Shown here in pieces: positions 1 to 60,331 of a DNA stretch of 60,331 nucleotides. Positions within the stretch are counted from its first letter, which is position 1; each line of letters begins with the position of its first letter. A model generated the notes under the pieces. It was not told the DNA's origin. It was given only the letters and a program-made list of their open reading frames with translations, and did no database searches. Source of the DNA: Pararhodobacter sp. (GTDB lineage: Bacteria > Pseudomonadota > Alphaproteobacteria > Rhodobacterales > Rhodobacteraceae). The DNA is taken from positions 1 to 60,331 of the forward strand of contig JAFIEG010000017.1 in NCBI GenBank assembly GCA_020832665.1, read 5' to 3'. A program made the position numbers and the translations under genes.

Positions 1-45
1 GCGGGGCAAACCGGCGCCGGCCGCATGAAGAGGCCAGGGGGGGCG

Positions 46-405
46 TCAGCCTTCCCAGTCCTCGCCGATATAGGTGGCGAGGTATTCGAGGATGATCTCG
101 CGCTCTTCCGGGTCAAGCTCGGGCATGCCCTGATCCTCGACCATCCAGTCCAGCAACTCGTCCCAGACCCGGCGCGAATAGCCGCCATTGGTGACCGTGC
201 GCAGGCTGTGACAGGCGACGCAGGCAAAATAGGTATCCTCGACCCCCTCGCCGGGCGGCAGGGGGTAGAATTCGTAATCCGGGTCCAGATCCGCCAGGCG
301 CGTGATGCGCTCCTCCGCCGAGGCAGAGAAAGTCGACGCCGCGACAAGCAGGGCAGCCGAAGCTGCCCCGCCGATGAACCGCTTGAAGGTCATCTTGTCT
401 TTCAT
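46..405 (-). CDS. Periplasmic monohaem cytochrome c, SorU-type partner of the sulfite dehydrogenase
   Basis: This 119-aa protein has an N-terminal signal peptide (hydrophobic core about residues 10-28, cleavage likely after SASA at 30). It has one haem c attachment motif, C62-V-A-C65-H66. M94 in a GMPEL context is the probable axial methionine, as in small class I cytochromes. It lies 14 nt downstream of the molybdenum sulfite dehydrogenase gene, so I infer that it accepts electrons from that enzyme in the periplasm, as SorU does for SorT. ATG at 405 is used because it directly follows the upstream gene; a second ATG lies at 393. Family assignment as a c-type cytochrome is secure, the SorU role is from context. 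Confidence 0.85.
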   Translation of the reverse strand: MKDKMTFKRFIGGAASAALLVAASTFSASAEERITRLADLDPDYEFYPLPPGEGVEDTYFACVACHSLRTVTNGGYSRRVWDELLDWMVEDQGMPELDPEEREIILEYLATYIGEDWEG

Positions 406-419
406 TCGCGCTGTTTTCC

Positions 420-1727
420 TTACACGGCCGTGAAGTGAATCCGGTGGCAGGCATTGTTCAGATAGCCGCGCGGGTTCCAGCCCGGCACCACCATCGGCTG
501 CGTCCGGCCCTGATCATCGGTGCCGCGCGCCCAGACCTCGTAGTATCCGGCCTGCGGCGGGATGATGGTGTTGCGCCAGCGCTGCCAGGCGTAGCGGTTG
601 GCCGGTGCGTGCAGCTCGGCCTCCTGCCAGGTGGCGCCAAAATCGATCGAGGTTTCCATCTTCACCACATGGTTGTCACCGGCCCAGGCCTGACCGCGCA
701 CCTCGAAGGGGCGCCCGGCCGCCACCTCATGGCCGCCCTGGGGGTTGGTGATGACCGATTTCACCGGCATCGACGTCATTACCATCATGTCCTCATGCGG
801 CACTTCCGCGCCCGGTTCGACCGGGTAGCGCGGCACGCGGTAGCTCAGGCCCGTCATGCCCGGCCCGTCATGCTCGCGGTCGCGCAGCCAGATGCGGGTG
901 ACCCATTTCTGGCTCACCGAACCGGCCCAGCCCGGGGCGATGATGCGCGCCGGATAGCCGTGCTCGATGGGAATATCCCCGCCATTCATCTGCAGCGCGA
1001 TGATGGTGTTGGGGTCCATCATCTTGTCGATGGGGCCGCCGCGGGAGATCGACGGGCGGTCGGGATCGCCCGAAAGATGCTCGTCATAGCTATAATGCCC
1101 GGTATAGACCGCGCTTTGCCTCACGCCGGCGCGGCGCAGCACGTCGCGCAGCCGCACGCCGGTCCATTCCGCGCAGCCGATGGCGCCGATCGTCCAGGGG
1201 TTGCCGCGCGGCAGCGGGTTGAAGCCGGCGCGCCCGTTGCCGCCGCATTCGATCTGCAACTGCAGGGTGACCAGTTCGTAATCATTCATCAACTGGTCAT
1301 AGGAAAGCTCGAGCTCTTCCTCGACCTCGCCATCGATGGTCAGCCGCCAGTCGGCCCGGCTCATCGGCATCGGCATGGTGCCGTTGTTGCGGATGAAGTG
1401 CTTGTCGGCCGGGGTGACATCGTCATCGAGCAGATGCGCCGCGGCCTCGATATTCACCGGGCGGTCGTTGTGCACGATCATGTCGGCATGCTTGGCGTCA
1501 AAGGTGAAATCGCTCACCGTCTCGGCCAGCGCGGCGGGGATCAGCCCGGCGGGCATGTTGGCGCTGAAGGGAATCGTCGTGCCCAGAACCGCGCCCATCG
1601 AGGCCAGCCCGGCCCCTTTCAGAAAGCCGCGCCGATCCGGTCCGGCCTTGCGGCCGAAAACCAGATAATCGGCGCGTTCGGGATCTGCGTGATAGAGCTC
1701 GATCAGCCCTCTTTCCTTTTTGGCCAT
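420..1727 (-). CDS. sorT: Sulfite dehydrogenase, molybdopterin subunit (SorT/SoxC family), Tat-exported
   Basis: This 435-aa sulfite-oxidase-family protein would oxidise sulfite to sulfate in the periplasm. A twin-arginine signal, D-R-R-G-F-L-K-G at residues 31-38, is followed by a hydrophobic stretch and a likely cleavage after AALA (68), which fits export of a folded cofactor enzyme. The conserved Mo-binding cysteine is C161 in IECGGNGR. The C-terminal part has the dimerisation-domain pattern (SIDFGATWQEAEL, then YYEVWARGTDDQG). A strong ribosome site (GGAGGAGG) precedes ATG 1727. A cytochrome gene follows and an ECF sigma/anti-sigma pair precedes, the arrangement I associate with rhizobial sorT loci. 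SoxC is the main alternative, but no soxD or other sox genes are adjacent. Confidence 0.85.
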   Translation of the reverse strand: MAKKERGLIELYHADPERADYLVFGRKAGPDRRGFLKGAGLASMGAVLGTTIPFSANMPAGLIPAALAETVSDFTFDAKHADMIVHNDRPVNIEAAAHLLDDDVTPADKHFIRNNGTMPMPMSRADWRLTIDGEVEEELELSYDQLMNDYELVTLQLQIECGGNGRAGFNPLPRGNPWTIGAIGCAEWTGVRLRDVLRRAGVRQSAVYTGHYSYDEHLSGDPDRPSISRGGPIDKMMDPNTIIALQMNGGDIPIEHGYPARIIAPGWAGSVSQKWVTRIWLRDREHDGPGMTGLSYRVPRYPVEPGAEVPHEDMMVMTSMPVKSVITNPQGGHEVAAGRPFEVRGQAWAGDNHVVKMETSIDFGATWQEAELHAPANRYAWQRWRNTIIPPQAGYYEVWARGTDDQGRTQPMVVPGWNPRGYLNNACHRIHFTAV

Positions 1728-1779
1728 CTGATGCCTCCTCCCGTGGCTATATGTCGCAGGGCTTGCTGCCCTGTTAGAA

Positions 1780-1807
1780 AAGACGGGTGAGAGGTGCAGA
1801 TTATTCC
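1780..1807 (-). promoter_or_regulatory. Candidate ECF-sigma promoter of the sulfite dehydrogenase operon
   Basis: On the minus strand, GGAAT (1807-1803) is followed after 17 nt by CGTC (1785-1782), with TT after it. This is close to the usual ECF pattern GGAAC-N16/17-CGTC. It lies 50-80 nt upstream of the sorT start, in the 330-nt gap (1728-2057) after the anti-sigma gene. The rest of that gap shows only a short inverted repeat (CCGCC/GGCGG, 1829-1845) and no convincing terminator or ORF. No equally good site was seen before the sigma gene itself. Confidence 0.5.
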
Positions 1808-2057
1808 ACCCGGGCGAGGAATCTTTTTTCCGCCGGAAGGAGGCGGTTTCCGTCAGGCCGGCTCATCCCTGCAAAGACATGCCCGCCGCAACGGTCGCCC
1901 GCCCCGCCTGAAAAGATCATGCCGGCTTTGGTTGATTGCATCGGTTGACATGCGGGCAGCACCCGCAAGCCGCGCGGGCTGGGCCGGGCGCTCTTTTTTC
2001 TGGCGCAGGGGCAGGTGTGAAAGCCCGGATATGGGAACCGATTAACCGGACCTGCGA

Positions 2058-2927
2058 TCAGGCCGTGCAGGGCAGCCGCGACGCCTCGAGCCCGGCCAGC
2101 AGCCTCTCGCCCGCCACGCGGCGCTCGCGCGAGACATCGTGCAGCGCGGTTGCAATGGCGATGAAACGCGTGCGGCTCATGTCGCGCGCGAGCATCTCAT
2201 AAGCACGGCCCTGCACCCGCCATTCGGCGCGCAAGAGCGATGGTTCCAGCGACAGGCGCAGCGCGCGTTCTTCTGCCGGCCCTGTCGTGGTGATGGCCGT
2301 CTCGAACAGGCTCAACCGGCAATCATTGCTGCCGGTAAAACCGTGATGCAGCGCCCCCGCGCGCCCGGGTTCCAGATGCACAAGCCGCAGCCCGGCGGCC
2401 TGCATCGGCGCTTCCAGCCAAGAAGGCGCGTCCAGCGATGCGGCGCCGGGGCGATAGGCGGCAACCCAGGCGTCATGGCTCACCAGCGCCGGATCGATGA
2501 CGGAAGCCGCTGTGCCGAACGCGACGACCGGCGCCGCCGCCGGTTGCACGGCCAGATCATCGGGCTGGTGGCTGGCGGGCCGCTCAAGCAGCACCAGCGT
2601 CAGCACCGCCACCGCTGCGGCCACCGCCGAGACAAGCGCCAGCGCCCCGGCTGCCATCAGCCCCCGGCGGTGCCGGCGCGGCGCGGACCCGGGCGCCGGC
2701 ATGGGCGGCAGCTTCGCCATCGGCGGCAGCGGCGGCGCCTCGCCTTGCAGCATGACCACCCCGGCCTTCATCTGGTGCAGCGCGGCGATGCGCGCCGCCA
2801 GCGCCGGCTCGCCCGCCGCGCGCAGCGCCAGCGCGGCGGCCTCGTCGGCGCCCAGTTCGCCATCGACATAGGCGTTGAGCATCGCTTCATCGTCCGGCCG
2901 CACACCGGTTCCGCCGGCGCGGCTCAT
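2058..2927 (-). CDS. Membrane-anchored anti-sigma factor
   Basis: This 289-aa protein begins with a helical region typical of anti-sigma domains (DDEAMLNAYVDGELGADEAA, about 13-32). A Pro-rich segment and a single transmembrane helix follow (about 88-113, GLMAAGALALVSAVAAAV), then a periplasmic domain of about 170 residues. I see no His-Cys zinc-binding anti-sigma motif. Its ATG overlaps the stop of the ECF sigma gene by 4 nt, so the pair is translationally coupled. The role is inferred: it would hold the sigma factor at the membrane until a periplasmic signal, plausibly sulfite, releases it. Confidence 0.75.
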   Translation of the reverse strand: MSRAGGTGVRPDDEAMLNAYVDGELGADEAAALALRAAGEPALAARIAALHQMKAGVVMLQGEAPPLPPMAKLPPMPAPGSAPRRHRRGLMAAGALALVSAVAAAVAVLTLVLLERPASHQPDDLAVQPAAAPVVAFGTAASVIDPALVSHDAWVAAYRPGAASLDAPSWLEAPMQAAGLRLVHLEPGRAGALHHGFTGSNDCRLSLFETAITTTGPAEERALRLSLEPSLLRAEWRVQGRAYEMLARDMSRTRFIAIATALHDVSRERRVAGERLLAGLEASRLPCTA

Positions 2928-3454
2928 GCCCGCCCCCTATTCAGCGGCAACGCCACCACTTGCCCATCGGACAGTTCGCGGGCAAGCGCGGCGCGGGCGC
3001 GGCTGATCCGGCTCATCACGGTTCCTCTCGGCACATCAAGCAGTTCGGCGGTCTCGTCATAGCTGAACCCGCCGATATCCACCAGAGCCAGAACATCGCG
3101 ATGTGGCTTGGAAAGCGCCAGGAAGGCCTGGCGCACGGCAAGCCGGTTGACAGTGATTTCCTCGCCGCCAGTCAGCACGCGATCATCGCAATCAACCCCG
3201 GCCGCCTCATCGGCCCAGGCGTCGTGATGGCGGCGACTGCGCAGCAGGTCGATCCACAGATTGCGGGTGAGACGGAACATCCAGACCCTGAAGCGGCGCG
3301 GCTCGTCAGGCACCGAATGCGCCGACATCGCGCGCAGCACCGCATCCTGATACAGATCCTCGGCGCTGGCCGTGTCGGAACACAGCGCGCAGGCATAGCC
3401 GAAGAGATTGCGCCTGAAGGCATTCAGCCAGGCGTGATGCATCTCGCCGAACAT
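2924..3454 (-). CDS. ECF-family RNA polymerase sigma factor
   Basis: This 176-aa protein has only sigma region 2 (SAEDLYQDAVLRAM, then FRVWMFRLTRNLWIDLLRSRRH, about 30-78) and region 4 (FLALSKPHRDVLALVDIGGFSYDETAELL followed by the recognition helix VPRGTVMSRISRARAAL). That is the ECF architecture at the usual length. It overlaps the downstream anti-sigma gene by 4 nt, and the next genes encode the sulfite dehydrogenase and its cytochrome. I infer that this sigma factor drives that operon through the site at 1780-1807. The family call is firm, the target is inferred. Confidence 0.9.
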   Translation of the reverse strand: MFGEMHHAWLNAFRRNLFGYACALCSDTASAEDLYQDAVLRAMSAHSVPDEPRRFRVWMFRLTRNLWIDLLRSRRHHDAWADEAAGVDCDDRVLTGGEEITVNRLAVRQAFLALSKPHRDVLALVDIGGFSYDETAELLDVPRGTVMSRISRARAALARELSDGQVVALPLNRGRA

Positions 3455-3530
3455 CGCGTGCCTTTCCTCCCCTGCGGCACTTTAGCGCAGGGCACGGCGA
3501 AGGCCAGAACAAATGCGCGGGCGCTCGGTG

Positions 3531-4058
3531 TCAGCTTTCCAGCGCCCGCCCCAGCCGCGCCAGCCCGGCCTTGCCCAGCGCGCGGCGACGCGCGCGGCCC
3601 TCCAGCCCCGGCCACAAACGCGCCACTTCGGCCTCGACAGGGGCGGGCGCGGCGAGCCACAGATCCATCGCGAAATCATCCGGCGCGCGTGCATGCAGCC
3701 CGTATGGCGCCAGCAGCCGGCGCGGGAAATCGCGCAGATTGGCGGTGACGATCAGTTCGGCGCGCCCGGAAATGGCGGCGGCCAGCACATGCCGGTCGCC
3801 GGCATCGGGCAGATCCAGATGCCCTGCCTCGGCGGCGGGCAACTGCGCCTCGGGCCAGCGCGCCTGCATCGCGCGCAGCGCGGCATCGGCGCCGGGCAGA
3901 TCGCCGCGCCGCGCCGCCAGATGCAGCCATTCGGCACCGATCGCCTCGGACCAGAGCGGGGCGAACAGCCCGCGATCGGCCAGCGCCAGCAGGAAGCCGC
4001 GCAGAAGCGGCGGATACAGCACACAGGTATCGAGCAAGGCGCGCGGGGCAGCGCTCAT
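3531..4058 (-). CDS. PIN-domain protein, PIN_3-like putative RNase
   Basis: This 175-aa protein starts at ATG 4058, overlapping the rRNA methyltransferase stop by 4 nt (ATGA); longer in-frame starts run into that gene. PIN acidic residues are visible: D10 in LLDTCVLYPP, E43, D85 and D88 in LPDAGDRHVLAAA, with N107 in IVTANLRDF. The fold implies a metal-dependent ribonuclease as in VapC toxins. No antitoxin-sized gene is adjacent, and the partner in the operon is an rRNA methyltransferase, so a classical toxin-antitoxin pair is not supported. The target RNA is unknown. Confidence 0.7.
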   Translation of the reverse strand: MSAAPRALLDTCVLYPPLLRGFLLALADRGLFAPLWSEAIGAEWLHLAARRGDLPGADAALRAMQARWPEAQLPAAEAGHLDLPDAGDRHVLAAAISGRAELIVTANLRDFPRRLLAPYGLHARAPDDFAMDLWLAAPAPVEAEVARLWPGLEGRARRRALGKAGLARLGRALES

Positions 4059-5281
4059 CCGTCGAGCCGGAAGAACAGCGCCTTCAGATAGCCGCTCTCG
4101 GCCAGCTGCGGCAGTTGCGGGTGGTCTGGCCCGGCAAAGCCCGTATGCACAAGCTGCGCGCGCCGCCCGGCGCGGCCGATGCCGCGCGCGCTGGCGGCGC
4201 GAAACGCCGCCAGATCGGCGGCATGCGAGCACGAGCACAGGCCCAGATAGCCCCCCGGCGCCACCAGGGGGGCGGCCAGCCGCGCCACGCGCTCATAGGC
4301 GCGCAGCCCGGCATCGAGCGCGGCGCGGTTGGGCGCAAAGGCCGGCGGGTCGCAGACTACCAGATCGAAGCGCGCGCCCTCGCCGCCCAGCGCCTCCATC
4401 ACCGAAAAGGCATCGCCGCGCCGCGTCGTCAGCCGTGCCGCCAGGCCGGTTTCGCGCGCGCCGCCCTCGGCCAGCGCCAGCGCCGGGGCCGAGCTGTCCA
4501 CCGCCAGCGCCTGCCCGGCGCCGCCCGCCAGCGCGGCCAGCGCAAAGCCCCCGACATGCGAGAACACGTCCAGCACCCGCCCGCCGCGCACCAGCCGGGC
4601 GGCGAAGGCGTGATTGTCGCGCTGATCGTAGAACAGCCCGGTCTTCTGCCCGCCCATCAGATCGGCCAGATAGGTGGCGCCGTTCATCGCCACCTTCACC
4701 GGCCCGTCGAGCGCGCCTTGCAACAGCACCGTTTCCTCGCCCAGCCCCTCCAGCGCGCGCGCCCGGCCCGAGGCGTTCTTCACCACCACCGTGCAGCCGG
4801 TCACCGCCACCAGCGCCTCGGTCAGCAGGGGCAGATGCGCCTCGGCCCAGGCGGCGTTGGGCTGGATCACCGCCGCCTCGCCGAAACGGTCGATGACGAT
4901 GCCGGGCAGCGCGTCAGCCTCGGCATGGACGAGCCGGTAGAAGGGCGCGTCGAACAGACGCGCGCGCAACGCCAGGGCGCGGGCCAGCCGCGCTTGCAGC
5001 CAGTGGCCATCGATCACCGCGCCCGGGTCACGGTCGAGCATGCGCGCGGCGATCTTCGAGCCCGGATTCACCGTCACCAGCCCCAGCTTGCGGCGCGCAT
5101 CGTCTTCCAGCACCGCCAGCGCGCCCGGGCTCAGGGCACGCGTGCGCCGGTCCATCACCAGCTCGTCGGCATAAACCCAGGGAAAACCGTGGCGGATGGC
5201 GCGCGCCTCGGCCTTGGGGCGCAGGCGCACCACCGGGCGTTCATGGCTGGCGGGTTGGTCCGTGGGGCGTGTTTCGGTCAT
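4055..5281 (-). CDS. rlmI: Class I SAM-dependent rRNA methyltransferase, RlmI-like (23S rRNA m5C)
   Basis: This 408-aa protein has an N-terminal PUA-like RNA-binding domain (VVRLRPKAEARAIRHGFPWVYADEL region, then NPGSKIAARML) and a C-terminal Rossmann methyltransferase domain. The SAM site is VLDVFSHVGGFALAALAGG, the motif IV sequence is VVCDPPAF, and the C-terminal LGLCSCSH carries the likely catalytic Cys. The family methylates C1962 of 23S rRNA in E. coli. ATG 5281 is preferred: GGAG lies about 8 nt upstream, and residues encoded further upstream are low complexity. The PIN gene is coupled to its stop. RlmI versus a close paralogue of the same family cannot be separated here. Confidence 0.8.
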   Translation of the reverse strand: MTETRPTDQPASHERPVVRLRPKAEARAIRHGFPWVYADELVMDRRTRALSPGALAVLEDDARRKLGLVTVNPGSKIAARMLDRDPGAVIDGHWLQARLARALALRARLFDAPFYRLVHAEADALPGIVIDRFGEAAVIQPNAAWAEAHLPLLTEALVAVTGCTVVVKNASGRARALEGLGEETVLLQGALDGPVKVAMNGATYLADLMGGQKTGLFYDQRDNHAFAARLVRGGRVLDVFSHVGGFALAALAGGAGQALAVDSSAPALALAEGGARETGLAARLTTRRGDAFSVMEALGGEGARFDLVVCDPPAFAPNRAALDAGLRAYERVARLAAPLVAPGGYLGLCSCSHAADLAAFRAASARGIGRAGRRAQLVHTGFAGPDHPQLPQLAESGYLKALFFRLDG

Positions 5282-5337
5282 GGGCATGGCTCCGTTCGGC
5301 CCTGCCATAAAGGCTGGCCGGCGCGGGCGAAAGTGCA

Positions 5338-5378
5338 AACGCCCCGCCGCGATGGCGCGGGCGGGGCGTTTTCTTTTC
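5338..5378. terminator. Hairpin terminator between the short protein gene and rlmI
   Basis: The 11-bp perfect stem AACGCCCCGCC (5338-5348) / GGCGGGGCGTT (5360-5370) is followed on the plus strand by TTCTTTTC. On the minus strand, where the flanking genes lie, it is followed by the weaker TGCACTT. It most likely ends the minus-strand transcript of 5432-5590. Confidence 0.55.
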
Positions 5379-5431
5379 AAGCGAGGTTGTGCGATGGCGC
5401 GCCGCCATTAAGCGGCGCGGGCCTTTCAGCC

Positions 5432-5590
5432 TCAGGCGGTCTGGCCGGCGGGGGCCCGGCGCAGCCGCGCCGCGATCCAGCGCCAGGCGGCGACGATCAT
5501 CTCGGCCATGGCTTGCGCCTGCATGGCGCGGGCCTGGCGCTCGACGGCGACGACATCCACGGGCTCAATGTTGACTTCGAAACGGTTCAT
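5432..5590 (-). CDS. Short basic protein of unknown function (52 aa)
   Basis: ATG 5590 has an excellent ribosome site (AAGGAG, 7 nt spacing), so the 52-aa form starting MNRFEVNIEPVDVVAVERQ is chosen over a longer in-frame start at 5644. The body is one predicted amphipathic helix rich in Ala, Met and Gln (ARAMQAQAMAEMIVAAWRWI) ending in a basic tail (AARLRRAP). It resembles short helical proteins common in Rhodobacteraceae (RSP_7527-like) by composition only. It has its own leader region and a downstream hairpin, so it may be expressed as a single gene. Confidence 0.55.
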   Translation of the reverse strand: MNRFEVNIEPVDVVAVERQARAMQAQAMAEMIVAAWRWIAARLRRAPAGQTA

Positions 5591-5690
5591 CTTGTTCTCC
5601 TTGCCCCTTGCGCGGGGCCTGCTCTGTTGTCGGCTGACGCTCATCTATTGCCGCGACGCAGCATCCGCCAGCGCCAAAGCGGCAATCCCG

Positions 5691-5709
5691 CCATGCATGA
5701 CATGCATGG
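5691..5709. promoter_or_regulatory. Perfect inverted repeat, candidate operator
   Basis: CCATGCAT-GAC-ATGCATGG has 8-bp arms with a 3-nt centre. It sits in the 164-nt gap (5591-5754) between the end of the M23 peptidase gene and the start of the 52-aa protein, about 100 nt upstream of the latter. No other structure was seen in the gap. Confidence 0.35.
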
Positions 5710-5754
5710 CTGCGGTTATCTTTCCGTGTTTTCAGAAACTTGCGTGATTCCGAT

Positions 5755-6708
5755 TCAAGGTGCCTGAAGCCGCGCATTGCGCACCGGGAACACCCCGTCA
5801 AAGCTGATCGGCAGCGGCTCGCCGGAAAGCGGCGCCTCAGTTCCGGTGCCGCGCTGGGCGTGGACATGCAGATGCGGCTCGCCCGACTGGCCGGAATTGC
5901 CGACCTCGGCCAGGGGCTGGCGGGCCCGCACCATATCGCCCACGCCCACACTCAGCGAGCCCTGCCGCAGATGCGCCATGAGCACGATGAAATTGCCGCA
6001 ATCGATCAGCAGATGGTTGCCCTCCAGCCGCTCGGTATCGCGCTCGGGCACCGGCAGGTCGGGCATCGCGCCTTCGGCGCCGATCACCGCACCATCGCAG
6101 GGCGCCAGCACCGGCGCGCCGAAGATCAGGTATTCCGCCGGGTCGCTGCCGCCCAGAAACCGCTCGGCGCGCGAGCCGCGCCCGTCGATGGCGATGATGT
6201 CCACGGCAAAGCTCTGGCCGCGGTAATCGGCGAAATCGGGGTTATCCAGCGTCATGAAATGGGCGTTGATCATCGGGTGATGGCCGCCATTGACCACCAG
6301 ATAGCGATGCCCGGTATCACCCAGCGGAAAGGCGATATCGACCGTCCCCACCGGCAATTGCCTGCCCCCCAGCGCCGCCGATATCTGCAAGCCGAAAAGA
6401 AGGGCCAGCACCGCCGCCAGGCCGATCTCGACATGCCGGCGCATGCGCGAGGCCGGCGCCGGGCGGTTTTGCCAGCGGCGCCAGGCGATCAGCGAGGCCA
6501 GCGCCGCAAGCGCGGCAAAGAAATACGGCGTGTACCAGGGCGGCAGTGCCCAGAAGCCGACCAGCGCCAGCAGCCAGCACATCAGCGCCAGCGCCGCCAC
6601 CCGCAGCCACAACGCGCTGGCCGAGGCCGAGCGCACCCAGCCATGCGCCACGATCAGAACGATCGGCAGCACCACCTGCGCGCCCAGCGCCAGAAAGAAC
6701 ATCAGCAT
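5755..6708 (-). CDS. Membrane-anchored M23-family peptidase (LytM domain)
   Basis: This 317-aa protein has four predicted transmembrane helices in its first about 115 residues (for example MLMFFLALGAQVVLPIVLIV and AAVLALLFGLQISAAL) and then a peptidase domain facing the periplasm. The domain carries the M23 signature GEPHLHVHA near the C-terminus, giving an HxH zinc ligand pair, and GQSFAVDII as the likely first metal-binding segment. There the usual HxxxD His appears to be Gln, so hydrolytic activity is uncertain and it could be a degenerate cell-wall regulator. ATG 6708 has a GGGGGA ribosome site. Confidence 0.75.
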   Translation of the reverse strand: MLMFFLALGAQVVLPIVLIVAHGWVRSASASALWLRVAALALMCWLLALVGFWALPPWYTPYFFAALAALASLIAWRRWQNRPAPASRMRRHVEIGLAAVLALLFGLQISAALGGRQLPVGTVDIAFPLGDTGHRYLVVNGGHHPMINAHFMTLDNPDFADYRGQSFAVDIIAIDGRGSRAERFLGGSDPAEYLIFGAPVLAPCDGAVIGAEGAMPDLPVPERDTERLEGNHLLIDCGNFIVLMAHLRQGSLSVGVGDMVRARQPLAEVGNSGQSGEPHLHVHAQRGTGTEAPLSGEPLPISFDGVFPVRNARLQAP

Positions 6709-6797
6709 CGCCGCAATCCCCCGTACCGCGCCCCGCCGCGCCTGTCTTCGCGCACTTATGCCACGCTGCGGCAGAGCGCCACAAGCATGCCCTGCCC

Positions 6798-6834
6798 TTG
6801 CGGGGCGGGCCGGTTATCGCTAACAATCGTTAAC
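6798..6834 (+). promoter_or_regulatory. Candidate edd promoter with LacI-type operator
   Basis: GTTATCGCTAAC (6813-6824) is an inverted repeat (GTTA...TAAC) with a central CG step, the pattern of LacI-family operators. GTTAAC follows at 6829-6834. A possible -35 TTGCGG (6798-6803) and -10 TAACAA (6821-6826) overlap it. Binding would block edd transcription, so I infer sugar-acid or ED-pathway control by a LacI-family repressor encoded elsewhere. Confidence 0.4.
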
Positions 6835-6866
6835 CCACCTCCGAACGGGAGCAGCGAGCACCCGCC

Positions 6867-8696
6867 ATGGCCACAGCCCCGCGCCCCGATCCGCGCATCG
6901 AAGCCGTCACCGAGCGCATCCGCGCCCGGTCGGCCGGCCCGCGCCGCGATTATCTGGACCGCTGCGCCCGCGCCGCCGATCAGGGCCCGGCGCGCGCGCA
7001 TCTGTCTTGCTCGAACGCCGCGCATGCCTATGCCGCCACCGGCCCCGACAAGATCGCGCTGGCCGGGGGCCGCGCGCCGCATCTGGGTATCGTCACCGCC
7101 TATAACGACATGCTTTCGGCGCATCAGCCCTTCGAGCGCTTCCCCGATCTGATCCGCGCCGCCGCGCGCGAGGCCGGCGCCACGGCGCAGGTGGCCGGCG
7201 GCGTGCCGGCGATGTGCGACGGTGTCACCCAGGGCCGCGCCGGGATGGAGCTGTCGCTGATGTCGCGCGATGTCATCGCGCTGGCCGGCGCGGTGGCGAT
7301 GAGCCATGATTGCTTCGACGCCGCGCTCTGGCTGGGCGTGTGCGACAAGATCGTGCCGGGGCTGGTGATGGCGGCGGCCTCGTTCGGCCATGTGCCGGCA
7401 GTGTTCGTGCCCGCCGGCCCGATGGTTTCGGGCCTGCCCAACGAGGAGAAGGCCAGGGTGCGCCAGGCCCATGCCAGCGGCCAGGCCAGCCGCGCCGATC
7501 TGATGGCGGCCGAGATGGCCAGCTATCACGGGCCAGGCACCTGTACCTTCTACGGCACCGCCAACACCAACCAGATGCTGATGGAGTTCATGGGGCTGCA
7601 CCTGCCCGGCACCAGCTTCGTCAACCCCGGCACCGAGATGCGCGACGCGCTCACCCGTGCCGCCGCTGCCCGCGCCGCCGCCATCACTGCGCTGGGCGAT
7701 GATTACCGCCCGCTGGCGCGCATCCTCGACGAGCGCGCCTTTGTCAACGGCATCGTCGGGCTGATGGCCACCGGCGGTTCCACCAACCTGCTGCTGCATC
7801 TGCCGGCGATGGCGCGCGCGGCGGGTATCGTGCTGGAATTGCAGGATTTCGAGGCCATCGCCCAGGCCGTGCCGATGCTGGCCAAGGTCTATCCAAACGG
7901 GCTGGCCGATGTGAACCATTTCCACGCCGCCGGGGGGCTGGGCTATCTGATAGGCGAATTGCTCGATGCCGGGCTGTTGCATGAAGATGCCGAAACCGTC
8001 GCCGGCAGCGGGCTGCACCGCTACACGCAAGAGCCGCGCCTGCAGGGCGGCGCGCTGGTCTGGGCCGATGCCTGGGGCAGCGCCCCGCGCGAAAGCCTGA
8101 ACGAGAAGATCCTGCGCCCGGTGGCCAGCCCCTTTCAGCCCACGGGTGGGCTGCACCAGCTTGACGGCAATCTGGGCCAGGGCGTGATCAAGACCTCGGC
8201 GCTGCCCCCGGACCGGCTGGTGATCGAGGCCCCGGCGCGCATCTTCGAGAGCCAGGAAGCGGTGAAAGTGGCCTTTCGCGAAGGCCGCCTGAATGGCGAT
8301 TGCGTGGTGGTGGTGCGCTTTCAGGGGCCGCGCGCCAACGGCATGCCCGAACTGCACGCGCTCACCCCGGTGCTGGGCGTGCTGCAAGATCGCGGGCTGA
8401 AGGTGGCGCTGGTCACCGACGGGCGCATGTCGGGCGCGTCGGGCAAGGTCCCGGCGGCGATCCATGTCACGCCCGAGGCGGCGGCCGGCGGGCCGCTGGC
8501 GCGGCTGCAAGACGGCGATGTGATCCGGCTTGACGCCTCCACCGGCGCGCTCGATGTGCTGGCCGAGGGCTTCGCCGAGCGCCCCCCGGCGCAGCCGGAC
8601 CTGGCCGCCAATGATTCGGGCTGCGGGCGCGACCTCTTCGCCCGGCTGCGCGGCCATGCCGGCAGCGCCGATGCGGGAGCCTCGTTCCTGTTCTGA
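6867..8696 (+). CDS. edd: 6-phosphogluconate dehydratase (Entner-Doudoroff)
   Basis: This 609-aa protein has the length of Edd and the sequence signatures of the IlvD/Edd dehydratases: [17 protein letters not shown] near the N-terminus, [20 protein letters not shown] with a cluster-binding Cys, [34 protein letters not shown], and [20 protein letters not shown] near the C-terminus. It converts 6-phosphogluconate to 2-keto-3-deoxy-6-phosphogluconate in the cytoplasm using a [4Fe-4S] cluster. No eda, zwf or pgl gene lies beside it in this window. A weak GGGAG precedes the ATG, and a LacI-type operator is just upstream. Confidence 0.93.
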
Positions 8697-8781
8697 CGCG
8701 GCCGCGCCCACCGGCCCCCCGTCGAAATCAATCGGGGCCTTGTCGCACGCATGGCGTTCGCTCCAACCTCTTCAGGGCCGC

Positions 8782-8807
8782 CAGGAAGGGCGATATCGCC
8801 CTTCCTG
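8782..8807. repeat. 26-nt palindromic intergenic repeat, copy 1
   Basis: The arm CAGGAAGGGCGAT is followed directly by its perfect reverse complement. Related 26-nt palindromes occur at 38424-38449 and 54871-54896. It lies in the 122-nt gap between the convergent edd and GTA holin genes, where its transcript would form a 12-13-bp hairpin and could also act as a U-tract-less terminator. Confidence 0.75.
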
Positions 8808-8818
8808 CGGCTTGCCCG

Positions 8819-9394
8819 TCACGGCGTCAGCGAGGGCGGCTCGGCGCCGCTGTTGCGGCGGCGCCATTCATCGAGCGCCGGGTTGGGGCGCGCCGGTTGC
8901 GCGACCTCATCGGCGCCGGCGCCCCCTGCCCTGTCACCCGGCCCCGGTGGCGCCGCCCCTGAAGGCGCCGGGCCCTGGGGGCGGTGCCAGCGCAGGTGAT
9001 GCGCCTCGCGCGCGCCGAAATAAAAGGCCACCACCGCGCCCAGGAGCCACCACAGCGGCTCGGGCACAGCATGCAGCGCCTGCATGCGCACGGAAAAACC
9101 CGGCGGGTCGGTCATGGCATAGGTGAACAGCCCCAGCGTGCCGATGGCCAGAAAGGGCCGCGGCAGCCGATTGAGCCCGTTGACGAAGGCATCAAACCGC
9201 CCGGGCCTGGCATGGGCGAATTCGGCCATGTGGCTGGCATGCGCCGATTGATAGGCGTCATGGCCCAGTTCCATGCGCCGCGTGGCATTGGGGGTGAAGG
9301 CGCCGGCCACCCCGGTTACCGCCTGCCCCAGCGCCTGCACCCCGGCGCCCGGGCCACCGAAAAGCGCGCGCAGCCCCGAACCGATCAGCCCCAT
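8819..9394 (-). CDS. GTA-type holin (3-TM holin family)
   Basis: This 191-aa protein has a short amphipathic N-terminal part (GLIGSGLRALFGGPGAGVQAL) and then two or three hydrophobic helices (PFLAIGTLGLFTYAM and LWWLLGAVVAFYFGAREAHHL). These match the three-TM holin family linked to gene transfer agent release. The C-terminal about 60 residues are Pro/Ala-rich and probably cytoplasmic and disordered. It overlaps the endolysin gene by 10 nt, so the two are coupled as a lysis cassette. In Rhodobacter capsulatus, GTA holin and endolysin are likewise encoded away from the main GTA cluster. No GTA structural genes are visible here. Confidence 0.8.
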   Translation of the reverse strand: MGLIGSGLRALFGGPGAGVQALGQAVTGVAGAFTPNATRRMELGHDAYQSAHASHMAEFAHARPGRFDAFVNGLNRLPRPFLAIGTLGLFTYAMTDPPGFSVRMQALHAVPEPLWWLLGAVVAFYFGAREAHHLRWHRPQGPAPSGAAPPGPGDRAGGAGADEVAQPARPNPALDEWRRRNSGAEPPSLTP

Positions 9395-9996
9395 GACGCC
9401 ACCCGCGCGCTATGCTCGGCCTCGGAAAGATGAAAGCGCGGCGCGATGAATTCTTCGGCGCGGCGGATCCAGCCGCCCTTTCCGCCATCGCGCCGGCGCG
9501 CATATTTACGGCTGGCGGGGCGGCGATCGGCGAGCGCGTAATAATATTCACGCCGGGCGATGCCATAGGCATCGGCGATATGCCCGGGCGCGGCCTCGGC
9601 GGCGGCCTGAGCGGCGCGGATGGTTTGCGGGCCGATGACGCCATCGACGGCAATGTCATGTCCCATATCGACCAGCAGCCGCTGCAATATGCGCACCGCA
9701 TTCGAGCCGGCATTGACATACATGTCGAAAACCGGGGGTTGCAGCGGTTCGGGCAGCGCGTTTATGCGCGGGCGCGCCCAGTAATGGGTGATGAATATCT
9801 CGATCGCCTGTTCGCGGGTGAGAGCGCGCACATCGCTTTCATCGATCACCCCGTCGCCGGTCAGATCAAGCCCCAGCCGTCGCATGGTGTGGATGGTGAC
9901 GCCGAAATTGGTCGCCCCGCCCGGATCATCGGGGTCGTTGACGAAGCCACCCTCGCGGGCGACGATCTCTTCGGCGAGTTGCCGCACGTTTCGCAT
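9385..9996 (-). CDS. GTA-type endolysin, GH108 N-acetylmuramidase
   Basis: This 203-aa protein starts at ATG 9996; in-frame codons further upstream run into the ccmE region and are not conserved. It opens with the GH108 catalytic motif, E15 in AREGGFVNDPDDPGGATNFG. A C-terminal peptidoglycan-binding region follows (NAGSNAVRILQRLL, then VDGVIGPQTIRAA). Inserted at residues 44-55 is DLTGDGVIDESD, an EF-hand-like calcium loop. It would cleave the glycan strands of peptidoglycan once the coupled holin opens the membrane, releasing GTA particles. Confidence 0.85.
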   Translation of the reverse strand: MRNVRQLAEEIVAREGGFVNDPDDPGGATNFGVTIHTMRRLGLDLTGDGVIDESDVRALTREQAIEIFITHYWARPRINALPEPLQPPVFDMYVNAGSNAVRILQRLLVDMGHDIAVDGVIGPQTIRAAQAAAEAAPGHIADAYGIARREYYYALADRRPASRKYARRRDGGKGGWIRRAEEFIAPRFHLSEAEHSARVASWG

Positions 9997-10043
9997 CCTG
10001 CCTCTCCGCTTGCTCGGATCGGCGACAGAATGCGCGGGCGCGG

Positions 10044-10550
10044 TTAAGTTCCCGAATCGTAGGCGTTCGATGCCTCGGCCGCCGGCGCAACGGCCCCATC
10101 GGCGCATTCGCCGCCGCCCAGCGGGTCGTGGCCGGCCTCCATCAGCGAATTGGCCACTTCGGTGGGCATGTAGGTCTCGTCATGCTTGGCCAGGATCTCG
10201 TTTGCCTCGAACACGCCATTGACCAGCCGCCCGGTGCCCACCGTGCCCTCGTTCTCGGCAAAGAGATCAGGCAGGATGCCGCGAAAGCTCACCTCGACCG
10301 AATGGCAGTGATCGGTGATGCGAAAGCGCACCGATTCGCCCCGCCCGCGCACGATCGAGCCGGCCTCGACTACCCCGCCGAGGCGAAACACCTCGTTCGC
10401 CGGCGGCGGGTCGGAAACGATCTGGCTGGGCGAGCGAAAGAAGTTGATGCCGTCGCGCATGGCGTAGCCGATCAGCGCGGTGGACAGCACCAGCGCCACC
10501 GCGGCGGTGATGATGATCTGGATGCGGCGCTTCTTCTTAAGGCTCTTCAT
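10044..10550 (-). CDS. ccmE: Cytochrome c maturation haem chaperone CcmE
   Basis: This 168-aa protein has one N-terminal membrane anchor (IQIIITAAVALVLSTALIGYA, about 10-30) and a periplasmic OB-fold domain. The covalent haem-binding residue is H123 in AKHDETYMP, with Y127 nearby, exactly as in the family. It carries haem from CcmC/CcmD to CcmF/CcmH for apocytochrome ligation, including cytochromes such as the one at 46-405. It sits 18 nt after argC and is probably co-transcribed with it. No other ccm genes are nearby. Confidence 0.95.
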   Translation of the reverse strand: MKSLKKKRRIQIIITAAVALVLSTALIGYAMRDGINFFRSPSQIVSDPPPANEVFRLGGVVEAGSIVRGRGESVRFRITDHCHSVEVSFRGILPDLFAENEGTVGTGRLVNGVFEANEILAKHDETYMPTEVANSLMEAGHDPLGGGECADGAVAPAAEASNAYDSGT

Positions 10551-10568
10551 GTCCCCTCACGGATCCCC

Positions 10569-11597
10569 TTACGGAAAGACGGGCGGCGCCATCAGGCCCA
10601 TGCCCTCGTCAAACCCCATCATCAGATTGGCGTTTTGCAGCGCCTGGCCCGAGGAACCCTTGGTCAGGTTGTCGAGCGCCGCCACCACCATCGCCCTGCC
10701 CGGGCGACGGTCACCAACCACCCCGATATGCACGAAATTGGAGCCGCGCACATCATGAGTCGAGGGCACTGTGCCAAAAGGAAGCACCTGCAGGAATGAT
10801 TCAGCGCAATAAGCCTGAGACAAAACCGCGTGAATTTGTCGCGCATCGCCCTTGAGCCAGGCGGTGGCAAGGATGCCGCGATTCATCGGCAGAAGATGCG
10901 GCGTGAACTGCACCTGCACCTCGCGGCCGGCGATCAGGCTGAATTCCTGGTCGAATTCGCCCAAATGGCGATGCGTGCCGCCCACCGCATAGGGCTGCGT
11001 GCCCTCGGAAAGCTCGGCATGGAGCAGGTTTTCCTTGAGCGCCCGGCCCGCACCCGAGACGCCGCATTTCAGATCGAGGATGATGTCGTCAAGATCGACT
11101 ACGCCGGCGGCGATCAGCGGGCGCAGCGCGTATTGCCCGGCGGCGGCGTTGCAGCCGGTGCCGGCGACCAGCCGCGCTGTGCTGATCTCCTCGCGGTAGA
11201 ATTCGGTCAGCCCATAGACCGCCTCGCGCTGGATCTCGGGCGCGGCATGGGGCTTGCCATACCATTTCTCGTATGCAGCCGGGGCGCGCAGGCGGAAATC
11301 GGCGCTCAGATCGATGATGCGCAGATCGCGCGGCAGATCCTTGATCACCGTCTGGCTGGTGGCATGGGGCAGCGCGCAGAAGGCCAGATCGATAGCGGCG
11401 AAATCCACCTCGTCGATGCGCACCAGATCGGGCAGATCCATATGCCGCAGAAAGGGAAAGACCGCGGCCATGGGCTGGCCCGCCTTGCGCTCGCCGGTGA
11501 GCGCGGCAATCTCGAAACCGGGATGCGTGGCGATGAGGCGGACAAGTTCGGCGCCAGTATAACCCGAGGCACCAAGGATGGCGATTTTCTTTTTCAT
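10569..11597 (-). CDS. argC: N-acetyl-gamma-glutamyl-phosphate reductase
   Basis: This 342-aa protein has an N-terminal NADP-binding [13 protein letters not shown] (residues 9-21) and the catalytic C149 in [17 protein letters not shown]. It reduces N-acetylglutamyl-5-phosphate to the semialdehyde, the third step of arginine biosynthesis. The length matches the family (about 340-345 aa). It is the first gene of a two-gene unit with ccmE. Confidence 0.95.
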
Positions 11598-11663
11598 GAC
11601 AGTCTCTTGAACGAATTTCTTGAGATACGGCGGCAGCGCTTTCTTTGGCCGTGGGCCGCCTTC

Positions 11664-11691
11664 GGCGAGCGTATTTGGGGCAAGATGAAGG
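11664..11691 (+). repeat. Dispersed intergenic motif (GCAAGATGAAGG type), copy 1
   Basis: GTATTTGGGGCAAGATGAAG with flanking GGCGAGC lies in the 120-nt gap between murI and argC. A near-identical motif is at 47122-47145 on the other strand. From memory, motifs of the form GGCGxGTATTT...AAGATGAAGG recur in intergenic regions of many Rhodobacterales genomes; their role is unknown to me. Confidence 0.6.
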
Positions 11692-11717
11692 GGGTATCCT
11701 GCCGATGCGCGCGCCGA

Positions 11718-12530
11718 TCAGGCGGCGCGGAAGGGCAGCTTTCGTCGCAGGAACAGCGTGGCCTTCTGTCCCACCGCCACCGGGTCGCCGGTGGTGAGAT
11801 AGCCCGGCTCGGTGCCGGGGCCGATCAGTTCGGGGTGGCGGGCGAGGTAGTCTTCCAGGCTGGCGGCGACCAGCTCGGGCTGCGAATAGACCGCCACATC
11901 GGGGCCCAGCGCGGCGCGGAAGACATCTTCCATCAGCGGGTAATGCGTGCAGCCCAGCACCGCCGCCTGCGGGCGCGGCATGCGCCTGTGCAGCGCCTCG
12001 ACATGGGAATGCACCAACGCCTCGGCGAGGATCATGTCGCCCTGCTCGATGGCATCGACAAGCCCGCCGCAGGGCTGGGCCTCGACATCGACGCCGATGG
12101 CACGAAAGGCCAGTTCGCGCTGAAAGGCGCGGCTTTGCACCGTGGCGGGGGTGGCGAAAAGCGCGACATGCTTGACGGCCACCTCGCGCGGGGGCGAGTT
12201 GTCGCCCCATTGGCGCTCGGTCAGCGCCTCGATCAGTGGCACGAAGACGCCGAGCACGCGCTTGCCCTCGGGCACCCAGGTTTCCTGTATGCGGCGCAGG
12301 GCGGCGGCCGAGGCGGTGTTGCAGGCCAGGATCACCAGATCGCAGCCTTCCTCCCACAGACGCTCGACGCCGGCGCAGGTTAGGTTGAAGATGTCATCGG
12401 CCGCACGCGTGCCATAGGGGGTGTTGGCGTTGTCGCCGTAATAGACGAAGGGCACATCGGGCAGCCTGCGGTGCAGCGCGTCCAGCACCGTCAGCCCGCC
12501 CAGGCCCGAATCGAAGACGCCGACCGCCAT
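11718..12530 (-). CDS. murI: Glutamate racemase
   Basis: This 270-aa protein starts at ATG 12530, where [16 protein letters not shown] matches the conserved N-terminus; the 36 codons upstream are not racemase-like. Both catalytic cysteines are present: C70 in LACNTAS and C194 in LGCTHYPLM. It makes D-glutamate for peptidoglycan in the cytoplasm. An AGGAG lies unusually close to the start (1-2 nt), so initiation may be weak. Confidence 0.93.
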
Positions 12531-12655
12531 GCTCCTGCCCCATCCTTGCCGATCCGGCGCCCATGCCCGGCGTCGGCTGTCGTCCCTTATTACGCTGTGG
12601 GCGCGGGGAAATCCATAACCTGCCTGCGGCGCGGGCAAGCGCGCCGAAACCGGCC

Positions 12656-15600
12656 CTATTCGGCCGCCACGGCGCGCCGCGCCCCGCCCCCGGCGATGGC
12701 GGCGAGCAGTTCCTCGCGCCGTTTTGCCGCGGCCTGGGCATTGGCATCCTTGACCGGCCCAAACCCGCGGATGGAGAGCGGCAATAGCGCCAGTTCCATG
12801 ATCGCGTCGCGGGTTTTTTCGTTCAGCTTGGGCAGCAATTCGGCCATGTCGCGCTCATACTGCTTGATCAGCGCGCGTTCCATGCGGCGCTCGGCGGAGT
12901 AGCCGAAGATATCGAGCGGGGTGCCGCGCAGCGCCTTGAGCCTGGCCAGCAGCCCGAATCCCTTGAGCATCCAGGGCCCGAAGCGGCGCTTCAGCGGGCG
13001 CCCGTCGGGGCCCTTGCGCGACAGAAGCGGCGGGGCGAGGTGGAATTCCATGCGGAAATCGCCCTCGAACTCGGCGCGCGCCTTCTCGGCGGTGGCCAGA
13101 TGCAGCCGCGCCACCTCGTATTCGTCCTTGTAGGCCAGCAGCTTGTGATAGCCGCGCGCCACCGCCGCGCGCAGCGCCTTGTCCTCGATGGAATCGACGA
13201 GCTTGCGGTAGCGCTTTGCCAGACGCTTGCCCTGATAGGCCACCAGATGCCCGGCGCGGTACTCGACCGGGTCGGTGATCTGCGTCACCTCGCCGGCGGG
13301 ACGGGCGTATTGCGCTGCGCGCTCGGGCTCGACAATGGCCCAGCGACCGATATCAAACGCCCGCAGATTGGCCTCGACGGCGGCGCCGTTGAGGGTGATC
13401 GCCTCGCGGATGGCATCAAGCGAGATCGGGATCAGCCCCATCTGCCAGGCGCCGCCAAAGACCATCATGTTGGAATAGATCGAATCGCCCATCGTGGCGC
13501 GGGCCAGCTCAGAGGCATCGAACAGCGCCAGACGGTCGCGCAGGCGTGCTTCAAGAGCGACCTGCAAATCCTTCATCGGAAGCTGAAATTCGGTGTTGCC
13601 GGTGAACTCGCCGGTGATGATTTCATGGGCGTTGACCGCAGCGCCGGTCTGGCCCGTGCTCATCAGCGCCAGGGTCTTGGCGCCGCCGGTGACCACCAGA
13701 TCGCCGCCGATGACGCAATGCGCCTCGCCCACCGCCACACGCACGGCGGAGATATCCTCGGGCTTCTCGGCGACGCGCAGATGGATATGCACCGCGCCGC
13801 CCTTTTGCGCCAGCCCGGCCATTTCCATCATCGCCGCGCCCTTGCCGTCAATCTGCGCCGCCTGCGCCAGCACCGCGCCGATGGTCACTACGCCGGTGCC
13901 GCCCACGCCGGTGACGATCACATTATGCGTGCCCTGGATCGGCGGCAGCGCGGGTTCGGGCAGATCGGGCAGATCGAGCGCGCGGGTGGCGGATTTCTTC
14001 ACCTGCGCGCCCTTGAGCGTGACAAAAGAGGGGCAGAAGCCCTTGAGGCAGCTGAAATCCTTGTTGCACGATGACTGGTCGATGGCGCGCTTGCGGCCCA
14101 GCTCGGTTTCCACGGGCACGATCGACACGCAATTGGACTGCACACCGCAATCGCCGCAGCCCTCGCAGATATCGGTGTTGATGAAGACGCGCTGATCGGG
14201 GTCTGGAAACTGGCCACGCTTGCGCCGGCGACGCTTTTCGGCAGCGCAAGTCTGGGCATAAACTATGGCCGATACGCCCTTGATCTGACAAAACTTCTCT
14301 TGCACCTTCATCAGCTCGGCGCGCTCGAATTTCTCGACCTCGCGCGGGTACAGGCTGAAATCGGGCTTTTCCTTCTCGTCATAGACCAGCGCCACATGCT
14401 GCACGCCCATGGCGACCAGTTCGCGCGCGATCTTGTCGGCGGTCAGCCCGCCTTCGTTCTTCTGACCGCCAGTCATGGCGACGGCATCATTGAACAGGAT
14501 CTTGTAGGTGATGTTGGTGCCGGCGGCGAGCGCGGCGCGGATCGCCTGCACGCCGGAATGGTTGTAGGTGCCGTCACCGATGTTCTGGAAAACGTGGTCG
14601 CGCTTCGAGAAATTCGATTCGCCTACCCAGTTGGCGCCCTCGCCGCCCATATGGGTAAAGCCCAGCGTCTCGCGGTCCATCCACTGCACCATGTAGTGGC
14701 AGCCGATGCCGGCATAGGCGCGCGAGCCCTCGGGCAGCTTGGTCGAGCTGTTATGCGGGCAGCCCGAGCAGAACCAGGGCAGGCGCGCGGCGATCTCGGG
14801 CATGTTCTCGGCCCGGCGCACCTCGGCCAGATGGGCAAGCCCGGCCTTGATGCGGTCGGTCTCGCGCCCTTCTTCAATGAAGATCGCGCCCAGCTTTTCG
14901 GCAATCATCACCGGGTCGAGCGCATAGCGGGTGGGAAACAGCTCCAGCCGGCGGCCATGTTCCCAGGTGTCACCCTTGTGCCAGCCATAGACGCGCCGGC
15001 CGCGGCGGTCGTCAAAGATGGCTTCCTTGACCTGCACCTCGATCAGCTTGCGCTTTTCCTCGACAACAATGATCAGCTCCAGCCCCTCGGCCCATTCATG
15101 GAAGCTGTCCATGTCCAGCGGCCAGGTCTGGCCGACCTTGTAGGTGGTGATGCCCAGCCGCTCGGCCTGGCCCTCGTCGATGCCCAGCAAGCGCAGCGCA
15201 TGCACCAGGTCCAGCCAGTTCTTGCCCGCCGCCACAAGCCCGATCTTGGCGCCCGGCTTGCCCCAGACGCGCCGGTCCATGCGGTTGGCGCGCGAGAATG
15301 CCTCGGCGGCATAGCGCTTGTAATCGATCATGCGCGTTTCCTGCGCATGCGGGGTATCGACCAGGCGAATGTTCAGCCCGCCCTCGGGCATGACGAAATC
15401 GGGGCTGACGAACTGCATTCGGTGCGGGTTGCCATCGACCACCGCCGTGGCCTCGATGGTGTCCTTCATCGTCTTCAGCCCCACCCATAGCCCGGAAAAG
15501 CGGCTCAGCGCATAGGCATAATGGCCGTAATCAAGAATTTCCTGCACGCCGGCGGGGCTGACCACCGGGATATAGGCATCGACCATCGCCCAGTCGGACT

Positions 15601-16072
15601 GGTGCAGCACGGTCGAGGATTCGCCGGTGTGATCGTCACCCATGGCCATGATCACGCCGCCATGTTTCGCGCTACCGGCCATGTTGGCGTGGCGCATGAC
15701 ATCGCCGGTGCGGTCCACGCCCGGGCCCTTGCCGTACCACAGCGCAAAGACCCCGTCATAACGGCCCTCGCCGCGCAGTTCGGCCTGCTGCGTGCCCCAG
15801 ATGGCGGTGGCGGCCAGATCCTCGTTCAACCCTTCCTGAAAGATCACCTGCGCGGCTTCAAGCTGCTTGCGCGCGCGGCCCATCTGCAGATCGACCGCGC
15901 CCAGCGGCGAGCCGCGATAGCCCGATACATAGCCCGCCGTGTTCAGCCCCGCTGCCTTGTCGCGCGCGCGCTGCGCCAGCATCAGCCGCACCAGCGCCTG
16001 CGTGCCGTTAAGCAATACCGGCGATTTCTCCAGATCGAAGCGATCCTGCAGGCTGACGGTTTGCTTGCCCAT
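12656..16072 (-). CDS. Indolepyruvate ferredoxin oxidoreductase, fused alpha/beta (gamma) form
   Basis: This 1138-aa protein starts at ATG 16072 with GGGGAG 7-8 nt upstream; a longer ORF start lies in the promoter. The N-terminal half binds thiamine pyrophosphate and substrate ([14 protein letters not shown], then [10 protein letters not shown] and [10 protein letters not shown]). Next is a ferredoxin-like cluster, [13 protein letters not shown]. The C-terminal part is a gamma-type domain starting [10 protein letters not shown]-like ([20 protein letters not shown]). It oxidatively decarboxylates aryl pyruvates from amino-acid transamination to acyl-CoA, reducing ferredoxin. The fused length is normal for proteobacteria. 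It is divergent from a LysR regulator. Confidence 0.9.
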
Positions 16073-16135
16073 TCTTGCATCTCCCCTGGCGTATGGTTGC
16101 GCTTGCCTCTTGGCGGGCCTGTCCGGCACCATTAT

Positions 16136-16215
16136 AGGTCAAAAAAGCTGACCTTTGAAAGCTTTTTTGCAGAATTGTCGCTTTCTTGAACGACGCTTCT
16201 GGCCTAGAAGAAAGC
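16136..16215. promoter_or_regulatory. Divergent control region with three inverted repeats
   Basis: Between the oxidoreductase start (16072) and the lysR start (16254) are AGGTCA-N7-TGACCT (16136-16154), AAAAAAGCT-N10-AGCTTTTTT (16141-16168) and GCTTTCTT-N20-AAGAAAGC (16180-16215). Such dyads in a lysR-divergent gap are the expected place for LysR binding. Which one is the true site cannot be told by eye. Confidence 0.45.
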
Positions 16216-16253
16216 GCGCTCAGGCGCCGCATCAAGTTCACGGAAGTTGCGAA

Positions 16254-17162
16254 ATGGACTGGGACAAGCTCAGAATCTTTCACGCGGTCGCCGATGCAGG
16301 CAGCCTCACCCATGCCGGCGATACCCTGGGTCTCAGCCAGTCGGCGGTCAGCCGCCAGATCAGGGGGCTGGAGGAAAGCCTGGGCGTGACCCTGTTTCAT
16401 CGCCATGCGCGCGGGCTGATTCTGACCGAACAGGGCGAGCTTCTGTTCGATGCCACAAGGGCCATGTCGAAGCGGCTTGAAACCGCCACCGCACGCATCC
16501 GCGACAGCGAGGAAGAGGTCTTCGGCGAATTGCGCGTGACCACCACCACCGGCTTCGGCACGCTGTGGCTGGCCCCGCGCCTGCCGGCGCTTTATGCGCG
16601 CTACCCTGATCTGAAGATCGACCTGATGCTTGAAGAGCGCGTGCTCGACCTGCCCATGCGCGAGGCCGATATCGCCATCCGCATGAAGGAGCCCAGCCAG
16701 GCCGATCTGATCCGCAAGCGGCTGATGAGCGTGCGCATGCGCCTTTTCGCCAGCCCCGAATATCTGCGCGCCAACGGCACCCCGCAAAACATTGCCGACA
16801 TGGCCAGTTTCCGGCTGATCAGCCAGGGGCTTTCGGCGGCGCAGGTCTCGGCCGGGGCGGCGCTGGTGCGCGAGCTTCTGATGCACCCGATTCGCTCGAC
16901 CTTCACGGTGAACAATTATTTCGGCGTGCTGCAGGCGGTGCTGGCCGATCTCGGCATCGGGCTGTTGCCCGATTACCTGACCGAGGATTTCCCCTCGCTG
17001 ATGCGCGTGCTGCCCGAGGTGGAAAGCGCCGAGGTGCCGGTGTTTCTGGCCTATCCCGAAGAGCTGCGCCATTCCAAGCGCATCGCCGCCTTTCGCGATT
17101 TCGTGCTCGAAGAGGTGATCGCCTACCGCCGCACCCGCCGCGCCGAGCTGACGAATGCCTGA
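16254..17162 (+). CDS. LysR-family transcriptional regulator
   Basis: This 302-aa protein starts at ATG 16254 (GGAA upstream); the 33 codons before it lie in the operator region. The N-terminal winged helix-turn-helix is [20 protein letters not shown], then [18 protein letters not shown] (about 2-60). A LysR substrate-binding domain follows to the end. It is divergent from the indolepyruvate oxidoreductase gene and probably controls it. The inducer is unknown. Confidence 0.88.
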
Positions 17163-17306
17163 TCAACGCCCGTGACGGCGCCCGCAACGGCGGCCCCGCA
17201 CCCGAGCGCCACAAGCAGCACGGCCCGCCCGAGCCACAACTTGCGGTTGAGGTGAGGCATGCATGCAACGCATTGCGGCCATGTTGCAGGTGCAGCGATA
17301 TATTTC

Positions 17307-17415
17307 TTGCGCGTGTGAAACGACTTTCCTATTTTATGTCGCAAGGCGCGCGGCTGGTCCGGCGTCTTACCTCCCTGTTGGACTTTGGCCGAGCATCTTG
17401 CTCGGCCTTTTTTTT
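17307..17415 (+). ncRNA. Candidate small RNA with own promoter and terminator (transcript about 17341-17415)
   Basis: A -35-like TTGCGC (17308-17313) and -10-like TATTTT spaced 17 nt predict a start near 17341. The about 75-nt transcript would have a first hairpin with a 5-bp stem (GGTCC about 17356-17360 with GGACT about 17380-17384) whose loop exposes CCTCCC, complementary to Shine-Dalgarno sequences. It ends in a strong intrinsic terminator at 17387-17415. It could instead be an attenuated purL leader, because purL starts 106 nt downstream, but the terminator would then stop nearly all transcripts. No family is recognised. The remaining parts of the 359-nt gap show nothing else convincing. 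Confidence 0.5.
17387..17415 (+). terminator. Strong rho-independent terminator
   Basis: The perfect 9-bp stem GGCCGAGCA (17387-17395) / TGCTCGGCC (17399-17407) has a 3-nt loop and is followed by eight Ts. This is the best intrinsic terminator in the window. Confidence 0.9.
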
Positions 17416-17521
17416 CGTGGTTCGGTGGTGCACGCCCTCTGGTGGCGGCGGTGAGCGCCTCGCCCCTTTCCCTTCGCCCGCGTATGCCCTAAACCCGCGC
17501 CGGGATGAACTGCGCGGGGCC

Positions 17522-19707
<2,186 letters not shown>

Positions 19708-19708
<1 letters not shown>

Positions 19709-20190
19709 TGCTGCGCCCGGCTTCATCTGACGATTTGCCGGCGGTTCTGGCAATCTGGACGCGGCCGGAAACCGCCATGCTGTTGCCACCGCCCGAGCCC
19801 GGCGATGCCGAAGCGGCCTGCGATGACGGGCTCTTGTTTGTGTGGGAGCGGAAGGGGCGCGTCGCGGGTTTTGCCAACCTGGCCGTCTGGCACCGGGCCG
19901 ATGGCATCTGGGGTCTGACCCATTTCGCCGTCGCCAATCCGGGACAGGGCGAGGGCCGGCGCTTCCTTACCGCGCTGCTGGACGAAGTCTTCGAGCAGCG
20001 CGGCGCGCATCGGCTGAGCGTCGACAGCGTGCCCGACAACCGCCCTGCCCTGCGCCTTTGGGAATGGGCCGGTTTCAGGCCCGAAGGCTGTTTTCGGCAA
20101 TGCTGGCGCCGCCCTGACGGACGCTGGAGCGACAGCCTGCTGTTTGCGCTGCTGGCCACCGAACGGCCCCGGGCCGAAGCGCTTGATTAA
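19708..20190 (+). CDS. GNAT-family N-acetyltransferase
   Basis: This 160-aa protein has the GNAT fold order: an N-terminal LRPASSDDLPAVLAIW, a beta-4 strand LTHFAVANPGQGEGRRFLTALLDEVF whose GQGEGR matches the acetyl-CoA pyrophosphate loop (Q/RxxGxG/A), and a C-terminal VPDNRPALRLWEWAGFRPEG. Start and purL stop share a base, so it is translationally coupled to purL. The substrate is unknown. It separates purL from bolA. Confidence 0.85.
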
Positions 20191-20236
20191 CCCCAGGGGC
20201 GGGATTACTTTTCACGCACAAAGCCGAGGAGCAGAA

Positions 20237-20479
20237 ATGGCCATCACGGCATCGGAACTCGAAAGCCTTTTGCGCGATGCCTTTCCGCAGGCGCAGATCA
20301 CCATCACCGACCTTGCCGGTGACGGCAATCACTATGCCGCCGAGGTGATCGACGAGAGCTTTCGCGGAAAGAACCGTGTGCAGCAGCAGCGCGCCGTCTA
20401 TGCCGCGCTCAAGGGCAAGATGGATGGCAGCCAGGGCGAGTTGCACGCGCTGGCGCTGACCACCAAGGCGCCGGAATGA
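20237..20479 (+). CDS. bolA: BolA-family protein
   Basis: This 80-aa protein starts at ATG 20237 behind a GAGGAG ribosome site. The fold signature is ELESLLRDAFPQAQITITDLAGDGNHYAAEVIDESFRGK with the conserved His (H31, in GNHY), followed by RVQQQRAVYAAL. BolA proteins form [2Fe-2S] complexes with CGFS glutaredoxins, and the grxD gene lies 162 nt downstream. I infer a role in iron-sulfur sensing or cluster delivery in the cytoplasm. Confidence 0.92.
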   Translation: MAITASELESLLRDAFPQAQITITDLAGDGNHYAAEVIDESFRGKNRVQQQRAVYAALKGKMDGSQGELHALALTTKAPE

Positions 20480-20483
20480 GCCG

Positions 20484-20645
20484 ATGATCCATCTTCTTCT
20501 GGCCTCGATTGTGCTTCTGGCGCTGGCGCTCGCCCTCGGGCGCACAGGGCGCCGGCGTGGCGATGACGATGACGACGACGATTTCCCGGGCGGGCCGCGG
20601 CGGCTGCGCATCCGGGTCAGGGACAACCCGAAAGGACCGAAATGA
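20484..20645 (+). CDS. 53-aa single-pass membrane protein with an Asp tract, between bolA and grxD
   Basis: An ATG 4 nt after the bolA stop opens a 53-codon frame whose TGA overlaps the grxD ATG by 4 nt, so it is tightly coupled on both sides. Residues 2-19 ([18 protein letters not shown]) form one transmembrane helix. A basic patch (RTGRRRG), seven consecutive Asp and a basic C-terminus ([16 protein letters not shown]) follow. I do not recognise a family. Both junctions and the regular TM-charge design argue for a real gene. Its position suggests a link with the BolA-Grx pair, for example as a membrane tether. Confidence 0.65.
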
Positions 20646-21001
20646 GCGCGCAGGACCAGATTCGCGAAACCATCGAGAAGAACGACGTGGTGCTTTACAT
20701 GAAGGGCACCAAGACGATGCCGCAATGCGGCTTTTCCAGCCGCGTGGCCGGGGTACTGAACTTCATGGGCGTCGATTTCGTCGATGTGAATGTGCTTGCC
20801 GACGAGGGCATCCGCCAGGGTATCAAGGAATTCTCGGAATGGCCGACGATTCCGCAGCTTTACGTCAAGGGCGAGTTCGTCGGCGGCTGCGATATCATCA
20901 CCGAGATGACGCTTTCGGGCGAACTGGACGAGTTGCTCGCCGCCAAGGGCGTCACCTTCGACAAGGATGCCGCCGAGCGCATCCGCGAGGCCAATTCCTG
21001 A
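20642..21001 (+). CDS. grxD: CGFS-type monothiol glutaredoxin (Grx4/Grx5 family)
   Basis: This 119-aa protein has the CGFS active site at C29-S32 ([12 protein letters not shown]) and the glutathione-binding [20 protein letters not shown]. These proteins bind a glutathione-ligated [2Fe-2S] cluster and pair with BolA. Here the bolA gene is in the same transcription unit. Length is normal for the single-domain class. Confidence 0.95.
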
Positions 21002-21009
21002 GCCGAAGC

Positions 21010-21036
21010 ACCCCCGGCGGCCAGCTTGCCGGGGGT
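21010..21036 (+). terminator. Hairpin after grxD
   Basis: The 9-bp perfect stem ACCCCCGGC (21010-21018) / GCCGGGGGT (21028-21036) has a 9-nt loop and is followed by ATTCTG. It starts 8 nt after the grxD stop and likely ends the purL-grxD transcript. The rest of the gap to 21299 shows no gene. Confidence 0.7.
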
Positions 21037-21299
21037 ATTCTGCGCTCTGCGTTCGATCAGTCTGGCACAGGGTTGGTTTTCCACCCTTGCCGCTGTCATG
21101 GGTGGCCTTTGCCTGCGGCAAGGGCATTGCCCGCGCCTGCACCGGCGCACCGCATCAACTTGATCAGTTCATGCCCTATGCCAAACCTCGCCCAGGATGC
21201 TAGGCTGCCAGCCGCAGGCATCAACCCATGTTGCCGGATGCGACCTTCAACTGCGCAGGATTGCAGGCGCGGCGGCGGCACTTGGCAACAGGAGTAGAC

Positions 21300-22061
21300 A
21301 TGGACGGGGAAGCCTTTATCGGCATCGCAGTGATCATCGGGTTTGTCGCCCTTTTCGGCGCCATTCTCTTCTTCTCCATCCGTGCCGAAAGGCGGTTGCA
21401 GGCAGCGTTGCGCGCGATGGCCGAAGAGCGCGGCTGGGAATACCAGACCAGCCGCACCAGGGGCATGGGCAGACGGTCGGCAACATCAGGCTTTACCGTC
21501 ACGCCTAACGGTGCGGCGGCTGACTGGCGTCTTGAGGTAAAGCGGCGCTCCTCTTCGGGCAGCAGCGGGCGCAAGGGCGCGATACGTACCAGTAACCCCG
21601 GCCGCGCCGAGTTTCGAGCTGCCGAGCCCACTTTTCGCGGCGGGCTGGCCATGTTCACCACCGGCGCCCTTGGCGGCGCAATCGGCATTGGACAGGGCAA
21701 CATGGCATCGTCGCTGATGGGCATGTTCGACAACAAGATCGGCAAGACGGTGCTGAGCCATTTCATGGGCGCCGACATGGGCGAGCATGTCGGGCAGCTG
21801 CAATCCTTTCCCGCCCCCGAAGGCAGCGGGCTGACGGTGATGGCCACCGCAGACCCGTCGATGTTTTTCGACATGGAAGCCATCGGCGAGGCGCTGCGCT
21901 GCTGGAAGCCGGCGAAAGGCTCGCCCGGCAACCCGCAACTGGTCGTGGGCGAAGCCGGCATCCGCCTGTTCCTGAGCAAGCAGATCACCGATGCCGAAAC
22001 GGTTGCCAGCTTCATCGATCTGGGTCTGGAACTGCGCGAAAAGGCGATGCGCGAGGCCTGA
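21300..22061 (+). CDS. Membrane-anchored protein of unknown function, tandem paralogue A
   Basis: This 253-aa protein has a good ribosome site (AGGAG) and an N-terminal transmembrane helix (FIGIAVIIGFVALFGAILFF, about 5-25), then a cytoplasmic region. The segment ALRAMAEERGWEY after the helix and the C-terminal LTVMATADPSMFFDMEAIG match the gene at 22229, so the two are paralogues. A central Gly-rich stretch (GGLAMFTTGALGGAIGIGQG) is absent from the second copy. I do not recognise the family. Confidence 0.7.
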   Translation: MDGEAFIGIAVIIGFVALFGAILFFSIRAERRLQAALRAMAEERGWEYQTSRTRGMGRRSATSGFTVTPNGAAADWRLEVKRRSSSGSSGRKGAIRTSNPGRAEFRAAEPTFRGGLAMFTTGALGGAIGIGQGNMASSLMGMFDNKIGKTVLSHFMGADMGEHVGQLQSFPAPEGSGLTVMATADPSMFFDMEAIGEALRCWKPAKGSPGNPQLVVGEAGIRLFLSKQITDAETVASFIDLGLELREKAMREA

Positions 22062-22119
22062 AACGCGAATCGGGCCAAACCGGCCAGCCCTGAAAACGCG
22101 CCCGTGCCAGGCGGTTCCC

Positions 22120-22142
22120 GGGGGTTTCATCGCCCCCCTTTT
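22120..22142 (+). terminator. Weak hairpin terminator between the paralogues
   Basis: The GGGGG stem (22120-22124) pairs with CCCCC (22133-22138) around an 8-nt loop, and TTTT follows. It lies about 60 nt after the first paralogue. Confidence 0.45.
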
Positions 22143-22228
22143 CCGTGCCATGCTTGGAAGCTTCGGACACCGACAGCCGCCGTCGGCGCGGCATGGGTGG
22201 AGGCAAGCAAAGGCAAGCGGAGCGCGTA

Positions 22229-23002
22229 ATGGACAGCGAAACCCTGGGTGTCATCGTTTTCGTTATCCTGTTTCTGGGCTTTTTCGCCTATATGCTGCGC
22301 GACCAGATCATCCAGTCAAAAGCCGACAGGCAGGCGCTCGACAGGCTTGCCTCGCAGCGCGGCTGGCGCATCAAACGCCAGGGCGCCAGGCCCGGGCGCG
22401 GGCGCAAGAGCGCAGCGCGGATCATCATCACCCCCGTCGCTGGCGAGAGCACCGACGACAACGACGACCAGGAAGAAGAAGCGGACGGGGGCGACTGGCG
22501 GCTGGAGGTCTTGCAGCCCTATCGCGAACGCGGCGGCCATGGCGGGCAGAACCCCGGCGAGACACTGTTTCACGCGCCCGCGCCGCGCTTCGATGGCGCG
22601 ATGGCCGTGATTGCCGCGCCCACCCCTGCCGGCGCATCCCTGCTTGATCCGGCGCGGATGATCGCCGGCACCGAAACCAGGCGCCTGCTGGCCGATCTGG
22701 AAACGATCCTTGGCGCGGACGCGAAAGAGCGCATCAAGGCGCTGACCCCCTGCCCCGCCCCCGATGAAAGCGCGCTTACCGTGCTGGCCAGCGCAGACCC
22801 GTCCGCAAGCTTCGATCTTCGCGAGATCGGCCGCATTCTTGGCGGCTGGGACGCGAAATACTGGCTTACCCCGCCGCCGCGGCTGGTGCTTGGCGACGAG
22901 GGCATGCTGCTGTTCGTGAAAAGCGGCCTGGAGAGCCCCGAGGGAATGTCGGCTTTCCTGCGCATGGCGAACGCCGTTCGCCATGCCGCGGCCGAGAGCT
23001 GA
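22229..23002 (+). CDS. Membrane-anchored protein of unknown function, tandem paralogue B
   Basis: This 257-aa protein begins with a transmembrane helix (LGVIVFVILFLGFFAYML, about 6-23), then LDRLASQRGWRIK, an acidic linker (DDNDDQEEEADGG) and the C-terminal LTVLASADPSASFDLREIG shared with the gene at 21300. It therefore arose by tandem duplication and diverged in the middle. A weak hairpin separates the copies, so both may have their own promoters. ATG 22229 is chosen because the upstream in-frame codons have no homology to copy A. Confidence 0.7.
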   Translation: MDSETLGVIVFVILFLGFFAYMLRDQIIQSKADRQALDRLASQRGWRIKRQGARPGRGRKSAARIIITPVAGESTDDNDDQEEEADGGDWRLEVLQPYRERGGHGGQNPGETLFHAPAPRFDGAMAVIAAPTPAGASLLDPARMIAGTETRRLLADLETILGADAKERIKALTPCPAPDESALTVLASADPSASFDLREIGRILGGWDAKYWLTPPPRLVLGDEGMLLFVKSGLESPEGMSAFLRMANAVRHAAAES

Positions 23003-23045
23003 CAGAAAATCCTGCTGATCGGTTCCGATGCCGAGGCTTGCACGC

Positions 23046-23069
23046 CCGCCCGCGCACCAGCGCGGGCGG
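23046..23069. terminator. Hairpin between convergent genes (paralogue B and cysE)
   Basis: The 10-bp perfect stem CCGCCCGCGC (23046-23055) / GCGCGGGCGG (23060-23069) has an ACCA loop. There is no T tract, but it stands in a 78-nt convergent gap where a bidirectional stop is expected. Confidence 0.5.
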
Positions 23070-23080
23070 TGCAGCCCGGG

Positions 23081-23884
23081 CTATTCGCTCAGCCGGTGAT
23101 CCATGCTCAACGCCGGCTGGTCGCAGCCGGAATCGCCGACGATACGCGCAGGCACGCCGGCCACGGTCTTGCAGGGCGGCACCTCGGACAGCACCACCGA
23201 ACCGGCAGCGATGCGCGAGCATCTGCCGACCCTGATATTGCCCAGCACCTTGGCCCCGGCGCCGATCAGCACGCCATCGTCGATCTTGGGGTGGCGGTCG
23301 CCGCCGGCCTTGCCGGTGCCGCCCAGCGTCACCGAATGCAGCATCGAGACATTGTCGCCCACCACCGCCGTTTCGCCGATGACGATGGAATGCGCATGGT
23401 CGATCATGATGCCCTTGCCGATGCGCGCGCCGGGGTGGATATCGACGCCAAAGCATTCCGATACCCGCATCTGGATGAAGCTGGCGAAATCGACCCGCCG
23501 GCGCCGGCACAGCCAATGCGCGATGCGATAGGCCTGCAGCGCCTGGAAGCCCTTGAAATACAGAAGCGGTTTCATGAAACGGTTGCAGGCCGGGTCGCGC
23601 TCATAGGTGGCGGTGATGTCGGCGCGCGCCGCCTCGCCCAGCCAGGGATCGTCGGCATAGGCCTCGTCCATGATCTCGCGCAGGATCTGCTCGCTCAGTT
23701 CGGCCGAGGCCAGCTTCTGCGCCAGCCGGAAGGCCAGCGCCTGTTCCAGCGTCTTGTGGTGCAGGATCGAGGTGTGAAACACCCCGCCCAGAAGCGGCTC
23801 GTCCTCGACGGCGTCGAGCGCCTCTTCACGGATGCGCCCCCATACCGGGTCAAGCGCGGCGATCTTCGCTCTGGTATCGGGCAT
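23081..23884 (-). CDS. cysE: Serine O-acetyltransferase
   Basis: This 267-aa protein has an N-terminal helical SATase domain (DPVWGRIREEALDAVEDEPLL) and a C-terminal left-handed beta-helix of hexapeptide repeats (GVDIHPGARIGKGIMIDHAHSIVIGETAVVG, VTLGG, HPKIDDGVLIGAGAKVLGNIRVG). Catalytic His residues lie in FGVDIHPGA and MIDHAH. It makes O-acetylserine, the precursor for cysteine. ATG 23884 has GGAGG 5 nt upstream; longer forms are unlikely. Confidence 0.94.
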   Translation of the reverse strand: MPDTRAKIAALDPVWGRIREEALDAVEDEPLLGGVFHTSILHHKTLEQALAFRLAQKLASAELSEQILREIMDEAYADDPWLGEAARADITATYERDPACNRFMKPLLYFKGFQALQAYRIAHWLCRRRRVDFASFIQMRVSECFGVDIHPGARIGKGIMIDHAHSIVIGETAVVGDNVSMLHSVTLGGTGKAGGDRHPKIDDGVLIGAGAKVLGNIRVGRCSRIAAGSVVLSEVPPCKTVAGVPARIVGDSGCDQPALSMDHRLSE

Positions 23885-24054
23885 GGCGGCCTCCGCTGAA
23901 ACAGTTTGCCCAAACATAACCTGCCGGCAGGAAAATGCCACCCCGGCCGGCAGCGCCCGAACGCGCCGCCAGTGCCGGCGCGCGGCTTGCGCCGGCACGG
24001 CCGGGATGGTCTAGTTGCGGGCCAGTCAGGGCAGGAACGAATCGGGCAGCAGGC

Positions 24055-26007
24055 ATGAACGACCTACTCGGCACGCAGGCAGAAAGCTACGACGCCGCAT
24101 CCATCGAGGTGCTCGAAGGGCTGGAGCCGGTGCGCAAGCGACCGGGCATGTATATCGGCGGCACCGACGAGCGCGCGCTGCACCATCTGGTGGCCGAAGT
24201 GCTGGACAACGCCATGGACGAGGCCGTGGCCGGCCATGCCAGCCGCATCGAGGTGGAACTGCACGAGGATCACTCGGTGACGGTGCGCGACAATGGCCGC
24301 GGCATTCCCATCGACCCGCACCCGAAATTCCCCGAGAAATCGGCGCTCGAGGTGATCTTGTGCACGCTGCATGCGGGCGGCAAGTTCTCGGGCAAGGCCT
24401 ATCAGACATCGGGCGGGCTGCACGGGGTGGGGGCCTCGGTGGTCAATGCGCTCTCCGATCACATGCGCGTCGAGGTCGCCCGCAACCGCACGCTCTATGT
24501 GCAGGAATTCGCCCGCGGTCTGCCCCAGGGCCCGATCCGCGAGGCCGGCCCCGCCCCCAACCGACGCGGCACCACCGTGACCTTTCACGCCGATGCGCAG
24601 ATCTTCGGCCATCACCGCTTTCGCCCCGCGCGGCTGTTTGCGATGGCGCGCTCGAAGGCCTATCTGTTCTCGGGCGTGGAAATCCGCTGGAAATCGGCAA
24701 TCCAGGAAGGCGACACGCCGATGGAGGCAAGCTTTCGCTTTCCCGGCGGGCTGGCCGATTACCTGGCCGAGCAACTGGGCACCGACCAGACCTATGCCGC
24801 CGCGCCCTTTGCCGGGCGCGTGGATTTTCAGGAAAAATACGGCCTGCCCGGCCGCGTGGAATGGGCGGTCAACTGGACGCCGGCGCGCGACGGTTTCGTG
24901 CAAAGCTACTGCAACACCGTGCCCACCCCCGAGGGCGGCACGCATGAGGCGGGGTTCTGGGCGGCGATACTGAAGGGCATCCGCGCCTATGGCGAACTGG
25001 CCAATGCGCGCAAGGCGGCGCAGATCACGCGCGAGGATCTGGGCGCGGGCGGCTGTGCGCTGATCTCGGTCTTCATCCGCGACCCCGAATTCGTGGGCCA
25101 GACCAAGGACCGGCTGGCCACCGCCGAGGCCGCGAAGCTGGTCGAGGGCGCGGTGCGCGATCATTTCGACAACTGGCTGGCATCTGACCCGAAATCGGCG
25201 GGCGCGATCCTCGATTACCTGATCCTGCGCGCCGAGGAGCGCCAGCGCCGCCGCGCCGAAAAGGAAACCAGCCGCAAATCGGCCACGCGCAAGCTGCGCC
25301 TGCCGGGCAAGCTGGTCGATTGCACCACCAGCGCGCGCGAGGGCACCGAGATCTTCATCGTCGAGGGCGACAGCGCCGGCGGCTCGGCCAAGATGGCGCG
25401 CGAGCGCAGTTTCCAGGCGCTGCTGCCGCTGCGCGGCAAGATTCTCAACGTGCTGGGCGCGGCCTCGGGCAAGATGGGCCAGAACGCCGAGATCAGCGAT
25501 CTGTGCCAGGCGCTGGGCGTGGGGCTGGGCACCAAGTTCCGGCTTGACGATCTGCGCTATGACAAGGTCATCATCATGACCGATGCCGATGTCGATGGCG
25601 CGCATATCGCGGCGCTGCTGATGACCTTCTTCTTCAGCCAGATGCGCCCGCTGATCGACCGGGGCCATCTGTATCTGGCCTGCCCGCCGCTTTTCCGGCT
25701 CACGCAGGGCGCGCGGCGCATCTATGCGCTCGACGAGGCCGAAAAGGCGATGTGGCTGGAACGCGGGCTGGGCGGCAAGGGCAAGATCGACGTGTCGCGC
25801 TTCAAGGGGCTGGGCGAGATGGACGCCAAGGATTTGCGTGAGACCACCATGAACCCGGCCACGCGCAAGCTGATCAGGGTGTCGATCGACGATGACGTGC
25901 CCGGCGAGACCCATGATCTGGTGGAACGGCTGATGGGCAAGAAACCCGAACTGCGCTTTCAGTACATCCAGGAGAATGCGCGCTTCGTGGAGGATGTGGA
26001 TGTGTAA
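24055..26007 (+). CDS. parE: DNA topoisomerase IV subunit B
   Basis: This 650-aa type IIA topoisomerase ATPase subunit has VRKRPGMYIGGTDERALHHL, the GHKL ATP site LDNAMDEAVAG, a QTSGGLHGVGASVVNALS lid, and the TOPRIM motifs EGDSAGGSAK and MTDADVDGAHI. Length and the segment KILNVLGAASGKMGQNAEISDL fit alphaproteobacterial ParE rather than the longer GyrB. It decatenates replicated chromosomes with ParC, which is not in this window. Confidence 0.93.
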   Translation: MNDLLGTQAESYDAASIEVLEGLEPVRKRPGMYIGGTDERALHHLVAEVLDNAMDEAVAGHASRIEVELHEDHSVTVRDNGRGIPIDPHPKFPEKSALEVILCTLHAGGKFSGKAYQTSGGLHGVGASVVNALSDHMRVEVARNRTLYVQEFARGLPQGPIREAGPAPNRRGTTVTFHADAQIFGHHRFRPARLFAMARSKAYLFSGVEIRWKSAIQEGDTPMEASFRFPGGLADYLAEQLGTDQTYAAAPFAGRVDFQEKYGLPGRVEWAVNWTPARDGFVQSYCNTVPTPEGGTHEAGFWAAILKGIRAYGELANARKAAQITREDLGAGGCALISVFIRDPEFVGQTKDRLATAEAAKLVEGAVRDHFDNWLASDPKSAGAILDYLILRAEERQRRRAEKETSRKSATRKLRLPGKLVDCTTSAREGTEIFIVEGDSAGGSAKMARERSFQALLPLRGKILNVLGAASGKMGQNAEISDLCQALGVGLGTKFRLDDLRYDKVIIMTDADVDGAHIAALLMTFFFSQMRPLIDRGHLYLACPPLFRLTQGARRIYALDEAEKAMWLERGLGGKGKIDVSRFKGLGEMDAKDLRETTMNPATRKLIRVSIDDDVPGETHDLVERLMGKKPELRFQYIQENARFVEDVDV

Positions 26008-26138
26008 TACCGGTTCGGCTGATCGCTGCACAAGGCGCCAGCGCCCCCTGGATACAAGCGCCGCAACCGATCAGATCATCCAGCGACGGTAGCAAACGCT
26101 TTCGGTGTGATCGGATCAATAGGCACGGGCGGGCGTGC
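26007..26138. repeat. Mosaic intergenic repeat block, copy near parE
   Basis: The block starts immediately at the parE stop with ATACCGGTTCGGCTGATCGC (26007-26026) and includes a segment GATCAGATCATC followed by CAGCGACGGTAG (26069-26092). It ends near the palindrome GCACG-GGCGGG-CGTGC (26123-26138). The first two parts recur in the same order at 54831-54930, where a 26-nt palindrome lies between them. The 168-nt gap holds no gene. Confidence 0.55.
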
Positions 26139-26175
26139 AAACCGGGGTGTCCGAACCGATTACCCACAACCGGTT

Positions 26176-27213
26176 TCAGTCAAGCGCATCGAGCCCCAGT
26201 TCCAGGAACCGGTCGAGCTGGGCCACCTCGTCATCGCTCAGCGTGATGCCCTCGGCCTCGGCGCGGGCGCGCGCGGCGAAGCGGCGCTGCGAGGGCAGCC
26301 GCGCCCCCTGCCCCTCGATGGCGGCGAACAGCGCCTCGGCGCGCGCCAGCGGATCGCCCGCGCGCCCGGCCGAGAACTTCGCCGGGTCCAGCGCCAGGAT
26401 CAGCTCGCCATGAAACGGCGCCAGCGCGGTTGTGCCCAGGTAATCGAGCACCTCGGGGCTGGTCAGATCGCCGATCATCACCCCCGCCAGCAACTCGATC
26501 ATGGTGGCGATGGCCGAGCCCTTGTGCCCGCCAAAGGGCAGCATCGCGCCCTCCAGCGCCGCTTCGGGGTCGGTGGTGGGGTTGCCTTCGGCATCGATGG
26601 CCCAGCCCTCGGGCAGTGTCTTGCCCGCGCGCCGGTGCAACTCGATCTCGCCGCGCGCGGCCACCGAGGTGGCGAAGTCGAACACATAGGGCGGCTGCCC
26701 GCCCGGGCGCGGCCAGCCAAAGGCCAGCGGGTTGGTGCCCAGAAGCGGCGCCCGCCCGCCGGTGGGGGCGACGGTGGCATAGCTTGGGCACATCACCAGC
26801 CCGGCCAAACCCTGCGCCGTCACCGCCTCGACCTCGGGCCAGAGCGCGGCGAAATGGGTGCAGTCATTGACCACCAGCGCCGCCAGCCCCAGCGCGCGCG
26901 CGCGCTCGGCCAGAACCGGCAGGCCCAGCTCGAAACCGGCATTGGAAAACCCGCCCCCCGCATCGACCCGCACGACGGCGCCCTGGCCGCCATCATCGAC
27001 CAGCCGCGGGACGGCATCGCCCTTGACCTTGCCCGCCTTGAGCGTGCGCAGCGTGCCCTCGATGCGATAGACCCCGTGCGACTTGCAGGCATCGCGCTCG
27101 CCGGAAACGAAGACGCGCGCCAGCGCTGTGGCCTGCACCTCGTTCATGCCGGCGCGGCGAAAGATCGCCACTACCCGTTCCAGCAGCGTCTCATAGGTGA
27201 ATTGCTGGGCCAT
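26176..27213 (-). CDS. Ldh-family NAD(P)-dependent oxidoreductase (malate/L-lactate dehydrogenase type)
   Basis: This 345-aa protein starts at ATG 27213 (GGGAGG upstream). Conserved features are ARVFVSGERDACKSHGVYRI with the catalytic-type His, VVNDCTHFAALWPE, the nucleotide-region MCPSYATVAPTGGRAPLLGTNPLAFGWP, and MLPFGGHKGSAIATMIELLAG. Members reduce or oxidise 2-hydroxyacids, ureidoglycolate or cyclic imines such as delta1-piperideine-2-carboxylate. The substrate cannot be chosen from sequence. It stands alone, divergent from the kinase-like gene at 27377. Confidence 0.82.
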   Translation of the reverse strand: MAQQFTYETLLERVVAIFRRAGMNEVQATALARVFVSGERDACKSHGVYRIEGTLRTLKAGKVKGDAVPRLVDDGGQGAVVRVDAGGGFSNAGFELGLPVLAERARALGLAALVVNDCTHFAALWPEVEAVTAQGLAGLVMCPSYATVAPTGGRAPLLGTNPLAFGWPRPGGQPPYVFDFATSVAARGEIELHRRAGKTLPEGWAIDAEGNPTTDPEAALEGAMLPFGGHKGSAIATMIELLAGVMIGDLTSPEVLDYLGTTALAPFHGELILALDPAKFSAGRAGDPLARAEALFAAIEGQGARLPSQRRFAARARAEAEGITLSDDEVAQLDRFLELGLDALD

Positions 27214-27376
27214 TGGCCGATCCTCCCTGCCTGTTCGTGCGCCTGTCCGCTCATGCGGCGCCGGGTGACTGGATAGCGAGCGCAGGCGGCGCGGCGCAAG
27301 GGCGCAGTTGCGCCGCATCGGCCCGCACTGCAAGCCGGCGCTTGACGGCGCGGGCCGGCTGGGGCGCTATGGCGCC

Positions 27377-28519
27377 ATGGCACGCCCCAGGCCCAAGCAC
27401 CACGATCCCGCCCTGCCCGTCGGCCCCAACATGCGCCGGCTGGCCGCCGCGCTGGCGGCCGAGCCCGGCCGGCTGACAGACCGCCTGCCCGGAGGCCGCG
27501 CCCGGCTGTGGCAGCGGCTGCGCGCGCGCGTGGCCGAATATGGCGACCCGCAGGCGCTTGTCGCACTCGACGATCACGGCGCCGGGCGGGCGCTGGATAT
27601 CGATTCGCTCAGGGTGGTGGCGCTGATGCTGGCGCGAACGGGCGATCATGACGGCTATGAGCGCACGCTGCGCGACTTTGATCCGGCGCTGACCTTTTCC
27701 GCCGTGCGCGCGCGCCGCTTCATCGGAAACGGCAGCGGGATGGAGGCGCTGAACGTCTTTCGCCGCCTGGGAAAGGCGCAAATCCCCCGCTTCGAGAAAA
27801 TCTTCATCTGCGAACGCAGCGGCCTGGCGCGCACGCTCCTTGCGATGAAGCAGGTGCTGCCTGCGCATCCCGGGCTGAACACGCCGGCGCTGATCGAGGC
27901 GCGCCGGGGCGACAGGCTTGCCGCTGTGGAATTCGTCCATGTCCGCTTCACCCCGCTGCCGCCGGGCGAGATAAAGGTCAGGGCGCGCGTGGTTCGGCAT
28001 CTGGGCGAGATCGCCGAGAAGGCGATCGGCGGCAACACCGCGCGCTATCATCGCCAGACCCTGCCCGAGGGTGCGCGGGAAACGATCGCCGCGCTGCTTG
28101 AAGCGGCAGGGGCCGATCACGCGCGCCACTATCGCGCGCTGTTCGGGCGCTGCCAGGCGCTGGCCGATTCGCTGCCAAGGGTGTTCTGCCATGGCGATCT
28201 CAACCACAACAATGTCTCGCGCGAGGGGGTTGTGCTGGACTGGGACAAGGCCGGCTTTCTTCCCTATGGCCATGACGCCGCCTATGCCTGCCGTCGCCGC
28301 CGTCCGGGCGGTGCCGATGACCTGCTGGCGCTGAGCGCAAAGCATTTCGAACGCCCCGGGCGCGCCGCGCAGGATCGTTTCGCCTTTGCCTGGTTCTTCC
28401 TGCACATGATTCCGTCGCGGCCCGAGCTGTTGCGCAATACCGCGCTGCTTGCAGGGCTGGTGGAGAAGCTGCACGCGCTGGCCGATGCGGCAGCGCACGA
28501 ACTGGGCCGGACCGAATAG
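27377..28519 (+). CDS. APH/choline-kinase-fold phosphotransferase
   Basis: This 380-aa protein has the catalytic loop VFCHGDLNHNNV (HGD...N) and the metal-binding VLDWDKAGFLPYGHDAAY (DW) of the aminoglycoside phosphotransferase / choline kinase superfamily. The start MARPRPKHHDP at 27377 is chosen; an in-frame upstream start adds 23 unlikely residues. An N-terminal about 130-residue helical region lacks an obvious glycine loop. It is a single gene between divergent and intergenic DNA, so the substrate is unknown. An antibiotic-modifying role is not supported. Confidence 0.7.
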   Translation: MARPRPKHHDPALPVGPNMRRLAAALAAEPGRLTDRLPGGRARLWQRLRARVAEYGDPQALVALDDHGAGRALDIDSLRVVALMLARTGDHDGYERTLRDFDPALTFSAVRARRFIGNGSGMEALNVFRRLGKAQIPRFEKIFICERSGLARTLLAMKQVLPAHPGLNTPALIEARRGDRLAAVEFVHVRFTPLPPGEIKVRARVVRHLGEIAEKAIGGNTARYHRQTLPEGARETIAALLEAAGADHARHYRALFGRCQALADSLPRVFCHGDLNHNNVSREGVVLDWDKAGFLPYGHDAAYACRRRRPGGADDLLALSAKHFERPGRAAQDRFAFAWFFLHMIPSRPELLRNTALLAGLVEKLHALADAAAHELGRTE

Positions 28520-28654
28520 ACCGGGCGCGAACCCGGCGGGCAGCGCCATGACAACCGGGTCTGGTGCCGCGTCCGCTGCCGGCACAAGATGCGCGCCTGC
28601 CGGCCAGCGCACATTCCGGCCGCCATGCTGCACCATGCCGCTGATTCTCGCAAC

Positions 28655-28695
28655 ATTCGGAAAAAAGGCTTGACCGGAATGCATGATTCGGAAAA
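28655..28695 (+). promoter_or_regulatory. Direct repeat and possible promoter upstream of the catabolic cluster
   Basis: ATTCGGAAAA occurs twice in the same orientation, at 28655-28664 and 28686-28695, 31 bp apart (about three helical turns), with a -35-like TTGACC (28670-28675) between. It lies 48-88 nt before the first gene of the cluster. The rest of the 223-nt gap (28520-28742) shows nothing clear. Confidence 0.35.
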
Positions 28696-28742
28696 CCTTA
28701 ACCCATCAGTTTGGTTTTTTGGGCACAACCCGGGGAGAGGTG

Positions 28743-29795
28743 ATGCTGCAGGAACGGATCGAGGGTAAATGGCTTGCCGCCTTTCGCCGCGTGCTGGCCC
28801 TCAACGGCATCGGCGAGGGCACGAAGGTTGCCATCCTGTCGGAAACCCAGTCGCGGCCAGTGCTTGTGCATCTGAGCGAACTTGCCGCGCATGATCTGGG
28901 CGCCGAATTCTGCATGATCTGCATGCCCACCCCGGCGCAGAGCGCGCCGGTGCCGGTGAAATCAACAGGCACAAGCTGGGCCATCCAGGGCAATTGCGCG
29001 GTGATCGAGGCGCTCAAGCTTGTCGAAGTGATCGTCGATTGCACTGTCGAGGGACTCATCCACGCCCCCGAATGGCCCGAGATCGAGGAGGCGGGCAACA
29101 CCCGCCTGCTGGTCATCACCAACGAACACCCCGAGATACTGGAACGGCTGGAGCCCACCGCCGAACTGGGTCCGCGTGTCGAGCGCGGCATCGAAATGCT
29201 GCGCGCGGCCAGCCACATGCATGTCACCTCGCCCGCCGGCACCGATCTGCATGTCGATCTCAAGGGCGCGCCCTGCGGCGGCACCGCCGGTTTCGGCACC
29301 ACGCCGGGTGCCGTGGCGCACTGGCCCGGCGGGCTGTGCCTGGCCTTTCCCGGCGAGCGCTGCGTCAATGGCCGCATCGTCATGGCGCCGGGCGACATGA
29401 ACCTGACCTTCAAGACCACGCTCGCCAGCCGCATCGATTTCACGATCGAGGATGATTTCATCACCAGTATCACAGGCGACGGCATCGATGCGCTGCATTT
29501 TCGCGAATATCTCGAAGCCTGGGACGACCCCAACGCCTGGGGCATGAGCCATGTCGGCTGGGGCATGAACCCGGCCACGCGCTGGGTGTCGGCGGCGATG
29601 TATGACAAGCGCGACATGCAGGCGGTCGAGTTTCGCGCGCTGGCGGGCTCGTTTTTGTGGTCCACCGGCGCCAATCAATATGCCGGGCGCTGGACGCTGG
29701 GCCATTTCGACCTGCCGATGCGCAACTGCACCATCACGCTTGATGGCCAGACGGTTGTGAAGGACGGCGCCCTGACAGGAGAGCTTGCACAATGA
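28743..29795 (+). CDS. NicX-like metal-dependent ring-cleavage dioxygenase (M29-type fold)
   Basis: This 350-aa protein has the same length as Pseudomonas NicX (2,5-dihydroxypyridine 5,6-dioxygenase) and shares its metal-site segments: H270 in MSHVGWGMNP, and H321 and D323 in GHFDLPMRNC, equivalent to the His-His-Asp iron triad of NicX as I recall it. Other shared blocks are GTDLHVDL, HWPGGLCLAFP and FREYLEAWDDPNAWG. It would open a hydroxylated pyridine-type ring using Fe(II) and O2. Database annotation may call it a leucyl aminopeptidase because of the M29 fold. ATG 28743 has GGGGAG upstream. The next gene overlaps its stop by 4 nt. Confidence 0.72.
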   Translation: MLQERIEGKWLAAFRRVLALNGIGEGTKVAILSETQSRPVLVHLSELAAHDLGAEFCMICMPTPAQSAPVPVKSTGTSWAIQGNCAVIEALKLVEVIVDCTVEGLIHAPEWPEIEEAGNTRLLVITNEHPEILERLEPTAELGPRVERGIEMLRAASHMHVTSPAGTDLHVDLKGAPCGGTAGFGTTPGAVAHWPGGLCLAFPGERCVNGRIVMAPGDMNLTFKTTLASRIDFTIEDDFITSITGDGIDALHFREYLEAWDDPNAWGMSHVGWGMNPATRWVSAAMYDKRDMQAVEFRALAGSFLWSTGANQYAGRWTLGHFDLPMRNCTITLDGQTVVKDGALTGELAQ

Positions 29796-31150
29796 ACGAA
29801 GCCGCCCCTCTTTCCGTCGCCGTCACCGGCGCGATCCCGTCATCCGACCCGGGGGATTACTACGATCTCAGCCGCATCCGCCCCGAGGTGCTGGAAAAGC
29901 TGCGCCGGCTGAACGAGCTGGGCGCGACGCGATTCGCGCAACGGGCAAGGGCGGTCGATGATGCGGCCTCCTTCCCCGAGGAAAACTACCGCGACCTTGC
30001 CGAGGAAGGCTTTCTCAACCTGTGCATCCCCGAGGAATTCGGCGGCTGGGGCTGGTCCCTGGGCGAATACGCCATGGCCGGCGCCGAGATCGCCAAGCAT
30101 TGCGGGGCCACTGCGCTGACTTTCAACATGCACACCATGTCGATGGCCTGGTCGCGCTTCATGTTCGACATGCCCAATCTGACGGATGAAGAGCGCGCCG
30201 CCTTCGCACCGCTGCGCGCGCGACAGTTTCGCCGCGCCGTGGCCGAGCGCGCGATCTATTCGCAGCCCATCTCCGAGGGCGGGCAGAACTGGACATCAAA
30301 GCCCAACCAGACCCAGTGCCGCGCCGTCGAGGGGGGCTGGCGCATCAACGGGTTCAAGAAATTCGCCTCGCTGGCGGGGTATTGCGATTACTACACCATC
30401 GTCTGCACCGAGGTGTTCGAGGGCATCGAGCCGCGCCATGAGGACACGCTGCTTTTCGTGGTGCACAAGGACAACCCCGGCCTTTCGGTCAAGGGCGAGT
30501 GGGACCCGCTGGGCATGCGCGGCACCAATTCGCGCGATCTGATCCTCAAGGATGTCTTTGTCACCGAAGATGACCTGCTCATGCCGCGCGGCATCTTCAA
30601 CAAGACCCTGCCCAACTGGCCGCATATGATGGCCACACTCAGCCCTACCTATATGGGGCTGGCGCAGGGCGCCTATGATTTCACCATCGCCTATCTGCGC
30701 GGCCAGATCCCCGGCCAGCCGCCCATCGACCGGCGCATGTATGCCACCAAGCGCGTGGCGGTCAGCAAGATGTATGCGCGCCTGGCCTCGATCCGCGCGC
30801 TGTGGTGGCAGGCATTCGGCGAGGCGAAGGGCTTTCCCTCCAGACCCGAGGTGATGCGCATGTATGCGGCGCAATACAACGTCATGGAGGGCGCGCAGGA
30901 GCTGGCGGCGCTGGCCATCCGCACCTGCGGCGGGCAGTCGATGCTGCGTTCGCTGCCGCTTGAGCGGATCTATCGCGACAGCCGCTGCGGGGCGCTGATG
31001 CTGCCCTACACCTCCGAGATCATGGAGGATTACATCGGCGTGCTGGCGCTTTACGACATGGACGAGCTTGACGGCGCGCCCGGCGACGAGGGCGGCGCGC
31101 GCAGCTCGCTGTGGCGCGGCGATGCCGGCTCGCTGAAGGGGCTGCGCTGA
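29792..31150 (+). CDS. Acyl-CoA-dehydrogenase-fold flavoprotein without the catalytic Glu; probable FMNH2 monooxygenase
   Basis: This 452-aa protein has the ACAD fold: a helical N-domain (EENYRDLAEEGFLNLCIPEEFGGWGWSLGEYAMAGAEIAKHCG), a beta-domain (GGWRINGFKKFASLAGYCDYY) and a C-terminal helical domain (IRTCGGQSMLRSLPLERIYRDSRCG). In true dehydrogenases the last segment ends in YEGT with the catalytic Glu; here it is LMLPYTSE, with P405 at that position. Loss of the base is seen in flavin-dependent hydroxylases of the same fold (group D), and a flavin reductase gene sits downstream at 34656. I infer hydroxylation of the substrate, but a non-catalytic or oxidase role is possible. Confidence 0.7.
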   Translation: MNEAAPLSVAVTGAIPSSDPGDYYDLSRIRPEVLEKLRRLNELGATRFAQRARAVDDAASFPEENYRDLAEEGFLNLCIPEEFGGWGWSLGEYAMAGAEIAKHCGATALTFNMHTMSMAWSRFMFDMPNLTDEERAAFAPLRARQFRRAVAERAIYSQPISEGGQNWTSKPNQTQCRAVEGGWRINGFKKFASLAGYCDYYTIVCTEVFEGIEPRHEDTLLFVVHKDNPGLSVKGEWDPLGMRGTNSRDLILKDVFVTEDDLLMPRGIFNKTLPNWPHMMATLSPTYMGLAQGAYDFTIAYLRGQIPGQPPIDRRMYATKRVAVSKMYARLASIRALWWQAFGEAKGFPSRPEVMRMYAAQYNVMEGAQELAALAIRTCGGQSMLRSLPLERIYRDSRCGALMLPYTSEIMEDYIGVLALYDMDELDGAPGDEGGARSSLWRGDAGSLKGLR

Positions 31151-31212
31151 GGGATGGGTTGTCGCTCGGTTCCGTCAGCGTTCCTGCCATTTGAATGGCC
31201 GTTTGGCTGGTT

Positions 31213-31264
31213 CCCGCCCGTGCGCAAGCACGGGCAGCGCCCGCCCGCCCCCCAGGCGGGCGCT
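31213..31264 (+). repeat. GC-rich double-hairpin repeat, copy 1
   Basis: GCCCGTGC-GCAA-GCACGGGC is followed at once by a second stem made of GCGCCCGCC and GGCGGGCGC. The same about 52-nt sequence appears in reverse orientation at 52016-52069 and partly at 36266-36292. It fills much of the 177-nt gap (31151-31327), which also contains the dyad GCCATT-TG-AATGGC. Confidence 0.65.
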
Positions 31265-31327
31265 ACCGCGCCCACCTCGGGCGCGCGCTGCCCGTGCAGC
31301 GAAGCTGGCCCGAAGGTATCCTGACCC

Positions 31328-32620
31328 ATGCCCAGCCAGCGCATCCAGATCCACCGCCTCATTCCCGCCGACCCGGCCGCCATCTGGGCCGTGGCGCGCG
31401 ATTTCTGCGGGCTCTGGCACCCCGCCATGGCCAGCTGCCGCGAAGAGCGCGATGCGCGCGGCGCGCTGATCCGCGCCTTCACCGTGCATGGCGAGGAGAC
31501 GCTCTATCGCGAGCAACTCACCTGGTTTTCCGACAGCGACCGCTCCCTGGGCTATACCCATCTGCAGGGCATCGAGGGTTGCGAGCGCTACGATGCCCGC
31601 CTGACCGTCAGCCCCGCAAAGGCCGGCGGCAGCGCCGTCACCTGGTCGGCCGAGATCACCGCCCCCGCCGCGCGCATCAAGGCCATCGCCTCTGGCACCG
31701 AGGCGGTTTTCGCCGCCGGGATCGAGGCGCTGGCAAGCGCTCCCGCGCCCGAAACCGCCCCCGCCCCCCTGCCCGCCCCGGCCAGCCACGCGCCGCTTGT
31801 GCTTGACGATCTGCCGCGCCTGGCGCTGTCGGTCACCCCCGCCCCCGCCGGGCGCGAGGATACAATGTGCCTGTTCCTGCACGGCATCGGCGGCCAGCGC
31901 GACAACTGGGATGCGCAGCTTGGCCTTGCCGGCACCGTCATGCGCGCAGCGGCGATGGATCTGCGCGGCTATGGCGGCTCCGGCCTGGGCTCGCGCCAGA
32001 GCACCATCGACGATTATTGCGACGACATCGCCCGTGTGGCCGATCATTTCGGTGCTGCCCGGCTGGTGCTGGCGGGGCTTTCCTATGGCTCGTGGATCGC
32101 CACCTCATTCGCCATGCGCCACCCGGGCCGGCTGGCCGGGCTGGTGCTTTCGGGCGGCTGCACCGGCATGTCCGAGGCCGGCCCCGACGAGCGCGAGGCG
32201 TTTCGCATCAGCCGCGAGGTGCCGCTTAACGCGGGCCAGGTGCCCGCCGATTTCGCCCCCGCCGTGGTGAAAGCCATCGCCGGGCCGAATGCCGATGCCG
32301 CCATGCGCGAAGCGCTCTTGCAATCCATGGCCTCGATCCAAGCCGAGACTTATCGCGATGCCTTGAATTGCTTCACCAACCCGTTGGAACGCTTCGATTT
32401 TTCGCGCCTGACCATGCCGGTGCTGATGATGACCGGCGAGCATGACCGCCTCGCCCCGCCCGAGGAAATCCGCGCCGTTGCCGGGCGGATATGGGACAGC
32501 GCCCATCGCCCCGATCTGCGCTTCGAGGTGATCGAGGGCGCCGGCCATGTCTGCAATCTGGAAGCGCCCGAACAGTATAACCGCCACCTGCTGGCCTTCT
32601 TGCGGAAACTCGCGCCATGA
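31328..32620 (+). CDS. SRPBCC domain fused to an alpha/beta hydrolase
   Basis: This 430-aa protein has two domains. Residues about 1-140 are SRPBCC/START-like (PADPAAIWAVARDFCGLWHPAM, GYTHLQGIEGCERYDARLTV, VTWSAEI). A Pro/Ala linker (about 141-158) leads to a hydrolase domain with oxyanion motif LFLHGIGGQRDNW, nucleophile S252 in GLSYGSW, acid D373 in GEHDRLAPP and H407 in GAGHVCNLEAP. In the nicotinate pathway a serine hydrolase (NicD) deformylates the product of NicX, so a similar job on the ring-opened product is plausible. The TetR gene overlaps its stop by 4 nt. The fusion is not one I know as standard. Confidence 0.8.
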   Translation: MPSQRIQIHRLIPADPAAIWAVARDFCGLWHPAMASCREERDARGALIRAFTVHGEETLYREQLTWFSDSDRSLGYTHLQGIEGCERYDARLTVSPAKAGGSAVTWSAEITAPAARIKAIASGTEAVFAAGIEALASAPAPETAPAPLPAPASHAPLVLDDLPRLALSVTPAPAGREDTMCLFLHGIGGQRDNWDAQLGLAGTVMRAAAMDLRGYGGSGLGSRQSTIDDYCDDIARVADHFGAARLVLAGLSYGSWIATSFAMRHPGRLAGLVLSGGCTGMSEAGPDEREAFRISREVPLNAGQVPADFAPAVVKAIAGPNADAAMREALLQSMASIQAETYRDALNCFTNPLERFDFSRLTMPVLMMTGEHDRLAPPEEIRAVAGRIWDSAHRPDLRFEVIEGAGHVCNLEAPEQYNRHLLAFLRKLAP

Positions 32621-33324
32621 GCGCCCCTGCCCGCCAGCCGCTTTCGCGCCGCGAGGCCAACCGCCGCGAGCGCGAGGCGCGCATCCTGCAAGCCGCGCTG
32701 AGCGTGTTCTCGCAAGCGGGCTATTCGGGCGCCACGATGGATGCCGTGGCGGCCGAGGCGGGCATGTCGAAACCCACGCTTTACCAGTATTTTGCGTCGA
32801 AAGAGGCGCTGTTTCAGGCCATGCTGCTGCCGCATGGCGAACGCATGCTCGACCCGTTCGCGCATCCATCGGGCAAGGGGCTGGCGGCGGATCTGCTGAA
32901 TTTCGCATGGGCCTATGCCGAAACCGTCATGAACCCCGAAATGCTGGCGCTGGCGCGGCTTATCATCGGCGAGGTGCAGCGCTTCCCCGAGATCGGCGCC
33001 GCCTATCAGGCCGCCGGGCCCGACCGGCTGCTGGGCGGCATGATGACCTGGCTGGAGGGCCGGCGCGATGCCGGCCAGCTGGTTTTCGATGATGCCGAAC
33101 TGGCCGCGCAGGATTTGTGGGGGCTTATCCTTTCGGCCCCGCGCACCCAGGCGCTGCACCACCCCGCCAACCCGCCCGGCCGCAATGAACTGGCGCGCTA
33201 CATCCATAACGGGCTGCGCGTGTTTCTGCGCGCCTATGCAAGCGAGCCGCAACGCGAATTATCCGCGCTCGAGGCGGCGATAACCGCCCGGGCCCATCCG
33301 ACAGGGACAGAAGATGACGCTTGA
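32617..33324 (+). CDS. TetR/AcrR-family transcriptional regulator
   Basis: This 235-aa protein has an N-terminal TetR DNA-binding domain (ILQAALSVFSQAGYSGATMDAVAAEAGMSKPTLYQYFASKEALFQAM, about 24-70) and a C-terminal ligand/dimer domain. It overlaps the hydrolase gene by 4 nt upstream and the glutamine-synthetase-like gene by 11 nt downstream, so it is embedded in the catabolic operon. It probably represses that operon until a pathway compound binds. The repeated ATTCGGAAAA before the first gene is a possible target. Confidence 0.88.
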   Translation: MSAPARQPLSRREANRREREARILQAALSVFSQAGYSGATMDAVAAEAGMSKPTLYQYFASKEALFQAMLLPHGERMLDPFAHPSGKGLAADLLNFAWAYAETVMNPEMLALARLIIGEVQRFPEIGAAYQAAGPDRLLGGMMTWLEGRRDAGQLVFDDAELAAQDLWGLILSAPRTQALHHPANPPGRNELARYIHNGLRVFLRAYASEPQRELSALEAAITARAHPTGTEDDA

Positions 33325-34654
33325 CGAATACATCGCCGACCCCGAAAGCCGCTTTGCCACGGTGGCGATGACCGATACCAACGGGCTGCTGCGCGGCCAG
33401 ATGGTGGCGGTGGACAGCCTGAAACGCATGCTCACCGCCGGCATGGGCATGGCGCGCGCGCAGCTTGCGCTCGATCCCACCGATGCCTTCCTCACCCTGC
33501 CCGGCGTCACCGACGAGGCCGGCACCTTTGCCGACGAGCCGCTGAAGCTTGACCCGTCCAGCACGCGCCGCCTGCCCTGGTCGAAGCCGGGCCATGACCT
33601 GCTGATCCTTTCGAACTGGACGGGCGCGGCCGGGTCCCTGTGCCCGCGCGCGATCCTGCAATCGGTGCTTGCGCGCGCGGGCGAAAGCGGGTTGGCGCCA
33701 CGCTACGGGATGGAGCTGGAATACACACTTTTTGACGAGACGCCCGATTCGGCGCGCGCCAAGGGCTGGCGCGATCTCAAACCCGCCACGCCGCATGCCA
33801 GCCATGACCTGATCCTCTATCAGGCGGTGCAGACCGAATGGTACGAAGCTGTGGCCGGCATCTGCGAGGCGCTGAAGATCGACCTGGCCAAGATGCACGA
33901 GGAAATCGGCGCGGGCTTCATGGAAGCCTGCATCGGCGCCGGCGAGGGGCTGGAACCGGCCGACCAGATGGTGCTCTTGAAGAACTTCATCCGCGCGCTG
34001 GCGCTCAGGCAGGGGCGCTCGGTCACTTTCATGCCGCGCTGGAGCGAGCAGGCCGACAGCCAGTCGATCCATCTGCATGTCAGCATCAAGGACATGGACG
34101 GCAAGCCGCTGTTCTTCGACGCGGGCGCCGAGAACGGCGTCGGGCAGAGCCTGCGCCATTTCATCGGCGGGTTGCAGGCGCATCTGGGCGATCTGACGCT
34201 GATGTTCCTGCCCACGGTCAACAGCTACCGCCGCTTTGTCGAGGGCACCTTTGCCCCGCCCGGCCTGACATGGGGCTATGAGAACCGCACCACCTGCTTT
34301 CGAATCGTCGGCCATGATGCAGGCACGATGCGGGTGGAAAACCGCCTGCCCGGCGCCGATACCAACCCCTATCTGACCGTCGCCGCCACCGTCGCCGCCG
34401 GGGTCGCCGGCATCATCGGGCAGATCGAGCCCGAGGCGCCGGTGACCGGCTCGGGCTATGGCCAGCCGCCTGTGCGCGATTTCGCCCGCTCCATGCCCGA
34501 GGCCATCGAGCGGTTGAAGGGCTCTGACTTTGCGCGCGACTGGCTGGGCGATGAATTCGTCGAGGGTTTCGCCGCCACCCGCCAGCACCAGTTCAACGAG
34601 TTCGCCGCCAAGGTGCCCGATACCGAACTTCAACGCTTCTTCGAGCTGGGATAG
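33314..34654 (+). CDS. Glutamine-synthetase-like ligase (gamma-glutamyl-amine synthetase type)
   Basis: This 446-aa protein has the complete GS catalytic set: GMELEYTLFD (ExE metal ligands), MHEEIGAGFMEACI, QSIHLHVSI (HxH) and MRVENRLPGADTNPYL (RxExR). The N-terminal beta-grasp region is short, as in type III enzymes such as PuuA or aniline gamma-glutamylating enzymes. In catabolic clusters these proteins ligate glutamate to an amine substrate. That fits removal or activation of an amino-substituted compound here, but the substrate is not known. True housekeeping GS is unlikely from length and context. Confidence 0.8.
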   Translation: MTLDEYIADPESRFATVAMTDTNGLLRGQMVAVDSLKRMLTAGMGMARAQLALDPTDAFLTLPGVTDEAGTFADEPLKLDPSSTRRLPWSKPGHDLLILSNWTGAAGSLCPRAILQSVLARAGESGLAPRYGMELEYTLFDETPDSARAKGWRDLKPATPHASHDLILYQAVQTEWYEAVAGICEALKIDLAKMHEEIGAGFMEACIGAGEGLEPADQMVLLKNFIRALALRQGRSVTFMPRWSEQADSQSIHLHVSIKDMDGKPLFFDAGAENGVGQSLRHFIGGLQAHLGDLTLMFLPTVNSYRRFVEGTFAPPGLTWGYENRTTCFRIVGHDAGTMRVENRLPGADTNPYLTVAATVAAGVAGIIGQIEPEAPVTGSGYGQPPVRDFARSMPEAIERLKGSDFARDWLGDEFVEGFAATRQHQFNEFAAKVPDTELQRFFELG

Positions 34655-34655
34655 C

Positions 34656-35162
34656 ATGATGGACCTTCGCAGCCGCTTTCTGGAAGGCATGAGCCGCGCC
34701 GCCACCTTCGTCGCCGTGGTCACCACCGACGGCCCCGGCGGGCGCGACGGGGTGACGGTGTCCTCGCTCAGCCCGGTTTCGGCCGATGGCGAGGCGCCGG
34801 CTCTGCTGGCCTGCATCCACCACCAGAGCCCGGCGGCGGTGGCGATTCTAAAAAACGAGGGTTTTTGCGCCAATCTGCTGCATGAAAGCCAGCAACAGGA
34901 GGCCAATCTCTTTGCCGGGCGCAGCGCCGCGGGCGCACGTTCAGCGCGCTTCGACGGGCTTGGCTGGAAAGCCGGCGCCGCCGGCCAGCCGCAGCTTGAC
35001 GGCGCCACCGCCGCCTTTCACTGCCGGCTGGCAACGGCGCTGTTGTGGCAGACACATTACATCATCGTCGGGCAGGTCAACGCGGTGGAACTGTCCGACG
35101 ACCCCGCCGCGCTGCTTTACGGCCAGCGCAGCTATCGCAAATCGGTCGGGCTGGAGGAATGA
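34656..35162 (+). CDS. Flavin reductase-like protein (reductase partner of a two-component monooxygenase)
   Basis: This 168-aa protein matches the flavin-reductase-like domain: ATFVAVVTTDGPGGRDGVTVSSLSPVSADGEAPALLACIHHQSPA near the N-terminus, then FCANLLHESQQ and a C-terminal QTHYIIVGQVNAVEL. Such proteins reduce FMN or FAD with NAD(P)H and supply it to a separate oxygenase. The likely partner is the ACAD-fold protein at 29792. It starts 1 nt after the GS-like stop; ATG 34656 and 34659 are both possible. Confidence 0.8.
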   Translation: MMDLRSRFLEGMSRAATFVAVVTTDGPGGRDGVTVSSLSPVSADGEAPALLACIHHQSPAAVAILKNEGFCANLLHESQQQEANLFAGRSAAGARSARFDGLGWKAGAAGQPQLDGATAAFHCRLATALLWQTHYIIVGQVNAVELSDDPAALLYGQRSYRKSVGLEE

Positions 35163-35245
35163 CCGGGCCCGAACCGGACCCGAACCAAGCCCAAACCGCG
35201 CGCAAACAAAAAGAACCAAACCACCGAAACCACCAACCGGGAGAC
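35163..35245 (+). promoter_or_regulatory. T-free CA-rich leader with 11-nt triplicate before tctC
   Basis: There are 83 consecutive bases without a T between the flavin reductase stop and the tctC ribosome site. It includes three imperfect 11-nt units, CCCGAACCGGA (35168-35178), CCCGAACCAAG (35179-35189) and CCCAAACCGCG (35190-35200). In RNA this would be an unstructured, U-free leader that could favour loading of ribosomes on the highly expressed binding protein. Function is inferred. Confidence 0.4.
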
Positions 35246-35249
35246 TGAC

Positions 35250-36203
35250 ATGAAAAAACCCCTTACCCTTGCCGGCGCCCTGGCCGGCACCGCGCTCGCC
35301 GCCGGGCTTGCCGCCGGCTCTGCCGCCGCCGATTACCCCAGCCAGCCGGTCAGCTTTGTCGTGCCCTGGCCGCCGGGCGATCTGGAGGACATTCTCACCA
35401 GGCTGATCGCCGATGCCTTTCAGGATGAATACGGCGTGCCGGCCTCGGTGCTCAACCGCCCCGGCGGCGGCGGCGGGCCGTTCCCCGGCGCCATCGATGT
35501 TGCCACCGCCGCGCCCGATGGCCATACCATCGGCTCTTTCGTGCTGGATGTGCCGCTGATCGGCCACGAGATCGGCATCCCCGAACTCAGCCCGCCGGTG
35601 TTCGAGCCCGTCGGCATCTTCCTCAACTACCCTTTCGTGATCGCCGCCGGTGCCGACGCGCCCTATTCGACGATGGAGGAGCTGGCCGAATACGCGCAGG
35701 ATAACGCCGTCTCGCTGGGCCATTTCGGCATCGTTGCCACGCCGACGCAGGTTTCCTTCGCGCTGGCCAGCCAGATGGGTTTCGAATGGGGCCAGGATGC
35801 CGCCTTCGATGCGCTTGATTGCAACACGCTGGCCTCGGGCGATGCCGATGTCATCAACACCACTCTGCAGCTGGTGCTGCCCTGCATCGACGATCTGACC
35901 ATCCTGGTGTCGATCACCGATGAGCGCATCCCGCTGACACCCGATGTGCCCACCGTGGGCGAGATCGCCCCCGAGCTGGCGCTGACCACCTGGAACGGGC
36001 TGTTCGTGCATCGCGACACGCCAGCCGAGGTGCGCGAACGCATCGCCGTGGTGGCCGAGCGGGTTGTGCTGGGCGAGCAGGCGCAGCGCATCGCCGCCGA
36101 TACCGGCGCCGAGGTGTTCTGGCAGGATGCCGAAGCCTCGGCGGCGCGCATCGCGCATGACATGGAAACACTGGGGCGCATCGGCGAGCTCTTGCCGGAA
36201 TGA
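35250..36203 (+). CDS. tctC: Tripartite tricarboxylate transporter periplasmic binding protein
   Basis: This 317-aa TctC/Bug-family protein has a signal peptide (MKKPLTLAGALAGTALAAGL..., cleavage likely after AAA at 27). The family pattern follows: YPSQPVSFVVPWPPGDLEDILTRLIADAF, VLNRPGGGGG, and AAPDGHTIGSFVLDV. These proteins bind small carboxylates or aromatic acids in the periplasm. The tctB and tctA genes follow. Being in the catabolic operon, it probably binds the pathway substrate. A clear ribosome site (GGGAG) precedes the ATG. Confidence 0.9.
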   Translation: MKKPLTLAGALAGTALAAGLAAGSAAADYPSQPVSFVVPWPPGDLEDILTRLIADAFQDEYGVPASVLNRPGGGGGPFPGAIDVATAAPDGHTIGSFVLDVPLIGHEIGIPELSPPVFEPVGIFLNYPFVIAAGADAPYSTMEELAEYAQDNAVSLGHFGIVATPTQVSFALASQMGFEWGQDAAFDALDCNTLASGDADVINTTLQLVLPCIDDLTILVSITDERIPLTPDVPTVGEIAPELALTTWNGLFVHRDTPAEVRERIAVVAERVVLGEQAQRIAADTGAEVFWQDAEASAARIAHDMETLGRIGELLPE

Positions 36204-36265
36204 TCCGCCGGGCTTCGCAAGGGGCAAGAGGTCTGATGCCGGGGTCGGTTGATGGCATCGGTTGG

Positions 36266-36292
36266 AGCACGGGCAGTGCCCGCCCGGGGGCG
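36266..36292 (+). repeat. GC-rich repeat, partial copy between tctC and tctB
   Basis: AGCACGGGCAGTGCCCGCCC with following GGGGGCG matches the core of the repeats at 31213-31264 and 52016-52069. GGTCGGTTGATGGCATCGG, resembling the start of the mosaic blocks, lies just upstream (36243-36261). Confidence 0.5.
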
Positions 36293-36296
36293 CGTG

Positions 36297-36863
36297 ATGG
36301 CTGAGGCCGGCGCGCCCCCGCACGCCCCGCATCATGGCCGCTCCCAGCGGCCTGCCCGGCGCACCCGCCAGCCAGGTGAGCTACCATTCGCGGTGCTGTT
36401 CCTGGCCTTCACGCTGTGGCTTTACATTCATCTGGGAACCGAGGCGCGCTGGATCGCGCGCTTGACATGGTTTCAGCAACCGGCGCTGTGGCCGGCGATT
36501 GCCATCCACGGCATGCTGGCCTTTGGCGTGGTGAATCTGTTCGCCAGCCTGTTGGCGCAAGGCTCGGAAGGCGACCGGCGCGAGCTGCTCACCTGGCTCA
36601 GGGCGCTGGAATATGTCGGCTGGTATCTGGCCTATGCCTGGGCGGTGGGGCAGATCGGCTATCTGCCCGCCACGCTGGCCACGATGCTGCTTCTGGTCTG
36701 GCGGCTGGGCATCGCCACTCGCGTCAGCCTGTTCTGGGCGGCGGCGTTTTCGGTGGCGGTGGTGGTGGTGTTCAAGTCGCTTTTGCGCGTCGGCATTCCC
36801 GGCGGGCGGCTTTATGCGCTGTTCCCGCCCGACTGGCAGCGCTTCCTGTCGGTGTATTTCTGA
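36297..36863 (+). CDS. tctB: Tripartite tricarboxylate transporter small membrane subunit
   Basis: This 188-aa protein has a charged N-terminus and four predicted transmembrane helices (LPFAVLFLAFTLWLYIHLG, PALWPAIAIHGMLAFGVVNLFASL, ALEYVGWYLAYAWAVGQI, ATLATMLLLVWRLG and the following VSLFWAAAFSVAVVVVF), matching TctB. ATG 36297 is chosen over 36249 because the longer form would translate the repeat element. It forms the membrane complex with TctA. Confidence 0.82.
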   Translation: MAEAGAPPHAPHHGRSQRPARRTRQPGELPFAVLFLAFTLWLYIHLGTEARWIARLTWFQQPALWPAIAIHGMLAFGVVNLFASLLAQGSEGDRRELLTWLRALEYVGWYLAYAWAVGQIGYLPATLATMLLLVWRLGIATRVSLFWAAAFSVAVVVVFKSLLRVGIPGGRLYALFPPDWQRFLSVYF

Positions 36864-36876
36864 GGGGAAACGGCCA

Positions 36877-38355
36877 GTGGACACCCTGTTTTCGGCCATC
36901 GAGATCCTTGCCCGCTGGGAGGTGCTGGCAGCACTGGTCATCGGCTCGGTGGGCGGGGTCATCATCGGCGCCATTCCCGGTGTCGGCCCGCCGGTGGCGA
37001 TTGCCATTGCCCTGCCCGCCACCTTCGCCTTTGACCCCATCGTGGGGCTGACCGCGCTTCTGGGCATTTATGGCTCGTCGATGTATGGCGGCGCCATCCC
37101 GGCGATATTGATCAACACGCCGGGCACGCCGGTCAACGCGCTGACCACCTATAACGGCTACCCGATGACACAGCGCGGACAAGCCGCGCGCGCACTGGGG
37201 CTGGCCTATGGCGCCTCGTTCATCGCTGGCGTGTTCTCGGTGCTGTGCCTGATCCTGCTGGCGCCGGTGCTGGCGGTGGTGGCGCCGATGTTCGGCTCGC
37301 GCGAGATCTTCCTTGCCGCGCTTCTGGGCATCGTGCTGGTGATCCTGGCCCATCGCGGGCAGGTGATCGCGGCGGGCATGATGGCCTTTTTCGGCATCTT
37401 CCTGGCCACGGTCGGCATGGAGCCGATCCGCTACACGCGCCGCTTCACCTTCGATCAGGGCTGGCTGGCGCAGGGCATCGACCTGATCGCGGTGGTGCTG
37501 GGGCTGTTTGCCATCAGCCAGGCGCTGGTGCTCCTGATCGAGCCCGACAAGCGCCCCAGCGCGGGGCGCGTTGCCGGCAGCATCTGGCAGGGGATGCGCG
37601 AGATATTGCAGCACAAGCGCGTGGCCGGGGTCTCTTCGGCGACCGGCACCACCATGGGCATCCTGCCCGGCGTCGGCGAGTTCACCGCGCAGTTCTTCAG
37701 CTACACCTACGCGATGAAGACCTCGAAAACGCCCGATGAGTTCGGCAAGGGCAGCCCCGAGGGGCTGATCGCCTCGGAAAGCGCCAACAACGCGGTGCCG
37801 GCGGCGGCGATGATCCCGCTTCTGGCACTGGGCATTCCGGGCGAGGCGCTGACCGCGATGATGCTCTCGGTGTTCTATGTGCACAATGTCGTGCCTGGAC
37901 CTGGGCTGTTTCAGAACAACATGGATTTCATCGTCGCGCTCTATCTGGCGCTCTTGCTGCTCAATATCGCGGTGGTGGCGTTCTTGCTGGTCTCGACCAA
38001 TGCGATCCTCAAGATCATCGAGATCCCGACAAGATTTCTGGGCGCGGCGGTGCTGGTGCTCAGCTTCGTGGGCGCCTATTCGATGCGCAACAGCCTGCTC
38101 GATGTCGCCGTCGCCGCCGGTTTCGGGGTGATCGGTTTCGTGCTGCGCAGGCTCGATCTGCCCATCGTGCCGATCATCCTGGGCATGGTGCTGGGCGACA
38201 TCATGGAAAACCGCCTGCGCACGGCGATGATGCGCGTCGATGGCCCGCTCGATTTCATCAGCCGGCCCATTGCCGCCGGCCTGTTCGCCCTGATCGTTCT
38301 GGTCATTGCGCTTCATCTGCGCACCGCCTGGCAGCAATCGCGCGGGCGGGTCTGA
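36877..38355 (+). CDS. tctA: Tripartite tricarboxylate transporter large membrane subunit
   Basis: This 492-aa protein starts at GTG 36877, with GAGGGGAAA 8-15 nt upstream; an ORF opening further upstream runs through tctB in another frame. Family signatures are GVIIGAIPGVGPPVAIAIALP, LLGIYGSSMYGGAIPAILINTPGTP and GILPGVGEFTAQFFSY, followed by EGLIASESANNAVPAAAMIPLLALGIPGEALTAMML. It has about 11-12 membrane helices and is the sodium- or proton-coupled channel subunit. It is the last gene of the cluster. Confidence 0.93.
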   Translation: MDTLFSAIEILARWEVLAALVIGSVGGVIIGAIPGVGPPVAIAIALPATFAFDPIVGLTALLGIYGSSMYGGAIPAILINTPGTPVNALTTYNGYPMTQRGQAARALGLAYGASFIAGVFSVLCLILLAPVLAVVAPMFGSREIFLAALLGIVLVILAHRGQVIAAGMMAFFGIFLATVGMEPIRYTRRFTFDQGWLAQGIDLIAVVLGLFAISQALVLLIEPDKRPSAGRVAGSIWQGMREILQHKRVAGVSSATGTTMGILPGVGEFTAQFFSYTYAMKTSKTPDEFGKGSPEGLIASESANNAVPAAAMIPLLALGIPGEALTAMMLSVFYVHNVVPGPGLFQNNMDFIVALYLALLLLNIAVVAFLLVSTNAILKIIEIPTRFLGAAVLVLSFVGAYSMRNSLLDVAVAAGFGVIGFVLRRLDLPIVPIILGMVLGDIMENRLRTAMMRVDGPLDFISRPIAAGLFALIVLVIALHLRTAWQQSRGRV

Positions 38356-38685
38356 CAGCGGGTTTGGTTGATCTGATCGCTCGCGGCGCTGGTATCGGGG
38401 GCACGCCGGCGCCCTGCCACCCGCAGGATGGGCAATAGTGCCCATCCTGCCAGTTCGTGGGCACGGGCGGCGCGGCTGCAACCATTTCACGCAGTTTTTC
38501 CTGTAAAGTCCGCCCGATCAGCGGCATAATGCCCGCAAAAGGGGCGCCCCGGCACCGGCTCGCTCTGGTGTCGGGGGCAACGGGTTCCTACATGGGGTGG
38601 GTGGCGATCCGCCATGCTGTGGCCACAAATAGCGGTTAACGGTCCCTGTGAAAAACCGCGCCCCGGCGCATGAGGCAGCGAAAAA
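38356..38685. repeat. 330-nt gap with a mosaic repeat including 26-nt palindrome copy 2 (38424-38449)
   Basis: After tctA comes GGGTTTGGTTGATCTGATCGC (split form of the block start), then a 26-nt palindrome, arm CAGGATGGGCAAT with 12 of 13 bases paired to the other arm, flanked by G/C. GGGCACGGGCGGCGCGG follows. It probably also ends the tct transcript. From 38470 to 38685 I see only short GC-rich dyads and the leader of the ABC gene; no ORF is supported. Confidence 0.6.
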
Positions 38686-39345
38686 ATGCTGGAATTCGAG
38701 CAAGTCAGCAAATCCTTCTGGACAGGAAAAACCCGCAAGGTGATCCTGCACGACGCCTCGTTTCGGATCGAAATGGGGCAGTCGATGGGTATTCTGGCGC
38801 CCAACGGCTCGGGCAAGACGACGATCATCAACATGATGGCGGGGCTGGAAAAGCCCGATGACGGGCTCATCAGCCGCCATTGCCGGGTATCGTTTCCGCT
38901 GGGTTTCATGGGAGGGATCAACCCGCGCCACAGCGCCACCGAGAATGCGCGCTACATCGCCCGGCTCTACCAGATCGACCCCGACGAGGTGGAGGCCTTC
39001 TGCCGCTGGCTGTGCGATATCGATGAGTATTTCGACATGCCGGTGGGCACATACAGCCAGGGCATGCGCGCGCGCTTTGCCTTTTCGCTGATGCTGTCGC
39101 TGGAATTCGATCTCTATCTGGTTGACGAGGGCATGCCGGCAACCACCGATGCCCGTTTCAACCGCCGCGCCGGTGCCATTCTCAAGGAACGGCTCGAACG
39201 CGCCACGGTTCTGGTGGTATCGCATCAGTCCGAGACACTCGAGCGTTATTGCAAGTCGGCGGCGGTGCTGCGCGACGGCAGGCTCAATTTTTTCGATACG
39301 CTCGAAGAAGCGAAGTACATGTATGACTACGAAACCGAGAGCTAG
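38686..39345 (+). CDS. Polysaccharide export ABC transporter ATPase (KpsT-like)
   Basis: This 219-aa ATPase has Walker A APNGSGKTT (38-46, with Ala for the usual first Gly), a signature YSQGMRARFAF (123-133) instead of LSGGQ, and Walker B FDLYLVDEG (141-149). The SxGM-type signature is usual for capsule and O-antigen exporters (KpsT, Wzt). It powers export of a polysaccharide through a KpsM-type permease, which is not in this window. The next gene, a co-polymerase/export protein, overlaps by 23 nt. Confidence 0.88.
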   Translation: MLEFEQVSKSFWTGKTRKVILHDASFRIEMGQSMGILAPNGSGKTTIINMMAGLEKPDDGLISRHCRVSFPLGFMGGINPRHSATENARYIARLYQIDPDEVEAFCRWLCDIDEYFDMPVGTYSQGMRARFAFSLMLSLEFDLYLVDEGMPATTDARFNRRAGAILKERLERATVLVVSHQSETLERYCKSAAVLRDGRLNFFDTLEEAKYMYDYETES

Positions 39346-41569
39346 ACGTTTCCGCCTGCGCCTGTCGTCGGAAGAAGGCGAGACGCCGCCGCCCAGCGTT
39401 GCCCCGCAGCGCGCCGAGCAGGCGGGCGCACAGGCAACGCAGGCACAGGCAACGCGGGCCCCGGCCGGCAGGCAGGCCACAACGCGGGCGCCGCAACCGG
39501 CGTCGGCGCAGCCTGCTGCTGCGCGCAGCGGTGCCGGTGCCAGTGCCGGCGCCTCGGCCCGGCCTCCCAGCCAGCCCGCTCGCGCTTCCTCCGCAAGCGC
39601 AGCGCAAGACGATACCGCACGCGCCCTCGCCGCCAGCGGCCTGGCCGATGAGGATGCACCCGGCGTGCGCCTGCTGCGCCCGGTCGAACGGCGGCAGGCG
39701 CCGGCAGCGAATGACCGCGCGCGCAACGCCCCGGTCGGGAATTCGTCGCCGCGCAACCGGCCCGAAGCCGCGCACCCTCAGGGCCAGCGCCCGGCCGCAG
39801 CCGCCGTACCCGAGGCAAGGACGCCTCGGAAACCGACGCCGGCAGCCCCAAGGCAAGGCGCAACCGGTGCCGGCACCGCCCCAAAGGCCGCGCGACCCGC
39901 CGCCGGGAGCGGCGCCACCAAGGGCACTGCGGCGCAGGACAAGGGGGCAGCGCAGCGCAACGCGGCACAAGGACAGGGCGCGCAAGGCCAGCGCGTCGCC
40001 GGCAGAGGCGAGCATGGCGCCGATGTCACCGGCTCGGCGCGCGCCGAAGCCGAGAACGAGGCGCTCAGGAACGAGGGTCTGACGGCACATCAGTTGCGCC
40101 TGGCCATGCGCATTGCCCAGCGCCAGGGAATCAAGGCCAGTTCGGGGATCGAGGCGGTGCGCCTCTTGCGCGAGCGCGGCATCGACCCGTTCGAGACTTC
40201 GAAGCTGCTCGAGAGCGACACATTGCCCGCCCCGATCGGAGCCGGGCAGGGCATTGCCGGGCAGGATGAGGCAAACGATGCCGAATCCGGAGAAAACGCC
40301 ACGACCGGGCGGGCGCTGACGACAACCGAGCAACCGGCCCTGCCGCGCACAAGGCGCCAGCCCCCGCCCCCGGCGCAGACCGAGGCGCGCAACACCCAGC
40401 CCGCGGTATCGCAGCGCCGCAACCAGGAAATCGCACGCATCCAGACCGATATCGTGCGCCGCCGCCGCCGCCGCCTGGCGTTGCTGGCAAGCCGGCTTCT
40501 GGTCTTCGTGATCCTGCCGACATTGCTGACGGCGTGGTATTTCTACCGCATCGCGACGCCGCTTTACGCCACCAACACCGAATTCGTCATCCAGCAGGCC
40601 GATTCGGCCAGCCCTTCGGCGCCGGGCATGGGCGGGCTCTTCGCCGGCACCGGGCTGGCCACCTCGCAGGATTCGGTCACCGTGCAAAGCTATCTGCAAT
40701 CGCGCGAGGCGATGCGCCGGCTCGATGCCGAAGAAGGCTTCAAGGACCATTTCCGCGATTCGCGTATCGACCCGATACGCCGGCTGTCGCTCGATGCCAG
40801 CGACGAGGCCGCCTATCGCCTTTACCGACGCCATGTACAGATCAGCTATGACCCCACCGAGGGGGTGGTGCGCATGGAAGTCATCGCCGCCGACCCCGAA
40901 ACCAGCGAGCGCTTCTCGCGGGCGCTGATCGGATTTGCCGAGGAACAGGTCGACCGGCTGACCCAGCGCCTGCGCGACAACCAGATGCGCGATGCCGAGG
41001 AAAGCTTCCAGCGCGCCGAGGAACGCAACAACGAGGCGCAGATGCGCGTGCTCGAATTGCAGGAGCGCTACCAGGTGCTTTCCAGCGAGGTCGAGGTGAG
41101 CCTGCTCACCCAGCAGATCACCACGCTCGAAGGGCAGCTCAATCAGGAACGGCTGGCGCTGGAGGATCTGCGCGCCAACCCGCGCCCCAACCAGGCGCGT
41201 GTCGCCCAGGTCGAGCGCCGCATCGCCGCGCTGGAAAGCCAGATCGGCTCGCTGCGCGCCATGCTCACCGAGGGCAGCGCGGGCGGCATGTCGCTGGCGC
41301 GCGTGCAGCGCGAGCTGGCCATGGCCGAGGCCGATGTGCAGACCCGCCAGCTCCTGCTTACCCAGGCACTGCAACAACTGGAAGCCGCGCGTGTCGAGGC
41401 CAGCCGCCAGGTGCGCTACCTGTCGATGGGCGTCAGCCCGGTGGCGCCTGACGAGTCGACCTATCCGCGCCGGTTCGAGAATACCGCGCTCGCCTTCCTG
41501 ATCTTCGGCGGCATTTATCTGATGTTCTCGATGACCGTCTCGATCCTGCGCGAGCAGGTCACCTCCTGA
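39323..41569 (+). CDS. Capsule polysaccharide export inner-membrane protein (KpsE/PCP-like) with long disordered N-terminus
   Basis: This 748-aa protein starts at ATG 39323 within the 3' end of the ATPase gene. Residues 1 to about 230 are Ala/Gln/Pro/Arg-rich and low complexity. A conserved helical block follows (TAHQLRLAMRIAQRQGIKA, then AVRLLRERGIDPF). The first membrane helix lies at about 384-404 (LALLASRLLVFVILPTLL), then a periplasmic coiled coil (AEESFQRAEERNNEAQMRVL and similar). The second helix is at about 722-742. Two helices around a coiled coil is the polysaccharide co-polymerase plan. It should bridge the ABC exporter to the outer-membrane channel. Confidence 0.8.
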   Translation: MTTKPRARRFRLRLSSEEGETPPPSVAPQRAEQAGAQATQAQATRAPAGRQATTRAPQPASAQPAAARSGAGASAGASARPPSQPARASSASAAQDDTARALAASGLADEDAPGVRLLRPVERRQAPAANDRARNAPVGNSSPRNRPEAAHPQGQRPAAAAVPEARTPRKPTPAAPRQGATGAGTAPKAARPAAGSGATKGTAAQDKGAAQRNAAQGQGAQGQRVAGRGEHGADVTGSARAEAENEALRNEGLTAHQLRLAMRIAQRQGIKASSGIEAVRLLRERGIDPFETSKLLESDTLPAPIGAGQGIAGQDEANDAESGENATTGRALTTTEQPALPRTRRQPPPPAQTEARNTQPAVSQRRNQEIARIQTDIVRRRRRRLALLASRLLVFVILPTLLTAWYFYRIATPLYATNTEFVIQQADSASPSAPGMGGLFAGTGLATSQDSVTVQSYLQSREAMRRLDAEEGFKDHFRDSRIDPIRRLSLDASDEAAYRLYRRHVQISYDPTEGVVRMEVIAADPETSERFSRALIGFAEEQVDRLTQRLRDNQMRDAEESFQRAEERNNEAQMRVLELQERYQVLSSEVEVSLLTQQITTLEGQLNQERLALEDLRANPRPNQARVAQVERRIAALESQIGSLRAMLTEGSAGGMSLARVQRELAMAEADVQTRQLLLTQALQQLEAARVEASRQVRYLSMGVSPVAPDESTYPRRFENTALAFLIFGGIYLMFSMTVSILREQVTS

Positions 41570-41588
41570 GCCGGCAGGCAACTGGGTG

Positions 41589-41636
41589 ACACCGGTTCCG
41601 GTTGCTTGGCTCGGCTCACCGCACGGGCGGCGAGCC
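41589..41636. repeat. Mosaic repeat start after the capsule export gene
   Basis: ACACCGGTTCCGGTTGCTTG (41589-41608) is followed by GCACGGGCGGCGAG, resembling the block starts at 26007 and 54831 and the GC-rich tail at 38455. It lies in the 165-nt gap before the DUF1993 gene. Confidence 0.4.
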
Positions 41637-41734
41637 CGTCGTAGCAGGTAGCGGCGCGGCGGAAGCAGGGTTTGCCTTCCTGGCGATCGCGCCGCACGCG
41701 CGACAGGCTTCAGTTTTATCGAAAGCGGAAGGCA

Positions 41735-42259
41735 ATGCAGACATCACTTTACAACCTCAGCGTGCCGACCTTCCTGCAAACCGTAAGATCCGTGGGCGGC
41801 TTTCTCGAGCGTGCGGCCGCCCATTTTTCACACAACGGTGTCGAACCCGACGATTTCGTGAATGCCCGCCTCTTTGACGACATGGCCCCATTTCATTTCC
41901 AGATCGAGGCGGCATGGCATCATTCCGTGTGGGGGGTCGAGGCGCTCAAATCCGGTGCGTTCACCCCTCCTGCCTTGGTCGGACCTGTTCCCTTCGCTGA
42001 CCTGCAGACGATGATCGCCAAGGCAGAAACCGCGCTGGAGGCATTCGTCCCCGAAGAGATAAACGGCTGCGCGGGCAAGCTCCTGGACCTGCAGATCGGC
42101 CCGCGACGGCTTGCTTTCACGCCAGAGACCTTCATTCTCTCCTTCTCTCTGCCAAACTTCCATTTCCACGCCGTCACCGCATACAACATCCTGCGCTCGC
42201 GAGGCGTGCCGCTCGGCAAACGCGACTACGAGGGTCGGCTGCGCACCAGTTCGTTCTGA
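41735..42259 (+). CDS. DUF1993-family protein
   Basis: This 174-aa protein begins MQTSLYNLSVPTFLQTVRS, the typical DUF1993 start, and has FHFQIEAAWHHSVWGVEALKSG and FSLPNFHFHAVTAYNILRSRGVPLGKRDYEG with conserved His residues. The family resembles DinB-like four-helix metal proteins; no function is established. It is a single gene between intergenic regions. Its base composition looks slightly less GC-rich than the neighbours. Confidence 0.85.
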   Translation: MQTSLYNLSVPTFLQTVRSVGGFLERAAAHFSHNGVEPDDFVNARLFDDMAPFHFQIEAAWHHSVWGVEALKSGAFTPPALVGPVPFADLQTMIAKAETALEAFVPEEINGCAGKLLDLQIGPRRLAFTPETFILSFSLPNFHFHAVTAYNILRSRGVPLGKRDYEGRLRTSSF

Positions 42260-42689
42260 GCCGGAATTCGGTCGCCAGGAAATGGGCCGTTGCCACCTGA
42301 ACAACGCGATGACACGCCTTTTGTGGGTTCACTGCCTGCGCGATGACCCGCTCGCGCCGCAGTTAGGGCAATCCGCGCGCGCCCGGCTTCCGGCGCCGCG
42401 ACGGCAGGTACGGAAAAAAACACGTCATACCGCCTGACCGAAACCCGGGCGAAATCCGTTTCGCCGCGCGGCGCCCTGGCAGATTGTTTTCACCCACAGC
42501 GCACCAGCGCCGGAACGCCTGTTCCCCGCGCCGGCGTGCCCGCGCGCGTCGGGCGGCTTGCCGGCAAGCGCCGCAGGGGCCAGATCAGGGCCAGATTACC
42601 GGCAAGCGCCATCGCTCCGGCTCGCCCGGGTGGCGCAAACTGCCGTCCAATTGTCCATACCGTATCTGATCGCCAGCAAGGATAACGCC
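42260..42689. other. 430-nt gap without a supported gene
   Basis: The gap contains the perfect palindrome CTTGCCGGCAAG (42557-42568). It also has a direct repeat, CCGGCAAGCGCC, at 42561-42572 and 42599-42610, with GGGCCAGAT repeated between the copies. These 38-bp-spaced repeats lie 80-130 nt before the rhodanese gene and may be operator sites. The rest shows no coding potential I trust. Confidence 0.4.
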
Positions 42690-43655
42690 ATGTCCCGCCT
42701 ATCACCGCGCAAGACCGCCCTCACCCTGACGCTTTCAACCGCCCTGGCCACCGCCGGCGCCGCGCTGCCCGCGCTGGCCGCGCCCGAAGGCTGGCAGCCG
42801 CTTCTGGAGCCGGCCGCGCTGGCCGCGCTTCTCGATGCGCATGGCGAGGACATCCGCATCGTGCATGTCACCGGCGATTTCGGCGCCGGGCACATTCCCG
42901 GCGCCGGCCACGCGCCCTATCCGCAATGGCGCTCTGGCCCCGAAAACCCCGGCGCGCTGCGCTCGCCCGAGCATTTTGCCGATCTGGCGCGCGATCTGGG
43001 CCTGACCCATGACACCCCGACCGTGGTCGTGCATGGCGGCGCCAACCCCACAGACATGGGCGCCGCGGCGCGCGTCTACTGGACGCTGCGCTCGCTCGGG
43101 GTCGAGGATCTGGCGCTGCTCAATGGCGGTTTCGCCGCCTGGGCCGAGGCCGGCCTGCCGGTGGCCACCGAACCCGTCGAGATCGCACCCAGCGAGACGG
43201 CGTTCGAATGGCGCGACGACTGGCGCGTTTCCACCGACGAGGTGGTGTCGCTGGTCGAGGCCGGCGATGCGCGGCTGATCGATGCCCGCCCGAATGATTT
43301 CTTCACCGGGCTGCAATGGACGATCGCGGCTCCGGGCACCATCCGCAACTCCAGCAGCCTGACTTTCGAGCAGTTCTTCGAGGGCAACCGCATGCAGGGC
43401 GCCGAAGTGATCCGCGAGATCGCGGCGCGCGAGGGCTTCACCGATGCGCCGCTGACGGTGAGCTTTTGCAACACCGGGCACTGGGCGGCGATCAACTGGT
43501 TCGCTCTCAGCGAACTGGCGCAAGTGCCGCAAACCCGGCTTTACCCCGAAAGCATGGCCGAATACGCCGCGCTGGGCCACCCGCTCGACAACGCGCCCAA
43601 TCGTCTGGTCTATTACTGGCGTGTAACAGCGAACTGGGTGTCGGATCTCTTCTGA
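42690..43655 (+). CDS. Exported two-domain rhodanese (sulfurtransferase)
   Basis: This 321-aa protein has a signal peptide (ALTLTLSTALATAGAALPALA, cleavage near residue 30). Two rhodanese domains follow. The first (about 35-155) has VVVHGGANPTDMGAAARVYWTLR and no active-site Cys. The second carries C260 in VSFCNTGHWAAI, the expected persulfide-forming loop. It likely moves sulfane sulfur, for example from thiosulfate, in the periplasm. It overlaps the YeeE/TsuA-like transporter start by one base (TGATG), so the two work together. Confidence 0.85.
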   Translation: MSRLSPRKTALTLTLSTALATAGAALPALAAPEGWQPLLEPAALAALLDAHGEDIRIVHVTGDFGAGHIPGAGHAPYPQWRSGPENPGALRSPEHFADLARDLGLTHDTPTVVVHGGANPTDMGAAARVYWTLRSLGVEDLALLNGGFAAWAEAGLPVATEPVEIAPSETAFEWRDDWRVSTDEVVSLVEAGDARLIDARPNDFFTGLQWTIAAPGTIRNSSSLTFEQFFEGNRMQGAEVIREIAAREGFTDAPLTVSFCNTGHWAAINWFALSELAQVPQTRLYPESMAEYAALGHPLDNAPNRLVYYWRVTANWVSDLF

Positions 43656-44776
43656 TGCAGCGCGGACGTATCGGGCTTTTCATTACCGGGCTGGGGCTGG
43701 TGGTGGCGGTCACGCTCGCCGCCGGCCCCCGCGCGGGGCTTCTGGTGGCGCTGGGGCTGGGCTTCGGGCTGGTGCTCGAAGGGCTGCGTTTTGGCTTCGC
43801 CGGCCCCTGGCGCCAACTTATCGCTGAACGCGACGGGCGCGGGCTCAACGCGCAACTTCTGGCCATCGGCCTGGCCGCCGCGGTCAGCTTTCCGCTGCTG
43901 GCGGCAGCGCCGGGCGAGTTGATGGGCGCCCATGCCCCGGTCGGCACCGGCATGATTCTGGGGGCCTTTGTGTTTGGCGCGGCGATGCAGCTGGTGATGG
44001 GCTGCGGCTCGGGCACGCTGGTCAATGCCGGCTCGGGCAACCTGATCGGGCTGGTGGCGCTGGTGGGCTTCATCGCCGGCAGCTTTCTGGGCACGCTGCA
44101 TCTGGGCTTCTGGCTGGGGCTGGGCAGCCTGCCGGTGATCTCGGCGCAGGGCTTTGCGGGCGCGCAGGGCGGGCTGTGGCTGACGCTGGCGGCGCTGGTG
44201 GCGGTGGCGGCGCTGATCGCCTTTCGCTCGGCGCCGGGCAAGCGGCTGCCGCAACGGCGGTTGCTCTGGGCGGCGGCGCTGATTGCGGTGCTGGCGGTGC
44301 TCAACCTCGTTGTCGCCGGCCAACCCTGGGGCATCGTCTACGGGCTGGGGCTTTGGGGCGCGAAGCTGGCGCAGGCCGGCGGCGCCGATGTTGCCGCCAC
44401 GGCCTTCTGGGCGGCGCAGGGCAATGCCGCGCGGCTTGATGCCAGCATCCTCACCGATGTCACCTCGCTCACCAATATCGGGCTGATCGCCGGCGCGTTT
44501 CTGGTCATGCGCTGGCGGGCCGATCCCGGCGCGCCGGTGGCGCCGCTGGCCTGGCGCGGCTGGGCCGGGGTGCTGGTCGCCGGGCTGGTGCTGGGCTACA
44601 GCGCGCGTATGGCGTTCGGCTGCAATGTCGGCGCATTCTTCAGCGGCATCTCCACCGGTAGCCTGCATGGCTGGGTGTGGTTTGCCGCCGCGCTTGCCGG
44701 CTCGGTCGTCGGGCTGAAACTGCGCCCCCTGGTGCTTGTGCCCGCCGGTGGCGGGCAAAGGGGGGCCGCAGCATGA
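43655..44776 (+). CDS. YeeE/YedE (TsuA-like) sulfur-compound transporter
   Basis: This 373-aa polytopic protein has about ten hydrophobic helices. It has the conserved half-channel cysteines C117 in MGCGSGTLVNAGSGN and C323 in FGCNVGAFFSGISTGSLHGW. TsuA-type members import thiosulfate using these thiols. The coupled periplasmic rhodanese supports sulfane-sulfur traffic. A small membrane gene overlaps its stop by 4 nt. Confidence 0.87.
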   Translation: MQRGRIGLFITGLGLVVAVTLAAGPRAGLLVALGLGFGLVLEGLRFGFAGPWRQLIAERDGRGLNAQLLAIGLAAAVSFPLLAAAPGELMGAHAPVGTGMILGAFVFGAAMQLVMGCGSGTLVNAGSGNLIGLVALVGFIAGSFLGTLHLGFWLGLGSLPVISAQGFAGAQGGLWLTLAALVAVAALIAFRSAPGKRLPQRRLLWAAALIAVLAVLNLVVAGQPWGIVYGLGLWGAKLAQAGGADVAATAFWAAQGNAARLDASILTDVTSLTNIGLIAGAFLVMRWRADPGAPVAPLAWRGWAGVLVAGLVLGYSARMAFGCNVGAFFSGISTGSLHGWVWFAAALAGSVVGLKLRPLVLVPAGGGQRGAAA

Positions 44777-44958
44777 GCACCGCCCCCGCCCCCCGCCTGA
44801 CCCGCCCGCGCGTCGGCCTTCTGGCGCTGGCGCTGGTTGCCACGGTAATCGCCTTCGATGCCGTGCGCTCGGGTCTGCCCGACCCGTTTCGCACCCCGCC
44901 GCCAGTGGCGCTGGGCTCGGGCGCGGCACCGGACGGGGCGCATTGTACCGCGCCCTGA
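44773..44958 (+). CDS. Small membrane protein downstream of the YeeE-like gene (61 aa)
   Basis: ATG 44773 overlaps the transporter stop (ATGA). The protein has a basic N-terminus, one helix (VGLLALALVATVIAFDAV) and a short Pro-rich tail ending near a Cys (GAHCTAP). I do not recognise it. Tight coupling supports a real gene linked to the sulfur transporter. Confidence 0.55.
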   Translation: MSTAPAPRLTRPRVGLLALALVATVIAFDAVRSGLPDPFRTPPPVALGSGAAPDGAHCTAP

Positions 44959-45052
44959 GCCGGCACGGCACCGCCGGCCTTTGAAAAATCACTGGCAGCC
45001 GGCACCAGCAGCCGTTAGGCTTGCCCCTGTCAGCAATTCAAGGGAGCAAGCT

Positions 45053-45613
45053 ATGCGTCTGATGAAGGTAGCCGTGGTCGGTGCCGCACTCGCCCTCAGC
45101 GGCTGTATCGACATGGAAATGGACACCGCCATTCTCGGCCCGGATCAGGTGCGCGTGAGCGGCTACATGCAGGTCAATCGCGACATGATCGACATGATGG
45201 GCGGCGCCGATGAGTTCTGCCCCGAGGACGAGGGCGGCACGCTCGAGATGACCGAAACCCACGCCCGCTGCAACATGCTGATGGAGGGTACCATCGAGGA
45301 AGTCTTCGAAGGCGACGAGGACGCCCCCACCGTCGTCGATCTGGGCGATGGCACCGTGCGGGTGAGCATGCCGATGGAAGATTTCACCAGCGAGATGGAC
45401 GAGATGGGCGCCGACCCGGCGATGATGGCGATGTTCCGCCCGATGATGGAGGGCCACCGCATCACGATGAGCATTTCGGGCGCCGAGATCGTCTCGACGA
45501 ATGGCACGCTGTCGGATGACCGCACCCGCGCTTCGATCAGCTTCCTGCTTACCGATCTTCTGGGCGAGGAACACGACCTGCCCGATGTGTTCGAGGCGGT
45601 TGTGCGTTACTGA
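45053..45613 (+). CDS. Lipoprotein of unknown function
   Basis: This 186-aa protein has a lipoprotein signal with lipobox LSGC (C18), so it is lipid-anchored in the cell envelope. The mature part is acidic and Met-rich (NRDMIDMMGGADEF, then DPAMMAMFRPMMEG) with two further Cys (FCPEDE and ARCNML). The Met/Cys content might suit copper binding, but no known motif is present. AGGGAG precedes ATG 45053. A strong terminator follows. Confidence 0.75.
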   Translation: MRLMKVAVVGAALALSGCIDMEMDTAILGPDQVRVSGYMQVNRDMIDMMGGADEFCPEDEGGTLEMTETHARCNMLMEGTIEEVFEGDEDAPTVVDLGDGTVRVSMPMEDFTSEMDEMGADPAMMAMFRPMMEGHRITMSISGAEIVSTNGTLSDDRTRASISFLLTDLLGEEHDLPDVFEAVVRY

Positions 45614-45640
45614 GCCGCCCCGTCAGGGCATTAAAGAAAG

Positions 45641-45674
45641 GGCGCGCGCCGGAGCATCCGGCGCGCGCCTTTTT
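45641..45674. terminator. Strong bidirectional terminator between convergent genes
   Basis: The 13-bp perfect stem GGCGCGCGCCGGA (45641-45653) / TCCGGCGCGCGCC (45657-45669) has a GCA loop. TTTTT follows on the plus strand and CTTTCTTTAA on the minus strand. It separates the lipoprotein gene from the convergent FAD dehydrogenase gene. Confidence 0.9.
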
Positions 45675-45696
45675 CGCCTTGCAGTCGCCCGCGCGC

Positions 45697-47091
45697 TCAG
45701 TTGCTCCCCGGCAGAAGCTTGCCGGGGTTCATCAGGTTTTCGGGGTCGAGCGCGGCCTTGATCGCGCCCATCACCTGCCAGGCCTGGCCGTGCTCGGCAT
45801 CCATGTATTTCAGCTTGCCCATGCCGATGCCGTGCTCGCCCGAAACCGTGCCGCCCAGCCTGAGCGCGCGCTCGGCCATGTTGGCGGCCAGCTTCATCGC
45901 CTGCTCCCACTGCGCCGCGTCGCCCTCGACCGGCAGCAGCAACGCGTGGAAATTGCCGTCACCGACATGGCCCACGATGGGGCCGGGAATGCCCGATGCG
46001 GCGATCTCTGCCGCGGTTTCCTCCACCGCCTCGGCCAGGCGCGAGATCGGCACACAGATATCGGTGGTGATCGGCGATCGGCCCGGATTGGCGGCCATCA
46101 TCGCGCGATAGGCATTGTGGCGCATCGCCCAGAGCGCCAAGCGCTCCTCGGGCTTGCGCGCCCAGCGAAAGTCCTGCCCGCCGAAATCGGCGGCGATCTC
46201 GCCGAAACGCCCGGCCTGCTCGGCCACTGCCGCCTCCGAGCCGTGAAACTCGACCATCAGATGCGGCGCATCGGGCCAGTTGGCATCTGACTGCGCGTTG
46301 AAGGCCGCCGCCGCCGCGCGATCGACGAATTCGATCCGCGCCATGGGAATGCCCGACTGGATGGTGGCGATCACCGCATTCACCGCCCCTTCCATGTCGT
46401 CGAAGGCGCACACCGCCGCCGACACCGCCTCGGGCTGGCCATGCAGCTTCAGCGTCAGTTCGGTGATCAGCCCCAGCGTGCCCTCGGCGCCCACGAACAG
46501 CGCGGTCAGATCATAGCCGGTGGATGATTTCGGCGCCCGCGTGCCGGTGTGGATGATGCGCCCATCGGCGAGCACCACCTCCAGACCCAGCACATTGGCG
46601 CGCATCGTGCCGTAACGCACCGCCGTCGTGCCCGAGGCGCGTGTCGAGGCCATGCCGCCCAAGGATGCATTGGCGCCCGGATCGACCGGAAAGAACAGCC
46701 CCGTGGCGCGCAGCTCGGTATTGAGCCCCTCGCGCGTCAGCCCGGGCTGAACCACCGCCACCATATCCTCGGGCAACACCTGCAAGACCTTGTCCATGCG
46801 CTGGAAATCCACGCAGACCCCGCCGCGCGGCGCAATTGCATGCCCCTCAAGCGAGGTGCCTGCCCCCCAGCCGATCACCGGCAGCCCGGCCCCCGCGCAA
46901 ATGCGCACAATCTCGGCCACTTCTCCGCTGTTTTCGGGATAGACCACCGCATCCGGCGCCATGAGCGGAAAATGCCCCTCGTCGCGCCCGTGCAGGTCAC
47001 GATCCGATTGCGAAAGGCTCAGGCGATTGCCCAGAAGCGCCGCCAGCGCCTCGAACGCCCCGTCGCGGCCCAAAGGCTTCCTGTCAAGCAT
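45697..47091 (-). CDS. FAD-linked D-2-hydroxyacid dehydrogenase (GlcD/DLD family)
   Basis: This 464-aa protein has an FAD_binding_4 domain (VIGWGAGTSLEGHAIAPRGGVCVD, then PGANASLGGMASTRASGTTAVRYGTMRANVLGLEVVLADG) and a C-terminal oxidase domain with VGHVGDGNFHALLLP and SGEHGIGMGKLKYM. It resembles D-lactate dehydrogenase (cytochrome) more than glycolate oxidase, because there is no glcE/glcF beside it. ATG 47091 has GGGGGGAG upstream. The MFS gene upstream (47256-48482) may bring in its substrate. Confidence 0.88.
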   Translation of the reverse strand: MLDRKPLGRDGAFEALAALLGNRLSLSQSDRDLHGRDEGHFPLMAPDAVVYPENSGEVAEIVRICAGAGLPVIGWGAGTSLEGHAIAPRGGVCVDFQRMDKVLQVLPEDMVAVVQPGLTREGLNTELRATGLFFPVDPGANASLGGMASTRASGTTAVRYGTMRANVLGLEVVLADGRIIHTGTRAPKSSTGYDLTALFVGAEGTLGLITELTLKLHGQPEAVSAAVCAFDDMEGAVNAVIATIQSGIPMARIEFVDRAAAAAFNAQSDANWPDAPHLMVEFHGSEAAVAEQAGRFGEIAADFGGQDFRWARKPEERLALWAMRHNAYRAMMAANPGRSPITTDICVPISRLAEAVEETAAEIAASGIPGPIVGHVGDGNFHALLLPVEGDAAQWEQAMKLAANMAERALRLGGTVSGEHGIGMGKLKYMDAEHGQAWQVMGAIKAALDPENLMNPGKLLPGSN

Positions 47092-47121
47092 CTCGCATAC
47101 TCCCCCCAAGCGAATCCATGA

Positions 47122-47189
47122 CCTTCATCTTGCCCGAAATACGCCGGGGGGTTAAGAGCGCCGCGAAATCGCTCCAGTGGAGCGATTTC
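47122..47189 (-). repeat. Two adjacent intergenic repeats: GCAAGATGAAGG motif copy 2 and a 25-nt palindrome
   Basis: On the minus strand GTATTTCGGGCAAGATGAAG with flanks (47145-47122) repeats the motif at 11664-11691. Next to it, at 47165-47189, GAAATCGCTCCA and TGGAGCGATTTC form a perfect 12-bp palindrome around one base. Both lie in the gap upstream of the FAD dehydrogenase. Confidence 0.6.
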
Positions 47190-47230
47190 AGCGAATTGAC
47201 GGGCGAAGCCCAATGAATGGCCGAAGGCCA

Positions 47231-47257
47231 GAGGGGGCAGCGCCCCCCTGCCCCCTC
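47231..47257 (-). terminator. Hairpin at the end of the MFS gene
   Basis: GAGGGGGCAG and CTGCCCCCTC form a 10-bp stem overlapping the MFS stop codon. A second tiny hairpin (TGGCC-TTC-GGCCA) follows on the minus strand. There is no T tract. Confidence 0.5.
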
Positions 47258-48482
47258 AAGCTGTGCCCTGCGGAGCAACCGCATGCGGGCCGGCGGGCCG
47301 GCTGCGCAGCAGGATCAGCAGGATGATGGCGATATTCACCCCGTTCCAGACGATGCCATTGGCAAAGGCCAGCGCGTATGAACCGGTCATGTCGTGGATC
47401 CAGCCCGACATCCACCCGCCCAGCGCCATGCCCAGGATCGTCGCCATGATCACGAACCCCACCCGCGCCCCGGCCTCGCGCGCGGGCAGGTATTCGCGCA
47501 CGATGATTGCATAGGCCGGCACGATGCCGCCCTGCGCCAGCCCGAAGACCAGGCTGACAACATAAAGCGCGGCCAGCCCGTCCGAAGGCAGGTAGAGGAT
47601 GAGCGCCAGCATCTGCAGCACCGAGCCGATGATCAGCGTCATCACGCCCCCCAGCCGGTCGGCGATGAACCCCGAGACCAGCCGCGACACCACCCCGCCC
47701 ATGAGCATCAGCGACAGCATCTCGGCCCCCACCGCCGGGCCGTAGCCCAGATCCACGCAATAGGCTACGATATGCACCTGCGGCATCGACATCGCCACGC
47801 AGCAGGCCACCCCGGCGGCAGCCAGCATCCAGACCAGCAGGCGCGGCGAATAGGGCACCCGGCGCGGGGCGAAGGGGCTGGCCTGGGCCTCGGCGCCCAT
47901 CCAGTTTGCGTGCAGGCGGCGGCGCAGTGTCAGGCTCAGCGGCACCACCGCACCGGCCACCAGCACCGCCAGTACCAGATACACCGCGCGCCAGCCCTGC
48001 CCGGCCAGCACCCCGGCCAGAAGCACCGGCCAGATGGCGCCCGACAGGTAGTTGCCGCTGGCGGCGATGGCCACGGCGATGCCGCGCCGGCGGCGAAACC
48101 ACAGCGAGATATCGGCGATCAGCGGCCCGAAAAAGGCCGCCGTGCCCAGCCCGATGACGAATTGCGCCAGCGCCAGCAAGGCGATCGACGGGCTGGCCGC
48201 GGCCAGCAGATAGCCCGCCCCCGAACCCAGCGCCGCCGCCGCCAGCACCTTGCTCACGCCGTGGCGGTCAACCGCGCGGCCGATAAGCAGATTGCCCAGA
48301 GCGAAGCCCAGCATGGTCAGCGTATAGGGCAACGAGGCGCCACCGCGGCCGATGCCGAACTCGGCCTGCACCGCCGGCATTACCACCACGATCGACCACA
48401 TGCCGACATTGCCGATGGTGGCAATGGCCAGCGACAGGCCCAGTCTTGCCCAGGCATAGCGGCTGTCGAGCGGATCGGTCAT
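47256..48482 (-). CDS. MFS transporter, monocarboxylate/oxalate-formate type
   Basis: This 408-aa protein has 12 predicted membrane helices in two halves. The loop 2-3 signature GNLLIGRAVDRHGVSKVLAAA is matched in the second half by SGFIADRLGGV. The WFRRRRGIAVAIAASGN segment is typical of the OFA/monocarboxylate group. It likely carries a small organic acid. It overlaps the E2-like gene by 4 nt and lies upstream of a D-2-hydroxyacid dehydrogenase, so lactate-like substrates are plausible. Confidence 0.83.
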   Translation of the reverse strand: MTDPLDSRYAWARLGLSLAIATIGNVGMWSIVVVMPAVQAEFGIGRGGASLPYTLTMLGFALGNLLIGRAVDRHGVSKVLAAAALGSGAGYLLAAASPSIALLALAQFVIGLGTAAFFGPLIADISLWFRRRRGIAVAIAASGNYLSGAIWPVLLAGVLAGQGWRAVYLVLAVLVAGAVVPLSLTLRRRLHANWMGAEAQASPFAPRRVPYSPRLLVWMLAAAGVACCVAMSMPQVHIVAYCVDLGYGPAVGAEMLSLMLMGGVVSRLVSGFIADRLGGVMTLIIGSVLQMLALILYLPSDGLAALYVVSLVFGLAQGGIVPAYAIIVREYLPAREAGARVGFVIMATILGMALGGWMSGWIHDMTGSYALAFANGIVWNGVNIAIILLILLRSRPAGPHAVAPQGTA

Positions 48483-49423
48483 GCGCCCTGCCCCGTCGCC
48501 TGCCCCTGCACCGCATCCGCGGGCGCGCCGGGGCCGCCATCCTCGGGGCGCTCCAGCAGCCAGGGTTGCTCGGCCAGGGCCTGAAAGAGTGCCAGGCTGC
48601 GCGCGGCGTAATGGCCATCTGCAACGCGGTCGTCCCAGGCGTAGCGCAGGGTCACGCCAGGGCTGACGGCGAGTGTGCCATCGGGCCGGGCGAAGGGCTG
48701 CGGGCCAAGCCTGCCGATGGTCAGGAACACCGACAGCGTGCCGTGCTCGTATAGATGGTGCCAGCAGGCATCCAGCCCGATCGAGCCGAGATTGCTGACC
48801 ATCGCCGAAGCATAGAGCGGATCATTGCGTATCAGCGCGCCGGGCAGCAGGTTCCAGCGATCGGCCAGGCGCTGCAGCCGCACCAGCGCGCCGATCACCG
48901 GCGCCGGCAGGCGCGTGACCAGCGCCACCTCGCGCTCGGAGGCGGTCTTTTTCGCCGCGCGGCCATTGGCCGTGGCTGTCTCGATGCGCGCGCGCGTGGC
49001 GATCAGCCCCTCGGCGGGGTCGAAATGCTGCTTGACGACACTCAGCCGGGCGTCATCGTCATTATGGGCCTTGATCACCGACAGCGAAATCGCGATCTCG
49101 TTTCGCTGCCAGAGCCGGCGCCCGGCGACAAAGCGGTTCATGCGCGGGCGCTCGTGCAGGGTGCGAACCAGCGCCGCCATCAGCACATGAAACAGCGTCA
49201 GCGGCGGGCGTGCGGGGCCGGAATCGGGGTCAGATTCGGGGCCAGATCCGGGGCCGGTGCCTTCGTTCCAGCGCACCAGCCAGGCCATTGTGGCGCGCAA
49301 TTCCAACCGCTGCTCGAAATGGATCAGCGCCTCGGTGCGGCTGGGCATGATGAAAGGCATGATCCGGCGCAGGCGCGGCAGATCGTGCAGGCGGGTGCCA
49401 TCGGGCCGGTCGCGGCGCAGCAT
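48479..49423 (-). CDS. Stand-alone 2-oxoacid dehydrogenase E2 catalytic-domain protein lacking the catalytic His
   Basis: This 314-aa protein matches the acyltransferase core of E2 proteins ([29 protein letters not shown] near the middle, [32 protein letters not shown], then the C-terminal active-site region). It has no lipoyl or E1/E3-binding domain. The E2 motif DHRVxDG is here DDRVADG, so the catalytic His is D265. It is therefore either a different acyltransferase or a non-catalytic homologue. It overlaps the MFS gene by 4 nt. Confidence 0.72.
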
Positions 49424-49538
49424 CGCTCAGCCCCGCGCCCCGCCCTGGCGCCGGGCCGTTACCGGGCCCGGCCTCATGCCTGCCGCCATGCTCATCCCTG
49501 CCTCCTCCCGCATGGGCGAAAAAAGCCGCCTCGCCCGT

Positions 49539-49556
49539 GGTATACTGTTGCATACC
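49539..49556. promoter_or_regulatory. Dyad in the divergent gap before icd
   Basis: GGTAT-N8-ATACC lies in the 202-nt region between the divergent E2-like gene and icd. It overlaps a good -10-like TATACT (49541-49546). A GntR-type regulator would bind a dyad of this kind. A second dyad, GGGCGA/TCGCCC, is at 49514-49536. Confidence 0.3.
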
Positions 49557-49625
49557 GGCTGGAAAGCGGCGCGGCGATGCGCTATAGGGCAGCGCGAACG
49601 CCCGCAAGCCAAGAGGACATATTCA

Positions 49626-50840
49626 ATGAGCAAGATCAAGGTCGCCAATCCGGTCGTCGAACTCGACGGCGACGAGATGACCCGCATCATCTGGGATTTC
49701 ATCAAGAAGAAGCTGATCCTGCCCTATCTGGACATCGATCTGAAATATTACGACCTCGGCATCGAGGAGCGCGACCGCACCGACGACCAGATCACCGTCG
49801 ATGCCGCGCACGCCATCCAGAAATACGGCGTAGGCGTGAAATGCGCCACCATCACGCCTGATGAGCAGCGGGTGGAAGAATTCGGGCTCAAGCGCATGTA
49901 CCGCTCGCCCAATGGCACCATCCGCAACATCCTTGGCGGCGTCATCTTCCGCGAGCCGATCATCTGCCGCAACGTGCCCCGCCTGGTGCCGGGCTGGACG
50001 CAGCCCATCGTGGTTGGCCGCCACGCCTTTGGCGATCAGTACCGCGCCACCGATTTCCTGTTCCCCGGCAAGGGCACGCTGACGATGAAATTCGTCGGCG
50101 AGGACGGCACCGTGATCGAGAAGGAGGTGTTCCAGTCGCCCGGCGCCGGTGTGGCGATGGGCATGTACAATCTTGACGAATCGATCCGCGATTTCGCCCG
50201 CGCCAGCATGAATTACGGGCTCGCGCGCGGCTATCCGGTGTATCTGTCGACCAAGAACACCATCCTGAAAGCCTATGACGGGCGTTTCAAGGATCTGTTC
50301 CAGGAGGTGTTCGACGCCGAATTCGCCGAGAAGTTCGAGAAGGCCGGCATCACCTATGAGCACCGGCTGATCGACGACATGGTGGCCTGCGCTATGAAAT
50401 GGTCGGGTGGCTATGTCTGGGCGTGCAAGAACTATGATGGCGACGTGCAGTCGGATACCGTAGCGCAGGGCTTCGGCTCGCTGGGGCTGATGACCAGCCA
50501 GCTGATGACCCCCGATGGCCAGGTGGTCGAATCAGAGGCCGCGCATGGCACCGTCACCCGCCATTACCGCCAGCATCAGGCCGGCAAGGAGACCTCGACC
50601 AACTCCATCGCCTCGATTTTCGCCTGGACGGGCGGGCTCAAGCACCGCGCCAAGCTCGATGACAATGCCGAGCTGCTGCGCTTTGCCGAAACGCTGGAAA
50701 GGGTCACCGTGCAGGCGGTCGAGGACGGGCACATGACCAAGGATCTGGCGCTGCTGGTCGGCCCCGATCAGAAATGGCTGACCACCATGGGATTCCTTGA
50801 AAAGGTGGATGAATATCTCAACAAGGCGCTGGCTGGCTGA
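49626..50840 (+). CDS. icd: NADP-dependent isocitrate dehydrogenase (dimeric, eukaryotic-like type)
   Basis: This 404-aa protein begins [28 protein letters not shown], and has [15 protein letters not shown], the substrate-site [12 protein letters not shown] and [28 protein letters not shown]. It is of the homodimeric type common in alphaproteobacteria and eukaryotes. It makes 2-oxoglutarate and NADPH in the TCA cycle. AAGAGGA precedes ATG 49626. Confidence 0.96.
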
Positions 50841-50862
50841 CGGCGCAGGAATGTGCTAGCGC

Positions 50863-50894
50863 GCGGGGGGGCACTGCCCCCCCGCTTTCGTTTC
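50863..50894 (+). terminator. Terminator after icd
   Basis: GCGGGGGGGC-ACT-GCCCCCCCGC forms a 10-bp stem (50863-50872 / 50876-50885), followed by TTTCGTTTC. Confidence 0.8.
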
Positions 50895-50939
50895 GCGGGT
50901 CTTTCTTGCATTTCGCACCCCCAGCCCCGGAGCGCTTTC

Positions 50940-51269
50940 ATGCACTGGTTCCTTCTTGGCGTCGCCATCCTTTTCGAGACCATCGGTACCACCGCGCTGA
51001 AGGCAAGCGAGCAGTTCACCCGCCCGCTGCCCTCGGTGCTGGTGGTGGTGGCTTACGGGATGTCCTTCTACCTGCTGGCCAAGGTGCTGCTCTATATCCC
51101 GGTGGGCGTGGCCTATGCGATCTGGTCGGGGCTGGGCATCGTGTTCATCGCCCTGATCGGCTGGTTCGTCTTTGCCCAGCGGCTGGACGGGCCGGCGGTG
51201 GCGGGAATTGCGCTGATCGTCGCCGGCATCCTGGTGATCAACATCTTCTCCGACGCCACCCCGCATTGA
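50940..51269 (+). CDS. Small multidrug resistance (SMR) family transporter
   Basis: This 109-aa protein has four membrane helices and the essential E13 in MHWFLLGVAILFETIGTTALK. GVAYAIWSGLGIVFIALIGW in helix 3 is typical of EmrE/Sug-type members. It exports small cationic compounds or guanidinium-like substrates. The specific substrate is unknown. It lies 7 nt before the YitT gene and is likely co-transcribed with it. Confidence 0.92.
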   Translation: MHWFLLGVAILFETIGTTALKASEQFTRPLPSVLVVVAYGMSFYLLAKVLLYIPVGVAYAIWSGLGIVFIALIGWFVFAQRLDGPAVAGIALIVAGILVINIFSDATPH

Positions 51270-51276
51270 GGCCGTG

Positions 51277-51876
51277 ATGGAAGCGCCGCGCCACACCGCT
51301 TTCGAGGATGCCCAGGGGCTTGCCGCGGGCGCGCTGATGTGCGCCTTCGGGCTGATCATCCTGACCTCGGCGGGGCTGATGACCGGGCAGACGGCGGGGC
51401 TGGCGGTGCTGATCTCCTACGCCACCGGCTGGGGCTTCGCGCCGGTCTTCTTTGTCATCAACATACCCTTCTACGCGCTTGCCTTCGCGCGCATGGGGCT
51501 GCGCTTCACCTTCAAGACCTTCGCCGCCGTGGCAGCGCTTTCGGCGCTGGCGGCGGGGCTGCCGGCCTTTGTCAGCTTCGACATGCTGCACCCGGGCGCG
51601 GCGGCGCTTCTGTTCGGCGCCGTCACCGGGGCCGGGCTGCTGGCGATCTTTCGCCACGGCGCCAGCCTTGGCGGGGTGGGTATCGTGGCGTTGCTGGCGC
51701 AGGAAAGGCTGGGCTGGCAGGCGGGCTGGGTGCAGCTTGGCTTCGATGCGGTGCTGTTCGCGCTGGCCTTCGCGCTGATCGAGCCGGGGCTGGTGGTGTG
51801 GTCGCTGCTCGGCGCGGTGGTGGTGAATGCGATCCTGGGCATCAACCACCGGCGCGACCGCTATATCGGAACCTGA
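51277..51876 (+). CDS. YitT-family membrane protein
   Basis: This 199-aa protein has five predicted helices. The YitT pattern is visible: GLAAGALMCAFGLIILTSAGLMTGQTAGLAVLISYATGW, then INIPFYALAFARMGLRFTFKTFAA and GAVTGAGLLAIFRHGASLGGVGI. Family members are membrane proteins of unknown transport role. ATG 51277 is chosen, with GTG 51274 in frame before it. Confidence 0.85.
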   Translation: MEAPRHTAFEDAQGLAAGALMCAFGLIILTSAGLMTGQTAGLAVLISYATGWGFAPVFFVINIPFYALAFARMGLRFTFKTFAAVAALSALAAGLPAFVSFDMLHPGAAALLFGAVTGAGLLAIFRHGASLGGVGIVALLAQERLGWQAGWVQLGFDAVLFALAFALIEPGLVVWSLLGAVVVNAILGINHRRDRYIGT

Positions 51877-52371
51877 CCGGCCTTGCGGGACGCGCGCCGC
51901 GCGGTCGATGCAGCCCCGGCACGCACTTTTCAGTGAACGCGCCCGGGCCTTTGATACGGTTTCCGTTTGGTTACTTCGGCAAGCGCGGGCGGCGACCGAC
52001 CGCGGGCGGAAGCGAAGCGCCCGCCCGGGGGGGCGGTTGGGCGCTGCCCGTGCTGACGCACGGGCGGGACATTGCCGCCGAGCTGCCGAGTTGATCAAGC
52101 GGATCGGGTATAACGCCTTCTTGCGCGCCTGGCTACGCCCGCCATGTCGATTGGCCGCAGCGTTGACGCAGGCTTCACGCCTTTGCAGCAAAATACCCCG
52201 ACATTGCCCGGATTGCCGACCGATCGCGCCCGCATTGCGCCCGTTTTGAACGTAATCCTGAAAAACCGCCATATCCGTTGGCCCGTTGCGGCGACGGCTT
52301 GCATCCAATCACCCGCACCGCCAAACAGGGCGCTGGGTACATCGAGCCCGCAAATGAGAGCGATACGTTCA
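51877..52371. repeat. 495-nt gap with mosaic and GC-rich double-hairpin repeat (copy 2, 52016-52069)
   Basis: GATACGGTTTCCGTTTGGTT (51953-51972) resembles the other block starts. The double hairpin at 52016-52069 is the reverse complement of the repeat at 31213-31264 (dyads GCCCGTGC-TGAC-GCACGGGC and GCGCCCGCC/GGGCGC). A possible glgP promoter is TTGAAC (52246-52251), 18 nt, CATATC (52270-52275). In-frame extension of glgP through here is not conserved, so I see no other gene. Confidence 0.55.
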
Positions 52372-54831
52372 ATGACCTTCGATCACGAGACAGGCCGGCT
52401 GGCAGGCTGGACGGTGCAACCGGGCGGCACTGGGCCCGACGGTAGCCCAAGGCTGCTTTCCGCGAAGGCCCTGCGCGCAGCCATTCTCGAGCATCTGCAA
52501 CACGCGCAAGGCAAGGACCCGGCACAGGCAAGCCTGCGTGACATGCGCATGGCGCTGACCCTGGCCATCCGCGACCGCGTCACCCGCCCCTGGATCGAGG
52601 CCGAGCGCGCCACCTCCGCCGCGCAGGGCAAGCGCGTCTATTACCTGTCGATGGAGTTTCTCATCGGCCGGCTGCTGGAGGATGCGATCCTCAATCTCGG
52701 CCTTGAAGAAGCCGCGCGCGAGGCGGTGGCGTCGCTGGGCCATGACTGGCGCAGCGTCATGGAAGACGAGCCCGACGCGGCGCTGGGCAATGGCGGGCTG
52801 GGCCGGCTTGCGGCGTGCTTTCTTGACAGCATGTCCACGTTGGGCTGCCCGGCCATGGGCTATGGTATCCGCTACGAACATGGGCTGTTTCGCCAGCGTT
52901 TCGTCGACGACCGCCAGGTAGAAGAAGCCGAGGACTGGCTGCGCCGCGGCCACGGCTGGGAATTCGAGCGCCCCGAGGCAAGCTTTCGTATCGGCTTTGG
53001 CGGGCGCATCGGCGAACATGGCGCCCGCGCCGTCTGGACGTCCGAGGATGCGGTGATCGCGCGCGCCCATGACACGCCGGTGATCGGCTGGCAGGGGCGC
53101 TGGGCCAACACGCTGCGGCTGTGGGAGGCTGCGCCGGCAGCGGCTGGGTTCGATCTGGCCGCCTTCAACCGCGGCGAATACGCCACTGCTGCCGAGCCCG
53201 AGATGCTGGCGCGCACGCTTTGCCGCGTGCTTTACCCCGATGACAGTACCGAGATCGGCAGGGAGCTTCGCCTCAAGCAGGAATATTTCTTCACCGCCGC
53301 CTCGCTGCGCGACCTGATCCGCCGCGACAGCGCCGCCAATGGCGATCTGCGCGGGCTGGCCGGGCGCGTGGCGATCCAGCTCAATGATACTCACCCCGCC
53401 ATCGCCGGGCCCGAACTGGTGCGCATCCTGCATGACGATCGGGGCCTGGATTTCGAGGAAGCGGTCGATCTGGCGCAGGGCTGCCTGAACTACACCAATC
53501 ACACGCTCATGCCCGAGGCGCTGGAGCGCTGGCCCGAGGCGATGATGGCCCGCATCCTGCCCCGCCACATGCAGCTTATCGAGCGCATCGACGATCTGCA
53601 CGCGCGCCGCCACCCCGCGCGGCGTGGCGGCATTGTCGAGAATGGCGAGGTGCAGATGGGCGCGCTGAGCTTCATCATGGCCAACCGGGTCAACGGAGTT
53701 TCGGCGCTGCACAGCGAGTTGGTGAAATCGACCGTCTTTGCCGATCTGCATGCGCTGCACCCCGAGCGCATCGTCAACCAGACCAACGGCATCACCCCGC
53801 GCCGCTGGCTGCGCGGCGCCAATCCGGGGCTGTCAGCGCTGATCACCAAGACCATCGGCGCGGGCTGGGAAAGCGATCTTGAACGCCTTCAAGAGCTGGA
53901 GCCGGCCATCGAGGATGCCGGCTTTCTCGATGAATTTGCCGCCGTCAAGGATGCCAACAAGGCCCGTCTGGCGGCCTGGGCGGGGCGCAGCCTGGGCATC
54001 ACGCTTGACCCCGGCACCATGTTCGATGTGCACATCAAGCGCATCCATGAATACAAGCGCCAGCATCTGAACATCCTGGAAACCATCGCGCTCTGGCAGG
54101 CGATGCGCGACAACCCGGGCGCCGGCTGGGCGCCGAGGGTCAAGATCTTCGCCGGCAAGGCGGCGCCGGGCTATGTCATGGCCAAGGAGATCATCCATCT
54201 GATCAACGCCGTGGCCCGCGTGGTCAATGCGGACCGCTCCACACGCGACCTGCTGCGCGTGGTCTATCCGCCCGATTACAACGTCACCATGGCCGAGCGG
54301 CTGATCCCTGCGGCCGATCTGTCGGAACAGATATCCACCGCCGGCAAAGAGGCATCGGGCACCGGCAACATGAAATTCGCGCTCAACGGCGCGCCCACCA
54401 TCGGCACGCTGGACGGGGCGAATGTGGAAATCCGCGAGCATGCGGGGGCAGAGAATTTCTTCCTATTCGGCATGAATGCCGAAGAGGTGGTCGCCTGCCG
54501 CGCCCGCCCCGACCACGCCGCGCGCGCCATAGCCGCCAGCCCCCGGCTGGCCCGGGCGCTCGAGCTGATCGAGCGCGGCGCCTTCTCGGGTGGCGACGGC
54601 GAAACCTTCGCCGCGCTGTGCCGGGATCTGCGCCAGAAGGATCATTTCACCGTCTGCGCCGATTTCGAAAGCTACTGGGCGGCGCAGCGGCGGGTCGATG
54701 AAGCCTGGGCCGACCGGCAGGGCTGGCAGCGCATGGCGGCGCTGAACGTGGCGCATGCAGGCTGGTTCAGCGCCGACCGCACCATCGCCGGCTACATGCG
54801 CGACATCTGGCAGGCGCAGCCGATGATCTGA
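52372..54831 (+). CDS. glgP: Glycogen (maltodextrin) phosphorylase
   Basis: This 819-aa protein matches the family length. Signatures are RVYYLSMEFLIGRLLEDA, ALGNGGLGRLAACFLDSMSTL, RVAIQLNDTHPAI, IVNQTNGITPRRWL, and the cofactor region KEASGTGNMKFALNGAPTIG with the PLP Lys at about 668. It releases glucose-1-phosphate from glycogen. ATG 52354 is a possible longer start. It leads the glycogen operon, separated from glgB by a repeat. Confidence 0.95.
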   Translation: MTFDHETGRLAGWTVQPGGTGPDGSPRLLSAKALRAAILEHLQHAQGKDPAQASLRDMRMALTLAIRDRVTRPWIEAERATSAAQGKRVYYLSMEFLIGRLLEDAILNLGLEEAAREAVASLGHDWRSVMEDEPDAALGNGGLGRLAACFLDSMSTLGCPAMGYGIRYEHGLFRQRFVDDRQVEEAEDWLRRGHGWEFERPEASFRIGFGGRIGEHGARAVWTSEDAVIARAHDTPVIGWQGRWANTLRLWEAAPAAAGFDLAAFNRGEYATAAEPEMLARTLCRVLYPDDSTEIGRELRLKQEYFFTAASLRDLIRRDSAANGDLRGLAGRVAIQLNDTHPAIAGPELVRILHDDRGLDFEEAVDLAQGCLNYTNHTLMPEALERWPEAMMARILPRHMQLIERIDDLHARRHPARRGGIVENGEVQMGALSFIMANRVNGVSALHSELVKSTVFADLHALHPERIVNQTNGITPRRWLRGANPGLSALITKTIGAGWESDLERLQELEPAIEDAGFLDEFAAVKDANKARLAAWAGRSLGITLDPGTMFDVHIKRIHEYKRQHLNILETIALWQAMRDNPGAGWAPRVKIFAGKAAPGYVMAKEIIHLINAVARVVNADRSTRDLLRVVYPPDYNVTMAERLIPAADLSEQISTAGKEASGTGNMKFALNGAPTIGTLDGANVEIREHAGAENFFLFGMNAEEVVACRARPDHAARAIAASPRLARALELIERGAFSGGDGETFAALCRDLRQKDHFTVCADFESYWAAQRRVDEAWADRQGWQRMAALNVAHAGWFSADRTIAGYMRDIWQAQPMI

Positions 54832-54930
54832 TACCGGGTCCGGCTGTTCGCTTTCCCAGTGCCGAACAAGCAGGATGGGCAATATTGCTTATCCTGCGCT
54901 GGCGAGCGATCGAATCATCCGGCGACGGTA
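54831..54930. repeat. Mosaic repeat with 26-nt palindrome copy 3 (54871-54896)
   Basis: The block opens at the glgP stop with ATACCGGGTCCGGCTGTTCG (54831-54850). Next is the palindrome, arm CAGGATGGGCAAT against ATTGCTT-ATCCTG, whose two mismatches would be G-U pairs in RNA. It closes with GATCGAATCATC-CGGCGACGGTA (54908-54930). The opening and closing parts match the block after parE. Confidence 0.65.
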
Positions 54931-54972
54931 TAGACCGTTGAGTTTTCCGCGCCCGGGCGGCACTCTGCGGCC

Positions 54973-57156
54973 ATGAGAAAGGCGCGCTCGCAGGCCGAAT
55001 CCGGCGTATCGGCATATGATCTGGCCGCCATCACCGAGGGCCGGCTCGATGACCCCTTCGCCGTGCTCGGCCCCTGCCATCGCGGGCGCGCCGGGCTGCT
55101 GGTGGCTTTCGATCCGCATGCAACGCAGCTTGGCGCCCTGACCGAAAGCGGCGAGGTCTCGCTCAAGCCGCTGGGCAGGGGCGTCTTTGCCGGCGATATC
55201 GGCACCACGCCCTACCGGCTGCGCGGCAGCGACGGGGCGCGAAGCTGGGAATATGATGACCCCTATCGCTTCGCCCCGGTGCTGGGCGCGCTCGATCTGC
55301 ATCTGATCGGCGAGGGCACGCATTGGTGCCTGTGGCAGGCGCTGGGCGCGCATCCGATGCGCCATGAGCGCGTCGAGGGGGTGCATTTCGCGCTCTGGGC
55401 GCCGAATGCGCGTCGGGTCTCGGTGGTGGGCGAATTCAACGCCTGGGATGGCCGCCGCGCACCGATGCGCCGGCGCGATGGCGGCGTGTGGGAAATCTTC
55501 CTGCCCGGCCTGCAACCCGGCGCGCGCTACAAGTTCGAGATCTTGCCCGCCGGCGGCGGCCCGCCCCTGCTCAAGGCCGACCCGCTGGCGCGCCAGACCG
55601 AGCTGCCGCCGGCGACCGCCTCGCGCATCGCCCCCGCCGCACCGGCGCATGATTGGTGCGATGGCGGCTGGATGGAAGCCCGCGCCGCGCGGAACAGCCG
55701 CGAGGCGCCGATATCCATTTATGAGCTGCATCTGGGCTCGTGGCGCCACCATGACGGCCACGCGCCGGGCTTTGGCGAGATCGCCGCCGAGCTTGTCGAG
55801 CATGTGCGCGCGCTGGGCTTCACCCATATCGAGCTGATGCCGCTGGCCGAGCACCCTTTCGGCGGCTCCTGGGGTTATCAGCCCACCGGGCTTTACGCCC
55901 CCACCGCCCGCCACGGCACGCCCGACGATCTGCGCGCGCTGATCGATGCCGCGCATGGCGCCGGGCTGGGGGTGATCATGGATTGGGTGCCCGCACATTT
56001 TCCCGCTGACGCGCACGGGCTGGCGCGCTTCGACGGCACCGCGCTTTACGAGCATGAAGACCCGCGCGAGGGCTTTCACCCCGACTGGCACACGCTGATC
56101 TACAATTTCGGCCGCAACGAGGTGCGCAACTTCCTGACCGCCAACGCGCTTTACTGGCTGCGCGAGTTCCATCTCGACGGGCTGCGCGTCGATGCCGTGG
56201 CCTCGATGCTTTACCGCGACTATTCGCGCGGCCCCGGGCAATGGCTGCCCAACCGCGATGGCGGGCGCGAGAATTACGAGGCCATCGCCTTTGTGCAAGA
56301 GGTGAACCGCCTGACCCATGCAGAGGCGCCACCGGGCATCATGATGATGGCCGAGGAAAGCACCGCCTGGCCCGGTGTCACCAGCGCGGTGCATGAGGGC
56401 GGCCTGGGTTTCGGCTTCAAGTGGAACATGGGCTGGATGAACGACACGCTGCGCTTCATGGCGCATGACCCCATCCACCGGCGCCACCATCATGATCTGA
56501 TGACTTTTGCCCTGACCTATGCCTTTTCGGAAAACTACGTCCTGCCGATCAGCCATGACGAGGTGGTGCATGGCAAGGGCGCCATGCTGGCGAAAATGCC
56601 CGGCGACCGGGATGCGAAATTCGCCAATCTGCGCGCCTATTACGGCTTCATGTGGGGCCATCCGGGCAAGAAACTTCTTTTCATGGGCTGCGAATTCGGC
56701 CAGGCGCATGAATGGAACCATGACGCGCCGCTTGACTGGGGCGCGCTGAAAGATCCGCTCAATGCCGGGCTGATGCGGCTGGTGGGCGATCTCAACGCGC
56801 TTTACCGCGCCACGCCGGCGCTGCATGCGCGCGATTGCGAGCCCTCGGGCTTTCGCTGGATCGAGCGCGAGGCGCGCGACGAGAGCCTGTTCGCCTGGGC
56901 GCGGCTGGGCGGGCCCGAGGATGCGCCGGTGGTGGTGGTGGCCAATCTCACCCCCGTCGAACGGCGCTGGCGGCTGGGGCTGCCGCGCGCCGGGCGCTGG
57001 CGCGAGGTGCTCAACACCGATGCTGCCGCCTATGGCGGGGGCAATCGCGGCAATCTGGGCGCGCTGACCGCCAGTGCACACCCGCTCGGCAACATGCCGG
57101 CCAGCGCCGAGATCACCCTGCCGCCGCTTGCCACCCTGTTCCTGTTGCCGGAGTAA
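54973..57156 (+). CDS. glgB: 1,4-alpha-glucan branching enzyme
   Basis: This 727-aa GH13 enzyme has two N-terminal CBM48-type segments and the catalytic barrel. Catalytic residues are D407 in [17 protein letters not shown]461 in [14 protein letters not shown] and the transition-state D529 in [13 protein letters not shown]. It makes alpha-1,6 branches in glycogen. glgC follows 5 nt later. Confidence 0.96.
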
Positions 57157-57161
57157 ATGTC

Positions 57162-58430
57162 ATGACCCTTCCGCCCGCCCGCCTGACCGCGCGCTCGATG
57201 GCCTTCGTTCTGGCCGGCGGGCGCGGCTCGCGGCTGCATGAGCTGACCGACAACCGCGCCAAACCCGCCGTCTATTTCGGCGGCAAGACCCGCATCATCG
57301 ATTTCGCGCTGTCGAACGCGCTCAATTCGGGCATCCGCAAGATGGCCATCGCCACGCAATACAAGGCGCATTCGCTGATCCGCCATTGCCAGCGCGGCTG
57401 GAACTTCTTTCGCCCCGAGCGCAACGAATATCTCGATATCCTGCCCGCCAGCCAGCGGGTGAGCGAGACACACTGGTATCAGGGCACCGCCGATGCCGTG
57501 TTTCAGAACAGCGATATCGTGGACAGCTACGATATCGATTACGTCATCGTCCTGGCCGGCGATCACATCTACAAGATGGATTACGAGGCGATGCTCCGCC
57601 AGCATGTGGAAACCGGCGCCGATGTCACCGTCGGCTGCCTGACCGTGCCGCGCGCCGAGGGCTTTGCCTTCGGCATCCTGGCGGTCGATCAGGCCGGGCG
57701 GATCACCGATTTCGTGGAAAAACCCAGCCAGCCCCCGGCCACGCCCGAAAACCCCGAACTGGCGCTGGCCTCGATGGGCATCTATGTCTTCGACTGGCAA
57801 TTCCTGCGCCGACTCTTGCATGAAGATGCCGCCAACCCGGCATCGGGGCGCGATTTCGGCGGCGATCTGATCCCGGCGGTGGTCAGGGGCGGCAAGGCGA
57901 TGGCGCATCGCTTCGAGCAAAGCTGCGTGCGCCACCGCCCCGACGCGCCCGCCTATTGGCGCGATGTCGGCACGCTCGATGCCTTCTGGCAGGCCAATAT
58001 CGACCTCACCGATTTCGACCCCGAGCTTGACCTGTGGGATCGCAACTGGCCGATCTGGACCTATTCCGAAGTCGCCCCGCCGGCCAAGTTCATCCATGAC
58101 GAGGAAAACCGCCGCGGGCTGGCGGTTTCCTCGATGGTGGCGGGGGGCTGCATCATTTCGGGCACCGAGGTGCGCAACTCGCTGCTGTTCACCGGCGTGC
58201 ATTCCAATTCCTGGTCGGTGCTCGATCATGTCGTGGCGCTGCCGCAGGCGGTAATCGGGCGCCATGCGCGGCTGACCAAGGTGGTGCTCGACCGCGGCGT
58301 GGTGGTGCCGGCGGGGCTTGTGGCGGGAGAAGACCCTGTTGAAGACCGCCGCTGGTTTCGTGTCAGCGAACAGGGCGTGACGTTGATAACCCAGCCCATG
58401 CTGGAGCGCCGCGCCGAGGCGCTGGCATGA
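57162..58430 (+). CDS. glgC: Glucose-1-phosphate adenylyltransferase (ADP-glucose pyrophosphorylase)
   Basis: This 422-aa protein has the N-terminal nucleotidyl motif [42 protein letters not shown], the [12 protein letters not shown] substrate segment and a C-terminal left-handed beta-helix. It makes ADP-glucose, the first committed and allosterically controlled step of glycogen synthesis. The ATG at 57162 has GGAG upstream; it overlaps glgA by 4 nt. Confidence 0.96.
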
Positions 58431-59878
58431 GCACGCGCGCAGCACTCGCCGTTGCCTCGGAATGCGCGCCGCTGGTCAAGACCGGCGGGCTGGCCGATGT
58501 GGTTGGCGCGCTGCCCGCGGCGCTGGCAGGGCAGGGCTGGGCGCTGCGCACGCTCTTGCCGGGTTATCCGGCGGTGATGCGCGCGCTGGGCAAGGCAAGG
58601 CCGGCGGCGGCATTCGACGATCTGCTGGGCACAAAGGCGCGGGTGCTGGCCGGCAAGGCGGCGGGGCTCGATCTGCTGGTGCTCGACGCGCCGGCGCTGT
58701 TCGAGCGCCCCGGCGGCCCCTATCTGACGCAAGAGGGGCGCGACTGGCCCGACAATGACCGCCGCTTCGCCGCGCTGAGCCTGGCCGCGGCGCGCATCGC
58801 CGTGCGCGGCGCCGATGGCTGGCGGCCAGAGCTGCTGCATCTGCATGACTGGCAGGCGGGGCTGGTGCCGGTCTATCTGCGCGCGCTGGGAAGCCGCCTG
58901 CCCTGCCTGTTTTCCATTCACAACATCGCCTTTCACGGCCTCACCCCCGCCAGCCGGCTCAAGGCGCTGGCGCTGCCCAAGGCAGGCTTTGCCATAGACG
59001 GGTTCGAATATTACGGCCAGATCTCGGCGCTCAAGGCCGGGCTCACCGGCGCGCAGGCCATTGCCACGGTCAGCCCCGGCTATGCCCGCGAATTGATGAC
59101 CCCGGCTTTCGGCATGGGGCTGGAAGGGGTGCTGCAGGCCCGCGCCGGCGATCTGCACGGCATTCTCAACGGGATCGACACCGAGGCCTGGAACCCGGCC
59201 ACCGACCCGGCCATCGCCCCTTTCCGCGGCCCCGCCGGCAAGGAGGAAAACCGCGCCCGGCTTTGCGCCGAATTCGGGCTCGAGCGCGGCACCGGGCCGC
59301 TGGCGGCGGTGGTTTCGCGCCTGTCTGGGCAGAAGGGGCTGGATTTGCTGCTCACCGCCCTGCCCGGCTTTCTGGCCCAGGGCGGGCGGCTGGTGCTCTT
59401 GGGTTCCGGCGAACGGGCGCTGGAAAACGCCTGGCTGGCGGCGGCGGCGGCCAATCCCGACCGCGTGAGCGTGCGCATCGGCTATGACGAAGCGCTGAGC
59501 CACCGCATTTATGCCGGCGCCGATGCGGTGCTGGTGCCCTCGCGCTTTGAACCTTGCGGGCTGACCCAGCTTTACGCGCTGCGCTACGGCGCGCTTCCGG
59601 TGGTGGCGCGCGTGGGCGGGCTGGCCGATACGGTGATTCACGCCAACGAGGCGGCGTTGAGCGCGGGTGTGGCCACCGGCATCGTGCACGACACCGAAAG
59701 CGTGCCGGCGCTGGCCGATGCGCTGGCGCAGCTTTGCCAGTTGTGGCAGGACAAGCACGCCTTTCGCCGCCTTCAACGCAACGCCATGAAACACCCCGTC
59801 GGCTGGGATGCCAGCGCCCCGCGCTACGGCGCGCTCTATGCCGCCCTTGCCGATGCCTCGCCCGCGGAGCCCCCATGA
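58427..59878 (+). CDS. glgA: Glycogen synthase (ADP-glucose type, GT5)
   Basis: This 483-aa protein has the ADP-glucose-binding K18-T-G-G-L motif near the N-terminus ([21 protein letters not shown]), HLHDWQAGL, the SIHNIAFHG segment and the C-terminal [20 protein letters not shown]. It elongates glycogen with ADP-glucose. It overlaps glgC and glgX by 4 nt each, so the genes are coupled. Confidence 0.96.
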
Positions 59879-60331
59879 ACCTGACCATCGAGCGCGGCCG
59901 CCATGACCGCCTTGGCGCCACCTTCGACGGCGACGGGGTCAATTTCGCGCTTTTTTCCGAACATGCCCAGGCGGTGGAGCTGTGCCTCTTCTCGCCCGAC
60001 GGCGAGCGCGAAACCCACCGGCTGCGCCTGCCCGAACGCACCGGCTGGGTCTGGCATGGCCGCGTGCCGGGGCTGGTGCAGGGCCAGCGTTACGGCTACC
60101 GCGTGCATGGCCCCTTCGCGCCCGAGCAGGGCCATCGCTTCAACCCCAACAAGCTGCTGATCGATCCCTACGCCAAGCGCCTGAGCGGCCACCCGCGCTG
60201 GTCGGATGCGCTTTACGGCTACAACCAGGGTGCCAAGACCCGCGACCTGACCTTTTCCACCCGCGATTCGGCGCGCTTCATGCCCAAATGCGTGGTCGAG
60301 GACCCCAGCTTTTTCTGGGGCAATGACCGCC
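59875..60331 (+). CDS. glgX: Glycogen debranching enzyme, 5' part only (cut by window end)
   Basis: The frame stays open from ATG 59875 to the window edge (152 codons). It has the GlgX/isoamylase N-terminal CBM48 pattern GATFDGDGVNFALFSEHAQAVELCLF and YGYRVHGPFAPEQGHRFNPNKLLIDPYAK. Full members are about 650-700 aa, so the catalytic barrel lies outside. It hydrolyses alpha-1,6 branches of phosphorylase-limit dextrin. Confidence 0.93.
   Translation, partial: MNLTIERGRHDRLGATFDGDGVNFALFSEHAQAVELCLFSPDGERETHRLRLPERTGWVWHGRVPGLVQGQRYGYRVHGPFAPEQGHRFNPNKLLIDPYAKRLSGHPRWSDALYGYNQGAKTRDLTFSTRDSARFMPKCVVEDPSFFWGNDR

Follow-up and report, generated by a model that had tools for sequence, protein, structure and literature searches.

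A conserved alphaproteobacterial operon with a NicX-family dioxygenase, probably for the catabolism of a nitrogen-bearing ring compound

Results

Nine genes lie on the + strand at positions 28743-38355 of the window, the 60,331-nucleotide stretch of Pararhodobacter sp. DNA analysed here. Open reading frames and a profile search confirmed all nine, which the initial annotation had described as mostly overlapping or closely spaced on one strand. The first gene (28743..29795) encodes a predicted NicX-family Fe(II) ring-cleavage dioxygenase of a distinct subfamily and overlaps by 4 nt (29792-29795) with the gene for the putative oxygenase component of an ACAD-fold flavin monooxygenase (29792..31150; Pfam Acyl-CoA_dh N/M/1). 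After 177 nt, a gap that is unusual among the relatives (at least 100 nt in 4 of 75, median 3), there follows a fusion of SRPBCC (Polyketide_cyc2) and PcaD-like alpha/beta hydrolase domains (31328..32620; PF10604 at residues 5-137, PF00561 at residues 182-414). The next overlaps are of 4 nt, with the gene for a TetR regulator with an AefR-like C-terminal domain (32617..33324; PF00440, PF14246), and of 11 nt, between this gene and that for a GS-like ligase, probably a glutamyl-organic-amine synthetase (33314..34654; PF00120, E 6e-80). A flavin reductase gene (34659..35162; PF01613, E 8e-33), whose product is the presumed partner of the ACAD-fold oxygenase, lies 1-4 nt further on. The last three genes encode the TctC solute-binding protein (35250..36203, 87 nt after the reductase gene; PF03401, E 2e-18), the small membrane subunit TctB (36297..36863, with an uncertain start at 36249-36393; PF07331, E 1.6e-07) and, after 13 nt, the large membrane subunit TctA (36877..38355; PF01970, E 4e-129); together they are the gene set of a tripartite tricarboxylate transporter. 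A candidate TetR operator (28697..28714, + strand), a degenerate palindrome copy, begins 46 nt 5' of the first start codon. As initially annotated, the nine genes include no NicE or NicF family (racemase- or isochorismatase-type). Rieske dioxygenase subunits and an amidase for a final N-releasing step were also absent among the nine, and promoter and terminator scans gave no excess over shuffles.

The genes for the NicX-like (NICX), ACAD-fold, SRPBCC-hydrolase, TetR, GS-like and flavin reductase proteins constitute a six-gene core. Of 72 related loci whose sequence extended far enough, 63 had the complete core in one and the same order, and none showed a different order; the loci belong to Rhodobacterales, Hyphomicrobiales and one SAR116 genome. 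Since the six genes keep one order so widely, the arrangement is beyond chance, and judged by gene content and order they form a conserved operon. Co-conservation of the core in other genomes was thus upheld. The GS-like and reductase genes were both missing nearby in 5 of the 72 loci (L064, L065, L068, L072, and L076) and the reductase gene alone in 4 others, so that glutamylation may not be obligatory. No reductase gene was found with the operon of the SAR116 genome (L079).

The initial annotation had counted TctCBA as an integral part of the island; the importer instead appears to be exchangeable. An APC permease was present in 52 of the 72 loci, and TctCBA was not universal. TctC at 44% or more was found in 1 of 72 loci, and so TctCBA is tied to the operon in few lineages; it lies beside the operon also in the window, G004, and G804/G806. 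TctC homologues adjoin the operon in L075, L140, L230, and L231, a recurrence in independent places.

The palindrome CTTWACTN4AGTWAAG, with at most one mismatch, occurred 64 times in the 82 loci; one copy precedes a TctC gene and all the others (63) precede NICX. Upstream of NICX, 61 of 80 loci reach a score of 13-14 of 14. Of 28 genomes or records searched, 25 had a single exact copy and one had two, 26 in all, and the reversed control gave 2 of 28. The copy in the window, CTTAACCCATCAGTTTGG, matches 11 of 14 positions, a score of at least 11 also being reached by 8 of 400 shuffled sequences, and the window's genome and G004 contain no exact copy. The same palindrome precedes the TctC gene in L140 (13/14) and, weakly, in L230/L231 (11/14). 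It is probably the operator to which TetR would bind.

The NicX-like protein matched the solved NicX structure 7cn3 with an E value of 1.2e-57. It had no Pfam or NCBIfam match, M29 included, and M29 (PF02073) was found neither in this protein nor in the whole genome at E 0.001. We rejected an aminopeptidase identity because of this lack of an M29 match; no grouping with aminopeptidases was found, and the NicX-type assignment held. The triad H270/H321/D323, which had been read as kept, aligned exactly with the NicX Fe ligands H265, H318, and D320, and S307 corresponds to the fourth ligand, S302. These ligands were kept in 80 of 80 group-1 rows, with the D320 equivalent in 79. However, Glu177, which in NicX holds the substrate by N1 and O1 (the ring nitrogen and the 2-oxygen of 2,5-dihydroxypyridine), was replaced by Thr in all 80 (Thr181 in the window protein), whereas all 7 nic-type rows selected among the plasmid matches retained it. 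NICX relatives occurred in 205 plasmid records, and the regions of 11 were inspected. Glu308 of NicX is also replaced. In the tree, which carried a long-branch warning, group 1 (15 rows) formed one clade (100/100) and the nic-type enzymes (9 rows) another (100/99); the NicX-like dioxygenase fell outside the clade of NicX and the nic-type enzymes. The NICX structure model had a pLDDT of 49.8 and was not used. In one report, NicX is active on 2,5-dihydroxypyridine only (PMC7910607). Because the Glu that holds the ring nitrogen and the 2-oxygen is gone, 2,5-dihydroxypyridine is probably not the substrate here. The loss of Glu177 fits a ring with a substituted nitrogen or without a 2-oxo group.

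In the ACAD-fold protein, Pro replaces the catalytic Glu of the dehydrogenases within RDSRCGALMLP. The aligned position is the one we take to be the dehydrogenase base; isovaleryl-CoA dehydrogenases have an alternative base position. The replacement was seen in 81 of 82 rows of the group-1 cluster, the pattern failing to match the remaining one. All 15 additional rows, of which 14 come from group 2, also showed it. An ACAD fold without Glu at the aligned position is a trait of two-component flavin monooxygenases. The best Foldseek matches were 5gj7 and 5z8t, the second of which is titled flavin-containing monooxygenase, and true acyl-CoA dehydrogenases ranked almost as high. The protein resembles DszC, HsaA, TdsC, and KijD3 in its fold, the lost dehydrogenase base and the separate flavin reductase, but is distant from enzymes of this type (best PDB identities of 27-28%). 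A flavin reductase accompanied it within the operon in 63 of 72 loci, and in 18 loci the reductase was fused to a LysR ligand-binding domain, as expected of a reductase gated by the ligand of the pathway. These results support the flavin-dependent hydroxylation proposed in the initial annotation, and the ACAD-fold protein is probably a hydroxylase with a reductase partner.

The nucleophile motif of the hydrolase, GLS[YL]G, was present in 76 of 78 rows, and the GHxxN motif was widely kept. The GS-like ligase belongs to the GS family by its catalytic domain (PF00120), as had been proposed, but is no GS equivalog, since all four NCBIfam matches fell below their cut-offs. The GS flap YEAP is changed to TFAP, which was found in 69 of 70 rows (1 unmatched). 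The Glu lost from the flap is presumably the ammonia-site residue of GS, and the protein is probably a glutamyl-organic-amine synthetase (GoaS).

A second set of loci, group 2, has the arrangement NICX-hydrolase-ACAD-acyl-CoA ligase, with NICX identities of 47-58%. Counts rest on the 27 of 37 matches fetched with flanks. Group 2 shares its three catabolic families (NICX, hydrolase, and ACAD) with the six-gene operon, and ACAD lies beside NICX in 19 of 27 loci. In contrast to the operon, group 2 has an acyl-CoA ligase (17/27) and no close GS, and its hydrolase, in loci where one was called, is single-domain rather than an SRPBCC fusion. In 3 of the 27 loci, a PHBH-type FAD hydroxylase takes the place of ACAD, which is absent; this suggests that ACAD functions as a hydroxylase. 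A GDO-FAH-nitrilase module was rejected as an obligatory part of the operon because no GDO was detected at E 1e-40 in 22 of the 35 operon genomes that lack a local one, and because 9 of 17 same-genus genomes had a close GDO (one fragmented) versus 1 of 17 with a close NICX.

Discussion

Gene content, order, conservation, residue changes and the operator-like palindrome make it probable that the locus is an operon under TetR control for the catabolism of a nitrogen-bearing ring compound. The substrate would be imported by TctCBA in the window and by the APC permease in most relatives. Glutamylation by the GS-like enzyme may target an amino group on the substrate or on an amine released from it. 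Using reduced flavin from the flavin reductase, the ACAD-fold protein would hydroxylate the ring; cleavage beside the new hydroxyl would be the work of the NicX-like Fe(II) enzyme, and the alpha/beta hydrolase may then remove a formyl or acyl piece. The catabolic island of the initial annotation accordingly stands in part: its gene order, NicX-type enzyme, probable hydroxylase and GS-like ligase were borne out, whereas a fixed importer was not, and a pyridine ring is left in doubt because all 80 rows have lost the pyridine-holding residue of NicX.

The nic operon of nicotinate catabolism (NicC, NicD, NicX, NicE, and NicF) likewise clusters a hydroxylase, a NicX-type Fe(II) dioxygenase and an alpha/beta hydrolase, and the Fe ligands are identical. 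However, its hydroxylase is a single-component FAD-dependent enzyme and not ACAD-fold, while the present operon has an SRPBCC fusion and a GS-like enzyme, lacks NicE and NicF, and has replaced Glu177 and Glu308. It is very unlikely that the operon is simply a form of the nicotinate or picolinate pathway, with 2,5-dihydroxypyridine as the ring that is opened, even with the shared dioxygenase-hydrolase pair and iron site; we rejected this reading on Glu177, the separate clade and gene content. Degradation of IAA (iad/iac) was considered for the ACAD-fold oxygenase that iac includes, and was rejected; to our knowledge, iad/iac contains no NicX-type gene. The seldom linked TctCBA and the occasional lack of GS and reductase genes might suggest unrelated units that are adjacent by chance in this genome, but an order fixed across bacterial orders, gene overlaps and one operator-like palindrome make this extremely unlikely.

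Two further readings are narrower versions of the catabolic operon and are not exclusive of it. The substrate may be a primary aromatic amine of the aminophenol, aminobenzoate or aminopyridine type, glutamylated first as in the aniline system, with the gamma-glutamyl amide as the true substrate of the oxygenase. The lost flap Glu of the GS-like family agrees with this reading. Two near-identical relatives, L230/L231, have a GATase gene after those for the GS-like enzyme and the reductase; P450, GS-like and GATase genes adjoin the operon in L005, L019, and L022, and GS-like and GATase genes in L074; and in Sagittula stellata a GS with 53% identity adjoins GATase and P450. GS and GATase are the pair of the aniline system (PMC11335346). 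The operon resembles AtdA1-A5 / NpaA1-A5 in having a GS-like enzyme in a ring-oxidising operon, and in L230/L231 the GATase as well, but has a flavin monooxygenase and NicX-like cleavage instead of a Rieske dioxygenase. Moreover, L230/L231 alone have the GATase inside the operon, the nine window genes include none, and GS is missing in 5 of 72 loci. We consider this reading possible but rather doubtful.

Homarine (N-methylpicolinate) is, in our view, an unlikely substrate. A 2026 study reportedly describes homABCDER, an operon whose five enzymes and regulator occur in Rhodobacterales, SAR116 and SAR11 and lead to N-methylglutamate. It is possibly the same operon, and the reported distribution overlaps with that found here. 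Hydroxylation, C5-C6 cleavage and deformylation would yield N-methylglutamate and glutamate, the GS-like enzyme catching methylamine or having a side activity. Five enzymes and TetR are also found here, a SAR116 genome carries the operon, and loss of the residue that holds the ring nitrogen suits an N-methylated ring. C5-C6 cleavage and deformylation of a 2-carboxylated ring would give the glutamate carbon skeleton, and two Sulfitobacter (L064 and L065) carry MgsABC-like genes close to the operon. However, no match at E 1e-60 was found in genomes below 2.5 Mb among 385 genomes of the class, a set in which SAR11 is not separable. An MgsC-like gene is absent from the window's genome, and such genes (E 1e-140) occurred in 25 of 32 operon genomes versus 13 of 27 relatives without the operon, a difference (Fisher p 0.028) confounded by kinship. 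Furthermore, a pyridinium ring is chemically an awkward target for electrophilic hydroxylation by a flavin.

We speculate, somewhat short of even confidence, that the operon represents a new ring-cleavage pathway, its NicX-type enzyme lacking the N/2-oxo anchor and opening a ring that is N-substituted or gamma-glutamylated. The operator code would join a gentisate-dioxygenase-type module to it, giving two ring-opening branches for one substrate class, and group 2 may be the CoA-thioester counterpart. Our literature search, whose coverage was short on subscription papers, found no description of this gene combination; this does not imply that it is unpublished. Novelty is provisional, as the 2026 paper on homarine catabolism may describe the same operon.

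The present study revealed a large sister clade of NicX with the same iron site, a changed substrate pocket and a fixed operon in soil, freshwater and marine Alphaproteobacteria. This suggests that NicX chemistry extends to one or more other natural compounds. The operon supplies a small set of enzymes for assays and a metagenome marker for the process.

A conserved, probably catabolic operon

All nine plus-strand genes that the initial annotation placed at 28743-38355 are present. They encode a NicX-like dioxygenase (NICX; PDB 7cn3, E 1.2e-57), an ACAD-fold protein, an SRPBCC-alpha/beta hydrolase fusion, a TetR regulator, a GS-like protein, a flavin reductase, TctC, TctB, and TctA; an NCBIfam cut-off was reached by none of the nine. 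A contig scan yielded 146 NICX relatives, and the best 80 of these 146 loci (73–85% identity; Rhodobacterales, Hyphomicrobiales, and one SAR116 genome) were retained. Core genes were scored by tblastn (at least 44% identity) in the 72 loci with at least 5.6 kb past NICX, and the eight without such room were left out of the count. The gene order, proposed initially for comparison among genomes, was kept: all six core genes, from NICX to the flavin reductase, occurred in unchanged order and strand in 63 of the 72 loci, with a rearranged order in none of the 72. NICX, the ACAD, and the hydrolase were present in 72, TetR in 71, the GS-like gene in 67, and the flavin reductase in 63. The last two were both missing from L064, L065, L068, L072, and L076, and the flavin reductase from L049, L053 (also without TetR), L054, and L079; some contigs among these exceptions stop nearby. 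We conclude that the six-gene set is a real, conserved catabolic operon, the genes of which are probably co-regulated.

TctC at this threshold was detected in one of the 72 loci (L075), and TctB and TctA in none. An APC permease gene was found in 52 of 72; among the 69 loci with 7.6 kb of room, 50 had it downstream on the operon strand. Yet a TctC gene neighbours the operon not only in the window and L075 but also in L140, a locus of the same genus (81%), and in L230/L231 (63%); in L230/L231, TctB (32%) and TctA (70–71%) end the operon. Therefore, the importer is exchangeable, and TctCBA, initially regarded as the importer of the unit, is retained as one recurrent option.

Enzymes of the operon

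The Fe ligands of NicX are H265, S302, H318, and D320, with Glu177 contacting N1 and O1 of the substrate and His189 contacting O1 (PMC7910607). The Fe ligands, His105, and His189 were all conserved in our alignment, in agreement with the metal triad noted initially. The Glu177 position was Thr in 80/80 rows of group 1 (close relatives with the core operon), Gly or Val in 20/23 rows of group 2 (remoter NICX-hydrolase-ACAD-acyl-CoA ligase loci), and Glu in 7/7 nicotinate-pathway-like (nic-type) rows; L139, a group-2 row with Glu, clustered inside the nic clade. In the dioxygenase tree suggested by the initial annotation, group 1 (15 rows) formed its own clade (100/100) apart from the nic-type rows (100/99), and groups 1 and 2 were joined at 100/99, all under a tool warning that long branches meet.

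In the ACAD, the Glu that presumably serves as the dehydrogenase base was replaced by Pro (RDSRCG[AS]LMLP) in 81 of 82 rows of a first set (one unmatched) and in 15/15 of a second, 14 of them from group 2. The best matches of a moderate-confidence model (pLDDT 75.7) were 5gj7 and 5z8t; however, true dehydrogenases ranked close behind, and, therefore, the fold alone is not decisive. The GS-like protein has TFAP at the canonical GS position YEAP, a motif shared by the nearest proteins of solved structure (11zs and 5dm3), likewise deposited as glutamine synthetases. GoaS amine-glutamylating enzymes reportedly do not use ammonia (PMC11335346). The mechanism class initially proposed is likely.

In 18 loci, a LysR substrate-binding domain extends the flavin reductase (18/18 long forms align; Pfam was run on one), perhaps making it a ligand-gated reductase. 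The form at L002:15756-16961 matched PF01613 and PF03466 without a helix-turn-helix match, and those of the 17 other loci align with its LysR-type part. P450, second GS-like, and GATase genes adjoin the operon in L005, L019, and L022, with a 2Fe-2S ferredoxin beside the L005 set and a comparable small gene in L022. In L074, the neighbours of the operon include GS-like and GATase genes; in L230/L231, a GATase comes after the GS-like and flavin reductase genes; and Sagittula stellata (L240) has a set resembling the P450/GS-like/GATase set.

Among the fetched group-2 loci (L120-L137, L141, L143, L233-L239; n=27), 19 had an ACAD, three a PHBH-type hydroxylase instead, and 17 an acyl-CoA ligase. 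These clusters apparently represent another uncharacterised pathway. They extend beyond the class, to five 'same phylum' genomes. On the Salipiger abyssi plasmid (L173), NicX-like, hydrolase, racemase, and isochorismatase genes adjoin those for an LLM flavin oxidoreductase and for two flavin reductases; this nic-type cluster differs in its first oxygenase.

Regulatory sites and the GDO module

Dyads upstream of NICX far exceeded mononucleotide shuffles: one was common to up to 32 of 87 sequences versus 1 in each of 10 shuffles, a count inflated because the loci are related. Site A (CTTWACTN4AGTWAAG) scored 13–14 of 14 in 61/80 loci and below 11 in 10/80; at least 11 was reached by 8 of 400 shuffled sequences. 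At one mismatch or fewer, 82 loci held 64 copies, 63 preceding NICX and one TctC of L082. Of 28 genomes or records searched, 26 contained the exact site (25 with one copy, one with two); it was missing from the window's genome and from the congeneric G004. The reversed control pattern occurred in two of the 28. The window's copy is degenerate (11 of 14). A copy of site A stands upstream of TctC in L140, with a weaker one at the corresponding place in L230/L231. Given its linkage to the site, TetR is the putative binder of site A.

Site B (GATTTTCGAAAATC) precedes NICX and, in 13 loci, occupies the gap that separates GDO from the gene of an FCD regulator; the FCD regulator is its putative binder. 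A score of at least 12 before NICX was found in 33 genomes with GDO versus one without (L056), and a lower score in 14 versus 21 (Fisher p 1.9e-7; loci related). Before the window's NICX, site B scored 9 of 14, which did not exceed shuffles. The second module comprises GDO (gentisate/5-aminosalicylate dioxygenase-like), FAH, a C-N hydrolase, and a flavin-reductase-like protein, immediately upstream in many loci. GDO was local in 32/80 loci and an Aminobacter plasmid; among 35 operon genomes without a local copy, it was elsewhere in 13 and absent in 22. The window's genome has GDO (82%) and FAH (75%) on a separate contig, C96, with a perfect site B in the FCD-GDO gap. The module is independent and wired in where present. 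On C96, the GDO-FAH-flavin-binding operon (L154:9731-15301) has a divergent FCD regulator, and the gene after it resembles, by eye, sulfoacetaldehyde acetyltransferase. In two Mesorhizobium genomes (L190, L191), site B also lies a few hundred bases 5' of an MFS-type transporter gene (Pfam for L190 only).

Relationship to homarine catabolism

A homarine study of 2026 reportedly describes an operon, homABCDER, of five enzymes and a regulator that yields N-methylglutamate and is spread among Rhodobacterales, SAR116, and SAR11. Its identity with the present operon is plausible, because five enzymes and a regulator match in count, a SAR116 member has the operon, NICX lacks the Glu177 anchor for a ring N, and the expected C5-C6 cleavage would yield a glutamate skeleton. 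However, the window's genome lacks an MgsC-like gene, and no NICX match (E 1e-60) was found in genomes under 2.5 Mb among 385 class genomes; we consider this identity rather unlikely. Glutamate-synthase-like (MgsABC-like) genes lie near the operon in Sulfitobacter L064 and L065, separated from it in L064, by eye, by plasmid-replication-like genes. The 2026 paper is cited in PMC13390433. Unless that study already describes the same operon, the operon would be a previously undescribed form of a known type.
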